Shown: in pieces, positions 1-64,000 of the stretch | Numbering within the stretch: the first letter of the stretch is position 1 | Layout: every line of letters begins with the position of its first letter | Assembly: GCF_021026315.1 (NCBI RefSeq) | Contig: NZ_JAJNCX010000003.1 | Span: 124,001 to 188,000, forward strand | From: Rhizobium sp. C4 | GTDB taxonomy: Bacteria; Pseudomonadota; Alphaproteobacteria; Rhizobiales; Rhizobiaceae | Length of the DNA: 64,000 nucleotides | Reading direction: 5' to 3' | Notes under the pieces: generated by a model | Told to the model about the DNA's origin: nothing | The model's input: the letters and a program-made list of their open reading frames with translations, nothing else | The model's database searches: none | Position numbers and translations under genes: made by a program

Positions 1-1
1 G

Positions 2-958
2 GGCACCGGCGACAGCCTTCGCTCCGCGCCGTTCACCGAACAGTCGATGCGCGCCATGCTGCAGAACCTCGGCATTTCGACGCAGGGCGGCCAGAGCCGC
101 ACCAAGAACGTCGCGGCTGTCATGGTCACGGCAACGCTTCCGCCCTTCGCCAGCCCCGGCAGCCGCATCGACATCACCGTGTCCTCCATGGGCGACGCAA
201 CGAACCTCCGCGGCGGCACGCTGGTCATGACATCGCTGACCGGCGCCGACGGGCAGATCTACGCCGTTGCGCAAGGCTCGGTCATCGTGTCCGGCTTTTC
301 GGCCGACGGCGCGGCCGCATCCGTGACGCAAGGCGTGCCGACGTCCGGCCGCATACCCGGTGGCGCCATCATCGAGCGCCCCTTGCCGTCGCGTTTCAAG
401 GACAGCGTCAATCTGGTCCTGCAGCTTCGCAACCCCGATTTTACCACGGCGGTCGGCATTTCCGACGCCATCAATGCCTGGGCAAAAGCCCGTTTCGGCT
501 CGCCGATCGCCGAGGCGACGGACTCTCAGGAAGTCGCCGTCGCCAAGCCGAAGCAGGCCGACCTTGCCCGTCTGATGGCCGATATCGAAAACCTCGCCGT
601 CGAGACCGATACGCCGGCCAAGGTCGTCGTCAACGAGCGCACCGGCACGATCGTGATCGGCGCCGACGTCAAGGTTTCCAAGGTCGCCGTCAGCTACGGC
701 ACGCTCACGGTGCAGGTCACCGAAACGCCGCAGATCTCGCAGCCCAGTCCCTTCAGCCAGGGCGTGACGGCCGTCCAGCCGCAGACCGATATCAAGGCCA
801 CCGCTGAGAGCGGCACCGTGGCAATTCTCAATGGCCCCGATCTCAAGAGCCTCGTCACCGGCCTCAACAGCATCGGCGTGAAGCCCGACGGCGTCATCGC
901 CATCCTGCAGGGCATCAAGTCCGCGGGCGCGCTGAATGCCGAACTGGTGGTGCAGTGA
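2..958 (+). CDS. flgI: Flagellar P-ring protein FlgI (5' end outside window)
   Basis: This is the C-terminal part (about 318 residues) of the periplasmic P-ring protein, which forms the bushing of the rod in the peptidoglycan layer. The reading frame is open from the first bases of the window (GTGDSLRSAPFTEQSMRAML), so the true start lies upstream; the first internal ATG at 47 is not the start. Family features visible are the SSMGDATNLRGGTL and NERTGTIVIG segments and a C-terminal GVKPDGVIAILQGIKSAGAL. The stop codon shares one base with the next gene (TGATG), which indicates translational coupling with motE. FlgI is usually near 370 residues, so roughly 50 are missing. Identification is firm. 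Confidence 0.95.
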   Translation, partial: GTGDSLRSAPFTEQSMRAMLQNLGISTQGGQSRTKNVAAVMVTATLPPFASPGSRIDITVSSMGDATNLRGGTLVMTSLTGADGQIYAVAQGSVIVSGFSADGAAASVTQGVPTSGRIPGGAIIERPLPSRFKDSVNLVLQLRNPDFTTAVGISDAINAWAKARFGSPIAEATDSQEVAVAKPKQADLARLMADIENLAVETDTPAKVVVNERTGTIVIGADVKVSKVAVSYGTLTVQVTETPQISQPSPFSQGVTAVQPQTDIKATAESGTVAILNGPDLKSLVTGLNSIGVKPDGVIAILQGIKSAGALNAELVVQ

Positions 959-1479
959 TGGCAGCTTTCGGTATCAAGGCAGGCAGGACCACCTGGAGGC
1001 TCGCCGCCTCCGCGTTGCTGCTGGCAACCGTTTCGGCCATGGCCAATGACACGCCTGCGGCCCCGCCCGCAAATGCGAGCATCGACGAAATCCAGCAATA
1101 TTGCTCGAACGTCGTCGATCCCGCCCGTGACCGCCGTTACCTGATGCAGAAGCAGGACCTCGAGAAGCTGAAGGCCGATGTCGATGTTCGCATCAAGGCG
1201 CTCGAGGAGCGCCGCAACGAGTATCAGGACTGGTTGAAGAAACGAAACGACTTCATGGAGACGGCGCGCCAGGACCTGGTCGACATCTACAAGAACATGA
1301 AGCCGGACGCCGCGGCACCGCGGCTGGCTGAAGTCGATGTGTATGTGGCAGCCGCCATATTGATGAAGCTCACGCCGCGCCAGTCGGGGCTGATCTTAAG
1401 TGAAATGGACCCTGCCAAGGCAGCGAAACTGACAGGGCTGATCTCCAGCGCTGCGGCTGCTCCGGCGAAAAAAGGCTAA
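958..1479 (+). CDS. motE: MotE-like periplasmic chaperone of the flagellar motor
   Basis: A 173-residue secreted protein. It has a signal peptide (hydrophobic AASALLLATVSAMA, cleavage likely after about residue 30), a charged central coiled coil (about residues 60-105) and a C-terminal region containing LTPRQSGLILSEMDP, the MgtE-N-like motif typical of MotE. In Sinorhizobium, MotE is the chaperone that folds and protects MotC in the periplasm; motC lies about 9.4 kb downstream. I prefer the ATG at 958, which overlaps the flgI stop, over the GTG one codon earlier. The stop is 2 bp before flgH. The family assignment rests on position, signal peptide and the C-terminal motif. Confidence 0.82.
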   Translation: MAAFGIKAGRTTWRLAASALLLATVSAMANDTPAAPPANASIDEIQQYCSNVVDPARDRRYLMQKQDLEKLKADVDVRIKALEERRNEYQDWLKKRNDFMETARQDLVDIYKNMKPDAAAPRLAEVDVYVAAAILMKLTPRQSGLILSEMDPAKAAKLTGLISSAAAAPAKKG

Positions 1480-1481
1480 TC

Positions 1482-2192
1482 ATGAAGAAACTCATTCCCC
1501 TTTTCGCTCTTCTGATGCCTTTGGCCGGATGTGGAAGCCAGGCGGTCAACGAAATCGGCCGCGCGCCCGCCATGAGCCCGATCGGCAGCGGCCTGCGCTA
1601 TGGCCAGACGCAGGAAATGGCGCTCTATCCGAAGCGCCCGCAACAGGTTGCTTCCGGCTATTCGCTGTGGAACGACAATCAGGCCGCTCTCTTCAAGGAT
1701 TCCCGCGCGCTCAAGGTCGGCGACATCCTGACGGTCAACATCCAGATCAACGACAATGCCAACTTCGCCAATGACACCAAGCGCAGCCGGCAGAACTCCG
1801 AAAGCATGAATTTCGGCCTGCAGGCCAAGAGCGCGGCCGTATCGCCTGCGCTGTCGGGCAACATCAACGGCGGATCGGACACGTCCTCGACCGGTTCGGG
1901 TTCGACCAAGCGTTCCGAAAAGCTGACGCTTCTGGTCGCTGCTGTCGTCACCGGCATTCTCGAAAACGGCAACCTCGTCATTTCTGGCTCGCAGGAAGTG
2001 CGCGTCAACCAGGAGCTTCGCATCCTCAATGTCGGCGGTATCGTCCGGCCGCAGGACGTGAACGCCGAAAACCAGATCTCGTATGAACGCATCGCCGAGG
2101 CCCGCATCTCCTACGGTGGCCGTGGACGCCTGACGGAAGTCCAGCAGCCGCCATGGGGGCAGCAGGCCGTCGATCTCTTCTCGCCATTCTGA
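1482..2192 (+). CDS. flgH: Flagellar L-ring lipoprotein FlgH
   Basis: This encodes the outer-membrane L-ring protein, which with FlgI forms the rod bushing. It has a lipoprotein signal peptide with lipobox L-A-G-C, so Cys17 is the lipidated residue. Characteristic FlgH segments follow: SLWNDNQAALFKDSRALKVGDILTV, and near the end NLVISGSQEVRVNQELRILNVGGIVRPQDV. At 236 residues it has normal length. It begins 2 bp after motE and ends 25 bp before fliL, inside the same operon. Confidence 0.96.
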   Translation: MKKLIPLFALLMPLAGCGSQAVNEIGRAPAMSPIGSGLRYGQTQEMALYPKRPQQVASGYSLWNDNQAALFKDSRALKVGDILTVNIQINDNANFANDTKRSRQNSESMNFGLQAKSAAVSPALSGNINGGSDTSSTGSGSTKRSEKLTLLVAAVVTGILENGNLVISGSQEVRVNQELRILNVGGIVRPQDVNAENQISYERIAEARISYGGRGRLTEVQQPPWGQQAVDLFSPF

Positions 2193-2217
2193 GGACGGGA
2201 CCGAAGGAAACAACACG

Positions 2218-2793
2218 ATGGCAGAACCGGAAGCAGCGCCGGAAGGCGAAGGCGAGGAAGGCGGAAAGAAGAAGGGTGGTGGCCTCGTGGTCACCATCGT
2301 CATCGTCCTCGTGCTTTCGGTGATCGCCGGCGGCGGTGGCTGGTTCCTGGGCAAGAGCATCTCCGACAAGTTCATCACACAGGAGAAGAAGGACGAGATC
2401 GCCAAGAAGGCCGCCGAACAGGCGGCTGTCGCGGCCGCAGAGGCTGGCGGCGAGAAGAAGGGCGGCAAGAAGGAAGAGGGCGCAGGCCCTCCCAAGCTCG
2501 CCAACGAGGAAAACAATGTCGTCGTGCTTGAGCCGATCACCAGCAATCTCGCCTACCCGTCTCAGAGCTGGGTCCGGCTGGAGGTTGCGCTTCTCTTCGG
2601 TGACAAGCCGGATGAGAAGACGGCCGAGGAAGTGCATCAGGACATCATGGCCTATATCCGCACCGTATCGCTGCAACAGATCCAGAGCGCCCGCGGGTTT
2701 GAATACCTGCGGCAGGATATCAAGGAGCGTGCATCGCTCAGAACCGAGGGCCGTGTGAAGGACGTGATGTTCAGGACATTCGTGGTGCAATGA
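2218..2793 (+). CDS. fliL: Flagellar basal body-associated protein FliL
   Basis: A 191-residue inner-membrane protein of the basal body that associates with the stator and supports torque. The N-terminal tail is acidic/lysine-rich and cytoplasmic, one membrane segment lies at about residues 22-45 (LVVTIVIVLVLSVIAGGGGWFLG), and a charged linker leads to the periplasmic FliL domain ending in GRVKDVMFRTFVVQ, the usual family C-terminus. The stop codon overlaps the start of fliP by four bases (ATGA). A second FliL-shaped protein occurs at the end of the island (25131-25688). Confidence 0.93.
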   Translation: MAEPEAAPEGEGEEGGKKKGGGLVVTIVIVLVLSVIAGGGGWFLGKSISDKFITQEKKDEIAKKAAEQAAVAAAEAGGEKKGGKKEEGAGPPKLANEENNVVVLEPITSNLAYPSQSWVRLEVALLFGDKPDEKTAEEVHQDIMAYIRTVSLQQIQSARGFEYLRQDIKERASLRTEGRVKDVMFRTFVVQ

Positions 2794-3527
2794 AAAAGCT
2801 TCTCTTCTTCACCACACTCATCGTCCTTCTGCCCGCCGGAAGCTTCGCGCAGCAATTGCCCGATTTCCTGACGCAGGCCCCTGTCAGCGGTTCGGTCGCC
2901 TCCTGGATCATCCGCACGCTCGGCCTGTTGACGGTGCTATCCATCGCGCCGGGCATCCTCGTCATGGTCACGAGCTTTCCGCGCTTCGTGATCGCCTTTT
3001 CGATCCTGCGCTCCGGCATGGGGCTGGCGACGACACCCTCCAACATGATCCTGACCAGCCTCGCGCTGTTCATGACCTTCTACGTCATGACCCCTGTCTT
3101 CGATAAGTCCTGGCAGGACGGCATCAAGCCGATGATGGACAACAAGATCACCGAGACCGAGGCGCTGCCCCGGATCTACGGCCCGTTCCGCGACTTCATG
3201 CTGGCCAACACACGCGACAAGGACCTGAAGCTCTTCGTCGATATCGCCCGCGAGAAGGGCCAGACGACCGAGACGGACGGAAAGGTCGATCTGCGGGTCA
3301 TCGTGCCGGCCTTCATGATCTCGGAAATCCGCCGCGGCTTCGAGATCGGCTTCCTGATCGTGCTGCCCTTCCTGGTCATCGACCTCATCGTCGCGACGAT
3401 CACCATGGCGATGGGCATGATGATGCTGCCGCCAACCTCGATCTCGCTGCCGTTCAAGATCCTCTTCTTCGTGCTGATCGACGGCTGGAACCTGCTGGTC
3501 GGCAGCCTGACGCGATCCTTCCTCTGA
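2790..3527 (+). CDS. fliP: Flagellar type III export gate protein FliP
   Basis: A core membrane subunit of the flagellar type III export gate, acting with FliQ and FliR. It has a cleavable signal peptide (LLFFTTLIVLLPAGSFAQ), followed by the family core: SIAPGILVMVTSFPRFVIAFSILR, GMGLATTPSNMILTSLALF and, near the end, DLIVATITMAMGMMMLPPTSISLPFKI. Length (245) equals the family norm. It overlaps fliL by four bases and is followed by 277 bp containing the promoter and leader of the first flagellin. Confidence 0.97.
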   Translation: MKKLLFFTTLIVLLPAGSFAQQLPDFLTQAPVSGSVASWIIRTLGLLTVLSIAPGILVMVTSFPRFVIAFSILRSGMGLATTPSNMILTSLALFMTFYVMTPVFDKSWQDGIKPMMDNKITETEALPRIYGPFRDFMLANTRDKDLKLFVDIAREKGQTTETDGKVDLRVIVPAFMISEIRRGFEIGFLIVLPFLVIDLIVATITMAMGMMMLPPTSISLPFKILFFVLIDGWNLLVGSLTRSFL

Positions 3528-3722
3528 TCGCGGTTCTCTATCCGGGCCACGCTCGCGTCAGCCTGAGACGCGCCCTGCGCAATTGTGACAGCCATTAAGA
3601 CTCTGTTTCATATGATTCGGCGTGACCGGCGCCGGAACCCCGAAATTAGGTTTTCGGTAACATTTGAGGCGGCATAGTCCTGCCTGTATGACGGGCCTGG
3701 AGGGGGAAGAAATCCACGGGCG

Positions 3723-3798
3723 GCATGATGCCTTTCCGTCGTCGCCGGTAATCGTTTCAATCCGGTATGTCCCTGTTTTTGTTTTGCGTAAAGGGACA
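3723..3798 (+). promoter_or_regulatory. Flagellin 1 upstream block and SD-masking hairpin
   Basis: Upstream of the first flagellin lie a GCATGATGC block (3723-3731), GCCGGTA (3744-3750) and CCGGTATGTCCCT (3762-3774). Similar blocks precede all four flagellin genes. TGTCCCT (3768-3774) is complementary to AGGGACA (3792-3798), which contains the Shine-Dalgarno of the gene, so the mRNA can form a 7-bp hairpin with a 17-nt loop that hides the ribosome site. The function as a translational switch is inferred. Confidence 0.6.
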
Positions 3799-3804
3799 AT
3801 CCCA

Positions 3805-4770
3805 ATGACTAGCATTATGACGAACGGCGCAGCTATGTCTGCGCTCCAGACGCTGCGCGGCATCTCCTCGCAGATGGACGACACGCAGAGCGCGATCTCC
3901 TCCGGTCTTCGCGTTTCCAAGGCCTCCGACAACGCCGCATACTGGTCGATTGCGACCACGATGCGTTCGGACAACAAGGCTCTCTCCACCGTTGGTGACG
4001 CTCTCGGTCTTGCTGCTGCAAAGACCGATACGGCTTACACCGGCCTGAACGCCTCGATCTCCGTCGTTGACCAGATCAAGTCCAAGCTCGTTGCCGCCCG
4101 CGAACCGGGTGTCGACAAGACGAAGATCAATTCGGAACTCACCGAACTGAAGTCGCAGCTGACCTCCATCTCGAAGTCTGCTTCGTTCTCGGGCGAAAAC
4201 TGGCTCTACAACACGACCGGCACCGCCGGCACGAAGGAAATGGTCGGTTCGTTCACCCGCGATACCACGGGCAACGTGTCGATCAACACGCTGAAGTTCA
4301 ACGCTGCCAACTCGGTCCTCATCGACACGAACGCAGCCAGCGGCGGCCAATTGACGAAGGCGCTGACGGTGAACCAGCCGATCGCCAACTCGACCGGCAC
4401 CACGACCGCGACCTACTTCCTTATCGATGCCAAGTCGACGACATCGGCAGGCGGCAGCGAAATCAAGCTGACGACTGGCACGAACGACCAGAACATCGAA
4501 GGCATGATCTCGGCCGTTGATACGATGCTGACGAACCTGACGGACTCCGCCTCCAAGCTCGGCGCCGTCAACAGCCGCATCTCGATGCAGAACGACTTCG
4601 TCAACAATCTGCAGGACGTGATCTCCAAGGGGGTTGGCCGTCTCGTTGACGCCGACATGAACCAGGAATCGACCAAGCTGAAGGCGCTGCAGACGCAGCA
4701 GCAGCTCGGCATCCAGGCCCTGTCGATCGCCAACTCCGACAGCCAGAGCGTTCTCTCGCTCTTCCGCTGA
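3805..4770 (+). CDS. flaA: Flagellin (first of four tandem genes)
   Basis: A 321-residue short rhizobial flagellin, the main filament subunit. The conserved N-terminal D0/D1 helix begins MTSIMTNGAAMSALQTL, and the C-terminal D0 helix ends in LKALQTQQQLGIQALSIANS and SVLSLFR. The central domain is small, as in complex rhizobial filaments. I chose the ATG at 3805 rather than the in-frame start at 3664. It matches the other three copies and has AGGGA eight bases upstream, while the 47 extra codons cover the leader hairpin. The nearest relative is the next gene, with a 95-bp identical tract (4423-4517). The flaA letter follows gene order, not a proven orthology. Confidence 0.96.
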   Translation: MTSIMTNGAAMSALQTLRGISSQMDDTQSAISSGLRVSKASDNAAYWSIATTMRSDNKALSTVGDALGLAAAKTDTAYTGLNASISVVDQIKSKLVAAREPGVDKTKINSELTELKSQLTSISKSASFSGENWLYNTTGTAGTKEMVGSFTRDTTGNVSINTLKFNAANSVLIDTNAASGGQLTKALTVNQPIANSTGTTTATYFLIDAKSTTSAGGSEIKLTTGTNDQNIEGMISAVDTMLTNLTDSASKLGAVNSRISMQNDFVNNLQDVISKGVGRLVDADMNQESTKLKALQTQQQLGIQALSIANSDSQSVLSLFR

Positions 4771-4804
4771 TCCTTCGACCGAAACCGTTCCCGCTTGAAA
4801 CGAG

Positions 4805-4830
4805 AGCCGCGCCCTCTGGCGCGGCTTTTC
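4805..4830 (+). terminator. Intrinsic terminator after flagellin 1
   Basis: An 8-bp perfect stem GCCGCGCC / GGCGCGGC (4806-4813 with 4818-4825), loop CTCT, followed by TTTT. It lies 35 bp after the flagellin stop, so the flagellin genes are probably transcribed separately. Confidence 0.85.
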
Positions 4831-4925
4831 TATGTCTTGGCCTCGTCAATTCTCCTGAACGTTTTTCAGCATATGTTAAGCTTGATGTTTGATTGTCCTG
4901 TTCAGCGGGGCCGTTAACCACGGTC

Positions 4926-4994
4926 GCATGACGCTTCCCCGCAACCGCCGGTTCGCCCCGGCATGTCCCTCTAGAGTATTGTGTATCAGGGACA
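4926..4994 (+). promoter_or_regulatory. Flagellin 2 upstream block and SD-masking hairpin
   Basis: This has the same arrangement as before flagellin 1: GCATGACGC (4926-4934), GCCGGTT (4947-4953) and CCGGCATGTCCCT (4958-4970). TGTCCCT (4964-4970) pairs with AGGGACA (4988-4994), again with a loop of exactly 17 nt but a different loop sequence. The AGGGA is the Shine-Dalgarno for the ATG at 4999. Confidence 0.6.
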
Positions 4995-4998
4995 ACCC

Positions 4999-5964
4999 AT
5001 GACCAGCATTATGACAAACGGCGCAGCTATGTCTGCGCTCCAGACTCTCCGTGGCATTTCCTCGCAAATGGACGACACGCAGAGTGCTATCTCTTCGGGC
5101 CTTCGCGTTTCCAAGGCCTCCGACAACGCCGCTTACTGGTCGATTGCGACCACGATGCGTTCGGACAACAAGGCTCTCTCCACCGTTGGCGACGCTCTTG
5201 GTCTTGCCGCTGCAAAGACCGACACGGCCTACACCGGTCTCAACGCCTCGATCTCTGTCGTTGACGAAATCAAGTCCAAGCTCGTTGCCGCCCGCGAACC
5301 GGGTGTCGACAAGACGAAGGTCAATTCGGAAATCACCGAACTGAAGTCGCAGCTGAGCTCGATTTCCAAGTCGGCTTCGTTCTCGGGCGAAAACTGGCTC
5401 TACAACACCACCGGTACTGCCGGTACGAAGGAAATGGTGGGCTCCTTCACCCGCGATACGACGGGCAATGTTGCGATCAATACGCTGAAGTTCAACGCTG
5501 CGAACTCGGTTCTGGTCGATACCAATGCCGCCAGCGGTGGCCAGCTGACCAAGGCGATCACGGTAAACCAGCCGATTGCCAACTCGACGGGCACCACGAC
5601 CGCGACCTACTTCCTGATCGATGCCAAGTCGACGACATCGGCAGGCGGCAGCGAAATCAAGCTGACGACTGGCACGAACGACCAGAACATCGAAGGCATG
5701 ATCTCGGCCGTCGATAACATGTTGACCAGCATGACGTCGGTTGCCTCGACGCTTGGCGCGACGTCCAGCCGCATCCAGCTGCAGAACAACTTCGTTGCCG
5801 ACCTGCAGGACGTGATCGGTAAGGGCGTTGGCCGCCTCGTGGATGCCGACATGAACCAGGAATCGACGAAGCTGAAGGCGCTGCAGACGCAGCAGCAGCT
5901 CGGCATCCAGTCGCTGTCGATTGCCAACTCCGACAGTCAGAGCATCCTGTCGCTCTTCCGCTAA
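4999..5964 (+). CDS. flaB: Flagellin (second of four tandem genes)
   Basis: A 321-residue flagellin, nearly identical to the first copy across both terminal D0/D1 regions and differing mainly around residues 245-270 (SMTSVASTLGATSSRIQLQNNFVADLQ). The ATG at 4999 is chosen over an in-frame ATG at 4981 because it aligns with the start of all paralogues and follows AGGGACA. It ends in SILSLFR. A 95-bp tract (5617-5711) is base-for-base identical to the first flagellin although flanking codons differ, suggesting gene conversion. It has its own leader and terminator. Confidence 0.96.
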   Translation: MTSIMTNGAAMSALQTLRGISSQMDDTQSAISSGLRVSKASDNAAYWSIATTMRSDNKALSTVGDALGLAAAKTDTAYTGLNASISVVDEIKSKLVAAREPGVDKTKVNSEITELKSQLSSISKSASFSGENWLYNTTGTAGTKEMVGSFTRDTTGNVAINTLKFNAANSVLVDTNAASGGQLTKAITVNQPIANSTGTTTATYFLIDAKSTTSAGGSEIKLTTGTNDQNIEGMISAVDNMLTSMTSVASTLGATSSRIQLQNNFVADLQDVIGKGVGRLVDADMNQESTKLKALQTQQQLGIQSLSIANSDSQSILSLFR

Positions 5965-6016
5965 AACCCGGGTCAGGGGAGGCGAGGACGTCGCCTCCCA
6001 ACAGCCGGAAAATCAG

Positions 6017-6047
6017 AAAGGGTCGCCCCTTCGGGCGGCCCTTTTTC
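6017..6047 (+). terminator. Intrinsic terminator after flagellin 2
   Basis: A 10-bp stem AGGGTCGCCC / GGGCGGCCCT (6019-6028 with 6033-6042, one G-T pair), loop CTTC, followed by a T tract to 6046. Confidence 0.85.
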
Positions 6048-6178
6048 TGTTTCAGCAGTGAAATATGACTGGTTAGAATTACTAGGTCAGATCCCGAACG
6101 CATTTAAGCTTAATTAACCACGATGGTGTCTTTTAGACATATTGAAACGACGCGTTAACCTTAACAGTTGGTTATCGA

Positions 6179-6257
6179 GCATGATGCTGCAGCGACGTTG
6201 CCGTAGATATATCCGGCATGACCCCCCTTAAATTCTAGTCTGTCAAACACAGGGGCA
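6179..6257 (+). promoter_or_regulatory. Flagellin 3 upstream block and leader
   Basis: The conserved blocks recur: GCATGATGC (6179-6187) and CCGGCATGACCCCCC (6213-6227). The hairpin is weaker here: CCCCT (6224-6228) can pair with AGGGG (6251-6255) just upstream of the ATG at 6264. TTAACCTTAAC precedes the block. Confidence 0.45.
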
Positions 6258-6263
6258 GTACAC

Positions 6264-7229
6264 ATGACGAGCATTATGACGAACACTTCCGCAATGGCTG
6301 CATTGCAGACCTTGCGTACGATTGACATGAACATGTCCGACACGCAGAACGCGATTTCGTCGGGCTATCGCGTCAACACCGCTTCAGACAACGCCGCATA
6401 CTGGTCGATCGCAACGACAATGCGTTCGGACAACAAGGCTCTTTCTACCGTTGGTGACGCGCTGGGTCTGGCCGCTGCGAAGACCGACACGGCCTACACC
6501 GGTCTCACGTCTTCCATCTCGGTGATCGACGAAATCAAGGCGAAGCTGGTTGCTGCCCGCGAACCGGGTGTCGACAAGACGAAGATCAATTCGGAACTCA
6601 CCGAACTGAAGTCGCAGCTGACCTCCATCTCGAAGTCCGCTTCGTTCTCGGGCGAAAACTGGCTCTACAACACCACCGGCACTGCCGGTACGAAGGAAAT
6701 GGTGGGTTCGTTTACCCGTGACAATTCGGGCAACGTCTCGGTCAACACGCTGAAGTTCAACGCCGCCAATTCCGTCCTCGTCGATACCGGTGCTGCTTCG
6801 CAGGGCCAGCTGACGAAGGCGATCACGGTCAACCAGCCGATCGCCAACTCGACAGGAACGACGACGGCGACCTACTTCCTCATCGACGCCAAGTCGACGA
6901 CGTCTGCAGGCGGCACCGAAATCAAGCTGACGACGGGCACGAACGATCAGGACATCGAAGGCATGATCTCTGCCGTCGATAACATGCTGACCAACGTGAC
7001 GTCCGTGGCCTCCACGCTCGGTGCGACCTCGACCCGCATCCAGCTGCAGAACTCCTTCGTCGCCGACCTGCAGGACGTGATCGGCAAGGGCGTTGGTCGT
7101 CTCGTCGACGCCGACATGAACCAGGAGTCGACCAAGCTGAAGGCGCTGCAGACGCAGCAGCAGCTCGGCATCCAGTCGCTCTCGATCGCCAACTCGGCCG
7201 GTCAGAACATCATGTCGCTCTTCAGGTAA
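6264..7229 (+). CDS. flaC: Flagellin (third of four tandem genes)
   Basis: A 321-residue flagellin starting MTSIMTNTSAMAALQTL. The N-terminal segment is more divergent (TIDMNMSDTQNAISSGYRVNTASDNAAYW), and the central domain is close to the first two copies. It ends in AGQNIMSLFR. It is a filament subunit of the same type. The ATG at 6264 follows AGGGGCA. Preceding sequence holds the conserved flagellin leader; a strong terminator follows. Paralogue letters vary between rhizobia (the third and fourth copies are flaD and flaC in some), so the symbol is positional. Confidence 0.95.
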   Translation: MTSIMTNTSAMAALQTLRTIDMNMSDTQNAISSGYRVNTASDNAAYWSIATTMRSDNKALSTVGDALGLAAAKTDTAYTGLTSSISVIDEIKAKLVAAREPGVDKTKINSELTELKSQLTSISKSASFSGENWLYNTTGTAGTKEMVGSFTRDNSGNVSVNTLKFNAANSVLVDTGAASQGQLTKAITVNQPIANSTGTTTATYFLIDAKSTTSAGGTEIKLTTGTNDQDIEGMISAVDNMLTNVTSVASTLGATSTRIQLQNSFVADLQDVIGKGVGRLVDADMNQESTKLKALQTQQQLGIQSLSIANSAGQNIMSLFR

Positions 7230-7589
7230 TCTGACGCGAATCACTGTCCCCCCAGAGCGGGCAGACAGACGGTCGCTTTGGTCCAGAGGGTCATTGAGAA
7301 GCCGCACCACGTCACGTGGTGCGGCTTTTTCGGTTTTTCGCTGTACCCATCTAAGTATTTGAATATATTAACAAAAGCCTACCGAGCGCTCCGCTTGGTA
7401 ATTCATTCTTCAATCAAATTAACAACTTGCTAATGCCATTAAAGATTTGTTAACCTTGTTTCCGTTAAAGCTTCGTTAAGAACGCGGACAGGCCCCAGGG
7501 CAAAATGGGCCAGAGCATGATGCTATTCCTGCGTTGCCGGTATCCTTAACTCCGGAATGTCCCTCGTCTTCATTTTGGGGCAATGACCG
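7230..7589 (+). promoter_or_regulatory. 360-bp gap: terminator, then flagellin 4 promoter region and leader
   Basis: The terminator of flagellin 3 is followed by AT-rich DNA with several TTAAC/TTAAAG/TTAAG repeats (about 7365-7480), then the shared blocks: GCATGATGC (7515-7523), GCCGGTA (7536-7542) and CCGGAATGTCCCT (7552-7564). TGTCCC (7558-7563) can pair with GGGGCA (7577-7582), one G-T pair, loop 13 nt, immediately 5' of the start at 7590. No gene is seen in the gap. Confidence 0.55.
7299..7330 (+). terminator. Intrinsic terminator after flagellin 3
   Basis: An 11-bp perfect stem GCCGCACCACG / CGTGGTGCGGC (7301-7311 with 7315-7325), extendable by A-T, loop TCA, followed by TTTTT. Confidence 0.88.
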
Positions 7590-8558
7590 ATGACAAGCAT
7601 TATGACCAATGCTGCCGCGATGGCGGCACTGCAGACTCTGCGCACAATCGACGGCAATCTGGAATCGACCCAGAACAAGATCTCCTCAGGCTATCGTGTT
7701 CAGACCGCGTCCGACAACGCCGCTTACTGGTCGATCGCAACGACCATGCGCTCGGACAACAAGGCACTCTCCACCGTCAGCGATGCGCTCGGTCTGGGTG
7801 CTGCAAAGACCGACACTGCCTACACCGCACTGGACTCCTCAATCTCGGTTATCGAGGAAATCAAGGCCAAGCTGGTCGCCGCGCGCGAACCGGGTGTCGA
7901 CAAGACCAAGATCAATTCCGAACTGGCCGAACTGAAATCGCAGCTGCAGTCCATCTCGCAGTCCGCGTCGTTCTCCGGTGAAAACTGGCTTTACAATTCC
8001 TCGACCACACCTGCGGGCACGAAGGAAATGGTTGCGTCGTTCAACCGCTCGACCAACGGCTCGGTTGCCGTCACGACGCTGACATTCAACGCCAGCGAAT
8101 CCATCATGATCGACACCAACGATGCAAATCTTGGTGCGCTGACCAAGGACGTCACCGTAACGCAACCACAGGCCGGCACGTCCGCGACGACAACGGCGAC
8201 CTACTTCCTCATCAATGCCAAGTCGACGACGTCCGCGTCGGGTTCTGAAGTCAAGCTGACGACCGGAACGCCGTCCGAGAACATCGACGGCATGATCTCC
8301 GCAGTCGATCTGATGCTGACTGGCCTGACCAAGGTCGCCTCCGACCTGGGTGCCATCAACAAGCGCATCGACATGCAGGACAACTTCGTCTCCGACCTCA
8401 TGAACGTGATCGACAAGGGCGTTGGACGTCTCGTTGACGCCGACATGAACCAGGAATCGACCAAGCTGAAGGCGCTGCAGACGCAGCAGCAGCTGGGCAT
8501 CCAGTCGCTGTCGATCGCGAACACGAACTCGCAGAACATCCTTTCGCTCTTCAAGTAA
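7590..8558 (+). CDS. flaD: Flagellin (fourth of four tandem genes)
   Basis: A 322-residue flagellin and the most divergent of the four. It starts MTSIMTNAAAMAALQTL with a distinct central region (SSTTPAGTKEMVASFNRSTNG, ASESIMIDTNDANLG) and ends NTNSQNILSLFK with a terminal Lys where the others have Arg. It is likely a minor filament subunit, by analogy with other rhizobia that build the filament from one main and several secondary flagellins. An ATG seven bases upstream (7583) is out of frame. It is followed by about 330 bp of non-coding sequence. Confidence 0.94.
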   Translation: MTSIMTNAAAMAALQTLRTIDGNLESTQNKISSGYRVQTASDNAAYWSIATTMRSDNKALSTVSDALGLGAAKTDTAYTALDSSISVIEEIKAKLVAAREPGVDKTKINSELAELKSQLQSISQSASFSGENWLYNSSTTPAGTKEMVASFNRSTNGSVAVTTLTFNASESIMIDTNDANLGALTKDVTVTQPQAGTSATTTATYFLINAKSTTSASGSEVKLTTGTPSENIDGMISAVDLMLTGLTKVASDLGAINKRIDMQDNFVSDLMNVIDKGVGRLVDADMNQESTKLKALQTQQQLGIQSLSIANTNSQNILSLFK

Positions 8559-8889
8559 GAGCAGTCAGGCCGGTCTTTCGTGGCCGGCCCGGGCAACTGA
8601 TGCATCGACGTCGTAGGCCGAGAAGGATTTTCGGCCTGTCGGGCAGAAAGCCCCTTTTGAAACATTGCTGGAAATTCTGCCGTGCCGCCGGTCATCGGCA
8701 TATGGTAGAAGGTTGGGCCGCGTTCATTGCCCTGACGCGGCCCAACATCTTCATCTTCGCACAAGATTGATCCCCTAGAACTTGGCCAACTGCGATCGCG
8801 GCGCATGCCTGACGCGCGCGAGCCTGCAGCGTTGCGCGAGGCGCTCTTGAGCGGCCGGTTGTTTTGTTATTCAGGGAAGTAGCGGATCG
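8559..8889. other. 331-bp gap with strong inverted repeat
   Basis: No gene is seen. The gap holds weak stem-loops just after the flagellin stop (GGCCGG/CCGGCC near 8569-8590; AGGCCGA/TCGGCCT near 8616-8637) and a perfect 12-bp inverted repeat GTTGGGCCGCGT / ACGCGGCCCAAC (8712-8723 with 8735-8746, loop 11). The gap must contain the end of the flagellin transcript and the promoter of the 8890-14274 gene series. Confidence 0.6.
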
Positions 8890-9519
8890 ATGAGTGCAGG
8901 CCTCGCCAGATATCTCAAGGATTTCAGCGCCCCACCGCCATCGGTGCCCGACGTTTTCGAACTTCCGCAGGCATCCGAAATCGCCTTTGACTTCGAGCCG
9001 GAGCCGCAGATCGATCTCGATGCGCTCCGCCGCGAGGCGCATGAGGAAGGCCGGGCGGAGATGCAGGCCGAGATGCAGGCCATGTACCAGCAGCAGATCG
9101 AAGCCCTGATGGCGTCGCAAAGGCAGGCGGAAGCCGACATGGCGGCAGTCTATGAGCAGAGGATGGCCGAGCAACTGGCGGAGGTTCTTCCGCGCATTGC
9201 CACCGATGTGCGCGAGCTCGTTTCCACACATGTCATGAACGCGCTCAAGCCGATCCTCGACGCGGCGATGACCGAGCGTGCGGTCGAAAGCCTTGCCCAG
9301 ACGGTGCGCTCTGTCTTTGCGGGCGAGGGCGGCATCGAACTCGTTCTCAAGGGACCGGGGTCTCTCGCGGAGAAACTGCGTGAGCGTCTGACGGGGCTCG
9401 ATCTTGATTTTAAGCACGTCGAAATGCCGGGCGTCGATCTGTCCGTCGAACATGGCGATACCGTTCTCATGACCCGCCTCTCCGCGTGGCGCGACAGTGT
9501 TGAAGAGCTTCTGAAATGA
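8890..9519 (+). CDS. FliH-like flagellar export/stator accessory protein (inferred)
   Basis: A 209-residue cytoplasmic protein with no signal peptide. Residues 1-45 are variable. Residues 45-100 form a long E/A/Q/M-rich coiled coil (EEGRAEMQAEMQAMYQQQIE). A C-terminal domain of about 100 residues (LPRIATDVRELVSTHVMNALK ... GVDLSVEHGDTVLMTRL) follows. This layout and the closing pattern PG-x-GDT-x-L resemble FliH, the regulator of the export ATPase FliI. The stop overlaps the motB start by four bases (ATGA), so it is co-translated with the stator genes. The assignment to FliH is by architecture only; it could be a separate rhizobial motility protein. Confidence 0.5.
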   Translation: MSAGLARYLKDFSAPPPSVPDVFELPQASEIAFDFEPEPQIDLDALRREAHEEGRAEMQAEMQAMYQQQIEALMASQRQAEADMAAVYEQRMAEQLAEVLPRIATDVRELVSTHVMNALKPILDAAMTERAVESLAQTVRSVFAGEGGIELVLKGPGSLAEKLRERLTGLDLDFKHVEMPGVDLSVEHGDTVLMTRLSAWRDSVEELLK

Positions 9520-10901
9520 GCGAGAACGAAAGCCACCACCACGGCAAGAACGAAATCATCATCATCAAGCGCCACGGCCATGGCGATCATGGCCACCATG
9601 GTGGCGCGTGGAAGATTGCCTACGCCGACTTCATGACCGCCATGATGGCCTTCTTCCTCGTCATGTGGCTGGTCAATGCCGCCAATGACGCGACGAAGGC
9701 GGCTGTTGCGAGCTATTTCAATCCCATCAAGCTGACGGACTCCAGCCCCGCGGACAAGGGCATCACCAAGCCGGGCAAGCAGGCCGACGGCGAGGCGACC
9801 CAGGAAAAGTCCAAGGTGGATGGCGAGGAGAAGTCGCAGGGAGACGCGGCCGCCAGCGGCCAGGAAAAGAGCTCGACAGCCGGCGAAAAGGTCACCTATT
9901 CCGAAGCCGACTATTTCGAGAACCCCTATGCAGTTCTGTCCGAAATCGTTCTCGATGTGGGGCAGCAGGCCAATGTGAGCGTCAAGGGTGAGGGCGGTGC
10001 AGCGACGGCTGGCCCCTCCACGGGTGCTGACGGCGGCGACGCCTACAAGGACCCCTTCGACCCCGATTTCTGGACCAAGCAGGTTCAGGTGAATCCCAAG
10101 GTCGGCAAGGGCAAGGACGCGGGCGAAGCCGGCAAGGACCAGGCCGCCGCGGCTGTTGCCGCCCAGGACAAGGGCAACGAGATCGGCAAGGGTGGCATAC
10201 CCGGCGAGGCGGACAGCAAGGACACCGGCAAGGGCGGCATTCCAGGCGACCAGCAGACCATCGAAAAGGGCAAGGGCGGCAGCGCCGCCGACAAGAATGC
10301 GACCGAACAGGGCGGCGCGACTGCGGACGCAAAGCCGAATGCCGGCGAGCAGCAGGACAAGCCCGGCAAGCCGGCCGAAATGGCCTCCGCCCAGAGCCAG
10401 ATGGACAAGGCAGAGGCGCAGGCTGCGGCAAAGGCTGCGAGCGACCTGAAGAAGCAGATCTTGAACACACTTCCGGCGTCTGTCGGCAAGCTCGCCGACG
10501 CGATCCGGGTCGAACCCTCCGAAGGTGGGCTGCTGATTTCGGTCAGCGATCAGGTGAGCACGCCGATGTTCGACGTCGGTTCGGCCGTGCCAAGCCGCGA
10601 GCTCGTGCTCGCCATGCAGGACATCGGCAAGGTGCTGGCGAAGGGCAAGGGCAGTGTCGTCATTCGCGGTCACACCGACGGTCGGCCCTACAAGGGCGGC
10701 ACCGGCGACAACTGGGGGCTTTCTCTCAATCGTGCCCGCAGCGCCTATTACATGCTGGTCAGCGGCGGGCTTGACGAGAAGCGCGTCAACCAGGTGACCG
10801 GCTATGCCGACCGCTTCCTGAAAGTTCCGAAGGACCCCTATAGCCCCGCGAACCGTCGGATCGAGATCCTGCTCGAGGGCAAGACCGTAACCGGAGGCTG
10901 A
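9516..10901 (+). CDS. motB: Flagellar stator protein MotB
   Basis: The peptidoglycan-anchored stator subunit, which with MotA conducts protons to drive rotation. A histidine-rich N-terminus (HHHGKN, HGHGDHGHHGG) precedes the single membrane segment AYADFMTAMMAFFLVMWLV, in which Asp38 is the expected proton-carrying residue. A low-complexity periplasmic linker of some 270 residues contains repeated KGGIPG units (about residues 227-250). The OmpA-like peptidoglycan-binding domain occupies about residues 335-455 (VVIRGHTDGRPY, NRRIEILLEG). At 461 residues it is much longer than the 308 of E. coli, because of the linker. motA is not in this window. Confidence 0.96.
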   Translation: MSENESHHHGKNEIIIIKRHGHGDHGHHGGAWKIAYADFMTAMMAFFLVMWLVNAANDATKAAVASYFNPIKLTDSSPADKGITKPGKQADGEATQEKSKVDGEEKSQGDAAASGQEKSSTAGEKVTYSEADYFENPYAVLSEIVLDVGQQANVSVKGEGGAATAGPSTGADGGDAYKDPFDPDFWTKQVQVNPKVGKGKDAGEAGKDQAAAAVAAQDKGNEIGKGGIPGEADSKDTGKGGIPGDQQTIEKGKGGSAADKNATEQGGATADAKPNAGEQQDKPGKPAEMASAQSQMDKAEAQAAAKAASDLKKQILNTLPASVGKLADAIRVEPSEGGLLISVSDQVSTPMFDVGSAVPSRELVLAMQDIGKVLAKGKGSVVIRGHTDGRPYKGGTGDNWGLSLNRARSAYYMLVSGGLDEKRVNQVTGYADRFLKVPKDPYSPANRRIEILLEGKTVTGG

Positions 10902-10902
10902 T

Positions 10903-12288
10903 GTGGCCCGCTTCCTGACCATCGCCGCCGCATGTCTGGCTCTCGGCTTCGGGTTTTCCGCCCGGGCCGAGGAGGCGAAGCAGGAAGAGGTCGACCCGAC
11001 GCTCCCGATCTACAAGCTTGTCCGCTCGCTCGAGGATGTCCAGGACAAGATCGTCGCTGGCGACATCAAGGCGGTGGAAATGCAGCGCTTCATGATCGGC
11101 ATGATCGACCGCCGTCTGCGCACCGCCAGTCCCGACGATTTCAATGATCTGCGCAATGTTGACGCCGCCATGATCTATGCCATGTCGGGCGGCAATCCCG
11201 CGACGCTGGACACACTGATATCGCATGACGCGCGCGGCAACTTCGACACACGGCTGACCAATGCGCTGCTGCTTTATCTCGGCGGCAAGGGCGGTTCGGC
11301 CAACAAGACGCTCGACGAGATTGTCCCCGAATACAAGTCGACGGCGATCGGCCCGTATCTGGCGCTGGTTGCCGCCAACGTCGTGATGCAGAAGAAGCCC
11401 GACATCGCGCTGAAATACTTCGACTGGGCGCGGCTGGCACTTCCCGGCTCCATCGTCGAAGAAGCGGCACTGCGCCGCTCGCTGATCATCACGGTGAAGC
11501 AGAACAATATCGAAAGTTCGATCCGGCTTGCCCGGCTCTATGTCTCGCGCTTTCCCAATTCGCCCTATGCCGCTCAGGTGGCCGCCCAGGTCGTCACGCT
11601 GATCGACGCAAATTACGACAAGATCGGCAATGACCGCATTGCGCAAACCCTCGTCTGGCTAGACCCGCCGCGGCAGCAGGAGGTCTATCTGCGCATCGCC
11701 CGCAAGGCGGCGGTGACCGGACGTTTCGAGTTCGCGCATTGGGCTGCCGGAAACGCGCTCGCCCTGTCCGAGGGCAGAGATGACAATCCGGCGAAGCTTG
11801 CCCAGCTCTATATCAACCTCTCCACCCTGCCGACGGCCGACATCGCCGAGGTGCAGAGTGCATTCTCGAAGATCCCGGACGAGATCCTCGGGCCTGACGA
11901 ACGACGGTTGCGCGATGCGGGTGCATTTATTCTCTCGGAAGTGGAAAGACCCGCCACACTCGAAAGCCTGACACAAGCGCCTCCTGATAAACCGAAACCC
12001 GAGAATGAGGCGATGGCCAAGCCAGACCCTCACAAGGGAGGCGAAGCGCCGCCGAAAGAGGCGAAGCCGCCTGTTGGTCAACCTGCCGAGGCAAAGCCGC
12101 CAGCAGGCAAGCCGCCGGCAGGTCCGCCACCTGAAAAGCAGAACGCAGCCAAGACGGCCGAAGCGAAGCCGGGCGAAGCCAAGGTGCAGCAGGCGGCCGA
12201 TACCAAGGACGGCATCGATACGTTCCTGTCCGACAGCCAGGCGCAGTTGAAGGCCATCGACGATTTGATGAACAAGGGGGACAAGTGA
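10903..12288 (+). CDS. motC: Periplasmic motor protein MotC
   Basis: A 461-residue secreted protein specific to rhizobial motors. MotC binds the periplasmic part of MotB and helps gate and speed the motor. The signal peptide is FLTIAAACLALGFGFSARA. A helical domain follows to about residue 345, then a proline/alanine/lysine-rich stretch (PPVGQPAEAKPP, PPAGPP; about 365-430). The start is a GTG at 10903, one base after the motB stop; the ATG at 10901 is in another frame that closes after five codons. The stop overlaps the GTG start of the next gene. The chaperone MotE is encoded at 958-1479. Confidence 0.9.
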   Translation: MARFLTIAAACLALGFGFSARAEEAKQEEVDPTLPIYKLVRSLEDVQDKIVAGDIKAVEMQRFMIGMIDRRLRTASPDDFNDLRNVDAAMIYAMSGGNPATLDTLISHDARGNFDTRLTNALLLYLGGKGGSANKTLDEIVPEYKSTAIGPYLALVAANVVMQKKPDIALKYFDWARLALPGSIVEEAALRRSLIITVKQNNIESSIRLARLYVSRFPNSPYAAQVAAQVVTLIDANYDKIGNDRIAQTLVWLDPPRQQEVYLRIARKAAVTGRFEFAHWAAGNALALSEGRDDNPAKLAQLYINLSTLPTADIAEVQSAFSKIPDEILGPDERRLRDAGAFILSEVERPATLESLTQAPPDKPKPENEAMAKPDPHKGGEAPPKEAKPPVGQPAEAKPPAGKPPAGPPPEKQNAAKTAEAKPGEAKVQQAADTKDGIDTFLSDSQAQLKAIDDLMNKGDK

Positions 12289-13751
12289 ACGCGATCGACC
12301 AGTATGTGGCGCCGGCCCCTCCGCGTCCCAATCCCCCATCCGCACCGTCTCCGCGCGCCGGTTCCGATACGTCGGGAAGTCCGAGCTTCGGTGACGTGTA
12401 CAACAAGGCTGCCAACGCCAACCAGTCCGACAATGACCCGGCTGAGCCGAAGGCATCGGCCGACGACGATCAGCAGCCGAAAGCCGATCCGAAGGCTGCG
12501 GGCACTGCCGGAAAGGCCGCGGCGCATGGCGATCACAAATCGACCTCCGCTTCCAGCGCCGAAACTGCGATCCTCGCGCTTGCCGCAGATGCACAGAGCA
12601 AGAAGACCGGCAAGGTCGAGGAGCAGCCTGCCGATGCCAAGCTGACAGAGAATGCCGATGCCGCTGTGTCGAAACAGGACGGCAAGGACAAGGTCGCTGC
12701 TGATATCGAAAAGCTGATCGACAAGGCCAATGCGGCGAAGGCTCAGGCGCAGACGCCGGGTCCGGCAACCCAGGCAGAGACCGACGCGGCGGCGATCGCT
12801 CTGAAACTTCTGAGTGCAGAGACGGTCACCAAGGGGCAGGACAAGACGCTGAAATCCGAGGAGACCGGCAAGAAGGAAGAGCCGGCCAAGGAGAAGGCGA
12901 CCGATCCGAAGTCAGAGGCGACAGGCCCGAATGCGGAGGGCGCCAATATGCTCGCCGCTGCGGCGCTTGCCGTCAGCGCTGCAGGCGGTCAGGCCGGCGA
13001 TCATCAGGAGCAGGGCAAGCCCAAGTCCGACGAGCAGTCCGGCAAGGCGCTCTCCGCCATTGGCGCGCAGGCACCCGGCGCAACGACCAAGGACGAGGCA
13101 ACGGCAACCTCCGGCACCGGAGAGGCCGTCAAGCCCGAGAGCATTACCGTGCTCGATGCCCGCCGCTTCGTCGGAAGCGGCGAGGGCCTGTCCGCCAACA
13201 CGCAGGCTGTCATGTCCGGCGTTACCGCCGACAATGACTGGGCGGCCACGATGAAGGCAGCCTCCGCAGCGGCGACGGCGACCCCCGAACCGCGCACCGG
13301 CACGCCGGTCAATACGCTGAAAATCCAGATGACGCCGGAATCGATCGGCAACGTCACGGCGACGCTCAGGCTTCACGGCGACCAGTTGACGGTCCACCTG
13401 CAGGTGGAATCCGGCGAAGCCTTCAGGCAGCTCAGCCAGGACAAGGAAGGCCTTATCCAGTCGCTGAAGTCGCAGGGCTTCTCGGTCGATCAGGTGAGCG
13501 TGCAGCTGTCGCCCGCGCCCACGACGGACAAGACGGTCGCCCAGACCTCATCCGGTCAGCAGACCGGCGGGCAGATGCAGGACGGCAGCTCTGCCGGCCA
13601 GTTCGCCCAGCAGGGCAGGGAACAGGACAACAATCGCAGGCAGCAGGACAATGGCTTCAACGCAAATTGGCAGGGCGATGACAAGAGCGTGGCTGTTGAC
13701 CCTCTCGTTCCTTCTTCTGAACCTGCCCGCTCCGGTCAGGTCTATCTCTGA
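12285..13751 (+). CDS. fliK: Flagellar hook-length control protein FliK (rhizobial MotD)
   Basis: A 488-residue protein formerly called MotD in rhizobia and now regarded as FliK, the secreted ruler that ends hook growth and switches export to filament proteins. The first 300 residues are low-complexity, rich in A/K/D/E. The conserved C-terminal hook-length domain lies at about residues 340-412 (LKIQMTPESIGNVTATLRLH, LQVESGEAFRQLSQDKEGLI, LKSQGFSVDQVSVQLSP). A Q/G-rich tail follows. The start is a GTG at 12285 overlapping the motC stop (GTGA). The last 74 bases overlap the start of the transglycosylase gene in another frame. Confidence 0.9.
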   Translation: MNAIDQYVAPAPPRPNPPSAPSPRAGSDTSGSPSFGDVYNKAANANQSDNDPAEPKASADDDQQPKADPKAAGTAGKAAAHGDHKSTSASSAETAILALAADAQSKKTGKVEEQPADAKLTENADAAVSKQDGKDKVAADIEKLIDKANAAKAQAQTPGPATQAETDAAAIALKLLSAETVTKGQDKTLKSEETGKKEEPAKEKATDPKSEATGPNAEGANMLAAAALAVSAAGGQAGDHQEQGKPKSDEQSGKALSAIGAQAPGATTKDEATATSGTGEAVKPESITVLDARRFVGSGEGLSANTQAVMSGVTADNDWAATMKAASAAATATPEPRTGTPVNTLKIQMTPESIGNVTATLRLHGDQLTVHLQVESGEAFRQLSQDKEGLIQSLKSQGFSVDQVSVQLSPAPTTDKTVAQTSSGQQTGGQMQDGSSAGQFAQQGREQDNNRRQQDNGFNANWQGDDKSVAVDPLVPSSEPARSGQVYL

Positions 13752-14274
13752 GGCGAACGCGGCTCAGCCGAGCCAGGCAGGTCTGTGCGAGCAGGAGATC
13801 CACCGGGCGGCCGCCAAGTATGGCGTGCCGGAAGGCATCCTCTACTCCGTCGGGCTTGCAGAAACCGGCAAGAAGGGCTCGCTGCAGCCCTGGGCGCTCA
13901 ACATTGAAGGGAAGGCCGTCTTCGCGGCAAGCCCCAACGACGCGCTCGCCATCTTCCAGCAGGCGCGCCTCAAGGGTGCCGTTCTGATCGACCTGGGCTG
14001 CATGCAGATCAACCATCATTTCCACGGTGAGGCCTTCACCTCACCCGCACAAATGCTGGAGCCGGCCCGCAACGTGGAGTATGCGGCGAAGTTTCTCGCC
14101 GAACTTCACGCCCGGCACGAGACCTGGACAATGGCCGTCGCGCGCTACCACGCAGGGCCCAATAACGACCCCGCGCAGAAGCAGTACGTATGCCGCGTGA
14201 TCGCCAATCTGGTCGCCAGCGGCTACGGACAGTGGACTAAGAATGCCTCACAATTTTGCGTTGGATACAACTAA
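13678..14274 (+). CDS. Lytic transglycosylase, SLT fold, flagellum-associated
   Basis: A 198-residue secreted muralytic enzyme that likely opens peptidoglycan for the rod. The signal peptide is AWLLTLSFLLLNLPAPVRS. The SLT motifs are GVPEGILYSVGLAETG, with the probable catalytic Glu62, then GCMQINHHFH and VARYHAGP. The start is nested in the 3' end of fliK; the ATG at 13678 gives a clean signal peptide, and an in-frame ATG at 13651 is the alternative. Context suggests a partner for the single-domain FlgJ at 24158, which lacks a muramidase domain, comparable to SltF of Rhodobacter. Confidence 0.88.
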   Translation: MTRAWLLTLSFLLLNLPAPVRSISEANAAQPSQAGLCEQEIHRAAAKYGVPEGILYSVGLAETGKKGSLQPWALNIEGKAVFAASPNDALAIFQQARLKGAVLIDLGCMQINHHFHGEAFTSPAQMLEPARNVEYAAKFLAELHARHETWTMAVARYHAGPNNDPAQKQYVCRVIANLVASGYGQWTKNASQFCVGYN

Positions 14275-14547
14275 AAATTTAGTGACTGTCAAAAATCAGC
14301 CGGACTCCGGCAATGCGGCAAGAATATGAACTCTCATTAACCTTAACGCTTCCCGTTAACCATGCATTAACTTTTCCAAGCGATGATAGCGGCATGAATG
14401 AGTGCGGCATACTACATATAGTGCAAATCGCCACTCAGAAGTTAATCAACTGTAAATTTGCGTAGTTAAGTTCATCCAGTTGTTCCTGATTCCCCCGATT
14501 CGTATCGATGAGGCATCGAGGCACCAGACTGATTCGGAGGCGGACGA
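14275..14547 (+). promoter_or_regulatory. Upstream region of rem with clustered TTAAC repeats
   Basis: This is an AT-rich 273-bp gap. Four copies of TTAAC fall within 35 bp (14337, 14343, 14356, 14367), and TTAA-type steps recur further down to 14470. The master regulators of flagella in rhizobia (VisNR, MucR) act on the rem promoter, so this cluster is a candidate site; which protein binds is not shown. A Shine-Dalgarno GGAGG precedes the ATG. Confidence 0.45.
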
Positions 14548-15219
14548 ATGATCGTCGTGGTTGATGAGCGTGAGCTTGTAAAAGACGGATATACTTCACT
14601 ATTTGGCCGGGAGGGCGTGCCCTCCACGGGCTTTGATCCCAGCGAATTTGGCGAGTGGGTCAACACGGCGGCAGACACCGATATAGACGCGGTCGAAGCC
14701 TTTCTGATTGGTCAGGGATCGCAGGCACTTTCGTTGCCGCGCGCAATCCGTGATCGGTCCACGGCACCGGTGATCGCTGTCAGCGATTCGCCGTCGCTCG
14801 AAACCACGCTTGCCTTCTTCGACTGCGGCGTCGACGATGTTGTTCGCAAGCCGGTTCATCCCCGCGAGATTCTGGCCCGTGCGGCGGCCATTCGTCGTCG
14901 GCTGAAGGCGATCTCCAACTATACCGATATCGGCGCGATCCGGGTTTTCTCGGACGGTCGTGATCCGGAAATCGAAGGCGAAGTCTTCCCGCTGCCGCGT
15001 CGCGAGCGCCGCATTCTGGAATACTTGGTCGCCAACCGTGGCCGGCGCGTCTCCAAGACCCAGATTTTCAGCGCAATCTACGGCATCTTTGACGAGGACG
15101 TTGAAGAGAACGTGGTTGAAAGCCACATCAGCAAGCTGCGCAAGAAACTGCGCAAGAAGCTGGGCTTTGACCCGATCGATTCCAAGCGCTTCCTCGGCTA
15201 CTGCATCGACTGGAGTTAA
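14548..15219 (+). CDS. rem: Rem, OmpR-type activator of flagellar genes
   Basis: A 223-residue transcription regulator, an intermediate in the rhizobial motility cascade active in exponential growth. Residues 1-115 form a receiver-like domain starting [15 protein letters not shown]. The last 95 residues are an OmpR/PhoB-type winged helix ([35 protein letters not shown]). The receiver is degenerate: I see no D-x-x-LP phosphoacceptor motif in the expected position, although a KP-type loop (VVRKPVHP) remains. It probably works without phosphorylation. It lies alone between its own promoter and the flgE series, its expected targets. Confidence 0.9.
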
Positions 15220-15344
15220 CCAACCCTGGAAAGCTGGCCGGCATGAAGCCAAGTGGCCATAGTTCGCTAATGTTTCAGCGACCACTCAGTTTCACGCAAG
15301 GCCCGCCTCCTACTCTGTAATGACTACGGAAACGAGGATCCGAT

Positions 15345-16631
15345 ATGAGCCTTCAAGGAATGATGCGAACCAGCACGTCTGGTATGAACGCGCAGGCAAG
15401 TCGCCTGTCATCCATCTCTGACAACATCGCTAATTCTGCAACGACAGGCTACAAGGGATCCTCGGTTTCCTTCTCGGACCTCGTCCTCTCCTCGACCGGC
15501 GGCAACTATGCCTCCGGTTCGGTCAATGCCATCACCTCCTATGCCATTTCTGAACAGGGTGCGCTAACGTCGACGACGTCGGCCACGGACCTTGCGATCA
15601 AGGGCAGCGGCTTCTTCGTCGTCAAGGACAGTGGCGGCAGCATCTTCCTGACCCGCGACGGCTCGTTCAAGATCGATTCGTCCGGCGAGCTCGTGAACTC
15701 CTCCGGCTTTACCCTGATGGGCTATTCGTCCACGGACGGCTCCGCCGCCATCGTCAACGGCTTCTCGGGTCTCGTGCCCGTCAAGGCGACGCAGAGCGGC
15801 CTGCAGGCGACGGCGTCGACCGCCGGCATCGTGAACGCGAACCTGGATTCGCGGGCGACAGCCGTAACGACCCCGGTCACGCCCCGCGACATCGGTGCGA
15901 ACCCGGCTTCGACCGTCAACGACGTGAAGTACACGAGCTCGACCTCGGTTGTGACCTATGACAGCCTCGGCAATGCCGTTCAGCTCGATCTCTATTACAC
16001 CAAGACGGCAGACAACACCTGGCAGGTGACGGCGTTCAATCATGCCGATGCCAATGCGGGTTCCGGCTCCTTCCCCTACAGTTCGGGTCCGATCGAATCT
16101 GCGGCCGTCAATCTCGTCTTCGATCCGACGACCGGCAAGCTTGACCCGTCGTCTGACAAACAGATCAGCATTCCGATCCCGGGTGGCCAGACCGTCACGC
16201 TCGACATGTCGACGACAACCCAGTTCGCCTACAAGTTCGGCGTTTCGAGCGCCAAGGTCGACGGCAACGCGCCGAGCACGATCTCCTCGGTCTCGATCGG
16301 TCAGACGGGCAAGATTTCTGCTGTCTATGCAAACGGCACCACCAAGGATCTCTATCAGATCGTGCTCGCGAAAGTGCAGAGCCCCGACAATCTGACGCCG
16401 GTTTCCGGCAATGCCTTCTCGCTCAGCGACGCAGCGGGCACCGTGGTCGTCGGCTTCGGCGGCGACAGCAACTTCGGCACGATCAACTCAAACCAGCTGG
16501 AGCAGTCGAACGTCGACGTGGCCACCCAGCTCACCGACATGATCGAGTCGCAGCGCAGCTACACGGCCAATTCCAAGGCATTCCAGACGGCATCGGATCT
16601 GATGGACGTCCTCGTGAACCTCAAGCGATAA
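15345..16631 (+). CDS. flgE: Flagellar hook protein FlgE
   Basis: The hook subunit, 428 residues. The N-terminal rod-type motif is MSLQGMMRTSTSGMNAQASR with SDNIANSATTGYKGS. The middle contains the FlgE core (GSGFFVVKDSGG, TRDGSFKIDSSGEL). The C-terminal helix is NVDVATQLTDMIESQRSYTA. A 125-bp gap separates it from rem and presumably contains a Rem-dependent promoter. It is the first gene of a run leading through flgK, flgL, flaF, flbT, flgD and fliQ. Confidence 0.96.
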   Translation: MSLQGMMRTSTSGMNAQASRLSSISDNIANSATTGYKGSSVSFSDLVLSSTGGNYASGSVNAITSYAISEQGALTSTTSATDLAIKGSGFFVVKDSGGSIFLTRDGSFKIDSSGELVNSSGFTLMGYSSTDGSAAIVNGFSGLVPVKATQSGLQATASTAGIVNANLDSRATAVTTPVTPRDIGANPASTVNDVKYTSSTSVVTYDSLGNAVQLDLYYTKTADNTWQVTAFNHADANAGSGSFPYSSGPIESAAVNLVFDPTTGKLDPSSDKQISIPIPGGQTVTLDMSTTTQFAYKFGVSSAKVDGNAPSTISSVSIGQTGKISAVYANGTTKDLYQIVLAKVQSPDNLTPVSGNAFSLSDAAGTVVVGFGGDSNFGTINSNQLEQSNVDVATQLTDMIESQRSYTANSKAFQTASDLMDVLVNLKR

Positions 16632-16652
16632 TGGGGGCTGATGTAGGAAATC

Positions 16653-18113
16653 ATGGGGCTTTCATCCGCACTTAACACGGCATCGAGCATCTTCTCGAAC
16701 ACGTCCGCCCAGATGGCGGTCGTGTCGAAGAACATCTCGAACTCCGGTAATGCGGATTATTCGCGCCGCGATTCCACGCTCACCACTTCGGTCAACGGAT
16801 CGAAGCTGAACCCGACAGCGCGTTCTGAAGACGCGCTGCTTCAACGTCACAACCTGACGGCCACCTCAGCGCTCAGTGCCCAGAATGTTGTTACCGGCGC
16901 GCTTGACCAGTTGCAGGGCGCCATGGGCGGCAATGGTTATGCCACGTCGCCCTCCACCTTCATCTCCAAGCTCGAGAGCAGTCTGCAGTCTTTTGCGGCC
17001 TCGCCGGGCAACACGACGCTGGCGCAGTCGGTCGTTTCCGACGCCAAGGATGTCGCCAATTCGCTGAGCCAGGCCTCCGCTGCCGTTCAGACGCTGAGGC
17101 GCGAGTCGGACGAGAATATCTCTCAGCAGGTGTCGACGCTCCGCGATCTGCTCAACCAGTTCCAGACGGCCAATGATGCCGTCAAGACAGGCACGGCGTC
17201 CAATCGGGACGTCAACGACGAACTCGACAAGCGCGACCAGATTCTCGGCAAGATTTCCGAGATCGTCGGCGTCCAGACGGTCGTCCGCGACAACAAGGAC
17301 ATGGCGATCTACACCTCGGACGGCACGACGCTGTTCGAGGCAAAGCCGCGCGACATCCTGTTCGCCCCTCAGCCGGGCTATGACGCGACGACGACAGGCA
17401 ATGCGGTCTATATCGACGGCGTGCCGCTGAAGCCGGGCACGGGCGGCAATACGTCGGCCATGGGCTCGCTGCAGGCCAACCTGCAGATCCGCGATACGAT
17501 CGCACCGAAATTCCAGGCGCAGCTCGACGAGATCAGCCGCGGCCTCGTGACCCAGTTTTCCGAAAAGGACCAGTCGGGGGCGGGCCTGCCGAACCTTCCG
17601 GGTCTTTTCACATGGGCCGGCGGCACGGTTCCGGCATCCGGCACGGTTCAGGCCGGCATCTCGTCTTCCATCACCGTTAATGCAGCCATCGACGTGACCC
17701 AGGGTGGCAATGCAGCCTTGCTGCGCGACGGTGGTATCAACGGTGCGAGCTATGTGTCCAACACGACGGGTGCAGCCGGCTATGCGACGCTGCTGCAGGG
17801 CTATGTCTCGGGCCTGACGGCCAAGATTCCCTTTGATGGAACGACCGACCTCAATACCAGCCTGAGCGTGAGCGACTACGCCAGTTCCTCGATCGGCTGG
17901 CTGGAAGAATATCGCAGCCAGGCTTCGGATTCCAAGGACACCAAGAAGGCGGCCGCATCCACGGCCTCCCAGGCGCTTCTGAGCGTCACCGGCGTCAGCC
18001 TCGACGAAGAACTGTCCAAGCTGCTCGACCTCGAACAGTCCTACAAGGCCTCCACCAAGATCGTGTCGACGGTCAACGACATGCTTCAGGCCCTCATGGC
18101 GGCGGTGAGGTAA
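16653..18113 (+). CDS. flgK: Hook-filament junction protein FlgK (HAP1)
   Basis: A 486-residue hook-associated protein forming the first junction zone between hook and filament. The N-terminus MGLSSALNTASSIFSNTSAQ with VVSKNISNSGNADYSRRD is the FlgK signature. The C-terminus (SLDEELSKLLDLEQSYKASTKIVS) is the conserved D0 helix. The central region is Thr/Ala/Gly-rich and less conserved. It starts 21 bp after flgE and ends 6 bp before flgL. Confidence 0.95.
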   Translation: MGLSSALNTASSIFSNTSAQMAVVSKNISNSGNADYSRRDSTLTTSVNGSKLNPTARSEDALLQRHNLTATSALSAQNVVTGALDQLQGAMGGNGYATSPSTFISKLESSLQSFAASPGNTTLAQSVVSDAKDVANSLSQASAAVQTLRRESDENISQQVSTLRDLLNQFQTANDAVKTGTASNRDVNDELDKRDQILGKISEIVGVQTVVRDNKDMAIYTSDGTTLFEAKPRDILFAPQPGYDATTTGNAVYIDGVPLKPGTGGNTSAMGSLQANLQIRDTIAPKFQAQLDEISRGLVTQFSEKDQSGAGLPNLPGLFTWAGGTVPASGTVQAGISSSITVNAAIDVTQGGNAALLRDGGINGASYVSNTTGAAGYATLLQGYVSGLTAKIPFDGTTDLNTSLSVSDYASSSIGWLEEYRSQASDSKDTKKAAASTASQALLSVTGVSLDEELSKLLDLEQSYKASTKIVSTVNDMLQALMAAVR

Positions 18114-18119
18114 GGGCTG

Positions 18120-19181
18120 ATGCGAATTTCCTTCACCTCTAACCTGGCCATGCAGAACTCGATGCGGCAGACCGTGAGCGAGTCGCAGTCGCAGCTTCTG
18201 AAGGCGCAGACCGAGGTATCGACCGGCACTTTCGCAGACCAGGGCATTGCGCTGGGCTACCAGAGCGGACGAAGCGTCAACCTGACGGCGGAGAAAAGCC
18301 GGCTGAACTCGATCGTCGATTCCAACTCGATCGTTTCGCAGCGCCTTTCGGCCTCGCAATCGGCGCTGGGCAACATGTCGAGCGACATCCAGACGTCGAT
18401 GAATTCGCTGATCGCGCTTTCCGGCTCGGACGACAAGACGCTGCTCAACACCACGACGCAGTCGCTGCAGAGCCAGCTCGACGCGTTCATCTCCTCCGGC
18501 AACACGTCGGCCAACGGTGAATTTCTGTTCTCGGGCATCAACACGGCCAACCAGCCGCTGAAGACCTATGACACCGCCTCTGCTGCCAAGGCGAGCTTCA
18601 ATACGGCGCTCACGAACTACATGTCGGCCAACGGCATCGGCTCGATGTCGAACTTCACGGTCGCTCAGATGCAGGACTTCGTGGAGAACAATCTGGCGCC
18701 GATGTACACGGCCGGAAATGGCAGTGATGCCTGGAAAACCGACTGGTCAGCCGCGTCCGACACGAACATGACCTCACGGGTCAATACCGCTGAAACGGTC
18801 CAGAGCTCAACCAACGCCAACAACGACGGCTTCCGCAAGTTCGCTCTCGCGTCCGTATTGGGTGTGGAACTGCTGGGCTCGGATGTCACGTCGGATGTCC
18901 GACAATATATCAGCAAGACCGCGATCGGTTACATGGGCGAAGCGGTCGCCGGCGTGGACGCCCAGCGCTCGGCGCTCGGTCTCTCGGAAGCCCGCGTCAA
19001 GACGGCCAATGACACGATGACGGCTCAGGTGAACATCGTCGAAACGGCCTTCAACAATTTGAACGAGGTGGATGCTTACGAGGCCAGCACCAAGGTCAAT
19101 AATCTTCTCGCGCAGATGGAAGCCTCCTATCAGCTGACATCGCGCCTCCAGAAGCTCAGTCTCGCGAACTACCTCTCGTGA
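18120..19181 (+). CDS. flgL: Hook-filament junction protein FlgL (HAP3)
   Basis: A 353-residue second junction protein linking FlgK to the flagellin filament. It starts MRISFTSNLAMQNSMRQTVSE, has FLFSGINTANQPL in the middle (the FlgL FxFSG motif) and ends with the flagellin-like helix EVDAYEASTKVNNLLAQMEASYQLTSRLQ. The ATG lies 6 bp after the flgK stop, and AAGG in AGGTAAGG provides the ribosome site across the junction. Confidence 0.93.
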   Translation: MRISFTSNLAMQNSMRQTVSESQSQLLKAQTEVSTGTFADQGIALGYQSGRSVNLTAEKSRLNSIVDSNSIVSQRLSASQSALGNMSSDIQTSMNSLIALSGSDDKTLLNTTTQSLQSQLDAFISSGNTSANGEFLFSGINTANQPLKTYDTASAAKASFNTALTNYMSANGIGSMSNFTVAQMQDFVENNLAPMYTAGNGSDAWKTDWSAASDTNMTSRVNTAETVQSSTNANNDGFRKFALASVLGVELLGSDVTSDVRQYISKTAIGYMGEAVAGVDAQRSALGLSEARVKTANDTMTAQVNIVETAFNNLNEVDAYEASTKVNNLLAQMEASYQLTSRLQKLSLANYLS

Positions 19182-19195
19182 CGAAGGATATGTAA

Positions 19196-19543
19196 ATGTA
19201 CCAGTTTTCTTACGCAGAGGTCATGGAAGACGGCGTCGCCGACGCCAAGGAACGTGAACGTCAGGTGCTCGATCGTTCGATCGAACTGATGTCCGCCGCA
19301 GCCGCGCGCGGCCGCAATTCCAATGAGGCCGTCGAAGCCATCTATTATACGCGCATGCTCTGGATAAGGCTCACCGAAGACCTTTGCCTGCCGGATAACC
19401 AGCTCGAACCCGAGCTCAAAGCCAACCTCATCTCGATCGCCATCTGGATACTCAACGAGACAGAAAAGATCCGCAAACGCGAATCCGACAACTTCCAGGG
19501 CATCGTCGAAATTACAACCATCATCAGGGATGGACTGAAATGA
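19196..19543 (+). CDS. flaF: Flagellin synthesis regulator FlaF
   Basis: A 115-residue cytoplasmic protein of the FlaF family. In Caulobacter FlaF is required for flagellin synthesis and secretion and opposes FlbT. The recognisable start is [20 protein letters not shown]; the rest is helical with [15 protein letters not shown]-type segments. It starts 15 bp after flgL and overlaps flbT by four bases (ATGA), so FlaF and FlbT are produced together. Confidence 0.93.
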
Positions 19544-19995
19544 AAAGCACACTGCGAATATCTCTGAAATCCGGCGAAAGGATCTTCATCAATGGCGCAG
19601 TGCTGCGCGTCGATCGCAAGGTCGCACTCGAATTCCTGAACGACGTCACCTTCCTGCTGGAAAACCACGTTCTTCAGCCGGAGCAGGCGAACACGCCGCT
19701 CAAGCAGCTCTACTTCATCGCCCAGATGATGCTGATCAACCCGGAAGGCGCCCAGCAGTCGATGGTGATGTTCCGCAAGTCGATCACCATGCTGCTCTCC
19801 TGCTTCCAGAACGAGGAAGTACTGGCAGAGCTGAAGCGCATCGACGGCATGGTTTCGACGGGCCGCGCCTTTGATGCCCTGAAGGCAATCCGGTCGCTTT
19901 ATCCGATTGAGGAAAAGATCCTCAACGACGAGGAAATGACACCCGCAGCGGTCGAACAGATCCGCAAGGAGATTGCACCATGGTCAGCGCGGTAA
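19540..19995 (+). CDS. flbT: Flagellin mRNA translational repressor FlbT
   Basis: A 151-residue protein of the FlbT family. In Caulobacter FlbT binds the 5' leader of flagellin mRNA and promotes its decay until the hook is complete. Conserved parts are [19 protein letters not shown] and [21 protein letters not shown]. It overlaps flaF (4 bp) and flgD (16 bp). In this window the plausible targets are the hairpin leaders before the flagellin genes at 3768-3798, 4964-4994 and 7558-7582; that link is inferred. Confidence 0.93.
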
Positions 19996-20444
19996 CAGCG
20001 GCACAGCAGGCAGCAACGGGCACCCAGGCCGCGGGCACGTCAGGCGCTTCTGCGGCCTCGGCTGCAAGCCTGAACTACAACAGCTTCCTCAAGCTGTTCA
20101 TGGCCGAACTGCAGAACCAGGACCCGACGAGTCCGATGGACACGACGCAGCAGATGTCGCAGCTCGCCTCGTTCTCGCAGGTCGAGCAGCAGGTCAAGAT
20201 GAACACGAACCTGTCGACGCTGATCTCGCAGAGCATGATCGGGCAGGCCGGCAACCTCATCGGCAAGACGGTGACCGATGCTGACGGAAATACCGGTATC
20301 GTCAAGAGCATCAACGTCGCGACCGACAGCTCGACGAGTGCGGTAACGCTGACGGCAACGCTCGATTCCGGGTCGAAGATGACCATCGGCAGCGGCGTGA
20401 CCATCACCGCACCTGCAACGACCAGCACGACGACGAGCAATTGA
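19980..20444 (+). CDS. flgD: Hook-capping protein FlgD (short form)
   Basis: A 154-residue scaffold that caps the growing hook. The signature [21 protein letters not shown] with [21 protein letters not shown]-type sequence is present at residues 35-80. At 154 residues it is shorter than the 230 of enteric FlgD and lacks most of the tudor/Fn3-like C-terminal part, as is usual in rhizobia. The ATG at 19980 overlaps flbT. It ends in a Thr/Ser-rich tail. Confidence 0.93.
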
Positions 20445-20451
20445 GCAGGCC

Positions 20452-20718
20452 ATGAATGAGGCGGATGCACTCGACATCGTCCAGGCCGCGATCTGGACGG
20501 TGATCGTCTCGGCGGGCCCCGCCGTTGGCGCGGCCATGGTCGTGGGCGTGGTCATCGCCCTCATTCAGGCGCTGACACAGGTTCAGGAAATGACCCTCAC
20601 CTTCGTTCCGAAGATCCTCGCCGTCATGGCGACCGTTGCGCTCTCGGCGCCCTTCATCGGCGCGCAGATTTCGATCTTCACCAACATGATCTTCTCGCGC
20701 ATTCAGTCCGGTTTCTGA
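20452..20718 (+). CDS. fliQ: Flagellar export gate protein FliQ
   Basis: An 88-residue small subunit of the type III export gate with two membrane segments (IWTVIVSAGPAVGAAMVVGVVIALIQA and LAVMATVALSAPFIGAQISIF). The typical TQVQEMTLTFVPKI loop lies between them. Normal length. It starts 7 bp after flgD and is followed by a 107-bp gap before flhA. Confidence 0.95.
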   Translation: MNEADALDIVQAAIWTVIVSAGPAVGAAMVVGVVIALIQALTQVQEMTLTFVPKILAVMATVALSAPFIGAQISIFTNMIFSRIQSGF

Positions 20719-20825
20719 CCGGGGCAGGGGCTCGTGCACCCCTCGCGCAAGCTTCATTGCCTATTCCTCGTCTCATGACGCGCATTGGCGCGGCTTTTAT
20801 CTCATGATGAGACGGACGAAAAAGC
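20719..20825. other. fliQ-flhA gap with small palindrome
   Basis: A 107-bp non-coding spacer. It contains TCTCATGATGAGA (20800-20812), a palindrome around a central G that ends 13 bp before the flhA start. An earlier GTCTCATGA at 20770-20778 repeats half of it. It may be a regulator site for flhA; no convincing terminator is visible. Confidence 0.35.
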
Positions 20826-22913
20826 ATGGCAGTGACGACATCAGTTCCCACGCCCAAGGCGGGACCCAATCTCAGCGATGTCGGCTTCGCCGTCGGTATC
20901 GTCGCGATGCTCTCGATCCTGTTCCTGCCGATCCCGGCATTCATGATCGATATCGGCCTTGCCTTCTCCATGGCGCTTGCGGTCCTGATTCTCATGGTCT
21001 CGCTGTGGATCCAGAAGCCGCTCGAATTCTCGTCCTTCCCGACCATCCTGCTTATTGCGACGATGACGCGCCTGTCGCTCAACATCGCAACGACGCGCCT
21101 CATCCTGGCGCATGGCAATGAGGGCGAGCACGCGGCCGGCGGGGTGATTGCCGGTTTCGCGCAGATCGTCATGTCCGGCGACTTCGTGATCGGGGTCATC
21201 GTCTTCCTGATCCTCATCGTCATCAACTTCATCGTTATCACCAAGGGTGCGACGCGTATCGCTGAAGTCGGTGCGCGCTTCACCCTCGACGCCATCCCCG
21301 GCAAGCAGATGTCGATCGACGCCGACCTTGCCGCCGGCATCATCGACGAGAAGGAAGCGCAGAGCCGTCGTCGCGAGCTGGAGCAGGAAAGCTCCTTCTT
21401 CGGCGCGATGGACGGTGCGTCCAAGTTCGTCCGTGGCGACGCGGTCGCCGGTCTGCTGATCACCGCGATCAACGTCTTCGGCGGCATCATCATCGGCTAT
21501 TTCCGCCATGGCATGCCGCTCGGCCAGGCCGCCGACGTCTACGTCAAGCTCTCGGTGGGCGACGGCCTGGTGGCGCAGATCCCCGCGCTCGTCGTTTCGC
21601 TCGCCGCCGGCATGCTCGTATCGCGCGGCGGCAACCTCGGCTCGACCGACAAGGCCGTCATCAGCCAGTTGAGCGGCTATCCCCGGGCGCTTTCGGTGGC
21701 GGCCGGCATGATGGCCTTGCTGGCCTTGATGCCCGGCTTGCCTTTCCTCCCCTTCGCAGTGCTCTCCGGCGCCATGGCATTCGGCAGCTGGTTCATCCCG
21801 CGCCAGATCGAGGCGGAGAACCGCTCCCGCCGCGAGGTTGAGGAAAAGAAGGCCCGGCAGGTCAAGGAAAACGAGAGCGACTCGGTCAAGAACGTTCTCA
21901 AGACCGCCGAAATCGAACTTCTTCTCGGCAAGCAGATTTCGACGCGCCTCCTCGGCGCGCATCAGGAACTGGCGTTCCGTGTCGGCAAGATGCGCAAGAA
22001 ATTCGCCAGCCAGTACGGTTTCGTCGTTCCCGAAATCAAGGTCAGCGACGATATCGCCATTCCGGACAAGAACTACCAGATCCGCATCCACGGCACGACG
22101 GTCGCCTCGAATTCGCTGCGTGTCGGCGAAGTTCTCGTCATCACCGGCGGCGGCCGCAAGCCGTCGATCCCGGGCGACGATATCCGCGAGCCCGCCTTCG
22201 GCATGCCTGCGGTCTCGATCCTAGAAACCTTCATGGAAGAGCTGAAACGCGAAGGCTTCCACCCGATCGACAACGTCTCGGTCGTGCTGACGCACCTGAG
22301 CGAAGTGATCCGCAACAACCTGCCGCAGCTCCTGTCCTACAAGGACGTGAAGATCCTGATCGATCGCCTCGACCCGGAGTACAAGAAGCTGGCGGACGAG
22401 ATCTGCACCTCGCACATGTCCTATTCCGGCCTGCAGGCGGTGCTGAAGCTGCTGCTTGCCGAGCGCGTCTCGATCCGCAACCTGCACCTGATCCTCGAAG
22501 CCGTGGCCGAGCTTGCCCCGCATGTGCGCAAGACCGAGCAGATCGTCGAGCATGTGCGCGTGCGCATGGCGCAGCAGCTTTGCGGCGATCTGGCCGACAA
22601 TGGCGTCCTGCGCGTGCTCCGCCTCGGCAACAAATGGGACCTCGTGTTCCATCAGGCGCTCAAGCGCGACCCTAAGGGCGAGGTTGTCGAATTCGACATC
22701 GACCCGCGCCAGCTGGAAGAATTCTCGGAACAGGCCTCGCAGGTCGTGCGCGAATATCTGGACCGCGGCATGCCCTTCGTTCTCGTCACCTCGCCGGAAA
22801 CGCGCTCCTATGTCCGCATGATCATCGAGCGGCTGTTCGCGACCCTGCCGGTGCTCTCGCATGTGGAACTGGCCAAGGGCATCGAGATCAAGATCCTGGG
22901 CTCGATTTCATGA
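20826..22913 (+). CDS. flhA: Flagellar export gate protein FlhA
   Basis: A 695-residue largest subunit of the flagellar export gate. The N-terminal half contains about eight membrane segments with the conserved [29 protein letters not shown] region. The C-terminal cytoplasmic ring domain starts near residue 360 ([19 protein letters not shown]) and ends [12 protein letters not shown]. Normal length for the family. It overlaps fliR by four bases. Confidence 0.97.
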
Positions 22914-23662
22914 TCAACGATCCGCAAGGAACAGTGCTTGCACTCTTTGCGGTCTTCTGTCGGGTGGGCGGCTGCTTTATGGTGCTGCCGGGATTTTCCA
23001 GCGCTCGTATCCCAGCCCAGCTTCGGCTGTTCGTGGCGTTGGGTGTCTCCATGGCGCTGACGCCGCTCCTTTGGAACACGGTCTATGCCGTCGCCACCAA
23101 ACCCGAGACGACCTATATCGCCACCGTCTTCATTGAGGGCATGATCGGCGTGGTCATCGGCATGGTCGCCCGTTTTTTCGTTCTGGGTCTGCAGTTTACC
23201 GGCACCGTCATGACCATGATGACGGGCTTCAACGCGCCGCCGGCCAACGACATCCTGGAAGACGGGACCGAAAACGAAATCACCATCATGATCAGCTTCG
23301 CAGGCCTGCTGCTCCTGTTCATGATGGATTTCCACCATGTCATCATTCACGCGCTTGCAGACTCCTATCGGACATTGCCGGTCGGCGGGGTTTTCGAAAG
23401 CCGCAAGGCGCTGGTGACGCTCACCAACACGCTGAGCTCCACCTTCATGATCATGCTGCGGCTGGCGAGCCCCTTCGTGCTCTACGGGCTTCTGTTCAAC
23501 GTGACCGTCGGTTTCATCAACAAGCTTGCGCCGCAGATGCCCGTCTATTTCGTGTCGCAGCCCTTCATCGTCTTCGGTGGTCTGATCCTGCTCTATTTCG
23601 GCATCGCGTCGCTCGTCCGGCTGTTTGCCGACGCCTTCGTTCCTCTCTTCTCAAGCGTGTGA
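22910..23662 (+). CDS. fliR: Flagellar export gate protein FliR
   Basis: A 250-residue multi-spanning gate subunit that packs with FliP and FliQ. Family features are [25 protein letters not shown], the charged-hydrophobic core [20 protein letters not shown], and [16 protein letters not shown]. The start overlaps the flhA stop (ATGA). The stop TGAGG also provides part of the ribosome site of the following small gene. Confidence 0.96.
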
Positions 23663-23669
23663 GGCAAAC

Positions 23670-24089
23670 ATGGCGGACAAGGGCAGGGCAGCCAAACTGA
23701 AACGCCTCGTCGCCGTCCAGCGGCACATGGAACGCATCGCCGAGCTTGAGCTTGCTGAAACCACGCAGCGGCGGCAGGAGCTCTCCGAGCGGATGGACGA
23801 GGCCATTGAAGCGATCGGCTCCTTCAATCCGATCCATGCCGGCATGAAGTCGCAATATGCCGCACAGTACGGCCGCCTCTCCGGTGAAGACCAGCGCCTC
23901 GATGATCTCCAGGACAGCCAAGAAAAGCAGATCCTGAAGGAAAAGGCGAAAGGCGACCGGCTGGAGGAAAACTGGAAGGATGCCCGCTCGGCTGAGGATC
24001 GTGAGAAGGAAGACAATGCCGTCATCGATCTGATCGAGATGCGGCTTTCCATGCCCGCGCCAGCCTCCAGCAAGCTTGGCGGAGAATAA
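23670..24089 (+). CDS. FliJ-like helical flagellar protein (inferred)
   Basis: A 139-residue, almost entirely helical and charged cytoplasmic protein (KRLVAVQRHMERIAELELAETTQRRQELSERM). Size, composition and position after fliR fit FliJ, the coiled-coil stalk of the export ATPase that escorts chaperones, but sequence conservation in FliJ is too low to prove it by eye. The ATG at 23670, with GAGG at 23661-23664, is preferred over the in-frame start at 23625 inside fliR. Confidence 0.5.
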   Translation: MADKGRAAKLKRLVAVQRHMERIAELELAETTQRRQELSERMDEAIEAIGSFNPIHAGMKSQYAAQYGRLSGEDQRLDDLQDSQEKQILKEKAKGDRLEENWKDARSAEDREKEDNAVIDLIEMRLSMPAPASSKLGGE

Positions 24090-24157
24090 TAGCGTCGCAA
24101 GATTATTTTGCGCCGGCGCGTCGCTTGCGACGGCTTCGAAATGAACGCGAGGCAATC

Positions 24158-24742
24158 ATGGCAATTTCTCCCCCCAGCGATATCGTGATGGACGTCGTCA
24201 ACGCGGCTGACCCGACGCGCGTGCAAGAGGCGCAAGAGAAGCTGCGGACACAGACGGCAACGCTCGCCGCCGCGCGGCTCACGCGACAGGATCAGGGTTT
24301 CGCCACCGATGTCGCAAGTCTCGACCGCGCTGTCGGCATGCGCCTTGACCGGACGAATGCGCCGCACACGGCGACAAATGTCACCTCCAGCGAGGCGCAG
24401 ACGCCGGAGACCTACCGCAAGTTCGAAGCCATGGTGCTGCAGAACTTCCTCAAATACATGATGCCGAACGACAGCGAAGACGTTTACGGCAAGGGCATGG
24501 CCGGCGACATCTGGAAGAGCATGTCGGCCGAGCAGATCGCCAACTCGATCGCCAAGCGCGGCGGCATCGGCATTGCCGACCACATGATGCGCGGCGGCAT
24601 CTACGATGAAGGCCTCAAGCCGAAGGATCACGCGGCGGAAAGCGGGCGCATCAACAATGTCGCATCGATCATCGCCGCCCAGCAGCAGCGGGTCGGCATG
24701 GCCGATCTTCTGCCCGGCACTGACACCAAGACCAAGGGTTGA
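24158..24742 (+). CDS. flgJ: Flagellar rod-binding protein, FlgJ N-terminal type
   Basis: A 194-residue single-domain protein with the rod-binding domain at about residues 88-150 (TYRKFEAMVLQNFLKYMMP, YGKGMAGDIWKSMSAEQIANSIAKRGGIGIAD). It acts as the scaffold for rod assembly. The muramidase domain of enteric FlgJ is absent, so a separate enzyme is needed; the transglycosylase at 13678-14274 is the likely one. The ATG at 24158 has GCGAGG upstream. Confidence 0.85.
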   Translation: MAISPPSDIVMDVVNAADPTRVQEAQEKLRTQTATLAAARLTRQDQGFATDVASLDRAVGMRLDRTNAPHTATNVTSSEAQTPETYRKFEAMVLQNFLKYMMPNDSEDVYGKGMAGDIWKSMSAEQIANSIAKRGGIGIADHMMRGGIYDEGLKPKDHAAESGRINNVASIIAAQQQRVGMADLLPGTDTKTKG

Positions 24743-24747
24743 ACGCT

Positions 24748-25122
24748 ATGAACATGTTGGAAGCAACGCCGGGTGATACGCGCATCACCAATGTTCTGGG
24801 TCGTCTCGAACTCATCATCGACAACGAGAACAACAGGCTCGGCGCCGATCCGGAATTCGACATCAAGGCGTCGAATGCGCAGAAGAGCCGTTGCCTATAC
24901 GAACTGACGATGCTGTTCCGCGATACGAAGCCTGAATTCGTTCCGCCGACCTTCGCCACCCAGATGCGTGTCCTCAAGGCCAAGCTGAACGCCAACGCGC
25001 GCAAGGTCCAGGCTCATATGGAGGCTGTCCGCGCCGTTGCGGAGATCCTCAAGGGGGCCGCCCGCGACGCCGAGAACGACGGCACCTATCAGCAGGAACA
25101 CTTCCAGTATAGCGAGTTCTGA
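24748..25122 (+). CDS. FlgN-like export chaperone (inferred)
   Basis: A 124-residue soluble helical protein (RITNVLGRLELIIDNENNRLG ... ATQMRVLKAKLNANARKVQAHMEAV). Alternating long helices and size fit FlgN-type chaperones, which bind the junction proteins FlgK and FlgL before export. The start is ATG 24748; a TTG three codons earlier overlaps the flgJ stop. The next gene follows after 8 bp. The chaperone role is inferred from shape and location. Confidence 0.5.
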   Translation: MNMLEATPGDTRITNVLGRLELIIDNENNRLGADPEFDIKASNAQKSRCLYELTMLFRDTKPEFVPPTFATQMRVLKAKLNANARKVQAHMEAVRAVAEILKGAARDAENDGTYQQEHFQYSEF

Positions 25123-25130
25123 AACCGGCC

Positions 25131-25688
25131 ATGCTCAAGCTCGTCATCTCCGGGGTATGGGTTGCGATCGTCGCTTTGATCGCGACCTATTTTTCCGTGC
25201 AGATGGCGCTTGCACCCAAGGTCGATGAGGCGGCTGCCGCCCGCAAGGCGGCCGAGGAGACGGTTCGCGGCGAATTGACCAGTCTGCCGGTCATCGAGGA
25301 CGGCGCGGTCAAGGGCTATTTCCTGACGCGCCTGTCCTATGTGGTCGACAAGGTGAAGGTGACGACGATCCATGTTCCGCTGGATGTCCTGATCACCGAC
25401 GAGCTGTACACCTCGCTTGTCGGCGACCGGATGATCAATCTGGAACAGCGAAGCAGCTTCGACGTCGCGGCCTTCCGCCAGATGATCAAGGAGGCCGTGA
25501 ACAAGCGGCTCGGCCAGGAAGTTGTCTACGACGTCCTCATCGAGCAGATCGACTATCTCTCCAAGGAAGACCTTCGCGCCAGCATGGCGCAGAAGAAGGG
25601 GACGATCCAGAGCGGTGAATCCATCGTGAAGGGCGAGACGCCCAAGGATGGCACACACGAGGAGAAACCTGCCGCCGAAGGGCATTAA
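25131..25688 (+). CDS. FliL-like membrane protein at the end of the flagellar island
   Basis: A 185-residue protein with one N-terminal membrane segment (LVISGVWVAIVALIATYFSV) and a periplasmic domain (TTIHVPLDVLITDELYTSLVG, FDVAAFRQMIKEAVNKRLGQEVVYDVLIEQIDYL). That layout and the pattern of the domain resemble FliL, although it is not the fliL gene proper (2218). It may be a second FliL-type or a stator-associated protein. It is the last gene of the island; the tail KDGTHEEKPAAEGH is charged. Confidence 0.55.
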   Translation: MLKLVISGVWVAIVALIATYFSVQMALAPKVDEAAAARKAAEETVRGELTSLPVIEDGAVKGYFLTRLSYVVDKVKVTTIHVPLDVLITDELYTSLVGDRMINLEQRSSFDVAAFRQMIKEAVNKRLGQEVVYDVLIEQIDYLSKEDLRASMAQKKGTIQSGESIVKGETPKDGTHEEKPAAEGH

Positions 25689-26000
25689 CGATTTGGTAAA
25701 CCTCCTTCGAAATGTCAAACTGGATAATGAATGCTTAAAATCAATTAGGTCATTGATTTAACAAAGTAAAATACGGGCTATGTTATCCCTTCCCATGCCC
25801 TTTTGGCCTACCTCTTAATAAAAGGTAAATGGAAAGCCCCGGAATTGACGATACCCGTTAGCAAGGTCTTTAGGGGATTTGACTAGCGTCACCTCACCGC
25901 AAAATGTGGTTGAGGCAAGTTTCATGCGTAATGTGTCCGTTCCGAGTTCTCAGGGCTGCGTACCCCGTACCTGTCGCTCCCCAAATGGGGAGGCGCGCTC
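25689..26000. other. 312-bp AT-rich gap after the flagellar island
   Basis: No gene is seen. It contains AT-rich sequence with GTTAAC-like elements (ATTAACGATTTGGTAAAC at the start, ATTTAACAAAGTAAA near 25755), no clear intrinsic terminator, and a ribosome site GGGGAGG at 25987-25993 for the next gene. It presumably includes the promoter of the WecG-type gene. Confidence 0.6.
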
Positions 26001-26813
26001 GTGAACCACATATCTCACCTGAAGTCGGCCGCCGTCAGCCGTCGGGCGATCCTTGGCCTTGATGTGTCCTGCTTCACCTATGCAGAGGCGCTTGCTTTCG
26101 CCAACCAGATGGCGTGCCTGCCCCTGGGGCAGACCGTGATATCCTTCCTCAATGCCAACAACGCCAACATCATGTATGCCGACGCGGAATACCGTGAGGT
26201 TCTTGCCAGGCAGATGATCCTGCCCGACGGCGTCGGCGTCGATATTGCGGCGACCGTTGTCTATGGCGACAAATTCCCGGCAAACCTCAACGGCACGGAT
26301 TTCGTGCCGGCTCTGCTGACCTACATGGATCGCCCCAAGCGCATCGGTCTCATTGGCGGCCTTGGCGACGTAGCTGAAAAGGCGGCGATGAACTTCAAGC
26401 GACACGCGCCCTGGCATGAGTTTGTCGTCGTTTCGGACGGCTATTTCGATGATGCGGATTCGGTGGCGGTGGCGGAGCGTGTCGAAGCGCTCAAGCTGGA
26501 CATTCTGCTGGTCGGTCTTGGCAGCCCGAAGCAGGAGAAGTGGGTCGACAACTACATCCGGCCCGAACATGCGAGGCTTGTCCTGTGTGTCGGCGCGCTG
26601 TTTGATTTCGTCGGCAAGGCCGTGCCGCGCGCTCCGCGCGTCGTCCGGCGGCTGCGCTTGGAATGGATATTCAGGCTGCTGATCGAGCCGAAGCGGCTTT
26701 GGCGCCGCTATATCATCGGCAATCCGCTTTTCATCGCCCGCACGTTGCGCCAGGCGTTCGTCGTGCGGGTTCTGGGACGCCCCTATCTCCACGGCGAGAA
26801 CCTCACCGTCTGA
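26001..26813 (+). CDS. WecG/TagA/CpsF family glycosyltransferase
   Basis: A 270-residue membrane-associated glycosyltransferase (GT26 family) that adds a sugar to a lipid-linked precursor of a surface polysaccharide. The signature elements are FLNANNANIMYADAE, ILPDGVGVDIA, the LNGTDFVPAL motif and GLGSPKQEKWVDNY. The C-terminus is arginine-rich (RRLRLEWIFRLLIEPKRLWRRY), typical for membrane attachment. The start is GTG 26001 with GGGGAGG. The only neighbour in the same direction is the PCP-like gene 91 bp downstream, so the pair may serve an unidentified polysaccharide. Confidence 0.9.
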   Translation: MNHISHLKSAAVSRRAILGLDVSCFTYAEALAFANQMACLPLGQTVISFLNANNANIMYADAEYREVLARQMILPDGVGVDIAATVVYGDKFPANLNGTDFVPALLTYMDRPKRIGLIGGLGDVAEKAAMNFKRHAPWHEFVVVSDGYFDDADSVAVAERVEALKLDILLVGLGSPKQEKWVDNYIRPEHARLVLCVGALFDFVGKAVPRAPRVVRRLRLEWIFRLLIEPKRLWRRYIIGNPLFIARTLRQAFVVRVLGRPYLHGENLTV

Positions 26814-26904
26814 GATCGGTTCCGGGCGCCCGCCGTTAACCATTTATTACCCTTGTTTGTTTAACAACGTTAAGGAATTCGTTGTTCTATGCAGGGGCAG
26901 ATGC

Positions 26905-27891
26905 ATGGTTGGAAGCATTTCAGTTCGGGCATTTGGCATGGGCGACGCATTGTCGGCATGCCGGAACCTCAAGCCACGCCGTTGGGCCGCAGCAAGCCTT
27001 TGCATCCTGCTTGGCCTTTCTGCCGCATCTCTCATGGGCTGGCAAAACGCGCCGAAGTCCGCGCCTGCGCAGGTCGTGGCGTTTTCCGGAAACGATGGCT
27101 CCAGCGTGGTGGCGCCGGCAGAAGCCGTTGCGCAAATGCGCAAGGGGATCCTCGCCCCGGCCTCCCTGCTCAAGACGAGCGCAGAGCTTAATCTCGCGGA
27201 AAGCGGCTTCTTCGGTGACAGGAAAGCCGAGGATGTTCTCGCCGCCGCCATCGAGATTGCCCCTTCCGACCGCGCGTCCGTCATCGACATCAAGGTCAAT
27301 TCAGGCGCGCCGGCCTTCGACGCGTTGATCGCCAACCACATTGCCCGCAGCCTGACCGCGCAACCCATCGCTCAGGCAAAGGCAACTCCGCCCGCCTCTG
27401 CCGAACCGATCGGCTTCACGCTGGTTTCCAAGGCCCGCGTCATCCCTGCCGGCTCGGTCCTGCTTTATCAGGCCGAACTCGTCATCCTGTCGCTGCTGAT
27501 GGCTGCCTCGGTCGTCGCGCTCGGCGTGGCGCGCGAATTGCGCACGAGAAGCGAGCCCGTCGACATGCCGGCAAGGCCGACGGCCGTGGTGCCGCGCGGC
27601 ATTCTCGAGCAGATCGACATGCTGGAGCGGATGTGGCCTGAAACCGGCCGCCAGAATTCCATGCCGGAAGGCTCCAACGATGAGCCGGAACAGTTTGAAC
27701 TCAAGCCTGCACGTGACATCGTTGTGCGGATGGCAGAGCTTCGTCTGGATGCGCGCAAGGCCATGCAGCAGCCCTCGGAAGAGGCGCTGGAAGATGTCCT
27801 GACCGACATGCAGTCCCTGCGCGACCAGGTGCGTTTCATCACGGCAGAGCAGCTGCGCCGCCGTCGCAAAGTCAATGCTTTCGGCCGGTAA
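26905..27891 (+). CDS. Two-segment membrane protein resembling a polysaccharide co-polymerase
   Basis: A 328-residue protein that I do not recognise at family level. It has a membrane segment at about 27-45 (WAAASLCILLGLSAASLMGW), a periplasmic part with VIDIKVNSGAPAFDALIANHIARSL, a second segment at about 189-210 (AELVILSLLMAASVVALGVA) and a cytoplasmic, partly helical tail. This is Wzz-like topology, and the 'IDI-x-V-x-S-x-x-P...IAN' pattern is Wzz-like too, but there is no tyrosine-kinase domain. ATG 26905 with AGGGG is preferred; the TTG at 26857 lacks a ribosome site. It follows the WecG-type gene. Confidence 0.5.
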   Translation: MVGSISVRAFGMGDALSACRNLKPRRWAAASLCILLGLSAASLMGWQNAPKSAPAQVVAFSGNDGSSVVAPAEAVAQMRKGILAPASLLKTSAELNLAESGFFGDRKAEDVLAAAIEIAPSDRASVIDIKVNSGAPAFDALIANHIARSLTAQPIAQAKATPPASAEPIGFTLVSKARVIPAGSVLLYQAELVILSLLMAASVVALGVARELRTRSEPVDMPARPTAVVPRGILEQIDMLERMWPETGRQNSMPEGSNDEPEQFELKPARDIVVRMAELRLDARKAMQQPSEEALEDVLTDMQSLRDQVRFITAEQLRRRRKVNAFGR

Positions 27892-27921
27892 GCTCCGAGC
27901 AGGCCATCAAGAGAAGATCCC

Positions 27922-27946
27922 GAAGGCCGCGCCCCGCGCGGCCTTC
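27922..27946. terminator. Hairpin between convergent genes
   Basis: A perfect 10-bp stem GAAGGCCGCG / CGCGGCCTTC (27922-27931 with 27937-27946), loop CCCCG. It lies between the plus-strand gene ending at 27891 and aglR ending at 27964 and could serve both strands. Confidence 0.7.
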
Positions 27947-27963
27947 TGCGTTTCAGGTTGGGC

Positions 27964-28986
27964 TCAGGCGGGGGCAGGGCCCGTCGAGGCCCGGACGATC
28001 AGCTCGGCCTCCCAGAGTTCCTGGTCGGGCAGGTCGCTGGACCCTTCAAGCGTTTCGATCAGCCGTTGCCCGATCCGTGCGCCGGCAGCCTTCAGCGATG
28101 AGCGCGTCGTCGTCAGCGGTACGCTGAAATTCTCCGGACGAAGCGTCGACAGCACGTCGTCGTGAGCGATCAGCGAGATATCGGTGCCAAGCTTCAGCCC
28201 GGCCTTGTTGATGGCCCGCACGGCCCCGAGCGCGAGTGCCGTACTGGCGCAGAGAACGGCCGTCGGCCTTTCCGGACGAGCCAGAAACCGCTCCATCGCG
28301 CGGAAGCCTGCCTGATCGCTCATGACACTGTGATGCACGAGGTCAGAGGGAAGCGTGAGACCTGCCTCTGCGAGAGCCTTTTCCAGACCGATCTTGCGCC
28401 GCATGGCGAAGGTGAAGCGCTCCATGCCATTCATCAGCGCAAAGCGCTTGTGCCCCAGCTGCAGCAGCAGCTTGGCGGCCGTGTAGAAGGCGCCTTCGTT
28501 GTCGACGTCGAGATAGGGATAGTCGTGCACGTCTCCCATGATCCTGCCATGCAGCAGATAGGGGATGGACGAGGAGCGCAGAAGGTCAACCCGTGGGTCG
28601 GGGTCGACGACATGCGCCAGGAAGATCGCATCGACATAACCGCTGGCAATCAGCCGCTTGATGGCATTGACCTCGTCGTCGGGCGAGGCAGGCGCCATGA
28701 CGAAATGGAAGTCGTGTTTCACGGCCTCTTCGGCCAGCCCGCTCAGGAATTCGCTGAAATGCGGATCGCCGCCGATCTCGGGCGCGCTCTGCATGACGAG
28801 GCCGATCGACTTGGCCTTGCCGGTCGCAAGCCGTTGCGCCGCCTTGTTCGGTTTGTAGCCCGTCTGCTGCGCTGCCTTCAGCACGCGTTCGCGGGTTGCC
28901 TCGCTGACCTCCGGATAACCGTTCAGCGCACGGCTCACCGTCGTTTGCGAAAGCCCCAGCCTGTCCGAAAGCTGCTTCAGATTCAC
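27964..28986 (-). CDS. aglR: LacI-family repressor of alpha-glucoside genes, AglR
   Basis: A 340-residue LacI/GalR regulator. The N-terminal HTH is VNLKQLSDRLGLSQTTVSRALNGYPEVSEATRERVL with hinge NKAAQRLATGKAKSIGLVMQ. The periplasmic-binding-protein-like effector domain follows and would sense an alpha-glucoside or related sugar. The start is GTG at 28986 with AGAGGGG; a TTG eight codons earlier would begin inside the operator. It is divergent from aglE, and a palindrome near its own start indicates autoregulation. Confidence 0.88.
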   Translation of the reverse strand: MNLKQLSDRLGLSQTTVSRALNGYPEVSEATRERVLKAAQQTGYKPNKAAQRLATGKAKSIGLVMQSAPEIGGDPHFSEFLSGLAEEAVKHDFHFVMAPASPDDEVNAIKRLIASGYVDAIFLAHVVDPDPRVDLLRSSSIPYLLHGRIMGDVHDYPYLDVDNEGAFYTAAKLLLQLGHKRFALMNGMERFTFAMRRKIGLEKALAEAGLTLPSDLVHHSVMSDQAGFRAMERFLARPERPTAVLCASTALALGAVRAINKAGLKLGTDISLIAHDDVLSTLRPENFSVPLTTTRSSLKAAGARIGQRLIETLEGSSDLPDQELWEAELIVRASTGPAPA

Positions 28987-29005
28987 CGAACATCCCCTCT
29001 TGTTC

Positions 29006-29021
29006 TTCAAAGCGCTTTGAA
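29006..29021. promoter_or_regulatory. AglR operator, aglR side
   Basis: A perfect 16-bp palindrome TTCAAAGCGCTTTGAA. It has the CG-centred form of LacI-family operators and starts 20 bp upstream of the aglR start, so it likely mediates autorepression. A matching core occurs before aglE. Confidence 0.8.
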
Positions 29022-29205
29022 TAATTCTACGTGCGTCATCCTGAAGCGCATGTTAATCTACCCTGAGAATGCCGGCTGATCAAATGTGAAATCCATGTTT
29101 TGCAGCGCGTTAAAGGTATATTGCGGCGCAATAGGCGTCGATGTTCAGCCTAAGTTGTATGTCCCCTCTTGACTCCGGTCGGAGAATGGTGGGATGAATG
29201 GCGCT

Positions 29206-29230
29206 CAAAGCGCTTTGGGAAAGTGCTTTC
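29206..29230. promoter_or_regulatory. AglR operators, aglE side (tandem)
   Basis: CAAAGCGCTTTG (29206-29217) is a perfect palindrome identical to the core of the aglR-side operator. GAAAGTGCTTTC (29219-29230) directly next to it is a near-palindrome of the same type. Both lie 52-76 bp before the aglE start, where a bound repressor would block transcription. Confidence 0.78.
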
Positions 29231-29281
29231 ATTCAGACGATTTTTGAGGCCGAAGGGCCGATTGCTAGGGAGGCAAATCAG

Positions 29282-30646
29282 ATGAAGAAACTGTTGCTTT
29301 TGGGTGTGGCGGTTGCCGCGCTTGTCGGCGGTTCCGCACAGGCGGCTGATCTCAAGTTCAAGCCGGGCGAGGATTCCAAGTTCAACTGGGCAAGCTATGA
29401 CGCCTTCAAGAAGGCGCATGGCGATCTCAAGGGCGAGACGCTGACCATCTTCGGCCCCTGGCGCGGCGAAGACGAGAAGCTGGTGACCACCGTTCTCAAC
29501 TATTTCTCGGAAGCGACCGGCGCGACGGTCAAGTATTCCTCTTCTGAAAACTACGAGCAGCAGATCGTCATCGACACGCAGGCCGGCTCTCCGCCGAATA
29601 TTGCAATCCTTCCGCAGCCGGGCCTGCTCGCAGACCTCGCCTCCAAGGGCTTCCTGACGCCGCTCGGCGACGACACCTCCAAGTGGGTGAAGGACAATTA
29701 CGGCGCCGGCCAGTCCTGGGTCGACCTCGGCACCTACAAGGGCAAGGACGGCAAGAAGGCCTTCTTCGCATTCCCCTACAAGGCCGACCTGAAGTCGCTG
29801 GTCTGGTATGTTCCTGAAAACTTCAAGGAAGCCGGCTACAAGGTCCCGGCGACCATGGAAGAGCTGAAGGCGCTGACGGAGAAGATCGTCAAGGACGGCG
29901 GTACGCCGTGGTGCATCGGTCTGGGTTCCGGTGGCGCGACCGGCTGGCCGGCAACCGACTGGGTCGAAGACCTGATGCTGCGCACCACGACGCCGGAAAA
30001 CTACGACAAGTGGACGACGAACGAACTGAAGTTCAACGACCCGATCGTTGAGAAGGCGATCGACGAGTTCGGCTGGTTCGCCAAGAACGACAAGTTCGTC
30101 GACGGCGGCGCCAAGGCTGTCGCCTCGACCGACTTCCGCGACAGCCCGAAGGGTCTCTTCGGTGTGCCGCCGAAGTGCTACATGCACCGCCAGGCCTCCT
30201 TCATCCCGTCTTTCTTCCCGGATGGCACGAAGCTCGGCAAGGACGCGGACTTCTTCTACTTCCCGCCCTATGCTGCGCATCCGGAACTCGGCAAGCCCGT
30301 CGAAGGTGCTGGCACGCTGATCACGATTGCCAAGGATAGCAAGGCCGCTCGTGCCTTCGTTGCCTTCCTGCAGACGCCGATCGCGCATGAAGTCTGGATG
30401 GCTCAGTCCGGCTTCCTGACACCTTACAAGGGCGTGAACACGGCAACCTACGCCAACGACACCCTGCGCAAGGAGGGCGAACTGCTGACCTCGGCAACCA
30501 CCTTCCGCTTCGACGGTTCGGACCTCATGCCGGGCAAGATCGGCGCGGGCGCATTCTGGACCGGCATGGTCGACTATGTCAGCGGCAAGTCTTCCGCTCA
30601 GGTCGCCGACCAGATCCAGAAGGCCTGGGACGGCCTGAAGCAGTAA
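29282..30646 (+). CDS. aglE: Alpha-glucoside-binding periplasmic protein AglE
   Basis: A 454-residue solute-binding protein of the ABC sugar family (cluster 1). The signal peptide is MKKLLLLGVAVAALVGGSAQA, followed by a domain with LTIFGPWRGEDEKLV and TQAGSPPNIAILPQPGLLADLA. The expected ligands are sucrose, maltose or trehalose-type alpha-glucosides, by homology with AglE of Sinorhizobium. The ATG at 29282 is used; the in-frame start at 29198 covers the operators. A strong hairpin after the stop may allow higher expression than the permease genes. Confidence 0.93.
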   Translation: MKKLLLLGVAVAALVGGSAQAADLKFKPGEDSKFNWASYDAFKKAHGDLKGETLTIFGPWRGEDEKLVTTVLNYFSEATGATVKYSSSENYEQQIVIDTQAGSPPNIAILPQPGLLADLASKGFLTPLGDDTSKWVKDNYGAGQSWVDLGTYKGKDGKKAFFAFPYKADLKSLVWYVPENFKEAGYKVPATMEELKALTEKIVKDGGTPWCIGLGSGGATGWPATDWVEDLMLRTTTPENYDKWTTNELKFNDPIVEKAIDEFGWFAKNDKFVDGGAKAVASTDFRDSPKGLFGVPPKCYMHRQASFIPSFFPDGTKLGKDADFFYFPPYAAHPELGKPVEGAGTLITIAKDSKAARAFVAFLQTPIAHEVWMAQSGFLTPYKGVNTATYANDTLRKEGELLTSATTFRFDGSDLMPGKIGAGAFWTGMVDYVSGKSSAQVADQIQKAWDGLKQ

Positions 30647-30653
30647 CAAGCTC

Positions 30654-30682
30654 GAAGACGCCGGCTCAAAGCCGGCGTCTTC
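30654..30682 (+). terminator. Hairpin after aglE (partial terminator or mRNA stabiliser)
   Basis: A perfect 12-bp stem GAAGACGCCGGC / GCCGGCGTCTTC (30654-30665 with 30671-30682), loop TCAAA, not followed by a T run. It lies in the 227-bp gap between aglE and aglF, where no other gene is visible. Such hairpins raise the level of the binding protein over the permeases in sugar operons. Confidence 0.7.
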
Positions 30683-30873
30683 TTCCATGGCTTCGCCAGT
30701 TCAGCAGCCGGTTTTTCTGTCCGGCTGCCTCAAGCAGAACCAGTGTCAGAAATACAAAAAGCCGCTGCCACGCTGAGGGACCTCGCGAGGCCGGATGAAG
30801 AAGAGAAGCGTGATCGTTCGGACGACCTGTTGAGGTTCGCTGTACGCCGGTCTCGCCGGATGGGGAGGGGAAC

Positions 30874-31884
30874 ATGCTGTCGCAAATCGTGTCGGCTCTG
30901 ATAGTCATGGTGGTCGGCGTCTTCGTCGCCGCAGCCTACTTTTACCTCACGAACCGCGCGCTCGACCTCGCATTGCCCGACAAGGGCGATGTGGTCACGG
31001 CCTCGCGCAATCTGCGCACCAGGGCGATGATCCGGCCATGGCTGTTCCTGGGCCCCGCTGTCCTGCTTCTGACGATCTATCTCGTCTATCCCGTGATCGC
31101 CACCTTCATACTGTCGTTCTACGGCCGCGATGCGCAGGAATTCGTCGGCGTCTCCAACTACATCTGGGCGGCAACCGACGCGGGTTTCCGGCAGTCGATC
31201 TTCAACAACATTCTCTGGCTTGCCGTCGTTCCGGCCGCCTGCACCTTCTTCGGCCTCGTCATCGCCGTGATGACCGACCGGCTGCCCTGGGGCAATTTCG
31301 CCAAGAGCCTCGTCTTCATGCCGATGGCGATTTCCTTCGTCGGTGCGTCCGTCATCTGGAAATTCATCTACGACTACCGCGGCGAGGGACAGATCCAGAT
31401 CGGTATTCTGAATGCCATCGTGCAGTATTTCGGAGGTCAACCGGAAGTCTGGCTCGCCATTCCGTTCTGGAACAACTTCTTCCTGATGGTCATTCTCATC
31501 TGGATCCAGACCGGTTTTGCCATGGTGATCCTGTCGGCGGCGCTGCGCGGCATTCCGGAAGAGACGATCGAGGCCGCCGTCATCGATGGCGCCAGCGGCT
31601 GGCAGATCTTCTGGAAGATCATGGTTCCGCAGATCTGGGGCACGATCGCCACAGTCTGGACGACCATCACCATCCTGGTCCTCAAGGTCTTCGATATCGT
31701 CCTCACCATGACCAACGGCCAGTGGAACACGGAAGTTCTTGCCAACCTCATGTTCGGCTGGATGTTCCAGGGCGGCGGCGACAGCGGGCGCAGCGCGGCC
31801 ATTGCCGTCGTGCTGATGATCGCGGTGACGCCGATCATGATCTGGAACATTCGTCGTGCCAACGAAGAAATGAAGGGGCGCTGA
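30874..31884 (+). CDS. aglF: Alpha-glucoside ABC permease AglF
   Basis: A 336-residue inner-membrane permease of the MalF type. An extra N-terminal segment (SALIVMVVGVFVAAAYFYL) precedes the usual six. The EAA motif that docks with the ATPase is EAAVIDGASGWQIFWKIMVPQIWGT (about residues 230-255). The start has GGGGAGGGG upstream. It ends one base before aglG. Confidence 0.93.
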   Translation: MLSQIVSALIVMVVGVFVAAAYFYLTNRALDLALPDKGDVVTASRNLRTRAMIRPWLFLGPAVLLLTIYLVYPVIATFILSFYGRDAQEFVGVSNYIWAATDAGFRQSIFNNILWLAVVPAACTFFGLVIAVMTDRLPWGNFAKSLVFMPMAISFVGASVIWKFIYDYRGEGQIQIGILNAIVQYFGGQPEVWLAIPFWNNFFLMVILIWIQTGFAMVILSAALRGIPEETIEAAVIDGASGWQIFWKIMVPQIWGTIATVWTTITILVLKVFDIVLTMTNGQWNTEVLANLMFGWMFQGGGDSGRSAAIAVVLMIAVTPIMIWNIRRANEEMKGR

Positions 31885-31885
31885 G

Positions 31886-33046
31886 ATGAGCATCGGCAAG
31901 CGTCTGGCCCGCATCGGCCTTCCCCGTCTGATCGTCAACCTCACCGTTCTTGTCGTCGTGGCGCTCTGGGTCATGCCGACGCTCGGCATCTTCGTCTCGT
32001 CCTTCCGTGACAAGGACCAGTTGACCGTGTCGGGCTGGTGGACCGCCTTCTCATCGTCCGAGCGCAACGAGGCCGGACGCCTCGGCGCCCTCGACCTGAT
32101 GAAACAGGACGGCCCGCTTTATGTGATCTCGGGCAATGTGCTTGAAGGCAAGCCAGGTTCGGTCAGCGCATTCGGCACCAAGGCCGTGGCACCCCGGGCC
32201 TACAAGGCCGGCACCGAGGCTGACCTTGGCGATGGCATCAAGCTGGCGATCAATTCCGACGGCAGCTACCGCTACACCAGCAACGCCCCCTTCACCGAAG
32301 ACAATACCGGCCGCCGCATCTATCTCGCCGTCGCGACCCCGCCGGTCTTCACCATGACCAACTATCACAACGTCCTGACGGGCGAGGGCATCGGCCAGTC
32401 CTTCGTCAACTCGCTGACGGTGGCAATCCCCGCAACCGTGATCCCGATCCTCGTGGCAGCCTTTGCGGCTTACGCGCTCTCGTGGATGAGCTTCAAGGGT
32501 CGCACGCTGCTGCTCGCTGCCGTGGTAGGTCTGATCGTTGTGCCGCTGCAGATGTCGCTGATCCCGCTTCTGCGTCTCTATAACGATGTGGGCACTTTCC
32601 TTGGCGTTCCATCCAAGACCTATGCCGGCATATGGCTCGCGCATACCGCCTTCGGCCTGCCGCTCGCCATCTACCTGCTGCGCAACTACATCGTCGGCCT
32701 GCCGAAGGAGATCATCGAAAGCGCGCGTGTCGATGGTGCGGGCGACTTCGAGATCTTCACGAAGATCGTCCTGCCGCTCTCCTTCCCGGCGCTCGCCTCC
32801 TTTGCCATCTTCCAGTTCCTCTGGGTCTGGAACGACCTGCTCGTCGCCATGGTCTTCCTCGGCACCGACAAGGACAAGCTGGTGCTGACCGGCGCGCTCA
32901 ATGCGCTTCTCGGCTCGCGCGGCGGCAACTGGGAAATCCTGTCGGCCTCGGCTTTCGTGTCGATCCTCGTGCCGCTTCTCGTCTTCTTCTCACTGCAACG
33001 CTATCTCGTTCGCGGTCTCCTCGCCGGCTCTGTCAAGGGCGGCTGA
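31886..33046 (+). CDS. aglG: Alpha-glucoside ABC permease AglG
   Basis: A 386-residue MalG-type permease. Between the first (LTVLVVVALWVMPTLGIFVSSF) and second membrane segments there is a periplasmic insert of about 110 residues (about 40-155), which makes it longer than the usual 280-300 residues; this is a known property of AglG-type proteins. The EAA loop is ESARVDGAGDFEIFTKIVLPLSFPAL. It lies one base after aglF. Confidence 0.93.
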   Translation: MSIGKRLARIGLPRLIVNLTVLVVVALWVMPTLGIFVSSFRDKDQLTVSGWWTAFSSSERNEAGRLGALDLMKQDGPLYVISGNVLEGKPGSVSAFGTKAVAPRAYKAGTEADLGDGIKLAINSDGSYRYTSNAPFTEDNTGRRIYLAVATPPVFTMTNYHNVLTGEGIGQSFVNSLTVAIPATVIPILVAAFAAYALSWMSFKGRTLLLAAVVGLIVVPLQMSLIPLLRLYNDVGTFLGVPSKTYAGIWLAHTAFGLPLAIYLLRNYIVGLPKEIIESARVDGAGDFEIFTKIVLPLSFPALASFAIFQFLWVWNDLLVAMVFLGTDKDKLVLTGALNALLGSRGGNWEILSASAFVSILVPLLVFFSLQRYLVRGLLAGSVKGG

Positions 33047-33079
33047 GGCAGCGAACCATTTGAAATCGGACTGACATTC

Positions 33080-34729
33080 ATGAACCAGACACTCAGAGGC
33101 AATCTCGTTCCCGACGCAGACTGGTGGCGCGGTGCGGTGATCTACCAGATCTATCCGCGCTCCTATCAGGATAGCAATGGTGACGGCGTGGGCGACCTCA
33201 AGGGCATCACCGGCCGCCTGTCGCATATCGCCGAGCTTGGCGCCGACGCGATCTGGATCTCGCCCTTCTTCAAGTCGCCGATGAAGGATTTCGGCTACGA
33301 CGTGTCGAACTATATCGACATCGACCCGATCTTCGGCACGATTGCCGATTTCGACGCGATGATTGCGGAGGCCCATCGCCTCAAGCTGCGCGTGATGATC
33401 GACCTCGTCATCTCTCACACCTCCGACCAGCACCCCTGGTTCGTTGAAAGCTCGGCGAGCAAGGACAACGACAAGGCTGACTGGTATGTCTGGGTCGATC
33501 CCAAGGACGACGGCACGCCGCCCAACAACTGGCTGTCCATCTTCGGCGGTTCCGCCTGGGCCTGGGATCCGGGCCGCTGCCAGTATTATCTGCACAACTT
33601 CCTGACCTCGCAGCCGGACCTGAACTTCCACAACCCGGACGTCCAGAACGCGCTTCTCGACGTCGCCCGCTTCTGGCTGGAACGCGGCGTCGATGGCTTC
33701 CGCCTCGACACGATCAACTTCTATTTCCACGACAAGCAATTGCGCAGCAATCCGGGCCTTCCGCCCGAGCGCCGCAATGCCAACACGGCGCCCGCCGTGA
33801 ACCCCTATAACCACCAGGAACATCTCTACGACAAGAACCGTCCGGAGAACCTGGAATTCCTCAAGCGGCTCCGCGCCGTCATGAACGACTATCAGGACAT
33901 CGCCGCAGTCGGCGAAGTCGGCGACAGCCAGCGCGGTCTCGAGATTGCCGGCGAATACACGTCCGGCGGCGACAAGATGCAGATGTGCTACGCCTTCGAA
34001 TTCCTGGCGCCCGAGAAGCTGAGCCCGAAATTCGTGGCCGAGGTTCAGCGCGCCTTTGAAGTCGCTGCACCCGAAGGCTGGGCCTGCTGGGCCTTCTCCA
34101 ACCACGACGTCGTGCGCCATGTCACCCGCTGGGGCGAGGGCATTTCCGACAAGCAGGCTTACGCGAAAATGCTGAATGCCCTGCTGCTGACGCTGCGCGG
34201 CTCGGCCTGCATCTATCAGGGCGAAGAACTCGGCCTGCCGGAAGCAGACCTCCAGTTCGAAGACCTGCAGGACCCTTACGGCATTCAGTTCTGGCCGGAA
34301 TTCAAGGGCCGCGACGGTTGCCGCACGCCCATGGTCTGGGACGGCTCGAACTTCGGCGGCTTCTCGACCGCCAAGCCCTGGCTGCCGGTTCCGCCGGAGC
34401 ATCTGCCGCTTTCCGTCGCAGCGGAAGCTGCCGACGAGGCATCGGTGATGGCGCAATATGGCCGCTTCCTCGCCTTCCGCAAGCAGCATCCGGCCTTCGC
34501 CAAGGGCGAGATCGTCTTCACGCTGGAAGACGGCCCGGTTCTCGGCTTCGAGCGCAAGCTCGGCAATGAAACGATCGTCTGCTACTTCAACATGTCGTCC
34601 GGGCCGGAAACGGTGGCAAAACCGGAAGGCATCCTGGAGACGCTGACAGGACACGGTTTCGAGGCCAATCTGACGGACGGTCAGATCGTGCTTCCGGCCT
34701 GGGGCGCATTCTTCGCCCGCGTACAATAA
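33080..34729 (+). CDS. aglA: Alpha-glucosidase AglA (GH13)
   Basis: A 549-residue intracellular alpha-glucosidase without signal peptide, which hydrolyses imported alpha-glucosides to glucose. GH13 motifs in order: DLVISHTSDQHPWF, GVDGFRLDTIN (nucleophile Asp, about residue 210), AAVGEVGD (acid/base Glu, about 278) and WAFSNHDVVRH (about 340). It opens with WWRGAVIYQIYPRSYQDSNG, typical of oligo-1,6-/alpha-glucosidases. It lies 33 bp after aglG and 18 bp before aglK. Confidence 0.95.
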   Translation: MNQTLRGNLVPDADWWRGAVIYQIYPRSYQDSNGDGVGDLKGITGRLSHIAELGADAIWISPFFKSPMKDFGYDVSNYIDIDPIFGTIADFDAMIAEAHRLKLRVMIDLVISHTSDQHPWFVESSASKDNDKADWYVWVDPKDDGTPPNNWLSIFGGSAWAWDPGRCQYYLHNFLTSQPDLNFHNPDVQNALLDVARFWLERGVDGFRLDTINFYFHDKQLRSNPGLPPERRNANTAPAVNPYNHQEHLYDKNRPENLEFLKRLRAVMNDYQDIAAVGEVGDSQRGLEIAGEYTSGGDKMQMCYAFEFLAPEKLSPKFVAEVQRAFEVAAPEGWACWAFSNHDVVRHVTRWGEGISDKQAYAKMLNALLLTLRGSACIYQGEELGLPEADLQFEDLQDPYGIQFWPEFKGRDGCRTPMVWDGSNFGGFSTAKPWLPVPPEHLPLSVAAEAADEASVMAQYGRFLAFRKQHPAFAKGEIVFTLEDGPVLGFERKLGNETIVCYFNMSSGPETVAKPEGILETLTGHGFEANLTDGQIVLPAWGAFFARVQ

Positions 34730-34747
34730 CAAGAGGGAGGACAGGGC

Positions 34748-35836
34748 ATGGCAGGTGTGGTTCTGAAGGACATCCGCAAGTCCTACGGCGCAATCGACGT
34801 CATCAAGGGCGTCGATCTGGAGATCAAGCAGGGCGAGTTCGTCGTCTTCGTCGGCCCCTCGGGCTGCGGAAAATCGACATTGTTGCGCATGATCGCCGGT
34901 CTTGAGGAAATCACCGGCGGCGAGATGATCATCGACGGCCAGCGGGTCAACGAAGTGCCGCCGGCGCGCCGTGGCATCGCCATGGTCTTCCAGTCCTACG
35001 CGCTCTATCCGCATATGACGGTCTATGACAACATGGCCTTCGGCATGCGCATCGCCAAGGAAAGCAAGGAAGAGATAGACCGCCGCGTCCGCGCTGCCGC
35101 CGATATCCTCCAGCTCGGTCCCTATCTGGAACGCCTGCCCAAGGCGCTTTCCGGTGGCCAGCGCCAGCGCGTCGCCATCGGCCGCGCCATCTGCCGCAAC
35201 CCCAAGGTCTTCCTCTTCGACGAGCCGCTGTCGAACCTCGACGCAGCATTGCGCGTCGCCACCCGCATCGAGATCGCCAAGCTCAACGAGCAGATGGCCG
35301 ACACGACGATGATCTACGTCACCCATGACCAGGTCGAGGCCATGACGCTCGCTGACCGCATCGTGGTTCTGTCTGCCGGCCATATCGAACAGGTCGGCCC
35401 GCCGCTGGAGCTTTATGAGCGCCCGGCCAACCTCTTCGTCGCCCAGTTCATCGGCTCGCCGGCCATGAACATCGTTCCGGTCACGATTGCTGAAACGGGC
35501 GATGCGACACGCGTTTCGCTGCACGGCGGCAGCACGGTCAATGTCCCGATCGCCACGGCAGCAAGCGAAAAGGGCAAAGCCGCCAGCTTCGGCGTTCGCC
35601 CGGAAGACCTGACGCTGACCACTGGCGACGACTATCTCTTTGAAGGCACGGTCGACATCGTCGAAGCCCTCGGCGAAGTCACGCTTCTCTATCTCCAGGA
35701 CCTGACCGACGACGAACCCCTGATCGCCAAGCTGCCGGGCATTGTCGATATCCGGAAAGGTCAGAAGATCAGGCTCGCTGCGGAAGGCTCGAAGCTGCAT
35801 CTGTTTGACGGGGCGGGCAAGACTTATCGCCGTTAA
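34748..35836 (+). CDS. aglK: Alpha-glucoside ABC transporter ATPase AglK
   Basis: A 362-residue ATPase of the MalK/UgpC type. Walker A is GPSGCGKST (about residues 36-44), the Q loop VFQSYALYPHMTVYDNM, the signature LSGGQRQRVAIGRAI (about 134), Walker B VFLFDEPLSN and the H-loop VTHDQVEA. The C-terminal TOBE-type regulatory domain is present (GVRPEDLTL). It energises AglF/AglG. The ribosome site is GAGGGAGGAC. It is the last gene of the operon. Confidence 0.95.
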   Translation: MAGVVLKDIRKSYGAIDVIKGVDLEIKQGEFVVFVGPSGCGKSTLLRMIAGLEEITGGEMIIDGQRVNEVPPARRGIAMVFQSYALYPHMTVYDNMAFGMRIAKESKEEIDRRVRAAADILQLGPYLERLPKALSGGQRQRVAIGRAICRNPKVFLFDEPLSNLDAALRVATRIEIAKLNEQMADTTMIYVTHDQVEAMTLADRIVVLSAGHIEQVGPPLELYERPANLFVAQFIGSPAMNIVPVTIAETGDATRVSLHGGSTVNVPIATAASEKGKAASFGVRPEDLTLTTGDDYLFEGTVDIVEALGEVTLLYLQDLTDDEPLIAKLPGIVDIRKGQKIRLAAEGSKLHLFDGAGKTYRR

Positions 35837-35850
35837 TCCGTCTCCACGGC

Positions 35851-35960
35851 CGTCATGCTCGGCCTTGTGCCCAGCATCTGCCCACGGGAGATTGATCCGC
35901 TCCGTCAATGGATGAGGCGGTGTGTTCAGATCCTCGGGACAGGCCCGAGGATAACGTCAG
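35851..35960. repeat. RIME-like rhizobial intergenic palindromic repeat
   Basis: This lies between aglK and the minus-strand acetyltransferase. A degenerate palindrome CATGCTCGG...CCAGCATCTG (about 35854-35882) and a perfect one, ATCCTCGGG / CCCGAGGAT (35930-35938 with 35944-35952, loop ACAGG), flank a short spacer. The arrangement matches the Rhizobium-specific intergenic mosaic elements. It may also act as terminator for both flanking genes. Confidence 0.6.
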
Positions 35961-35968
35961 AGGAGGGG

Positions 35969-36565
35969 TCAGACGTCCTTCCCTGCATCGCTCCGGGCCA
36001 AATCGGCGAAAGCCGCGTCCATGAATTCCGCCGTTTCGGCATCGCGAGCATCTGCTTCCGCGACCAGCCGCGACTGTCTGCGGGCCTCGATCTCCACCCA
36101 CTCCCGCTTCAGGATCGACATCACCACCAGATTGGCCCGTGTGCCATCGGCCAGCGGATAGTGCTCTCTCAGCACGCCATCGAGCTGCAGGCCGCAGGCG
36201 GTATAGACATGCCGGGCACGGGCATTGGTCTCGAACGCATCCAGCCAGAACTTCTCCGCACCATAGTCATCGAAGGACAGCCGGATCAGCGCGGACAGGA
36301 ACCGCTTGCCGAATCCCTTACCCGGCGAACGAATGGCGATACGCTTGAGATAGACAACGCCATTGGCCGCACCGACACCTTGCAGGATGGCAAAGCCAGC
36401 AGCCCCCGTCTCGTCCTCCAGCATCAGATAGCGACAATCCGCCGCCGCCATCAGCGCCTCATGCTGCGCGCGCTCCGATCGGCCGACATAGGCATCGAAG
36501 CCTTCTGTCCGCTCGATCGCCATGATCGCGGGAAGGTCGGATAGGGTCGCGGGGCGGATGTTCAT
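35969..36565 (-). CDS. GNAT-family N-acetyltransferase (second of a tandem pair)
   Basis: A 198-residue GNAT-fold protein, N-terminus MNIRPATLSDLPAIMAIERTEGFDAYVGR. The acetyl-CoA-binding segment is LKRIAIRSPGKGFGKRFLSALI (motif A), followed by FWLDAFETNARARHVYTACG. The substrate cannot be told. It has an added C-terminal extension of about 40 residues (SRLVAEADARDAETAEFMDA). It is related to the next gene upstream and begins 9 bp after it ends, suggesting a duplication within one operon. Confidence 0.85.
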   Translation of the reverse strand: MNIRPATLSDLPAIMAIERTEGFDAYVGRSERAQHEALMAAADCRYLMLEDETGAAGFAILQGVGAANGVVYLKRIAIRSPGKGFGKRFLSALIRLSFDDYGAEKFWLDAFETNARARHVYTACGLQLDGVLREHYPLADGTRANLVVMSILKREWVEIEARRQSRLVAEADARDAETAEFMDAAFADLARSDAGKDV

Positions 36566-36574
36566 GGGGCAATC

Positions 36575-37060
36575 TCAAGCAGATTCGAATTGCCAAACCT
36601 CTCGCAAAAGCCCGTAGCGCGCAATATCGACGGTCTCGCCCGCCGCCGAAACGCCACCGTTTGGAAGCCGGGCTTCCAGCATGAAGCCGTTGCGCTCATA
36701 GACATGCCGCGCGCGGCTGTTCGTTTCGGCGACGCGCAGCCAGAAGCGTTGCGTCGAAGGGGCCTCGAAGGCGATGGCCTTTGCGTGGTCGAGCAATCGT
36801 TGCCCCGCGCCGTTGCCGGGTGTTCGCGCGGCAAGCCGGTTCAGCCGGATATGGCCTTCGCCGGTGACGAAGCCGCGCAGCAGCGCAAAACCCTGAACCG
36901 CGCCGTCTTCTTCCATAACCAGCACCCGGCAATCCGGGTCGGAGAGATGCGCGCGATGCTCATCCTCCGAGAACCAGCCGAAGAACCTTTCGAACCCGGG
37001 CGTCCGCTCGATTTCGATGATGGCGGCAATGTCGGCTTCACGCGCAGCGCGGATCGCCAT
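36575..37060 (-). CDS. GNAT-family N-acetyltransferase (first of a tandem pair)
   Basis: A 161-residue GNAT-fold protein, MAIRAAREADIAAIIEIERTPGFERFFGWF. Motif A is LNRLAARTPGNGAGQRLLDHA, followed by FWLRVAETNSRARHVYERNGFML. It shares its layout and several motifs (PGFxx, NxRARHVYxxxG) with the neighbour at 35969-36565. It lies 10 bp after the metallophosphatase gene in one likely transcript. Substrate unknown. Confidence 0.86.
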   Translation of the reverse strand: MAIRAAREADIAAIIEIERTPGFERFFGWFSEDEHRAHLSDPDCRVLVMEEDGAVQGFALLRGFVTGEGHIRLNRLAARTPGNGAGQRLLDHAKAIAFEAPSTQRFWLRVAETNSRARHVYERNGFMLEARLPNGGVSAAGETVDIARYGLLREVWQFESA

Positions 37061-37070
37061 CGATGCGGCC

Positions 37071-38435
37071 TCAGGCCTTGCCGAGTGCTTCGACGACCAG
37101 CGTCTTCAGCTTCAGGTCAGGCACTTCGCTAAACGCGATGTCCTCGCGGCCGAAATAGGCCTTGCGGTTGATCGCCGACCAGTCGTTGCAGGCAATGACA
37201 TAGGTCTTCTTGTCGCTCGTCTTGTCCGGCACGGCATAGAGGAAATCGCCGGTGCGGGCGGAAAGCGGCACATCGCCATCCTGGTTGCAGCGCTTGAGGA
37301 TTTCGGCAAGCGTGGCCGCATCCACCTCGGCCTTCATGATCTTGCCTTCGAACCGCACGGCGGCATTGTAGTCGAAGCGCGTGACGTCACCCTTGGGCAG
37401 GCCGGTGCCGAAAGAGGTGTGACCGATGAAGCCGATATCCGCGCCCACCTTGGCGGCAATCGCCGAGGCCGTGAAGCGGGCGGTTTCGCCCAGCGTCTCG
37501 GCCTTGGTGGTCTTGGCAACGACCGCTTTGTCCTCGTCTTTCAGATTGGCTGCCAGAACCTTGGCGATGACAGCCTTGAGGTCTTCGGCCGCCGGCCCGT
37601 CGCGATCGATGGCCACCCGTTCGATCGTGGCCGCCTCGCCGGGGGCTGCGATATGCGCGACGGTCAGCAGCGAGCCCCAGGAGCCGGTATGCAGATAGCG
37701 CGTCTTGCCGCTCTCATGCACCAGCGTCAGATGGTCATGCCCGCCGATCATCAGCGTGCCATCGGGCAGCATCGGCAGGATATCGCGGTCCGGCACGACG
37801 CCGGCGTGGCTGAGCACGATGTTGATGCCGTCCTTCTTCAGCAGGGCCGGCAGGTTGGCGCGCGCCCATTCGACCGGCTGCGGGATCGCCAGCATGTCGC
37901 GCGAGCCCTTGGGATAGGTGTTGATCGCGTTGACGCCGAGCGCTGCAATATTGAGCGTTGTGTCGCCAACCTTCAGCGTCGCGGAGGCTTCCGTATAGGG
38001 CTTGCCGGTGCGCTTGTCCTCGATATTGCTGAGAACCGTGACGCCGAGGCCCTTGGCGCGTTCGACGAAATGGGCAAGGTCGTTGTCGAGGTCGGACTCG
38101 TGATTGCCGATGTTGAAGACGGTCGGCGCGAGCTTGGCGAGCGTGCCGAGGAATGCCCAATCGGCCTCGCCGGCAGAGCGCGTGGCGACCACATTGCCGC
38201 CCTCGAAGAGGTCGCCGTTGAAGAGAATGACCTGCGGACGCTTGGCAGTGGACACCCGAGACTGGATTGCCAGCAGCAGTTGCGCCATACGCTCATAGGC
38301 CGAGTGGAGATCGGAAAGAATGATGAAGTCGACGCCGGTCTCCGCTGCCGCTGCCGGCAGGCTCACGAAGGGGAGGAGGGCGGTGGAGGAAATCATACCC
38401 AGAACGACACGACGGTTCAGCAACATGGTTGGCAT
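37071..38435 (-). CDS. Secreted metallophosphatase / 5'-nucleotidase family
   Basis: A 454-residue calcineurin-like phosphoesterase with a C-terminal 5'-nucleotidase domain. The N-terminus NRRVVLGMISSTALLPFVSLPAAAA is a signal peptide with a twin-arginine-like start. Metal-binding motifs in order: ILSDLHSAYERM, FNGDLFEGG, FNIGNHESDLD, IVLSHAGV and IGGHDHLTLV. The C-terminal domain (from about residue 320) starts near ARFTASAIAAKVGADIGFIGH. It probably removes phosphate from nucleotides or related esters in the periplasm. The first ATG or the ATG three codons on is possible. Confidence 0.87.
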   Translation of the reverse strand: MPTMLLNRRVVLGMISSTALLPFVSLPAAAAETGVDFIILSDLHSAYERMAQLLLAIQSRVSTAKRPQVILFNGDLFEGGNVVATRSAGEADWAFLGTLAKLAPTVFNIGNHESDLDNDLAHFVERAKGLGVTVLSNIEDKRTGKPYTEASATLKVGDTTLNIAALGVNAINTYPKGSRDMLAIPQPVEWARANLPALLKKDGINIVLSHAGVVPDRDILPMLPDGTLMIGGHDHLTLVHESGKTRYLHTGSWGSLLTVAHIAAPGEAATIERVAIDRDGPAAEDLKAVIAKVLAANLKDEDKAVVAKTTKAETLGETARFTASAIAAKVGADIGFIGHTSFGTGLPKGDVTRFDYNAAVRFEGKIMKAEVDAATLAEILKRCNQDGDVPLSARTGDFLYAVPDKTSDKKTYVIACNDWSAINRKAYFGREDIAFSEVPDLKLKTLVVEALGKA

Positions 38436-38555
38436 TCCTTTTAAGGCAATTCTGACAAAAGCGGGAGCCGCATTTCGAGGAGAATTGCGTCAGAACAAGA
38501 GGCGGGATGCCTCTGCCTAACAATGCCATGCTACACGATTGTGACGCAGGGAGAG

Positions 38556-38583
38556 AACCGGGGCGGCAGGCGCTGCCCCGGTT
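38556..38583 (-). terminator. Terminator hairpin after edd
   Basis: A 9-bp stem AACCGGGGC / GCCCCGGTT (38556-38564 with 38575-38583), 10 bp after the edd stop on the minus strand. On the minus strand it is followed by CTCTCCC, so there is no strong U tract. The remainder of the 157-bp gap is the metallophosphatase promoter region. Confidence 0.6.
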
Positions 38584-38592
38584 TGACAAAGC

Positions 38593-40413
38593 TCAATTGA
38601 AGACGACGCTTGCGCCCTGATCGGCAGCACCGACCATCGCCCTGAAGGGTGCGAAGAGTTCGCGGCCCATGCCGTATTCGTTGGCCGACAGGTCGGCGGT
38701 CGCAACGGGGCGGGCGTCAAACTCGGCCGCGTCGACCAGAACCTCGACCGTGCCGTTGATGGCATCCAGCCGGATCATGTCGCCGTCACGCACCTTGGCA
38801 ATCGCGCCGCCATTGACGGCTTCCGGCGTCATGTGGATTGCCGCCGGCACCTTGCCCGATGCGCCCGACATGCGTCCGTCGGTAACCAGCGCCACCTTGA
38901 AGCCGCGATCCTGCAGCACGCCAAGCGGCGGCGTCAGCTTGTGCAGTTCCGGCATGCCGTTGGCCTTCGGACCCTGGAAGCGGACGACGGCAACGAAGTC
39001 GCGCTCCAGCTTGCCGTCCTTGAACGCCTGCTGCAGCTCGGCCTGATCGTTGAACACGATCGCCGGTGCCTCGATGACGTGACGCTCCGGCTTGACGGCG
39101 GAGATCTTGATGACCGCCTTGCCGAGATTGCCGGTCAGCATCTTGAGGCCGCCATTCGCCTGGAACGGCTTGTCGATCGTCGTCAGAACCTTGGGGTCGT
39201 GGCTGGCATGGGGCGCCTTTTCGCGCACGACCGTGCCGTCCTCGCCGAGGCGCGGATCAATCGTATAGGCTTCAAGCCCGTGGCCGAAGACGGTGCGCAC
39301 GTCGTCATGCAGCATGCCGTCTTTCAGCAGTTCCTTGATCAGGAAGCCCATGCCACCGGCGGCGTGGAAATGGTTCACATCGGCAAGCCCGTTCGGATAG
39401 ACGCGGGCAAGCAGCGGCACAACATCCGAGAGATCCGAAATGTCTTCCCAGGTCAGCTGGATGCCGGCTGCCTTGGCAATCGCCAGGAGGTGCAGCGTGT
39501 GGTTGGTCGAGCCGCCCGTGGCATGCAGGCCGACAACGCCGTTGACGATCGAGCGCTCGTCGATCATCTCGCCGGCGGGGGTGAATTCATTGCCCTGTGC
39601 GGTGATCGCCAGCGCGCGCTTGGCGGCTTCCTTGGTCAGCGCATCGCGCAGCGGCGTGCCGGGATTGATGAAGGAGGCACCGGGCATATGAAAGCCCATG
39701 ATCTCCATCAGCATCTGGTTGGAATTTGCCGTGCCGTAGAAGGTGCAGGTGCCGGGGCCGTGATAGGATTTGGATTCCGCTTCCAGCAGCTCGTCGCGGC
39801 CAACCTTGCCTTCGGCATAGAGCTGGCGGATGCGCGACTTCTCGTCATTCGGCAGGCCGGACGTCATCGGGCCTGCCGGAACGAAGATTGCCGGCAGGTG
39901 GCCGAAGGTCAGCGCTGCCATGGCAAGACCGGGCACGATCTTGTCGCAGACGCCGAGATAGACGACCGAATCGAACATGTTGTGCGAGAGGCCGATGCCG
40001 GCTGCCATGGCGATCAGGTCGCGCGAGAAGAGCGAAAGCTCCATGCCCGGCTGGCCCTGCGTCACGCCATCACACATGGCCGGCACGCCGCCTGCAACCT
40101 GCGCCACGCCGCCTGCCTCGCGGGCGGCTTCGCGGATCAGCGCCGGATAGGTTTCGAACGGCTGGTGGGCCGAGAGCATGTCGTTATAGGCGGTGATGAT
40201 GCCCAGATTGCCAACGACATCGCCGGCCAGCGCGGCCTTGTCCGAGGGGGAACAGACGGCAAAGCCATGTGCGAGATTGGCGCAGCCGAGCACCGAGCGA
40301 TGCACGCCCTTGGCCGCTGCCGCTGAAATGCGCTCCAGATAGAGCCCGCGCGTCGGCTTCGAGCGCTCGACAATGCGTTGCGTGATGGCGGAAATCTTGC
40401 TGTTCGCAGACAT
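38593..40413 (-). CDS. edd: 6-phosphogluconate dehydratase Edd
   Basis: A 606-residue iron-sulfur dehydratase of the IlvD/Edd family that converts 6-phosphogluconate to KDPG, the first reaction specific to the Entner-Doudoroff pathway. It begins [26 protein letters not shown] and carries [39 protein letters not shown] and [20 protein letters not shown], including the Cys residues of the cluster. Normal length. It lies 50 bp after pgl in the zwf-pgl-edd operon. The partner aldolase eda is not in the window. Confidence 0.97.
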
Positions 40414-40463
40414 GGTCTTCCTGCCTTTCGTCTAGATGGGTTGGGGGCGCGATCGTCGGGAGG

Positions 40464-41162
40464 TCAGGGCGCCCAGTAGATTTCGACCGGGGACGTGGCC
40501 CGGTTCAGCACGGCGCGGATCGGCATCTCTGCCTCGTCGCCGCCGCTCAGTGCCTTTTCCAGAACGGAAGCCTTTTCGGCGCCCTCGATATGCAGGGCCA
40601 GCAACCGTGCATCCTGAAGGGCGGAGAACGAGAAGGTGAGACGCGGTTCGCCGGCACCGTCTGCTTCCATCGTCATGACGCCGCGCGGACGGCTGGCGTC
40701 CAGCGCTTGCGCCAGATGGTTGCCGCCGGGAAAGAACGAGGCCGTGTGCCCGTCACTACCCATGCCGAGGATCGCCACGTCGAACGGATCGGAGACGTCT
40801 GCCGTTGCCTGCGTTGCGGTCTTTGCGGCGTCTTCCGCCGTTTCGGCGGCATGATAGAGCGGCACGAAACGCGCCGCCGCCGTCTTGCCGATCAACAGGA
40901 ACTCGTTCGCAAGCTTGTGGTTCGATCGCGGATTGTCGGCGGGCACAAAACGCTCGTCCACCAGCGTGATCGTCACCTTGTCCCAGGCAATGTCCTTGCC
41001 CGAGAGGACCTTGAAGAAAGCCTTGGGCGTCGAGCCGCCGGATACGGCGAGGCTGGCTGATCCGCGCGCGGCAACCGCATCCGAAAGAGCGCCAGCGACG
41101 CGTGTCGCCAGCCCTTCCGCCAGTGCAGCCCCGTTTTCAAAATCCTTGCGGCTGAACGCCAT
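40464..41162 (-). CDS. pgl: 6-phosphogluconolactonase Pgl
   Basis: A 232-residue lactonase of the NagB-like (DevB) type that hydrolyses 6-phosphogluconolactone. Motifs are ASLAVSGGSTPKAFFKVL, the ITLVDERFVPADNPRSNHKLA active-site region and ILGMGSDGHTASFFPGG. It starts 3 bp after zwf, so the two are probably translated together. It ends 50 bp before edd. Confidence 0.95.
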   Translation of the reverse strand: MAFSRKDFENGAALAEGLATRVAGALSDAVAARGSASLAVSGGSTPKAFFKVLSGKDIAWDKVTITLVDERFVPADNPRSNHKLANEFLLIGKTAAARFVPLYHAAETAEDAAKTATQATADVSDPFDVAILGMGSDGHTASFFPGGNHLAQALDASRPRGVMTMEADGAGEPRLTFSFSALQDARLLALHIEGAEKASVLEKALSGGDEAEMPIRAVLNRATSPVEIYWAP

Positions 41163-41165
41163 GCC

Positions 41166-42641
41166 TTATTCTCCCTCGTGCCAGGTGCGGCCGTCGCGTT
41201 CGATGAGTGCGATGGCCTGGCTCGGACCCCAGGTGCCGGCCGTGTAGCTCTGGCATTTCTGCCCGGTCTCTTCCCAGGACTTGAGGATCGGATCGACCCA
41301 GCGCCATGCCGCCTCGACCTCGTCGCGGCGCATGAACAGCGTCTGGTTGTTGCGGATGACGTCGAGCAGCAGGCGCTCATAGGCATCCGGATTGCGGACT
41401 TCGAAGGCCTGGGCGAAGGTCATGTCTAGCGGAACGTGGCGCAGGCGCATGCCGCCCGGACCCGGATCCTTGATCATCAGCCACTGCTTCACGCCTTCAT
41501 CCGGCTGCAGGCGGATGACAAGCTGGTTGGCGGCGATGCGGCCAGCCGCCTCGTCGAAGATCGAATGCGGAACCGGCTTGAAGGTGATGACGATTTCCGA
41601 CATGCGGGTGACGAGACGCTTGCCCGTGCGGAGGTAGAAGGGAACACCCGCCCAACGCCAGCTGCCGATCTCGGCCTTGAGCGCAACGAAGGTTTCCGTG
41701 TCGGACACGCCGCCTTCCAGCTCTTCGAGATAACCCTTCACCGGGCCGCTTGCCGAAGCGCCGGCCTTGTACTGGCCGCGCACCGTCATCCGCTCGACAT
41801 TGGCGGCGGTGATCGGCTTCAGCGAGCGCAGAACCTTGAGCTTCTCGTCGCGGACCGCTTCCGGGTCCATCGACGACGGGGGTTCCATGGCGACGAGGCA
41901 GAGAAGCTGGAGAATGTGGTTCTGCACCATGTCGCGCAGCGCACCGGCCTTGTCGTAATAGCCCGCGCGGCTTTCAAGGCCGACGGATTCGGCAACCGTG
42001 ATCTGCACATGGTCGATATGCTCGGCATTCCACAGCGGCTCATAGAGCGCGTTGGCAAAGCGCAGCGCCATCAGGTTCTGCACCGTTTCCTTGCCGAGAT
42101 AGTGGTCGATGCGGAAGATCTGCTCTTCCTTGAACACCTTGCCGATCGTGTCGTTGAGCTGCAGGGCCGAATCGAGGTCGCGGCCGATCGGCTTTTCGAC
42201 GACGATGCGCGTCTGCTTGGTGATCAGCTTGTGGTCGCGGATCTTTTCCGAGAAGTCGCCGAAGAGCGCGGGGCCGACGGCCAGATAGAAGGCGCGCACG
42301 CGCTCCTTTCCCTCGTCCAGCAGCGACTTCAGCTTGTCCCAGCCCTTGTCGGCCTTGGCATCGACGGACACGTAGAAGAGGCGGGCGCAGAACTTGTCGA
42401 GCTCGTCCTTGTCCAGTTCGTCCGCCTTCAGATGCTCCTTCAGAGCTTCGGTCGCGAAATTCCGATATTCGTCATGGGTCATCTCGGTGCGGGATGCGCC
42501 AATGATCCGTGTCGGTTCCGAGAACTGGCCGGCCATTTGCCGATGATAAAGGGCGGGAAGAAGCTTGCGCTCTGCAAGGTCGCCGGTGCCGCCGAAGACG
42601 ACGTAATCGAACGGCTCAACGGGAATGATCTGGCTGCTCAT
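41166..42641 (-). CDS. zwf: Glucose-6-phosphate 1-dehydrogenase Zwf
   Basis: A 491-residue enzyme that oxidises glucose 6-phosphate to the lactone. The nucleotide-binding motif VVFGGTGDLAERKL is near the N-terminus. The active-site motif RIDHYLGKETVQN lies around residue 180 with its catalytic His and substrate-binding Lys. The start MSSQIIPVEPFDYV at 42641, with AAGGACAAAG upstream, is used rather than the start 11 codons before. It is the first gene of the ED operon. With edd this points to glucose catabolism through the ED pathway, as usual in rhizobia. Confidence 0.97.
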   Translation of the reverse strand: MSSQIIPVEPFDYVVFGGTGDLAERKLLPALYHRQMAGQFSEPTRIIGASRTEMTHDEYRNFATEALKEHLKADELDKDELDKFCARLFYVSVDAKADKGWDKLKSLLDEGKERVRAFYLAVGPALFGDFSEKIRDHKLITKQTRIVVEKPIGRDLDSALQLNDTIGKVFKEEQIFRIDHYLGKETVQNLMALRFANALYEPLWNAEHIDHVQITVAESVGLESRAGYYDKAGALRDMVQNHILQLLCLVAMEPPSSMDPEAVRDEKLKVLRSLKPITAANVERMTVRGQYKAGASASGPVKGYLEELEGGVSDTETFVALKAEIGSWRWAGVPFYLRTGKRLVTRMSEIVITFKPVPHSIFDEAAGRIAANQLVIRLQPDEGVKQWLMIKDPGPGGMRLRHVPLDMTFAQAFEVRNPDAYERLLLDVIRNNQTLFMRRDEVEAAWRWVDPILKSWEETGQKCQSYTAGTWGPSQAIALIERDGRTWHEGE

Positions 42642-42881
42642 GAAGCTTTGTCCTTGGGAGAATGATGGAGGCACATATAATCTAATCGATTTAATTGCGC
42701 TAGTGTGCGACGCGAAAAAATGCGCAATGCGGGGCGACCTTAGAGCAATTCCAGCGAAAGTGGAAACCGGTTTCGCGTGCGAAATTGCATCTTTGCCACA
42801 AGCTGGAACCGGTCAGGGGAGGGTGCCAATCGCCTGCGCTGACCGTGCCAAACCCGGAAGTTCTGGGTATTCGCAGCGGCG
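42642..42881. other. Region upstream of zwf (240 bp)
   Basis: This holds the zwf promoter (AT-rich TATAATCTAATCGATTTAATT around 42675-42697) and a dispersed rhizobial repeat (42742-42788). It also has a G-rich stretch and the 3' end of the SMR gene. No further gene is seen. Confidence 0.5.
42742..42788. repeat. Dispersed palindromic repeat (AGAGCAATTCC type)
   Basis: A 47-bp imperfect palindrome opening AGAGCAATTCC and closing CGAAATTGC, with a perfect 12-bp centre GAAACCGGTTTC (42763-42774). Elements of this form are scattered through intergenic regions of Rhizobiaceae and relatives. Only this copy was seen in the window. Confidence 0.6.
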
Positions 42882-43196
42882 TCACGACGCCATTTTCATG
42901 GTCACCAGGCCGACCAGAATGCATGTTGCAGCAATGGCCCGCATCGGCGTGAGGGCATCGCCGAGAAAGATCACGCCGACCAGAAACGCCCCGAGCGCGC
43001 CGATGCCCGTCCAGATCATATAGGAGGTTCCGAGCGGAAGTTCGCGCATGGCAAGTGCCAGCAGCCCGACCGAGCCGAGCATGGCGACGATTGTAACGAT
43101 GGAGGGAACCGGTCGCGTGAACCCGTGCGAGAGTTTCATCGAATAGGCCCAGACGACTTCAAGGCCACCAGCGACAAGCAGAAATATCCATGACAT
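42882..43196 (-). CDS. Small multidrug resistance exporter, SugE/Gdx type
   Basis: A 104-residue four-helix transporter: SWIFLLVAGGLEVVWAYSMK with the essential Glu of the family in GGLEVVWA, then MIWTGIGALGAFLVGVIFLGDALT and ILVGLVTMK. The WAYSMKLSHGF segment places it in the SugE/Gdx (guanidinium/quaternary ammonium exporter) subgroup of SMR rather than EmrE, though the subgroup is a judgement. The ATG at 43196 removes 33 non-membrane residues of the longer frame. I see no guanidine riboswitch in the 114 bp upstream. Confidence 0.85.
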   Translation of the reverse strand: MSWIFLLVAGGLEVVWAYSMKLSHGFTRPVPSIVTIVAMLGSVGLLALAMRELPLGTSYMIWTGIGALGAFLVGVIFLGDALTPMRAIAATCILVGLVTMKMAS

Positions 43197-43199
43197 GAC

Positions 43200-43305
43200 G
43201 ATCACCGTAAATGCGGGTCGTCCCGGCTTTGCTTGACCCGACAGGGGCGAGGTCGTCCTCGCGATCTGAGATAGGACATGCGGGCCCCGCTTCAAGGGCC
43301 CGCAA
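43200..43305. repeat. Mosaic of palindromes between the SMR gene and glutamine synthetase gene
   Basis: A 106-bp spacer made of adjacent palindromes: GCGGGTC...GACCCG (about 43211-43242), GCGAGG/CCTCGC (about 43249-43264) and TGCGGGCCC / GGGCCCGCA (43279-43287 with 43296-43304, loop 8). This is the composition of RIME-type elements. The last palindrome may act as terminator of the synthetase gene. Confidence 0.5.
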
Positions 43306-43310
43306 TGACG

Positions 43311-44747
43311 TTAGACGTTGAGCAGAAGGAACTCCCGCTCCCACGGGCTGATCACCTGCATGAAGGTCTCGAACTCGCCGCGCTTCACGCCGGCAAAGAT
43401 ATGGATGAACTCGGAGGTGAAGACATCGTGCAGCGACTGTTCGCTTTCGAGCAGCGACACGGCCTCCAGCAGGCCGCGCGGCAGTTCGATCGCGCCTTCG
43501 TTTGCCGTCTCCGCCGTCGGCTCCGTCGGCTTCAGCGCCTGCATCATGCCGAGATAGCCGCAGGCAAGCGACGCTGCGAGCGCGAGATAGGGGTTGGCAT
43601 CCGAACCCGGCAGGCGGTTTTCGACGCGCCGTGCGGCCGCATCCGAAACGGGAACACGGAAGGCCGTGGTGCGGTTGTCATAGCCCCAGGCCGTGTTGAG
43701 CGGCGCGGCCATATCGGGCGTCAGGCGACGATAAGAGTTCACGTAAGGCGCCATCATGACCATGGCGCGCGGGATATAGCGCTGCATGCCGCCAATGAAG
43801 TGGAAGAAGGCATCCGACGGATCGCCGTCCGGCTTCGAGAAGATGTTCTTGCCCGTCTTCAGGTCCACCACCGACTGGTGGATGTGCATGGCCGAACCCG
43901 CCTGGCCCTGCATGGGCTTGGCCATGAAGGTGGCGTAGATGCCATGGTTCAGCGCGGCTTCGCGGATCGTGCGCTTGAACAGGAAGACCTGGTCGGCCAG
44001 TTCCACCGGATCGCCGTGACGCAGGTTGATTTCGAGCTGCGCCGGCCCCTCTTCGTGGATCAGGGTGTCGATCTCGAGACCCTGCTTTTCCGAATAATGG
44101 TAGATATCGTCCACCAGTTCGTCGAACTCGTTGACGCCCGCGATCGAATAGGCCTGTCCGCCGACGATCGAGCGACCCGAGCGGCCTGACGGCGGATGCA
44201 GCGGATAGTCGGGGTCGTCATTCTTGGCGACGAGGTAGAACTCGATTTCAGGCGCCACGACCGGCTTCCAGCCCTGTGCAGCATAAAGCTCGACAACGTG
44301 CTTCAGCAGGTTGCGCGGCGTGTAGGTGACCTTCTCGCCGGTCGAGCCGGCGATATCGCAGATCACCTGCGCCGTCGGATCGGTTTCCCACGGAACGACG
44401 GTGAGCGTCGAAAGGTCAGGAACGAGCTTGATGTCGCTGTCGCGGGAATCGTAGCGGAAGTTCTCCGTCTCGTCGGGATATTCGCCCGAGATCGTGTGAC
44501 GGTAGAGCGCCGAGGGAAGCGCCAGCGATGTGTTGGAGGTGAATTTCGAGGTCGGCATCATCTTGCCGCGCGGAACGCCGGCGAGATCGGGCGTGATGCA
44601 TTCCACGTCTTCGATGCCGCGAGCGCGGAGCCATGCGGCGGCTTCTGCCCAGGTCTTGACCCCTCGGGGTGACTCGATGGCGGCCTTGACGGCCTGCGAT
44701 GATGCGTTGGAAGAGGATGCGCGGGCGGACTTCTTCTTTTCGGCCAT
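43311..44747 (-). CDS. Glutamine synthetase family protein, PuuA-like
   Basis: A 478-residue member of the glutamine synthetase superfamily. An N-terminal Ser/Ala/Lys tail precedes the beta-grasp domain (CITPDLAGVPRGKMMP). The catalytic domain contains VVAPEIEFYLV, GPAQLEINLRHGDP, MAKPMQGQAGSAMHIHQSV and ENRLPGSDANPYLALAA. These features match the gamma-glutamylputrescine synthetase/PuuA-like group more than the GlnA I type, and no adenylylation tyrosine is seen. A potFGHI polyamine importer lies about 10 kb away, which fits polyamine use, but the substrate is not proven. Confidence 0.85.
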   Translation of the reverse strand: MAEKKKSARASSSNASSQAVKAAIESPRGVKTWAEAAAWLRARGIEDVECITPDLAGVPRGKMMPTSKFTSNTSLALPSALYRHTISGEYPDETENFRYDSRDSDIKLVPDLSTLTVVPWETDPTAQVICDIAGSTGEKVTYTPRNLLKHVVELYAAQGWKPVVAPEIEFYLVAKNDDPDYPLHPPSGRSGRSIVGGQAYSIAGVNEFDELVDDIYHYSEKQGLEIDTLIHEEGPAQLEINLRHGDPVELADQVFLFKRTIREAALNHGIYATFMAKPMQGQAGSAMHIHQSVVDLKTGKNIFSKPDGDPSDAFFHFIGGMQRYIPRAMVMMAPYVNSYRRLTPDMAAPLNTAWGYDNRTTAFRVPVSDAAARRVENRLPGSDANPYLALAASLACGYLGMMQALKPTEPTAETANEGAIELPRGLLEAVSLLESEQSLHDVFTSEFIHIFAGVKRGEFETFMQVISPWEREFLLLNV

Positions 44748-44820
44748 TTTACACCGGTTTGATTTTGCAATACCGCCATATTAAACACTCCGCGCGGTTT
44801 GGCGAGAGGGCAGAAGTGGT

Positions 44821-46002
44821 TTGATCAAAGTTTCGGATGTCATCGTCATCGGTGCAGGCGCGGCCGGCATGATGGCGGCAATTGCCGCCGGAAAGCGGGG
44901 CAGGCGTGTAACCGTGCTCGACCACGCGAAGATGCCTGGCGAGAAGATCCGCATCTCCGGCGGTGGCCGCTGCAACTTCACCAATCTCGATGCCGGGCCG
45001 AAGAACTACTATTCGGCCAATCCGCATTTCTGCAAGTCGGCACTCGCCCGCTACACGCCGCAGGACTTCCTGAAGCTCGTCGAGGCGCATGGCATCGCCT
45101 GGCACGAGAAGACCCTCGGGCAGCTTTTCTGCGATGGCTCCGCGAAGGAAATCGTCGCCATGCTGCTCGCCGAAATGGCCGCCGCAGGCGTCGAGCTGAA
45201 AACCGGCGTCGAGATTTTGAGCGTCGAGAAATCCGATGATCGCCACCGTGTCGCCACCGGCGACGGAACGATCGAGGCGCCAGCGCTGATCATTGCGACC
45301 GGCGGCAAGTCGATCCCGAAGATGGGCGCGACGGGCCTTGCCTACAAGATTGCCGAGCAGTTCGGGCTGCGCCTCACCGAAACGCGCCCGGCGCTCGTGC
45401 CCTTCACGCTGGAACCCGGGCTGCTCTCAGAGTTGTCGGAACTGGCAGGGCTTTCCTGTGAGGTCGAGGTCAGCTGCGGCAAGACGGTGTTCCGTGAGGC
45501 CATGCTCTTCACCCATCGGGGTCTCTCCGGACCGGCGATGCTGCAGATCTCCGCCGTCTGGCGGGAGGGTGACGCCATCCGCATGCGCCTTGAGCCGGGT
45601 GTCGACGTGCTTGCGGCCCTGAAGACGGCCCGAAGCGCCCATGGCCGGCAATCGCTTTCGACGGCGCTTGCCGCGATCCTGCCGGCGCGGCTGGCCAAAT
45701 ACATTGCCGACAAGCACGGTGCCCCCGGCCATCTCGCCGACCTGTCCGACAAGGTTCTGGCTCGCGTTGCCGGGGCGGTGAGTGACTGGACGCTGAAGCC
45801 CGCCGGCACGGAGGGCTACCGGACGGCCGAAGTGACGCTGGGCGGCATCGACACGCGCGATCTCGACTCGAAGACCATGGAGGCGAAGGCCGCGCCCGGG
45901 CTCTATTTCATCGGCGAATGCGTCGATGTGACGGGCTGGCTGGGCGGCTACAATTTCCAGTGGGCCTGGGCCTCCGGGCATGCAGCCGGCAGTGCCGTGT
46001 GA
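44821..46002 (+). CDS. HI0933-family NAD(P)/FAD-dependent oxidoreductase
   Basis: A 393-residue flavoprotein. The Rossmann motif VIVIGAGAAGMMAA (GxGxxG at residues 11-16) is followed by GEKIRISGGGRCNFTN and ends with YFIGECVDVTGWLGGYNFQWAWASGH, diagnostic for the HI0933/YhiN family of unknown physiological role. The start is TTG at 44821: a GTG/GTT frame just upstream is closed by TGA, and no ATG occurs before the Rossmann motif, so this rare start is required. It is divergent from the synthetase gene with a 73-bp gap. Confidence 0.9.
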   Translation: MIKVSDVIVIGAGAAGMMAAIAAGKRGRRVTVLDHAKMPGEKIRISGGGRCNFTNLDAGPKNYYSANPHFCKSALARYTPQDFLKLVEAHGIAWHEKTLGQLFCDGSAKEIVAMLLAEMAAAGVELKTGVEILSVEKSDDRHRVATGDGTIEAPALIIATGGKSIPKMGATGLAYKIAEQFGLRLTETRPALVPFTLEPGLLSELSELAGLSCEVEVSCGKTVFREAMLFTHRGLSGPAMLQISAVWREGDAIRMRLEPGVDVLAALKTARSAHGRQSLSTALAAILPARLAKYIADKHGAPGHLADLSDKVLARVAGAVSDWTLKPAGTEGYRTAEVTLGGIDTRDLDSKTMEAKAAPGLYFIGECVDVTGWLGGYNFQWAWASGHAAGSAV

Positions 46003-46174
46003 ATTCTGCGCCATTGTCGCAAAATAGTTAAGATTGGCGAAACCAAGGCCCGAATTTCCCTTGACTGCTAGAGCCAAGTAACGCCTTCTTAACACTGCAG
46101 GACGATGCTTCGTTCATGGGGTCGCTCCGATGCGAAACATGCATGGGACCAGGACCCCGGAAGGGGAAAACGAA

Positions 46175-46312
46175 ATGGCTGCTCAAAAAGCAAAGGCTGT
46201 TGCCAAGGCGCAAGCGATTAACCGCGAACAGGAACTCCAGCGTATCTGGAAGTTCACGGTCGCATCTGCCCTGACGCTCGTCGCCGTCACGGTCGTCTTG
46301 CTCGCCATCTGA
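46175..46312 (+). CDS. Small membrane protein of 45 residues
   Basis: A short gene: MAAQKAKAVAKAQAINREQE, then a single membrane segment FTVASALTLVAVTVVLLAI. The ribosome site AAGGGG at 46161-46166 points to the ATG at 46175 rather than the in-frame 46130. No known family is recognised. The 172-bp upstream gap contains a possible promoter (CTTGAC at 46059-46064). A hairpin follows the stop. Confidence 0.6.
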   Translation: MAAQKAKAVAKAQAINREQELQRIWKFTVASALTLVAVTVVLLAI

Positions 46313-46338
46313 GGCTCTCGGGCTGAATTGCACGCAGG

Positions 46339-46359
46339 AGGCGCTCTGAGGGAGCGCCT
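46339..46359 (+). terminator. Hairpin after the 45-residue gene
   Basis: An 8-bp stem AGGCGCTC / GAGCGCCT (46339-46346 with 46352-46359), loop TGAGG. No T run follows. The DNA from here to the chemoreceptor start at 46486 contains AT-rich promoter-like sequence only. Confidence 0.5.
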
Positions 46360-46485
46360 GAAGCCGTTAATCGTCAGGTTTTCAAACGATTTAACGTCCA
46401 TTAGAAGTTTATTAGGTGATCTCCCTTAGCTTTCCATAAGTAGCGGTGGGCTTACGAAGGTCGGGCCTCCGTTTGGGAGGTTATC

Positions 46486-49020
46486 ATGAGCTTCGACAGC
46501 ATTCTCTCGCGTTTCCGGATTCAGACCAAGGTTCTGGTCTTCATTTTCCCCTTTGTGGTCAGCATCTCGGCGGTCGGCATCGTCGGCCTCTATGCCGTGG
46601 AGCTTTTGCAGGGCCGCCTGATCATCTCCAACAGCGTGATGACCTCGCTCAGCGGCTTCCGCGACGTGTCTGCCGCCATGACCCGTTTTCTCGGCGACTC
46701 GACCGAGGCGAGCTACAAGGATGTGACCACGCGCATCGCCGATCAGAAATCGGTTCTCCAGCGTACGCTTTCCGGGCTGAAGCCGGATGCTGACGGGGTC
46801 TCCGACCTGACGAACGCGATCAGCGCCACTGCAAGCGTGGAGAAGGAAGTCGCCAATCTCTGGGCGCTTGACCAGCAGGAAGTGGCGCTCCGCCAGTCCA
46901 TGGATGAGAAGCTCAAGGGTATTATCGGCGCGCAGGTCATGCTGGCCGATGCCGGCGCCAAGTCCGAACGTGACATCCAGCAGCAGGAAGGCGGCGCCAA
47001 GTCGACGCTTTACGAGTCAGGCCGCGTTCTCGACATCATGCACGCGCTCAACGGCGTAGTCGCCGGCTATGCCAGCGCCGGCGGCGCGGATGCCAAGCTC
47101 GCCTTCGTGAAGGCCCAGATGAACGACCTGAACAAGCAGGTTCGCAAGCTTGGGACGGCCCTGCCGCAGGACAAAAAGGCCGTAGGCAACGATCTCAAGG
47201 CTGCCGTCGATGACATGAACGGGACGCTGAGCGCCAGTGCGGTCGACGACACAACCCTGCCGAAGATCGGCCAGGCAATGACGCGCATTGGCGCCATCGC
47301 CGGCACTCTCGACAGCTTCAACACCGACAATACGGTCAAGGCGATCCGCGGCCTTTCCGGGCTCGAGACCGAAAAGGTCCGGGTGTCCGCCATGCTGCAG
47401 GATTCCCATCGCCTTTCCGGCTCCATGTATGCCATCCAGATCGAGCTTGCCCGCTTCCTCGGGCAGCCGACAAAACAGAACCGCGACCGGCTGGTGCAGG
47501 AATTCCAGATCGTCCGCAAGGACCTCGACGCGCTTCAGGGCTCCGCCAAGGCCGAGAAGTTCTATGCCGATCTGATGGCAGCCCTGCCGCCGGCCGTGAA
47601 GCAGATGGAGGCTGACAGCGCCGCCCTTGTCGATCTCGACGGCAAGCGCGATGCCGTCTATGCCTCGGCCGAAAAGCAGGTGAATATCATCTGGGGTTAT
47701 CTCACCTCATTCGCCGAGACCCAGAAGAACTCCGCCAGCGCCGAACGCGAACACGCCAACACGCTCTCCGTCTCCGCGACGCTGGCCGGCATCCTGATCG
47801 CCGTTGTCGCGGGTATCGGTCTGGTTCTCACCTTCAAGAAGCCGATCGGGCAGATCACCAATGCGATGCGCCGGCTCGCCGAGGGCAGGCTGGAAACCAC
47901 CATTCAGGGCGATGCCCGAGTCGACGAAATCGGCGACATGGCCCGCGCGCTCGGCATCTTCAAGGAAAACGCACTCGCCAAGGTGCGGATGGAAAGCGAA
48001 AGCGCCGAGGCGCGCGCCGCCATCGACGCCGAACGCGCCCGCAACGACGAGGAGAAGCGGGTCAGCGAAGAGCAGATCGGCTTCGCCGTCAACGCGCTGG
48101 CCGCCGGCCTTGACCGGCTGGCCCATGGCGATCTGACGCGGGCCATCGACACGCCGTTCTCCGGCTCACTCGATCGCCTGCGCGCCGACTTCAATGCGTC
48201 GCTGACGACGCTGCGCGACACGCTCTCGCAAATTCAGGACAATGCACTGACCATTCAGGCCAACGGGTCGGCGATGCAGGGTGCCGCCGGCGATCTCTCC
48301 CGCCGGACCGAATCCCAGGCCGCGTCGCTTGAAGAAACCGCCGCCGCAGTCGAGGAAATCACGTCCACCGTCCGCAATTCCGCTGACCGTGCCCGCGAGG
48401 CAAACGCCATCGTCGTCAGCGCTCGCCAGAACGCCGATGCCTCGGTGATCGTCGTCAACGATGCCGTCTCGGCCATGTCGCGGATCGAAGGCGCGTCCAA
48501 GCAGATCGAGCAGATCATCGATGTTATCGACGAGATCGCCTTCCAGACCAATCTTCTCGCGCTGAATGCCGGGATCGAAGCCGCCCGCGCGGGCGAGGCC
48601 GGCAAGGGTTTCGCGGTCGTTGCCATGGAAGTACGCGAACTGGCGCAGCGCTCCGCAGGCGCTGCCAAGGAGATCAAGGGCCTCATCGAAACGGCCTCGC
48701 GCGAAGTCTCCTCCGGCGTTGGTCACGTCCAGAAGACGGGCGGGGTGCTGAACGACATCAGCCGGCAGATTTCCGATATCTCCTCGCACATGAACATGAT
48801 TGCGACCGCCGCGCAGGACCAGTCCTCTGCGCTGACCGAAGTCAACACGACCGTCAACCGCATGGATCAGATGACCCAGGCGAATGCCGCGATGGTGGAG
48901 GAAACCAACGCCCTGTCGCGACAGCTGGCGATCGAGGCAGACGAGCTGATGAAGCTCGTCGGGCGGTTCAGGCTCGGGACAGAGGCGGTCCAGCGCGACG
49001 CGGTCGGCCGCGCCGCCTGA
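46486..49020 (+). CDS. Methyl-accepting chemotaxis protein
   Basis: An 844-residue chemoreceptor. TM1 is near residues 16-40 ([20 protein letters not shown]). A large periplasmic, mostly helical sensor follows (about 40-425), then TM2 ([18 protein letters not shown], about 428-447), a HAMP domain ([19 protein letters not shown]) and the cytoplasmic signalling domain with the hairpin tip [21 protein letters not shown] (about 681). The sensor resembles helical-bimodular types; its ligand is unknown. There is no C-terminal CheR-binding pentapeptide. It is one of many receptors expected in rhizobia and is not adjacent to other chemotaxis genes here. Confidence 0.95.
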
Positions 49021-49050
49021 CAATTGTGTTCTTGAGAGAGGCTGCGCGAG

Positions 49051-49908
49051 CTACCCGCGCCGCCCGCTGATCAGATCGGCATTGGCGCGAAACAGCTTGA
49101 TGATCCGGTTGATGACGGTGCGGATCTCCGGCCTGTGCCGGTCTTCGCTGTTCATCACCAGCCATTGGTCATGCTGCAATGCGGGCAGGGGCTGAACGCG
49201 CTCGAGCCCCGGTTCCCTGTCGCCGCAGATGCAGGGAAGCACGCCGAGCCCGGCGCCTGCGACGATCAGATCCCGCATTTCCGCCGCGCGGTTGACGGTG
49301 AAGACGATATCGTCGGCACGGTTCTGGTGCGGCCATTTGAGATAGGTCGAGAGCGCATTCGTCCCGTGCACGGCCACCCAGCGATGATCGGGCACGCGCG
49401 CGCCGCGCGCCTTGTAGATGGCATAGGCCGTCGGCGGCAGCTTCTGGATGGCAAGGTTCGCCTCTTCCGGCTCGAAGGCGCGGAAGCCGATATCCGTTTC
49501 GCGATGCGCCAGCCGCGTTCTTTCCTCGCCGGCGTGAAAGTCGAGATAGAAGGGATCGACATCCGTGCAGAGCGTCTGGATGTGGGCGATCATGAACGCC
49601 GTGTTCCAGGTGCCGGCACCGATGCGAAGCCGCACGGGCGCATGGCCCTCGGCATAATGGTAGCGCAGCTTGCGTGCCGCCGCTTCCATCTCCTGCAGTT
49701 CGCTGTAGAGCGCCTGACCGCGCGGCGTCAGTGTATAGCCGGTCTGGGCGCGGTGGAAATAGCTTTCGCCCGCCATCTCTTCCAGCGCCAGGATCTTCCG
49801 CCCCAGCGTGGGCGGGCTCAAGCCCGTTTCTGCGGCAGCACCGGCCAGTCCCTTGCGCCGGGCGACGATCAGAAACAGCTGGTAGAGATCCCAGGGAATG
49901 TCTTTCAT
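49051..49908 (-). CDS. LysR-family transcriptional regulator
   Basis: A 285-residue LysR-type regulator. The HTH spans MKDIPWDLYQLFLIVARRKGLAGAAAETGLSPPTLGRKILALEEMAG, and the effector-binding domain follows from about residue 90 with the closing AEMRDLIVAGAGLGVLPCICG. The start at 49908 is chosen over the in-frame start at 49998 because it fits family length. It is divergent from a 50-codon gene at 49997, separated by 88 bp, a common arrangement for a LysR regulator and its target. The effector is unknown. Confidence 0.9.
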   Translation of the reverse strand: MKDIPWDLYQLFLIVARRKGLAGAAAETGLSPPTLGRKILALEEMAGESYFHRAQTGYTLTPRGQALYSELQEMEAAARKLRYHYAEGHAPVRLRIGAGTWNTAFMIAHIQTLCTDVDPFYLDFHAGEERTRLAHRETDIGFRAFEPEEANLAIQKLPPTAYAIYKARGARVPDHRWVAVHGTNALSTYLKWPHQNRADDIVFTVNRAAEMRDLIVAGAGLGVLPCICGDREPGLERVQPLPALQHDQWLVMNSEDRHRPEIRTVINRIIKLFRANADLISGRRG

Positions 49909-49996
49909 GGATGAAAGATATCTGCCGATTTCCGCTCTATGTAAATCGGAATCTGATGCATAAGAAAGGTGATGCCACCAGACAGGGAGCATCACC

Positions 49997-50149
49997 ATGT
50001 ATGATCAAGTGTTGGGCCTGCTTCTCATGAAGAGGCCAGGAACCAGGCGCAATGACCCGAAGGCCGAGCAGGCGTTCTACGACCGCTCCGGCTGGGATGC
50101 GCCAGCCGGTCTCCTCAGGTTCTGGCGAAAAATTGCCCGTTCGCGCTGA
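49997..50149 (+). CDS. Short gene of 50 codons divergent from the LysR gene
   Basis: ATG at 49997 with AGGGAG eight bases upstream opens a 50-residue frame: MYDQVLGLLLMKRP, then KAEQAFYDRSGWDAP and a basic end RFWRKIARSR. The composition is protein-like (aromatic and charged), and there is a matching hairpin after the stop. Divergence from the regulator suggests it may be its target. No known family was recognised. Confidence 0.5.
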   Translation: MYDQVLGLLLMKRPGTRRNDPKAEQAFYDRSGWDAPAGLLRFWRKIARSR

Positions 50150-50167
50150 GGCCCCGGAGGTTAGACG

Positions 50168-50191
50168 CTGGGCGTCCCAAAGGACGCCCAG
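50168..50191. terminator. Hairpin between the 50-codon gene and aqpZ
   Basis: A perfect 10-bp stem CTGGGCGTCC / GGACGCCCAG (50168-50177 with 50182-50191), loop CAAA. It sits between convergent genes and can terminate both. Confidence 0.65.
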
Positions 50192-50195
50192 GGCC

Positions 50196-50882
50196 TTATT
50201 CCTTCTCGCCGATCACCTTCCAGATCAGGGCGCCGATGATGGCGCCGACGATCGGGGCCACCCAGAACAGCCAGAGCTGGCCGATCGCCCAGCCGCCGGC
50301 AAAGAGGGCCTGGCTGGTCGAGCGCGCCGGGTTGACCGAGGTGTTGGTGACCGGGATGGAGATCAGGTGAATGAGCGTCAGCGCCAGGCCGATGGCGATC
50401 GGCGCAAAGCCCGCCGGCGCGCGTCCATGCGTCGAGCCGAGAATGATGATCAGGAAAAAGGCCGTCAGGATGATCTCGATCACCAGACCGGCGAGCAGCG
50501 AATAACCGCCCGGCGAATGTTCGCCATAGCCGTTGGCGGCAAAGCCACCGATGTCGGCGCCGGCCTTGCCGGTTGCGACGACATAGAGCGCCGCTGCCGC
50601 GATGATCGCGCCGACGACCTGCGCGATGATGTAGGGAATGAGATCGGAGACCGGTAACCGGCCCGCCACGGTGAGGCCAACCGAAACCGCCGGATTGAAA
50701 TGCCCGCCGGAAATGCCGCCGACCGTATAGGCCATGGTCAGCACGGTCAGGCCGAAGGCCAGCGAAACGCCGAGAAAGCCGATGCCGAGCTGCGGAAAGC
50801 CGGCCGCCAGAACGGCGCTGCCGCATCCCCCGAACACGAGCCAGAATGTGCCGAATGCTTCCGCAAGAAGCTTGTTTTTCAT
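50196..50882 (-). CDS. aqpZ: Aquaporin Z
   Basis: A 228-residue water channel with six membrane segments and two re-entrant loops, each with NPA: Asn63-Pro-Ala (GHFNPAVS) and Asn184-Pro-Ala (TSVNPARS). His172 and Arg187 are where the AqpZ selectivity filter is expected, so water rather than glycerol is the likely substrate. The ATG at 50882 ([17 protein letters not shown]) is taken; the in-frame ATG 8 codons earlier is less likely. Confidence 0.95.
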
Positions 50883-50992
50883 GATTGCCCCTCCCCAGGT
50901 GCTCAATATAGCAACGCCAGATCACACATGGATCTGACAATAGTCAAGCGAGTATTTCCCGGTTGCGTAGCTTCTGGTTGACTGGCGCACAA

Positions 50993-51021
50993 ACGCCCGG
51001 AAGCAGGGAGCTTCCGGGCGT
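50993..51021 (-). terminator. Terminator after the small gene downstream of aceA
   Basis: A perfect 12-bp stem ACGCCCGGAAGC / GCTTCCGGGCGT (50993-51004 with 51010-51021), loop AGGGA. On the minus strand it follows the small gene ending at 51048 and is followed by TTGTGC. Confidence 0.75.
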
Positions 51022-51047
51022 CTGGAGGTCATGAGCGGTTCGGGCTG

Positions 51048-51287
51048 TTAGCGGCCCTGGGTCACGATGACCGGGATGAGGAGATCGCCCCAGTTTCCTT
51101 CGCCGCCATGGTGGCGGGCAGAGCGGACGAGTTCGACCGAAACGCCGGCATCGACGGCTTTCATGACGGACTGGTTCAGGCGGTGCAGGTCGTTGGCGAC
51201 CATGCGGATCATGGCCTGCTGATCGGCCGTCATGGCCGAGGACTGTTCTTCTGCACGTTCCTTAACGCGGGTAGCTGGGGCATTCAT
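51048..51287 (-). CDS. Small conserved-looking protein downstream of aceA
   Basis: A 79-residue, soluble protein (MNAPATRVKERAEEQSSAMT, DLHRLNQSVMKAVDAGVSVELVRS, NWGDLLIPVIVTQGR). The family is not recognised. It lies 79 bp after isocitrate lyase on the same strand, with a small hairpin between them (51338-51359). It may be co-expressed with aceA. It ends near a strong terminator. Confidence 0.65.
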   Translation of the reverse strand: MNAPATRVKERAEEQSSAMTADQQAMIRMVANDLHRLNQSVMKAVDAGVSVELVRSARHHGGEGNWGDLLIPVIVTQGR

Positions 51288-51337
51288 GGCATTTCTCCTC
51301 TTGTATTCAGGGGTTTGTGAATGGGTTTGGTTGGGGA

Positions 51338-51359
51338 CCCTCCCCGGTGAAGGGGAGGG
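51338..51359. other. Hairpin between aceA and the downstream small gene
   Basis: A perfect 8-bp stem CCCTCCCC / GGGGAGGG (51338-51345 with 51352-51359), loop 6 nt, 8 bp after the aceA stop on the minus strand. No T run. It may be a partial terminator or protect the aceA mRNA end. Confidence 0.5.
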
Positions 51360-51366
51360 CAGTGAC

Positions 51367-52639
<1,273 letters not shown>

Positions 52640-52656
<17 letters not shown>

Positions 52657-52893
52657 AACGTGTCTCCGTTCTTTGACTAACCTATCGGCTCGCTCGTCTT
52701 GGGTGTCTCGCTTGCCGAAATCTGATGTGACTGTTTTTACACCGCAGCGCAAAAAAATCCAGAAAAATGAACGAAAACGGATGGATAAAGAGGTTACGAT
52801 GTCTTGTCTTTGACAAGGGCATGCTGTAAATTTGTAAAAATTGTAAATCCGACCGTTTGTCAAAATCGTCACGGGTTTTGTAAAATCGGTCAC
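52640..52893. promoter_or_regulatory. aceA / regulator intergenic region with TTTGTAAAA-type sites
   Basis: The 250-bp divergent region contains repeated elements: TTTGTAAAAATTG (52831-52843), TTTGTCAAAATCGTCAC (52856-52872) and TTTTGTAAAATCGGTCAC (52876-52893). A related TTGTAAAAATCGGTCA lies at 52640-52655 over the aceA start. They resemble the TTTGCAAA-type sites known for RamB/ScfR-like regulators. The last copy ends just before the ribosome site of the regulator, which fits autoregulation. Confidence 0.55.
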
Positions 52894-52906
52894 AGGGGAG
52901 GCGGAT

Positions 52907-54328
52907 ATGGCCGAACACAAGATCTTTGCAGGGCCGCGCGTGCGCCGTATCCGCAATGCACTGTCGCTCACCCAGACGGCCATGGCCGAGGCGCTGGAAA
53001 TCTCGCCGTCCTATCTGAACCTCATCGAGCGCAACCAACGCCCGCTGACCGTGCAGCTGCTCCTGAAACTCTCATCGGTCTACAAGGTCGATCTGGATGA
53101 GCTGCAGGGCGAGGCGGCGGGTAGCGTCAGCCAGCTGCGCGAAATCTTCACCGATCCGTTGTTGGCCGGCGAGCTTCCCGGCGATCAGGAACTGGTCGAG
53201 ATGGCCGAGGCCGCGCCCAATGCGACGGCCGCCGTCAACAAGCTTTACCGCGCCTATCGCGAACAGGCCGCGCGCCTGACCGATCTTGCCGAACTTCTCG
53301 CCCGCGAGGGTCACGAGACGGCGCTTTCCGCCGCGCGCCTGCCGGCCGACGAGGTGCGCGAACTCTTCGAGCGCCGTCCCAACTATTTCGCCCGGCTGGA
53401 CGAGGCGGCCGAACAGTTTCACGAAGCGATCAAGCCGGCTGATGATGTCGGCGGGGCGCTGCGGACATGGCTCAAGAACAATCATGGCATTGTCGTGCGC
53501 ACGCTCCCCGTCCACACCATGCCGGGTCTTCGCCGCCGCTATGACCGGCACTCCATGCGTCTCTTTCTCTCCGAACGCCTGTCTCCCTTCGACCAGTTGC
53601 GGGAAGTCGCGATGGAAGTGGCACAGATCGCGTTGAAGGACGACCTGCTGGCCGAACTCGACACGCTCGGCCTGTCCTCGCATGAGGCACGGCGCATCGG
53701 CCGTTTCGAGCTGGCGCGCTATGCGGCGCATGCGCTTCTCATGCCCTATGGCGCGTTCCATGCTGCCGCCCAGCGTGCGCGCTACGACATTGACGTCCTG
53801 CGTTCCCGCTTCGGCGTCTCTTATGAAATGGCGGCAAACCGGCTCACCATGTTGCAGAAGCCGGGCGCGTCGGGCGTGCCCTTCTTCATGCTGGAAATCG
53901 ACAATGCCGGAAACCGCTTCCGCCGTGCCGGCGCGCAAGGCTTTCCGCAGGTCCGCTTTGGCGGGCGCTGTCCCAAGCTCAACATCCATTCCGCCTTCGC
54001 CCAGCCGGCGCAGATCCTTGTCGATGCGGTGGAGATGCCGGATGGGGCGGAATTCGTCGTCATCTCGCGCACGCTGGAGGGGCCACAAGGCGCGTTCTCC
54101 GAGCGCGTCAGGCGCACCGCGCTTCTGCTCGGCTGCGACATTTCCTTCCGCGATGAAATCGTTTACGGTCAGGCCGTCGCCAACATGCCGGGTGGCCCGG
54201 TCGCCATTGGCCCGGCCTGCCGGACCTGTGAGCGTCAAGGTTGTCTCGCCCGCGCCGAGCCGCCGGTCACCCGTCCGCTCGGCCTCGACGAAATGGTGAC
54301 GGGACTCAGCATTTTTGATTTCCAGTAG
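52907..54328 (+). CDS. ScfR/RamB-like short-chain fatty acyl transcriptional regulator
   Basis: A 473-residue regulator. The XRE helix-turn-helix occupies residues 1-65 ([38 protein letters not shown]). A middle DUF955-type (ImmA/IrrE) domain follows, then a C-terminal DUF2083-type domain with [19 protein letters not shown], a Cys-rich metal-like cluster. The same architecture is found in RamB, which controls glyoxylate genes, and its position divergent from aceA supports this. Ribosome site AGGGGAGG. The effector is expected to be an acyl-CoA, not shown here. Confidence 0.88.
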
Positions 54329-54480
54329 ATTGCTGCCTGCGTTTGATCAAATTTGACAGCAAAGGCAAAAATGCCCCTTGTCGGGTGCAGAAAACATTTC
54401 TAGTCTCCAAAGAAAACAAGGCCGTTTAGCCCGCCACGCCCTCCGGCGGGCACTAAGGTTCAACTCCAGAGGAGAATGAG

Positions 54481-55578
54481 ATGAAATCCGTTTTGAAACA
54501 TATTGCGCTTGCAGCCGCCATGACCACGGCGCTGGCAACAGGCGTCATGGCCGAAGACAAGGTCGTGAACATTTACAACTGGTCCGACTATATTGATCCG
54601 GCAATCCTTGAGGATTTCACCAAGGAAACCGGCATCAAGGTTGTCTACGACACGTTCGACACGAATGAACTTCTGGAAACCAAGCTTCTTGCCGGCGGTA
54701 CCGGCTATGACGTCGTGGTGCCGACCGCCCACTTCCTGTCCCGCCAGATTCAGGCCGGCGTCTTTCAGAAGCTCGACAAGTCGAAACTGCCGAACATTTC
54801 CAACATGTGGGACATGATCAACGAGCGTACCGCCAAGTACGACCCGGGCAACCAGTATGCCATCGACTACATGTGGGGCACGAACGGCATCGGCTACAAC
54901 AAGGACAAGGTGAAGGCGATCCTCGGGTCCGACGAGAAGCCCGGCCTTGAAGTGATCTTCGATCCGAAGGTGGCGGCCAAGTTCAAGGATTGCGGCATCA
55001 ACGTTCTCGATGCGCCGCAGGACGTCCTTCCGGCAGCCCTCAACTATCTGGGCCTGAAGCCGGATAGCCACGACCCGAAGGATCTCGAAAAGGCTGCCGC
55101 CCTTCTGGAAGCGGCCCGCCCGAACATTCGCAAGTTCCACTCGTCCGAATATATCAACGGTCTGGCCAACGGCGATATCTGCATCGCATTCGGCTATTCC
55201 GGCGACGTCTTCCAGGCAGCCAGCCGCGCCGAACAGGCCAAGAATGGCGTTCACATCGGCTATTCGATCCCCAAGCAGGGCGCGCAGATGTGGTTCGACA
55301 TGATGGCGATCCCGGCTGACGCTCCCCACAAGGACAACGCCTACGCCTTCCTCAACTACATGATGAAGCCGGAAGTCATCGCCAAGGCGTCGAACTTCGT
55401 CTTCTACGCTAACGGCAACAAGGCCTCGCAGCAGTTCGTTGACAAGGCGATCCTCGAAGACACGTCGATCTATCCGGATGACGCGCTGCTGAAGAAGCTC
55501 TTCACCATCACCCCGCTCGATCCGAAGACGCAGCGGGTCGAGACACGGCTTTGGACGAAAGTCGTCACCGGCCAATAA
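54481..55578 (+). CDS. potF: Putrescine/spermidine-binding periplasmic protein PotF
   Basis: A 365-residue polyamine-binding protein, signal peptide KHIALAAAMTTALATGVMA. The mature part has VNIYNWSDYIDPAILEDFTKET, typical of PotD/PotF, and GTGYDVVVPTAHFLSRQIQ. It is the periplasmic capture component for potGHI. The ATG has AGAGGAG upstream. A good terminator follows, so the permease genes may be expressed at a lower level or from their own promoter. Confidence 0.94.
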   Translation: MKSVLKHIALAAAMTTALATGVMAEDKVVNIYNWSDYIDPAILEDFTKETGIKVVYDTFDTNELLETKLLAGGTGYDVVVPTAHFLSRQIQAGVFQKLDKSKLPNISNMWDMINERTAKYDPGNQYAIDYMWGTNGIGYNKDKVKAILGSDEKPGLEVIFDPKVAAKFKDCGINVLDAPQDVLPAALNYLGLKPDSHDPKDLEKAAALLEAARPNIRKFHSSEYINGLANGDICIAFGYSGDVFQAASRAEQAKNGVHIGYSIPKQGAQMWFDMMAIPADAPHKDNAYAFLNYMMKPEVIAKASNFVFYANGNKASQQFVDKAILEDTSIYPDDALLKKLFTITPLDPKTQRVETRLWTKVVTGQ

Positions 55579-55588
55579 GCGAGATGAC

Positions 55589-55617
55589 AAGGCCCGGGTT
55601 CGCTCGGGCCTTTTCTT
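55589..55617 (+). terminator. Intrinsic terminator after potF
   Basis: An 8-bp stem AAGGCCCG / CGGGCCTT (55589-55596 with 55605-55612), loop 8 nt, followed by TTTTCTTT. It separates potF from potG (95 bp between the terminator and the next start). Confidence 0.85.
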
Positions 55618-55706
55618 TGTCGGCATCCGGTGTGGTCCTCGGGGAGAGAAGGGCCGTCACCGGCAAGAAAGAACCTTTTTTGTAAAACCATAATCCGGGG
55701 AAAATC

Positions 55707-56849
55707 ATGAAGTCTTTGGGCAGCATCCGCAGATCATTTGCGCCGTGGACGGATCCGAGCGCCAAGCCGTATATCTCGTTCCGCAATGTGACGAAGAAGT
55801 TCGGCACCTTTGTCGCGGTCGATGACCTCTCGCTCGACATCTATCACCGCGAGTTCTTCGCACTGCTCGGCGCGTCCGGTTGCGGCAAGTCGACGCTTCT
55901 GCGCATGCTCGCCGGTTTCGAGCAGCCGACCTCGGGTGAAATCATCCTCGACGGCGTCAACATGGCCGGAACCCCGCCGTATCGCCGGCCGGTCAACATG
56001 ATGTTCCAGTCCTATGCGCTCTTCCCGCATATGACGGTCGAGAACAACATTGCCTTCGGCCTGAAGCAGGACCGGATGCCGAAGAACGAGATCGCCGATC
56101 GCGTCGCGCAGATGCTCAAGCTCGTCAAGCTCGAGAAATTCGCCACCCGCAAGCCGCATCAGCTGTCCGGCGGCCAGCGCCAGCGCGTGGCGCTGGCCCG
56201 CTCGCTTGCCAAGCGGCCGAAGGTTCTGCTCCTCGACGAACCGCTCGGCGCGCTCGACAAGAAGCTGCGCGAAGAAACCCAGTTCGAACTGATGGACCTG
56301 CAGCAGGATCTCGGCCTGACCTTTGTCGTCGTCACGCACGACCAGGAAGAGGCCATGACCATGGCCGACCGCATCGCCGTCATGGCCGCCGGCAAGGTCA
56401 ACCAGGTGGCGACGCCTGCCGAAATCTACGAAGCCCCGAACTCGCGCTTCGTCGCCGACTTCATTGGTGACGTGAACATCTTCGATGGTCTGGCGAACCC
56501 CTCGCAGGGTGGCGATCTCGACATCGCGGTGGCCGAAGGCTTCACCATCCGCACGCCCGTTGGCGGCGCCGATGTGCGCGGCGCGACCCGCGGCTTTGCC
56601 ATCCGCCCGGAGAAGATCCGGGTGACGCGCGAGGCGCCGGCCGACGCCGGCATCAATTCCGTCAGGGGAGAGATGTGGGACATTGCCTATCTCGGCGACA
56701 TGACGGTCTATATCATCAAGCTGCCGAACGGGCAGACGGTGAAAGCCTCGTCGCTCAACGCGCAGCGCTCGGTCGAAAACCCGCTGGGCTATGACGAGGA
56801 TGTCTGGATTTCCTTCGACGGCGATGCCGGCGTTCTGTTGAAGGATTGA
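55707..56849 (+). CDS. potG: Polyamine ABC transporter ATPase PotG
   Basis: A 380-residue ATPase. Walker A is GASGCGKST, the Q loop FQSYALFPHMTVENN, the signature LSGGQRQRVALARSL, Walker B VLLLDEPLGALDKKL, and the H-loop VTHDQEEA. The C-terminal TOBE-type domain (FAIRPEKIRVTREA) is present. It powers PotH/PotI. It starts 128 bp after potF and ends 4 bp before potH. Confidence 0.95.
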   Translation: MKSLGSIRRSFAPWTDPSAKPYISFRNVTKKFGTFVAVDDLSLDIYHREFFALLGASGCGKSTLLRMLAGFEQPTSGEIILDGVNMAGTPPYRRPVNMMFQSYALFPHMTVENNIAFGLKQDRMPKNEIADRVAQMLKLVKLEKFATRKPHQLSGGQRQRVALARSLAKRPKVLLLDEPLGALDKKLREETQFELMDLQQDLGLTFVVVTHDQEEAMTMADRIAVMAAGKVNQVATPAEIYEAPNSRFVADFIGDVNIFDGLANPSQGGDLDIAVAEGFTIRTPVGGADVRGATRGFAIRPEKIRVTREAPADAGINSVRGEMWDIAYLGDMTVYIIKLPNGQTVKASSLNAQRSVENPLGYDEDVWISFDGDAGVLLKD

Positions 56850-56853
56850 GATC

Positions 56854-57759
56854 ATGGCCAGGCTCGTCAACGGCATCTTCAACCGCCTGGTCATTGCCGT
56901 CCCGTTCGGATGGCTGCTGATCCTCTTCCTTGTCCCGTTCTTCATCGTCTTCCGCATCTCGCTGTCGCAGACCGCGATCGCGATGCCGCCCTATACGCCG
57001 GTCTTCGACCTGGCTGCGGGCTGGGATGGCCTGAAGGATTTCTTGAGCCAGCTCTCGCTGGACAACTTCATCTACCTCACGCAGGACTCGCTCTACGTGA
57101 AGGCCTATATCTCCAGCGTGACGATCGCCTTCTTCGCGACGCTGCTCACGCTGCTCGTCGGCTATCCGATCGCCTATGCGATGGCGCAGGCTCCGCGCAC
57201 GGTCCGTCCGACACTGCTGATGCTGGTCATCCTGCCGTTCTGGACAAGCTTCCTGATCCGCGTCTATGCGTGGATCGCGATCCTGAAGCCGGAAGGCTTC
57301 CTCAACCAGATCCTGCTCTATCTGGGGCTTATCCATGAGCCGCTGATCATCCTCAACACCAATGTCGCGGTCTATATCGGCATCGTCTATTCCTATCTGC
57401 CCTTCATGGTCCTGCCGCTCTATTCGGCGCTTGAAAAGCTCGACGGGACACTGATCGAAGCGGCCGAAGATCTTGGCTGCACGCAATTCCAAGCATTCTG
57501 GAAGGTGACATTCCCGCTTTCGCTCCCGGGCGTGATCGCGGGCTTCCTGCTCGTCTTCATTCCGGCAACCGGTGAATTCGTCATCCCCGACCTGCTCGGC
57601 GGTTCTGAAACGCTGATGATCGGCAAGACGCTCTGGGCCGAGTTCTTCTCCAACCGCGACTGGCCGATCTCCTCTGCCGTTGCCATCGTCCTGCTTCTGG
57701 TCCTGGTGATCCCGATCGCCCTGTTCCAGAACGCCCAGACAAAAGCACAGGGAGAATGA
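56854..57759 (+). CDS. potH: Polyamine ABC permease PotH
   Basis: A 301-residue permease with six predicted membrane segments (LVIAVPFGWLLILFLVPFFIVFRI first). The EAA loop is IEAAEDLGCTQFQAFWKVTFPLSLPGV, and the segment LPFWTSFLIRVYAWIAILKPEGFLN is characteristic of PotH/PotB. It lies 4 bp after potG; its stop overlaps the start region of potI. Confidence 0.94.
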   Translation: MARLVNGIFNRLVIAVPFGWLLILFLVPFFIVFRISLSQTAIAMPPYTPVFDLAAGWDGLKDFLSQLSLDNFIYLTQDSLYVKAYISSVTIAFFATLLTLLVGYPIAYAMAQAPRTVRPTLLMLVILPFWTSFLIRVYAWIAILKPEGFLNQILLYLGLIHEPLIILNTNVAVYIGIVYSYLPFMVLPLYSALEKLDGTLIEAAEDLGCTQFQAFWKVTFPLSLPGVIAGFLLVFIPATGEFVIPDLLGGSETLMIGKTLWAEFFSNRDWPISSAVAIVLLLVLVIPIALFQNAQTKAQGE

Positions 57760-57761
57760 CG

Positions 57762-58580
57762 ATGAACCGCTGGACCTCCTTCAACAAGTTCTCTCTGACG
57801 CTCGGCTTCGGCTTCCTCTACCTGCCGATCCTGCTGCTGATCGTCTATTCCTTCAACGAGTCGAAGCTCGTCACCGTCTGGGGTGGCTTTTCGACACGGT
57901 GGTACACCTCGCTTCTGGAAAACGAGGCGCTCAAGGATGCCGCATGGGTGACGGCGCGCGTCGCCTTCACCTCCGCATCGATCGCTACCGTGCTCGGCAC
58001 GCTCGCGGCGCTGGCGCTGACCCGCTACACGAAGTTTCATGGCCGGGTGCTGTTCTCGGGAATGATCTATGCGCCGCTCGTCATGCCGGATGTCATCACC
58101 GGCCTGTCGCTGCTGCTCTTCTTCGTGGCGGTCAATCTCGACCGCGGCATTGTCACGGTGATCCTCGCGCATATCACATTCTCCATGTGCTATGTCGCCG
58201 TCGTCGTGCAGTCGCGTCTGTTGAGTTTTGATCGGTCGATCGAGGAAGCGGCGATGGATCTGGGGGCAACGCCCACGCGCACCTTCCTGCAGGTCACGCT
58301 GCCGGTCATCGCGCCGGCTGTCGTCTCGGGCTGGATGCTTGCCTTCACGCTGTCGCTGGACGATCTGGTGATCTCGAGCTTCGCTTCAGGCCCGGGTGCC
58401 ACGACCCTGCCAATGAAGATCTACAGCCAGGTGCGTCTCGGCGTGACGCCGGAAATCAACGCGGTCTCGACCATTCTGGTAACGATCGTGACGATTGGCG
58501 TCATCACCGCCTCGATCATCAACAAACGCCGCGAAGTGCAGCGTCAGCGTGATGAGCAGGCGGCGTTTGCGCAGGGTTGA
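57762..58580 (+). CDS. potI: Polyamine ABC permease PotI
   Basis: A 272-residue permease: FNKFSLTLGFGFLYLPILLLIVYSFNES, the EAA loop EEAAMDLGATPTRTFLQVTLPVIAPA and SLDDLVISSFASGPGATTLPMKIYS, typical of PotC/PotI. Two starts are possible: ATG 57756 overlapping the potH stop, and ATG 57762, which has better spacing (8 bp) from AGGGAG and is used. It is the last gene of the operon; a hairpin follows. Confidence 0.94.
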   Translation: MNRWTSFNKFSLTLGFGFLYLPILLLIVYSFNESKLVTVWGGFSTRWYTSLLENEALKDAAWVTARVAFTSASIATVLGTLAALALTRYTKFHGRVLFSGMIYAPLVMPDVITGLSLLLFFVAVNLDRGIVTVILAHITFSMCYVAVVVQSRLLSFDRSIEEAAMDLGATPTRTFLQVTLPVIAPAVVSGWMLAFTLSLDDLVISSFASGPGATTLPMKIYSQVRLGVTPEINAVSTILVTIVTIGVITASIINKRREVQRQRDEQAAFAQG

Positions 58581-58588
58581 CGGAATGG

Positions 58589-58609
58589 GATGAGGCGGCT
58601 GGCCTCATC
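58589..58609. terminator. Hairpin between potI and the minus-strand gene at 58615
   Basis: An 8-bp stem GATGAGGC / GCCTCATC (58589-58596 with 58602-58609), loop GGCTG, between convergent genes. Short and without T run, so its strength is uncertain. Confidence 0.6.
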
Positions 58610-58614
58610 CGGGG

Positions 58615-58830
58615 TCAGCCGCGCTTGGCCTTCCCGCGCGGGCCGGGCTGTGCCGGGGCCGGGGCGAGCGCTTCCTGCGCCTCGCGGAGCTTGCGCAGCC
58701 GCTCGGTCTTCAGAACGCGCTGTGCCGCTTCCTTGCTGATGATCTGTCGCGCCATGTGGTCGATGGCGGAGGCTTTGTCCTGAGCCGACATCTTGGCCGG
58801 CTTGAAGAATGCGTCTTTGGTTGCGGTCAT
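58615..58830 (-). CDS. Small basic conserved-looking protein upstream of potI
   Basis: A 71-residue, soluble protein: MTATKDAFFKPAKMSAQDKA, IDHMARQIISKEAAQRVLKTERLRKLREAQE and a Pro/Ala/Lys-rich tail. Family not recognised. It lies 38 bp after rpsU on the same strand, so the two may share a transcript, and the basic helix could suit RNA binding (inference). Confidence 0.6.
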   Translation of the reverse strand: MTATKDAFFKPAKMSAQDKASAIDHMARQIISKEAAQRVLKTERLRKLREAQEALAPAPAQPGPRGKAKRG

Positions 58831-58868
58831 GGTGGACCTCCCTTGTGTTGAAATTCAAGTCTTGAAAT

Positions 58869-59105
58869 TCAGCGCGGGTGCACGACCTTCTTGGGTGCGG
58901 GCAGGAGCCCTTCGCGCTGCAATCTCTTCTTCTTGAGCTTGTTGTGCCGGCGGATTGCTTCGGCCGCCTCGCGAACACGACGTTCGGAGGGCTTTTCATA
59001 GGAGCGCCGCGCCCGCATTTCGCGGAATACGCCTTCGCGCTGCATCTTCTTCTTCAGGACGCGAAGCGCCTGTTCGACATTGTTGTCCCTGACGATGACT
59101 TGCAA
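58869..59105 (-). CDS. rpsU: 30S ribosomal protein bS21
   Basis: A 78-residue bS21: [43 protein letters not shown], then a basic tail. It fits the family in size and N-terminus. It is involved in 30S-mRNA initiation. The gene lies among small genes of uncertain function, not in a macromolecular-synthesis operon. Confident by sequence. Confidence 0.95.
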
Positions 59106-59129
59106 GATGCCGCCTTTTCTGAATTGTTG

Positions 59130-59423
59130 TTATTTTCGGGTGCGAATGGTCGACGCGTTGATCCAGCTCGAACCGGTTTTGGGCCGCGAGATCGGATCTG
59201 GCGCGCGAACGCCCGTTGCGGGCGAGGCCAGCACGTCGATATCGTCGCTGCTGATCGTCCGGTCGAAGTTTTCACGGGGAAGACGGACCCGGTAACGGAT
59301 CGCGCCGGTCGTGGTTTCCGGCTGGCAGGACACGATGCGCACTGTGATCTGCTGCGGTACGCCCTGTAGCGATCTGGGGCGAAGGACGACCATGTCGTCC
59401 GGATTGTAACGGACTTCCGTCAT
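59130..59423 (-). CDS. Small hypothetical protein between rpsU and cspA
   Basis: A 97-residue protein with two mid-domain segments: MTEVRYNPDDMVVLRPRSLQGVPQQITVRIVSCQPE and YRVRLPRENFDRTISSDDIDVLAS. The start at 59423 is taken because the longer form begins at a less plausible codon. No recognised family. It lies 24 bp before rpsU on the same strand. The cspA terminator sits just upstream of its start. Confidence 0.6.
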   Translation of the reverse strand: MTEVRYNPDDMVVLRPRSLQGVPQQITVRIVSCQPETTTGAIRYRVRLPRENFDRTISSDDIDVLASPATGVRAPDPISRPKTGSSWINASTIRTRK

Positions 59424-59445
59424 GGGAGCCTCCACAAAAAACAAA

Positions 59446-59467
59446 AGGCCGGGCGTAAACCCGACCT
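59446..59467 (-). terminator. Terminator of cspA
   Basis: On the minus strand AGGTCGGG-loop-CCCGGCCT (59467-59460 with 59453-59446, one G-T pair) is followed by TTTGTTTTTTG. A typical intrinsic terminator between cspA and the gene at 59130-59423. Confidence 0.8.
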
Positions 59468-59527
59468 CTCACAGTCACTCAGCGAAGCTGCCAGTACATC
59501 CGTGGTCAGCCTCAGCGAATGACGAAT

Positions 59528-59737
59528 TCACGCTGCGCGAAGATTGTCAGCCGAATTCTTGCCGGACTTGCGGTCCTGCACGATGTCGTAGCTGATCTTC
59601 TGGCCGTCGGAGAGCGAGCCCATGCCGGCGCGTTCAACGGCCGAGATGTGAACGAAAACGTCGGTCGAGCCGTTGTCAGGCTGAATGAAGCCGAAGCCCT
59701 TGGTGGAGTTAAACCACTTTACTGTGCCAGTGTTCAT
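59528..59737 (-). CDS. cspA: Cold-shock domain protein CspA-type
   Basis: A 69-residue single cold-shock domain protein: [34 protein letters not shown], with RNP1 (KGFGFIQ) and RNP2 (VFVHIS). The start at 59737 has AAAGGAAAT upstream. An mRNA leader and a 256-bp AT-rich region lie upstream. It acts as an RNA chaperone/antiterminator; the paralogue letter is not certain in this organism. Confidence 0.94.
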
Positions 59738-59993
59738 AACGATTTCCTTTCGTAGCAATCGTTGTTGTTCCCGCGAAACCTCGCAGGATTGGATCGATTA
59801 TTTGAGAGGAAATTCGACGGGAGCAAAGCTCTTAACGACGTCACAAGCAACTTTCGATGAGCTCAAGATATGCTTTATTTGAAATTTTACAATGGCCTGC
59901 GGGCATTAATCGTAGGAGCCCACAGTTTTTGTCCATTAAGGAGCTGAATTCGCACGGAAGTTTATTTCCGGGATTTCGAAAATATTTTCCGGC
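59738..59993. other. 256-bp gap upstream of cspA
   Basis: AT-rich sequence with the promoter and leader of cspA (minus strand) on one side and the 3' end of the membrane protein gene at 59994 on the other. A short palindrome CCCGCGAAACCTCGCAGG (about 59771-59788) lies in the leader. No gene is seen. Confidence 0.5.
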
Positions 59994-62400
<2,407 letters not shown>

Positions 62401-62706
62401 ATGAATGCTCTGAAGATGCGGGCCGATGCTTCCGAATTTCAGTTCGCGCGTGAACGCGAACTGCAGTTTCGCATTGATGCGCGTAGCAAGATGGCCTTGG
62501 CGCTCTGGGCTGCTGAAAAGCTCGGACATGTCGATCCGGCCGCCTATGCCAACGAATTGCTGACCGAGGACATCATCAAGCGCGGCGGTGCAGTGGAGCG
62601 TCTGGTCAACGACTTCGCAGAAGCCGGCATTCCGGTCGCCACCCAGGAAATCCAGTCTCGCCTCGCAGCCACCTTGCGCCAGGTCGCAGCCGACATGGCT
62701 GCCTGA
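62401..62706 (+). CDS. F1-ATPase zeta-subunit family protein (DUF1476)
   Basis: A 101-residue helical protein: FARERELQFRIDARSKMALALWAAEKLG, then AAYANELLTEDIIKRGGAVERLVNDFAEAGIPV. This pattern matches the alphaproteobacterial DUF1476 family, which includes the zeta inhibitor of the F1-ATPase in Paracoccus. In rhizobia zeta-like proteins may have lost strong inhibition, so the role here is uncertain. No ATPase genes are nearby. A terminator follows. Confidence 0.82.
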   Translation: MNALKMRADASEFQFARERELQFRIDARSKMALALWAAEKLGHVDPAAYANELLTEDIIKRGGAVERLVNDFAEAGIPVATQEIQSRLAATLRQVAADMAA

Positions 62707-62733
62707 ACCGCCGCGACGCACTAGTATGCTCTG

Positions 62734-62759
62734 GCCCGGCGCTGAATGCCCGGGCTTTT
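62734..62759 (+). terminator. Intrinsic terminator after the zeta-family gene
   Basis: A 6-bp stem GCCCGG / CCGGGC (62734-62739 with 62750-62755), loop 10 nt, followed by TTTT. Confidence 0.7.
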
Positions 62760-62852
62760 GCATTTTATGCTTTCACTCCAGTTCAAAGGCTCTGGACATC
62801 CCGATCTCCGCCCGTTTCGATAGCATCATCTGAGGCGCGGAGAAGAGGCGGC

Positions 62853-63575
62853 ATGATCAAGCTTTATGGATTTGGACCCGGCGTCGGACAGCCGGACCTG
62901 AGCCCATTCGTCATGAAGGTCATGATCCTGCTGCGTATGGCCGGGCTTCCCTTCGAAAAGATCAACGGGATTGCCGGCGCCCGCAAGGCCCCGCGCGGCA
63001 AGCTGCCATACATCGAGGACAAGGGGCGCACTGTCTCCGACAGCCGTTTCATCAAGCGCTACCTCGCCGAGGCCTACGGTGTGGATTTCACTGGTGGATA
63101 TGACGAGAAAACCCTGATGCTGGGCCTGCTGGCCGAGCGCACGCTGGAGGAGTCGAGCTATTTCTTCGCCGTCGAACGGCGGTGGATCCGCCCCGATGGC
63201 TGGCCGGTGATGCAAAAGGCAGCCTTCGGCGCCATGCCCGCGCCTGTCCGCCTGCTGATTGCCCCGCTCGTCCGCCGCAGCGTTCTGAAGTCTCTGCAGG
63301 GGCAGGGTACGGCAAGAATGAGCAATGCGGAAAACGATCTGTTGGCCGCAGAGAACTCCCATGCGATTGCCTGTCTTCTCGGAGACAAGCCATATCTTCT
63401 GGGCGACCGCGCCAGCGCATCCGATGCGACGGTGCTCGCTTTCGCCATCGCGGCCACGGCGCACGCCTTTCCAGGGCCGATCCGCGATGCGATCCTAGCG
63501 GAACCCAATCTCGTTGCCTATCGCAACCGGCTGGCGGCGCAGTTTCTGCCGGAATGTGATGTTGCGACGCTCTGA
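62853..63575 (+). CDS. Glutathione S-transferase-like protein
   Basis: A 240-residue GST-fold protein. The N-terminal thioredoxin-like domain is IKLYGFGPGVGQPDLSPFVMKVMILLRMAGLPFEKING with KLPYIEDKGRTVSDSRFI, and a helical C-terminal domain ends DATVLAFAIAATAHAFPGPIRDAI. It resembles the metaxin/Tom37-like GST group (N-terminal 'GPGxG...SPF') rather than classical detoxifying GSTs, so the catalytic role is unproven. Start ATG 62853; the ribosome site GAGGCG is moderate. Confidence 0.8.
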   Translation: MIKLYGFGPGVGQPDLSPFVMKVMILLRMAGLPFEKINGIAGARKAPRGKLPYIEDKGRTVSDSRFIKRYLAEAYGVDFTGGYDEKTLMLGLLAERTLEESSYFFAVERRWIRPDGWPVMQKAAFGAMPAPVRLLIAPLVRRSVLKSLQGQGTARMSNAENDLLAAENSHAIACLLGDKPYLLGDRASASDATVLAFAIAATAHAFPGPIRDAILAEPNLVAYRNRLAAQFLPECDVATL

Positions 63576-63692
63576 AACATTGCGAAGAATTCACTATTCA
63601 AGGCCAAGCACCGGGACTATGGAAAGTATGTATTCCTTACAATAACAGAATGGGCTGCAATTCTGCGGCCCGCATTGCTCTTCGGTTCCGAC

Positions 63693-64000
63693 ATGCCTCG
63701 TATCGTCCCCATCATCCTCGCCTTCGCCTTCTTCATGGAGATGATGGATTCGACGGTCATCGCCACATCGCTTCCGGCGATTGCCGGCGACATCGGCGTC
63801 AACCCCATCACCCTGAAGCTGGCGCTGACCTCCTACCTCGTGGCGCTTGGCGTTTTCATTCCGATCAGCGGCTGGATGGCAGACAAGTTCGGCGCGAAGA
63901 ACATTTTCCGCATTGCGCTTCTGGTCTTCGTCCTGGGATCGATCGCCTGCTCCATGTCTTCAACCCTGCCGGAATTCGTCATTGCACGCTTCCTGCAGGG
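63693..64000 (+). CDS. MFS drug exporter, DHA2/EmrB-type (3' end outside window)
   Basis: The first 102 residues of an exporter. TM1 is IVPIILAFAFFMEMMDSTVI, with the DST motif and ATSLPAIAGDIG (motif typical of 14-TM MFS EmrB/QacA). TM2 is LTSYLVALGVFIPISGWM, and the GWMADKFGAKNIF loop is the MFS A motif. The ATG at 63693 is used although no strong ribosome site is visible. The gene runs off the right edge. Confidence 0.85.
   Translation, partial: MPRIVPIILAFAFFMEMMDSTVIATSLPAIAGDIGVNPITLKLALTSYLVALGVFIPISGWMADKFGAKNIFRIALLVFVLGSIACSMSSTLPEFVIARFLQ

Follow-up and report, generated by a model that had tools for sequence, protein, structure and literature searches.

On the evidence of sequence comparison, the leaders of the four flagellin genes in the window, the 64,000-nucleotide stretch of Rhizobium sp. 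C4 DNA that was analysed, are one conserved RNA element of three hairpins, which occurs widely within a single flagellar lineage of soil bacteria and whose presence follows one deep clade of the FlbT family, clade B. The first hairpin, H1, has the consensus RGC-AUGAN-GCY, and the second, H2, consists of CCGG-loop-CCGG and follows after a linker of 13-14 nt. In the third, H3, the arm UGUCCC lies just 3′ of H2 and pairs with the ribosome-site arm GGGRCA. It was H3 that had been noticed in an earlier note on this DNA, and in flagellin 3 it is weak.

All parts of the element lie on the forward strand. Upstream of flagellin 1 (start codon at 3805), H1 (GGC-AUGAU-GCC) occupies 3722-3732, with GCATGA at 3723, H2 occupies 3745-3765 (CCGG at 3745-3748 and 3762-3765), and H3 occupies 3768-3798, where UGUCCCU (3768-3774) faces AGGGACA (3792-3798), which contains the ribosome site, across a loop of 17 nt. 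The arrangement upstream of flagellin 2 (start codon at 4999) comprises H1 (GC-AUGAC-GC) at 4926-4934, with GCATGA at 4926, H2 at 4948-4961 (CCGG at 4948-4951 and 4958-4961) and H3 at 4964-4994 (UGUCCCU at 4964-4970, AGGGACA at 4988-4994), again with a 17-nt loop. For flagellin 3 (start codon at 6264), H1 (AGC-AUGAU-GCU) was located at 6178-6188, with GCATGA at 6179, and H2 at 6200-6217 with a shifted pairing of GCCG (6200-6203) and CGGC (6214-6217); its weak H3 at 6219-6257 (TGACCCC at 6219, GGGGCA at 6252-6257) pairs CCCC with GGGG, and the remaining pairs are broken. Finally, flagellin 4 (start codon at 7590) is preceded by H1 (AGC-AUGAU-GCU) at 7514-7524, with GCATGA at 7515, H2 at 7537-7555 (CCGG at 7537-7540 and 7552-7555) and an H3 with a shorter loop at 7558-7582 (UGUCCC at 7558-7563, within TGTCCCT at 7558-7564, and GGGGCA at 7577-7582). 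The 5′ arm is thus complementary to the ribosome site in flagellins 1, 2 and 4, and weakly so in flagellin 3. These positions bear out most of what the earlier note had described, namely similar blocks upstream of all four genes (the GCATGA and CCGG/UGUCCC parts were located in each), the exact TGTCCCT/AGGGACA pairing in flagellins 1 and 2, and its shorter and weaker versions in flagellins 4 and 3, and a shared leader RNA with a stem that would cover the ribosome site is likewise supported. The kept 17-nt spacing did not generalise: the distance from TGTCCC to the ribosome arm is 18 in flagellins 1 and 2 and in 19 of 87 parsed leaders, and it ranges from 9 to 25 across the 87.

The window contains a perfect 7-bp inverted repeat with a loop of 10-25 nt about every 504 bases, and single-sequence folding was not significant for flagellins 1-4, either for short leaders (z −1.31, −0.99, +0.63 and +0.27) or for longer ones (z −1.54, −0.59, +1.13 and −1.47). 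Since a hairpin alone is within chance expectation, the reality of the element rests on comparative evidence. A covariance model, R1, was built from ten relatives with no window sequence among them; the first large alignment, A2, was left out of model building because its arms were misplaced. In a search of 849 kb, R1 recovered all four leaders, with E-values that are rough: 3720-3802 for flagellin 1 (3.3e-13), 4923-4998 for flagellin 2 (1.2e-9), 6176-6261 for flagellin 3 (5.1e-7) and 7512-7586 for flagellin 4 (1.2e-10).

Compensatory changes further showed, at the level of sequence, that H1 and H2 are base-paired. For H1 we used 208 distinct leaders picked by CATGANG, an earlier set of 216 rows having contained some genes twice. 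The pair adjoining the fixed C-G was standard in all 208 (GC 194, GU 7, AU 6, UA 1) and the next pair outward in 158; sliding the partner by +1 still gave 177 standard pairs, and sliding it by −1 gave only one. H2 reads CCGG/CCGG in 170 of 202 anchored leaders, and in the 32 that deviate the leaders' own arms scored better than swapped arms (232 versus 147.9 ± 22.7; 1 of 5000 shuffles) in a test that, like the swap tests for H3, ignores relatedness, several H2 and H3 deviants sharing one lineage. A stem of weight at least 9 was present in 17 of these 32 (shuffled mean 11.5, maximum 19), with all 15 stemless rows kept in the count, although on inspection the right anchor looked misplaced in several of them; compensated stems include CCGCA/UGCGG, CCGAC/GUCGG, GCCGAA/UUCGGC and GCUGC/GCAGC. 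An initial, smaller test of 113 leaders had given 103 with CCGG/CCGG, four with other stems and six with none. A helix of at least 5 bp to the ribosome arm was found for H3 in all 136 leaders carrying UGUCCC, and in the 53 others the arms exceeded swapped arms weakly (116/5000), a count from which 13 of the 32 H2-deviant rows had first been removed by name because they were misplaced or did not belong to the element. Compensated H3 examples are UGUCUUU/AAAGACG and UGUCCU/AGGACA, and of the seven H3 pairs two have two-sided changes and four one-sided changes only. The UGUCCC arm itself is missing from some paralogs and, in the R. leguminosarum group, from leaders L076, L079 and L083. In a Rhizobiaceae-level set, 50 deviant H3 arms paired no better than swapped ones (1172/5000). 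Covariation is therefore clear in the parts that the earlier note had called blocks, sparse in the stem that it had proposed, and not detectable in that stem at the Rhizobiaceae level.

A CtrA-like box with at most one mismatch was found in 92 of 158 leaders, against about 2.8 expected from base shuffles, and in 56 of these 92 it starts 74-86 nt upstream of H1. In the window, such boxes precede flagellin 1 (TTAG-N7-GTAAC, two mismatches, 3646-3661, 78 nt upstream of H1), flagellin 2 (weak, two mismatches, 4865-4880, 62 nt), flagellin 3 (one mismatch, 6103-6118, 77 nt) and flagellin 4 (exact, TTAA-N7-TTAAC, 7439-7454, 77 nt), all on the forward strand. Since many leaders have such a box ahead of H1, we predict that transcripts start about 40 nt upstream of H1, so that the UGUCCC arm would lie within the mRNA. 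Within the reach of these comparisons, neither of the two observations that the earlier note had named as refuting its hairpin, a stem lacking compensatory changes across species and a start downstream of the TGTCCCT arm, was encountered. In the accessible portions of the literature on agrobacterial transcription start maps and R. leguminosarum flagellins, no flagellin start was found.

The element was found in 119 of 151 Rhizobiaceae genomes (family sample) and in 40 of 199 genomes of the order sample. In the class sample of 240 genomes, the only match besides this genome was a marginal one of 26 bits, where tblastn found no flagellin, and no element was seen at a flagellin outside the order. 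No Rfam family matches the four leaders. As the earlier note had stated, FlbT is encoded at 19540-19995 (forward strand; Pfam FlbT, 146.6 bits), next to flaF at 19196-19543 (forward strand; Pfam FlaF PF07309, 107.7 bits). A branch of 100/100 support divides the FlbT tree into clades A and B, the former presumed to be Caulobacter-like in a tree that does not include Caulobacter's own FlbT, and the window FlbT, our proposed partner of the leader, belongs to the deep clade B with its NGAV signature. FlbT was found in 39 of the 40 element genomes of the order sample and in 117 of the 119 of the family sample, where 9 of 126 FlbT genomes had no element match. All 28 element genomes placed in the tree (of the 40 in the order sample) carry clade B. 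Two clade-B genomes below the cut in the order search, G255 and G082, do have the element before a flagellin; in a third, G179, no element was found, and its sole flagellin-domain gene resembles a hook-associated protein. Six element genomes encode FlbT of both clades; there the element sits 12-21 kb away from the copy of clade B, and no match was found beside the copy of clade A.

These associations make FlbT the best candidate partner of the leader. They are confounded with the whole flagellar lineage, and co-occurrence with clade B equally represents co-occurrence with the entire flagellar system. A real RNA element whose H1-H2 part is read by FlaF, a flagellin, another RNA-binding protein or a small RNA would fit them as well, and would also accommodate the two family-sample genomes that have the element and no FlbT match. 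We nevertheless consider such a reader unlikely: one of these two genomes, G561, is only 89% complete, and FlbT is reported to regulate flagellin post-transcriptionally, via the 5′ UTR, in Caulobacter and, as a proposal, in Brucella.

The sign of FlbT's action is reported as opposite in different species. FlbT is said to induce translation of LafA1/LafA2 in Bradyrhizobium (PMC8429497) and is described as an activator in Brucella (PMC4347634, PMC9812332, PMC8781033), and a screen for lost motility in A. fabrum picked up flbT, with possible polar insertion effects mentioned by the authors (PMC9812332). Conversely, Caulobacter FlbT is reported as a repressor together with FljJ, and a Phaeobacter flbT mutant remained motile (PMC12363192). 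A review calls the way in which FlbT acts on flagellin mRNA unresolved (PMC4347634). On the earlier note's reading, FlbT would repress, as in Caulobacter, by stabilising the Shine-Dalgarno hairpin. The pairing of H3 in every UGUCCC leader would suit this, as would the Caulobacter and Phaeobacter reports, but in related bacteria whose flagellar system is of this type, FlbT is reported as an activator of flagellin production, so that the sign was probably inverted, and the class sample held just the lone match described above. Repression of this kind now seems improbable.

We propose instead that each flagellin mRNA would open with the conserved structured leader, in which H1 and H2, 13-14 nt apart, may form a recognition module and the pairing of UGUCCC with the ribosome-site arm would hold translation low by default. 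Clade-B FlbT would most likely bind the H1-H2 module and remodel the leader such that the ribosome site opens, presumably activating translation, and flagellin translation would thereby be coupled, with FlaF and secretion, to flagellar assembly. We give this model as a whole about an even chance. A broader scheme, tentative and somewhat unlikely, would make FlbT a family of two RNA-regulator types, with clade B activating through the H1-H2 module and a Shine-Dalgarno switch on flagellins, the same module at the chemotaxis operon placing chemotaxis under the same assembly-coupled control, and clade A repressing through other leaders.

The H1-H2 module also heads the chemotaxis operon of this genome, without a ribosome-site arm. 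This, together with the nearly palindromic H1 and the nearly fixed spacing from H1 to the first CCGG (13 or 14 nt in 80 of 87 parsed leaders), could be taken to mean that H1 and the CCGG blocks are promoter or activator sites in DNA and that the Shine-Dalgarno hairpin is incidental. However, the H2 arms co-vary although the gap between them varies, mostly from 4 to 17 nt, the H1 pair occurs in G-U as well as A-U forms, and many leaders have a separate CtrA-like box about 80 nt upstream, which renders DNA sites a doubtful explanation. Equally poor prospects attach to a 5′ stability element that shields flagellin mRNA from decay and leaves initiation unregulated: the compact hairpins close to the predicted 5′ end and the chemotaxis module lacking the Shine-Dalgarno arm agree with it, but UGUCCC is common where it faces a ribosome arm and absent from the chemotaxis leaders L146-L148.

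Three further ideas were rejected. Three of the four minimum-energy folds paired CATGATGCT over a long range with the coding start AGCATTATG; this pairing was set aside because, by eye, H1 hardly changes whereas those codons differ from gene to gene. The ATG of NATGTCCC as the start of a leader peptide was dismissed, since no frame was preferred (57/53/52 of 162) and stop codons matched those in shuffles. A CsrA-like FlbT, suggested by the N-terminal sequence, had no CsrA match in Pfam or a PDB profile search; for a single-sequence AlphaFold model of the window FlbT (mean pLDDT 76.7), no matching fold was retrieved at E ≤0.001.

The FlbT-controlled flagellin gene of Caulobacter crescentus is named fljK. 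By description, the leaders here resemble those of fljK and of Brucella melitensis fliC in that an FlbT-family protein controls flagellin post-transcriptionally via the 5′ UTR, a role that is proposed for the present FlbT. Unlike those systems, the present one involves an element not found at flagellins outside the order in the class sample, an FlbT in the deep NGAV-signature clade, and probably activation. The flg-Rhizobiales RNA (Rfam RF01736) is likewise structured and takes its name from flagellar genes in Rhizobiales. It had no match in the window, at 20 loci of relatives or in 61 family genomes, and matched 23 of 199 order genomes, five above its cut-off; in G094 and G239, two genomes with both flagellar systems, it is 13-22 kb away from the FlbT of clade A and distant from the flagellin-leader element. 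CsrA-FliW control also ties flagellin translation to assembly by way of a leader that spans the ribosome site, whereas the FlbT here had no CsrA match in Pfam or by PDB profile.

A leader of defined structure whose occurrence follows a single FlbT clade offers a concrete candidate RNA target, and its link to that clade offers a reason for the opposite signs reported for FlbT. Being shared, the leader could explain joint tuning of the four flagellin genes. From its sequence it looks like a translation switch, and it predicts that chemotaxis genes share its control.

A covariance model (R1) built from ten relatives, none of the window's genus, recovered all four flagellin leaders of the window (E 3.3e-13 to 5.1e-7), confirming that the four genes carry a common leader element. 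Direct reading of these leaders, with positions re-measured, verified that TGTCCCT faces AGGGACA across a 17-nt loop in flagellins 1 and 2, that the flagellin 4 hairpin is shorter (TGTCCC/GGGGCA), and that flagellin 3 has a weak form. The folding z-scores of the single window leaders were ordinary, and inverted repeats of this kind occurred about once per 504 bases across the window. The hairpins alone did not exceed chance; it is the relatives that settle the matter.

A scan of named genomes yielded 76 loci, a search of 61 Rhizobiaceae genomes provided further ones, and 265 distinct flagellin leaders, including those of the own genome, were extracted by script. Among the 262 with enough upstream sequence, 213 contained both a CATGANG motif and a CCGG-ATG block, while 19 had the block alone, 18 CATGANG alone and 12 neither. 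The leader is ordered as hairpin H1 (RGC-AUGAN-GCY), linker, hairpin H2 (CCGG-loop-CCGG), NAUGUCCC, loop and ribosome-site arm, where pairing of the UGUCCC arm with the Shine-Dalgarno (SD) arm forms H3. After reduction to 180 leaders, 87 could be parsed in full; the distance from H1 to CCGG was 13 or 14 nt in 80 of these (full range 13-16), and loops measured 4-15 nt in H2 and 9-25 nt in H3. By this parse measure, the H3 loop was 18 nt for flagellin 1 and flagellin 2 alike. Linker length is conserved and loop lengths are variable; the equal H3 loop length that the earlier note gives for flagellins 1 and 2 does not hold generally. In one flagellin paralog group (L047, L048, L052, L057, L058 and L059), a UGCGCA-like sequence or UGAGCA replaces UGUCCC, which seems to leave the SD free. 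Three leaders from three family genomes (L145, L276 and L277) also lack UGUCCC, and, as judged by eye, their SD may be covered by an alternative hairpin, ACCU/AGGU.

Base pairing was assessed without structure fitting. For H1, 208 distinct leaders were selected by CATGANG, which fixes the C-G pair. The adjoining pair was standard in all 208 (GC 194, GU 7, AU 6 and UA 1, the UA leader being doubtful), and the pair one further out in 158; shifting the partner by -1 or +1 gave 1 and 177 standard pairs, respectively. The H2 arms were CCGG/CCGG in 170 of 202 anchored leaders, which is uninformative on pairing. In the 32 deviants, own arms paired better than swapped arms (1/5000 shuffles), with a modest excess of stems (17/32 versus a shuffled mean of 11.5 and maximum of 19) and with complete replacements of the stem by GCUGC/GCAGC, CCGCA/UGCGG or GCCGAA/UUCGGC. 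Two leaders from a 1.5 Mb genome (L141 and L155, G223) have the GCUGC/GCAGC stem and retain H1, UGUCCC and the SD arm. There was little covariation in the SD-covering stem: at the Rhizobiaceae level, 50 deviant left arms paired no better than swaps (1172/5000), while 53 deviants of a wider set, counted after removal of 13 rows, paired slightly better (116/5000). One of the compensated forms, UGUCUUU/AAAGACG, was shared by five leaders from a single genus; the others were UGUCCU/AGGACA, UGUUUCU/AGGAGCA and UGCCU/AGGUA. In an alignment of 150 matches (148 distinct), which is structure-fitted and hence biased towards structure, two-sided changes affected 3/3 pairs of H1, 1/4 of H2 and 2/7 of H3, and five of five measures exceeded every one of 500 shuffles that ignore relatedness. 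H1 and H2 are thus well supported as RNA stems, and H3 relies mainly on complementarity between two conserved motifs.

A second model (R2; 150 sequences, window leaders among them) matched 119 of 151 family genomes, 40 of 199 Rhizobiales (order) genomes and 2 of 240 alphaproteobacterial (class) genomes under strict filters that lose weak matches. The two in the class sample were the own genome and one 26-bit match, at which tblastn found no flagellin. Of 19 order-level matches inspected, 14 were followed by a flagellin and the other 5 by a gene resembling a chemoreceptor. One of these 5, the own genome's fifth match (C23:100479-100544; L146:580-645; 30.9 bits), heads a chemotaxis operon, lying upstream of a protoglobin chemoreceptor (Pfam) followed by ORFs read by eye as STAS, CheY, CheA, CheW and CheR. 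This leader has H1 and H2 and lacks UGUCCC and the SD arm; L147 and L148 resemble it by eye, and L149 (a gene with HAMP and MCP domains) and L150 come from another family.

A CtrA-like box (TTAA-N7-TTAAC, at most one mismatch, within 150 nt upstream of H1) was present in 92 of 158 leaders, 36 exactly, versus ~2.8 expected from base shuffles. It started 74-86 nt upstream of H1 in 56 of the 92, with a weak -10-like stretch downstream. Together with the usual spacing from such a box to the transcription start, its position predicts a start ~40 nt upstream of H1. Ahead of the window flagellins, the boxes are clearer for flagellins 3 (6103-6118, one mismatch) and 4 (7439-7454, exact) than for flagellins 1 (3646-3661) and 2 (4865-4880), both weak with two mismatches. 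In S. meliloti, the mapped starts of flaA, flaC and flaD are reported to be preceded by CtrA motifs (PMC3616915).

The window encodes flaF and flbT at 19196-19995. FlbT was found in 39 of the 40 element-bearing genomes of the order sample, the exception (G172) being 86% complete; of the 151 family genomes, 117 had element and FlbT together, 2 had just the element, 9 just FlbT and 23 neither. A tree of 60 selected FlbT proteins from the order sample was divided by one long branch (support 100/100) into clade A and clade B, the latter including the window FlbT. Clade B comprised 31 proteins: 28 from 28 element genomes, two from G255 and G082, which likewise have the element at their flagellins, and one from G179, in which no match was found and the sole flagellin-domain gene found resembles a hook-associated protein. 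Six of the 29 clade-A proteins were second copies in element genomes; there, a distance of 12-21 kb separated the element from the clade-B copy, and no match was found at flagellins adjoining the clade-A copy. The association of element and FlbT is strong but does not tell FlbT apart from the other components of this flagellar lineage.

Rfam 15 gave no match at the four window leaders or in 20 fetched relatives' loci. The window does contain a Guanidine-II riboswitch (43213-43264, minus strand, 36.6 bits), located at the beginning of an ORF for a small membrane protein (42882-43295, minus strand; likely ATG 43196), an SMR-type exporter as read by eye. Unlike the leader element, flg-Rhizobiales RNA (RF01736) belongs, wherever comparable, to the other flagellar system; in G094 and G239 it lies within the flagellar cluster of clade-A FlbT, so that two flagellar systems of one genome have different leader RNAs. 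No description of a structured flagellin leader in Rhizobiales was found among the titles and abstract beginnings of open-licence literature.

The earlier note cast FlbT as a repressor, as reported for Caulobacter, where the flagellin FljJ is co-repressor. FlbT is, however, reported as an activator in Brucella (PMC4347634, PMC9812332, PMC8781033) and, in a review, as inducing lateral-flagellin translation in Bradyrhizobium (PMC8429497), whose lateral system a phylogenomic study assigns to the same type as that of Rhizobiaceae. In A. fabrum, flbT was recovered in a lost-motility screen (PMC9812332), and a Phaeobacter flbT mutant was still motile (PMC12363192). Taken together, these reports make activation more likely than repression in this system. 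The leader would represent a new form of FlbT-linked leader control, the link being one of co-occurrence, through an RNA element absent from Rfam.
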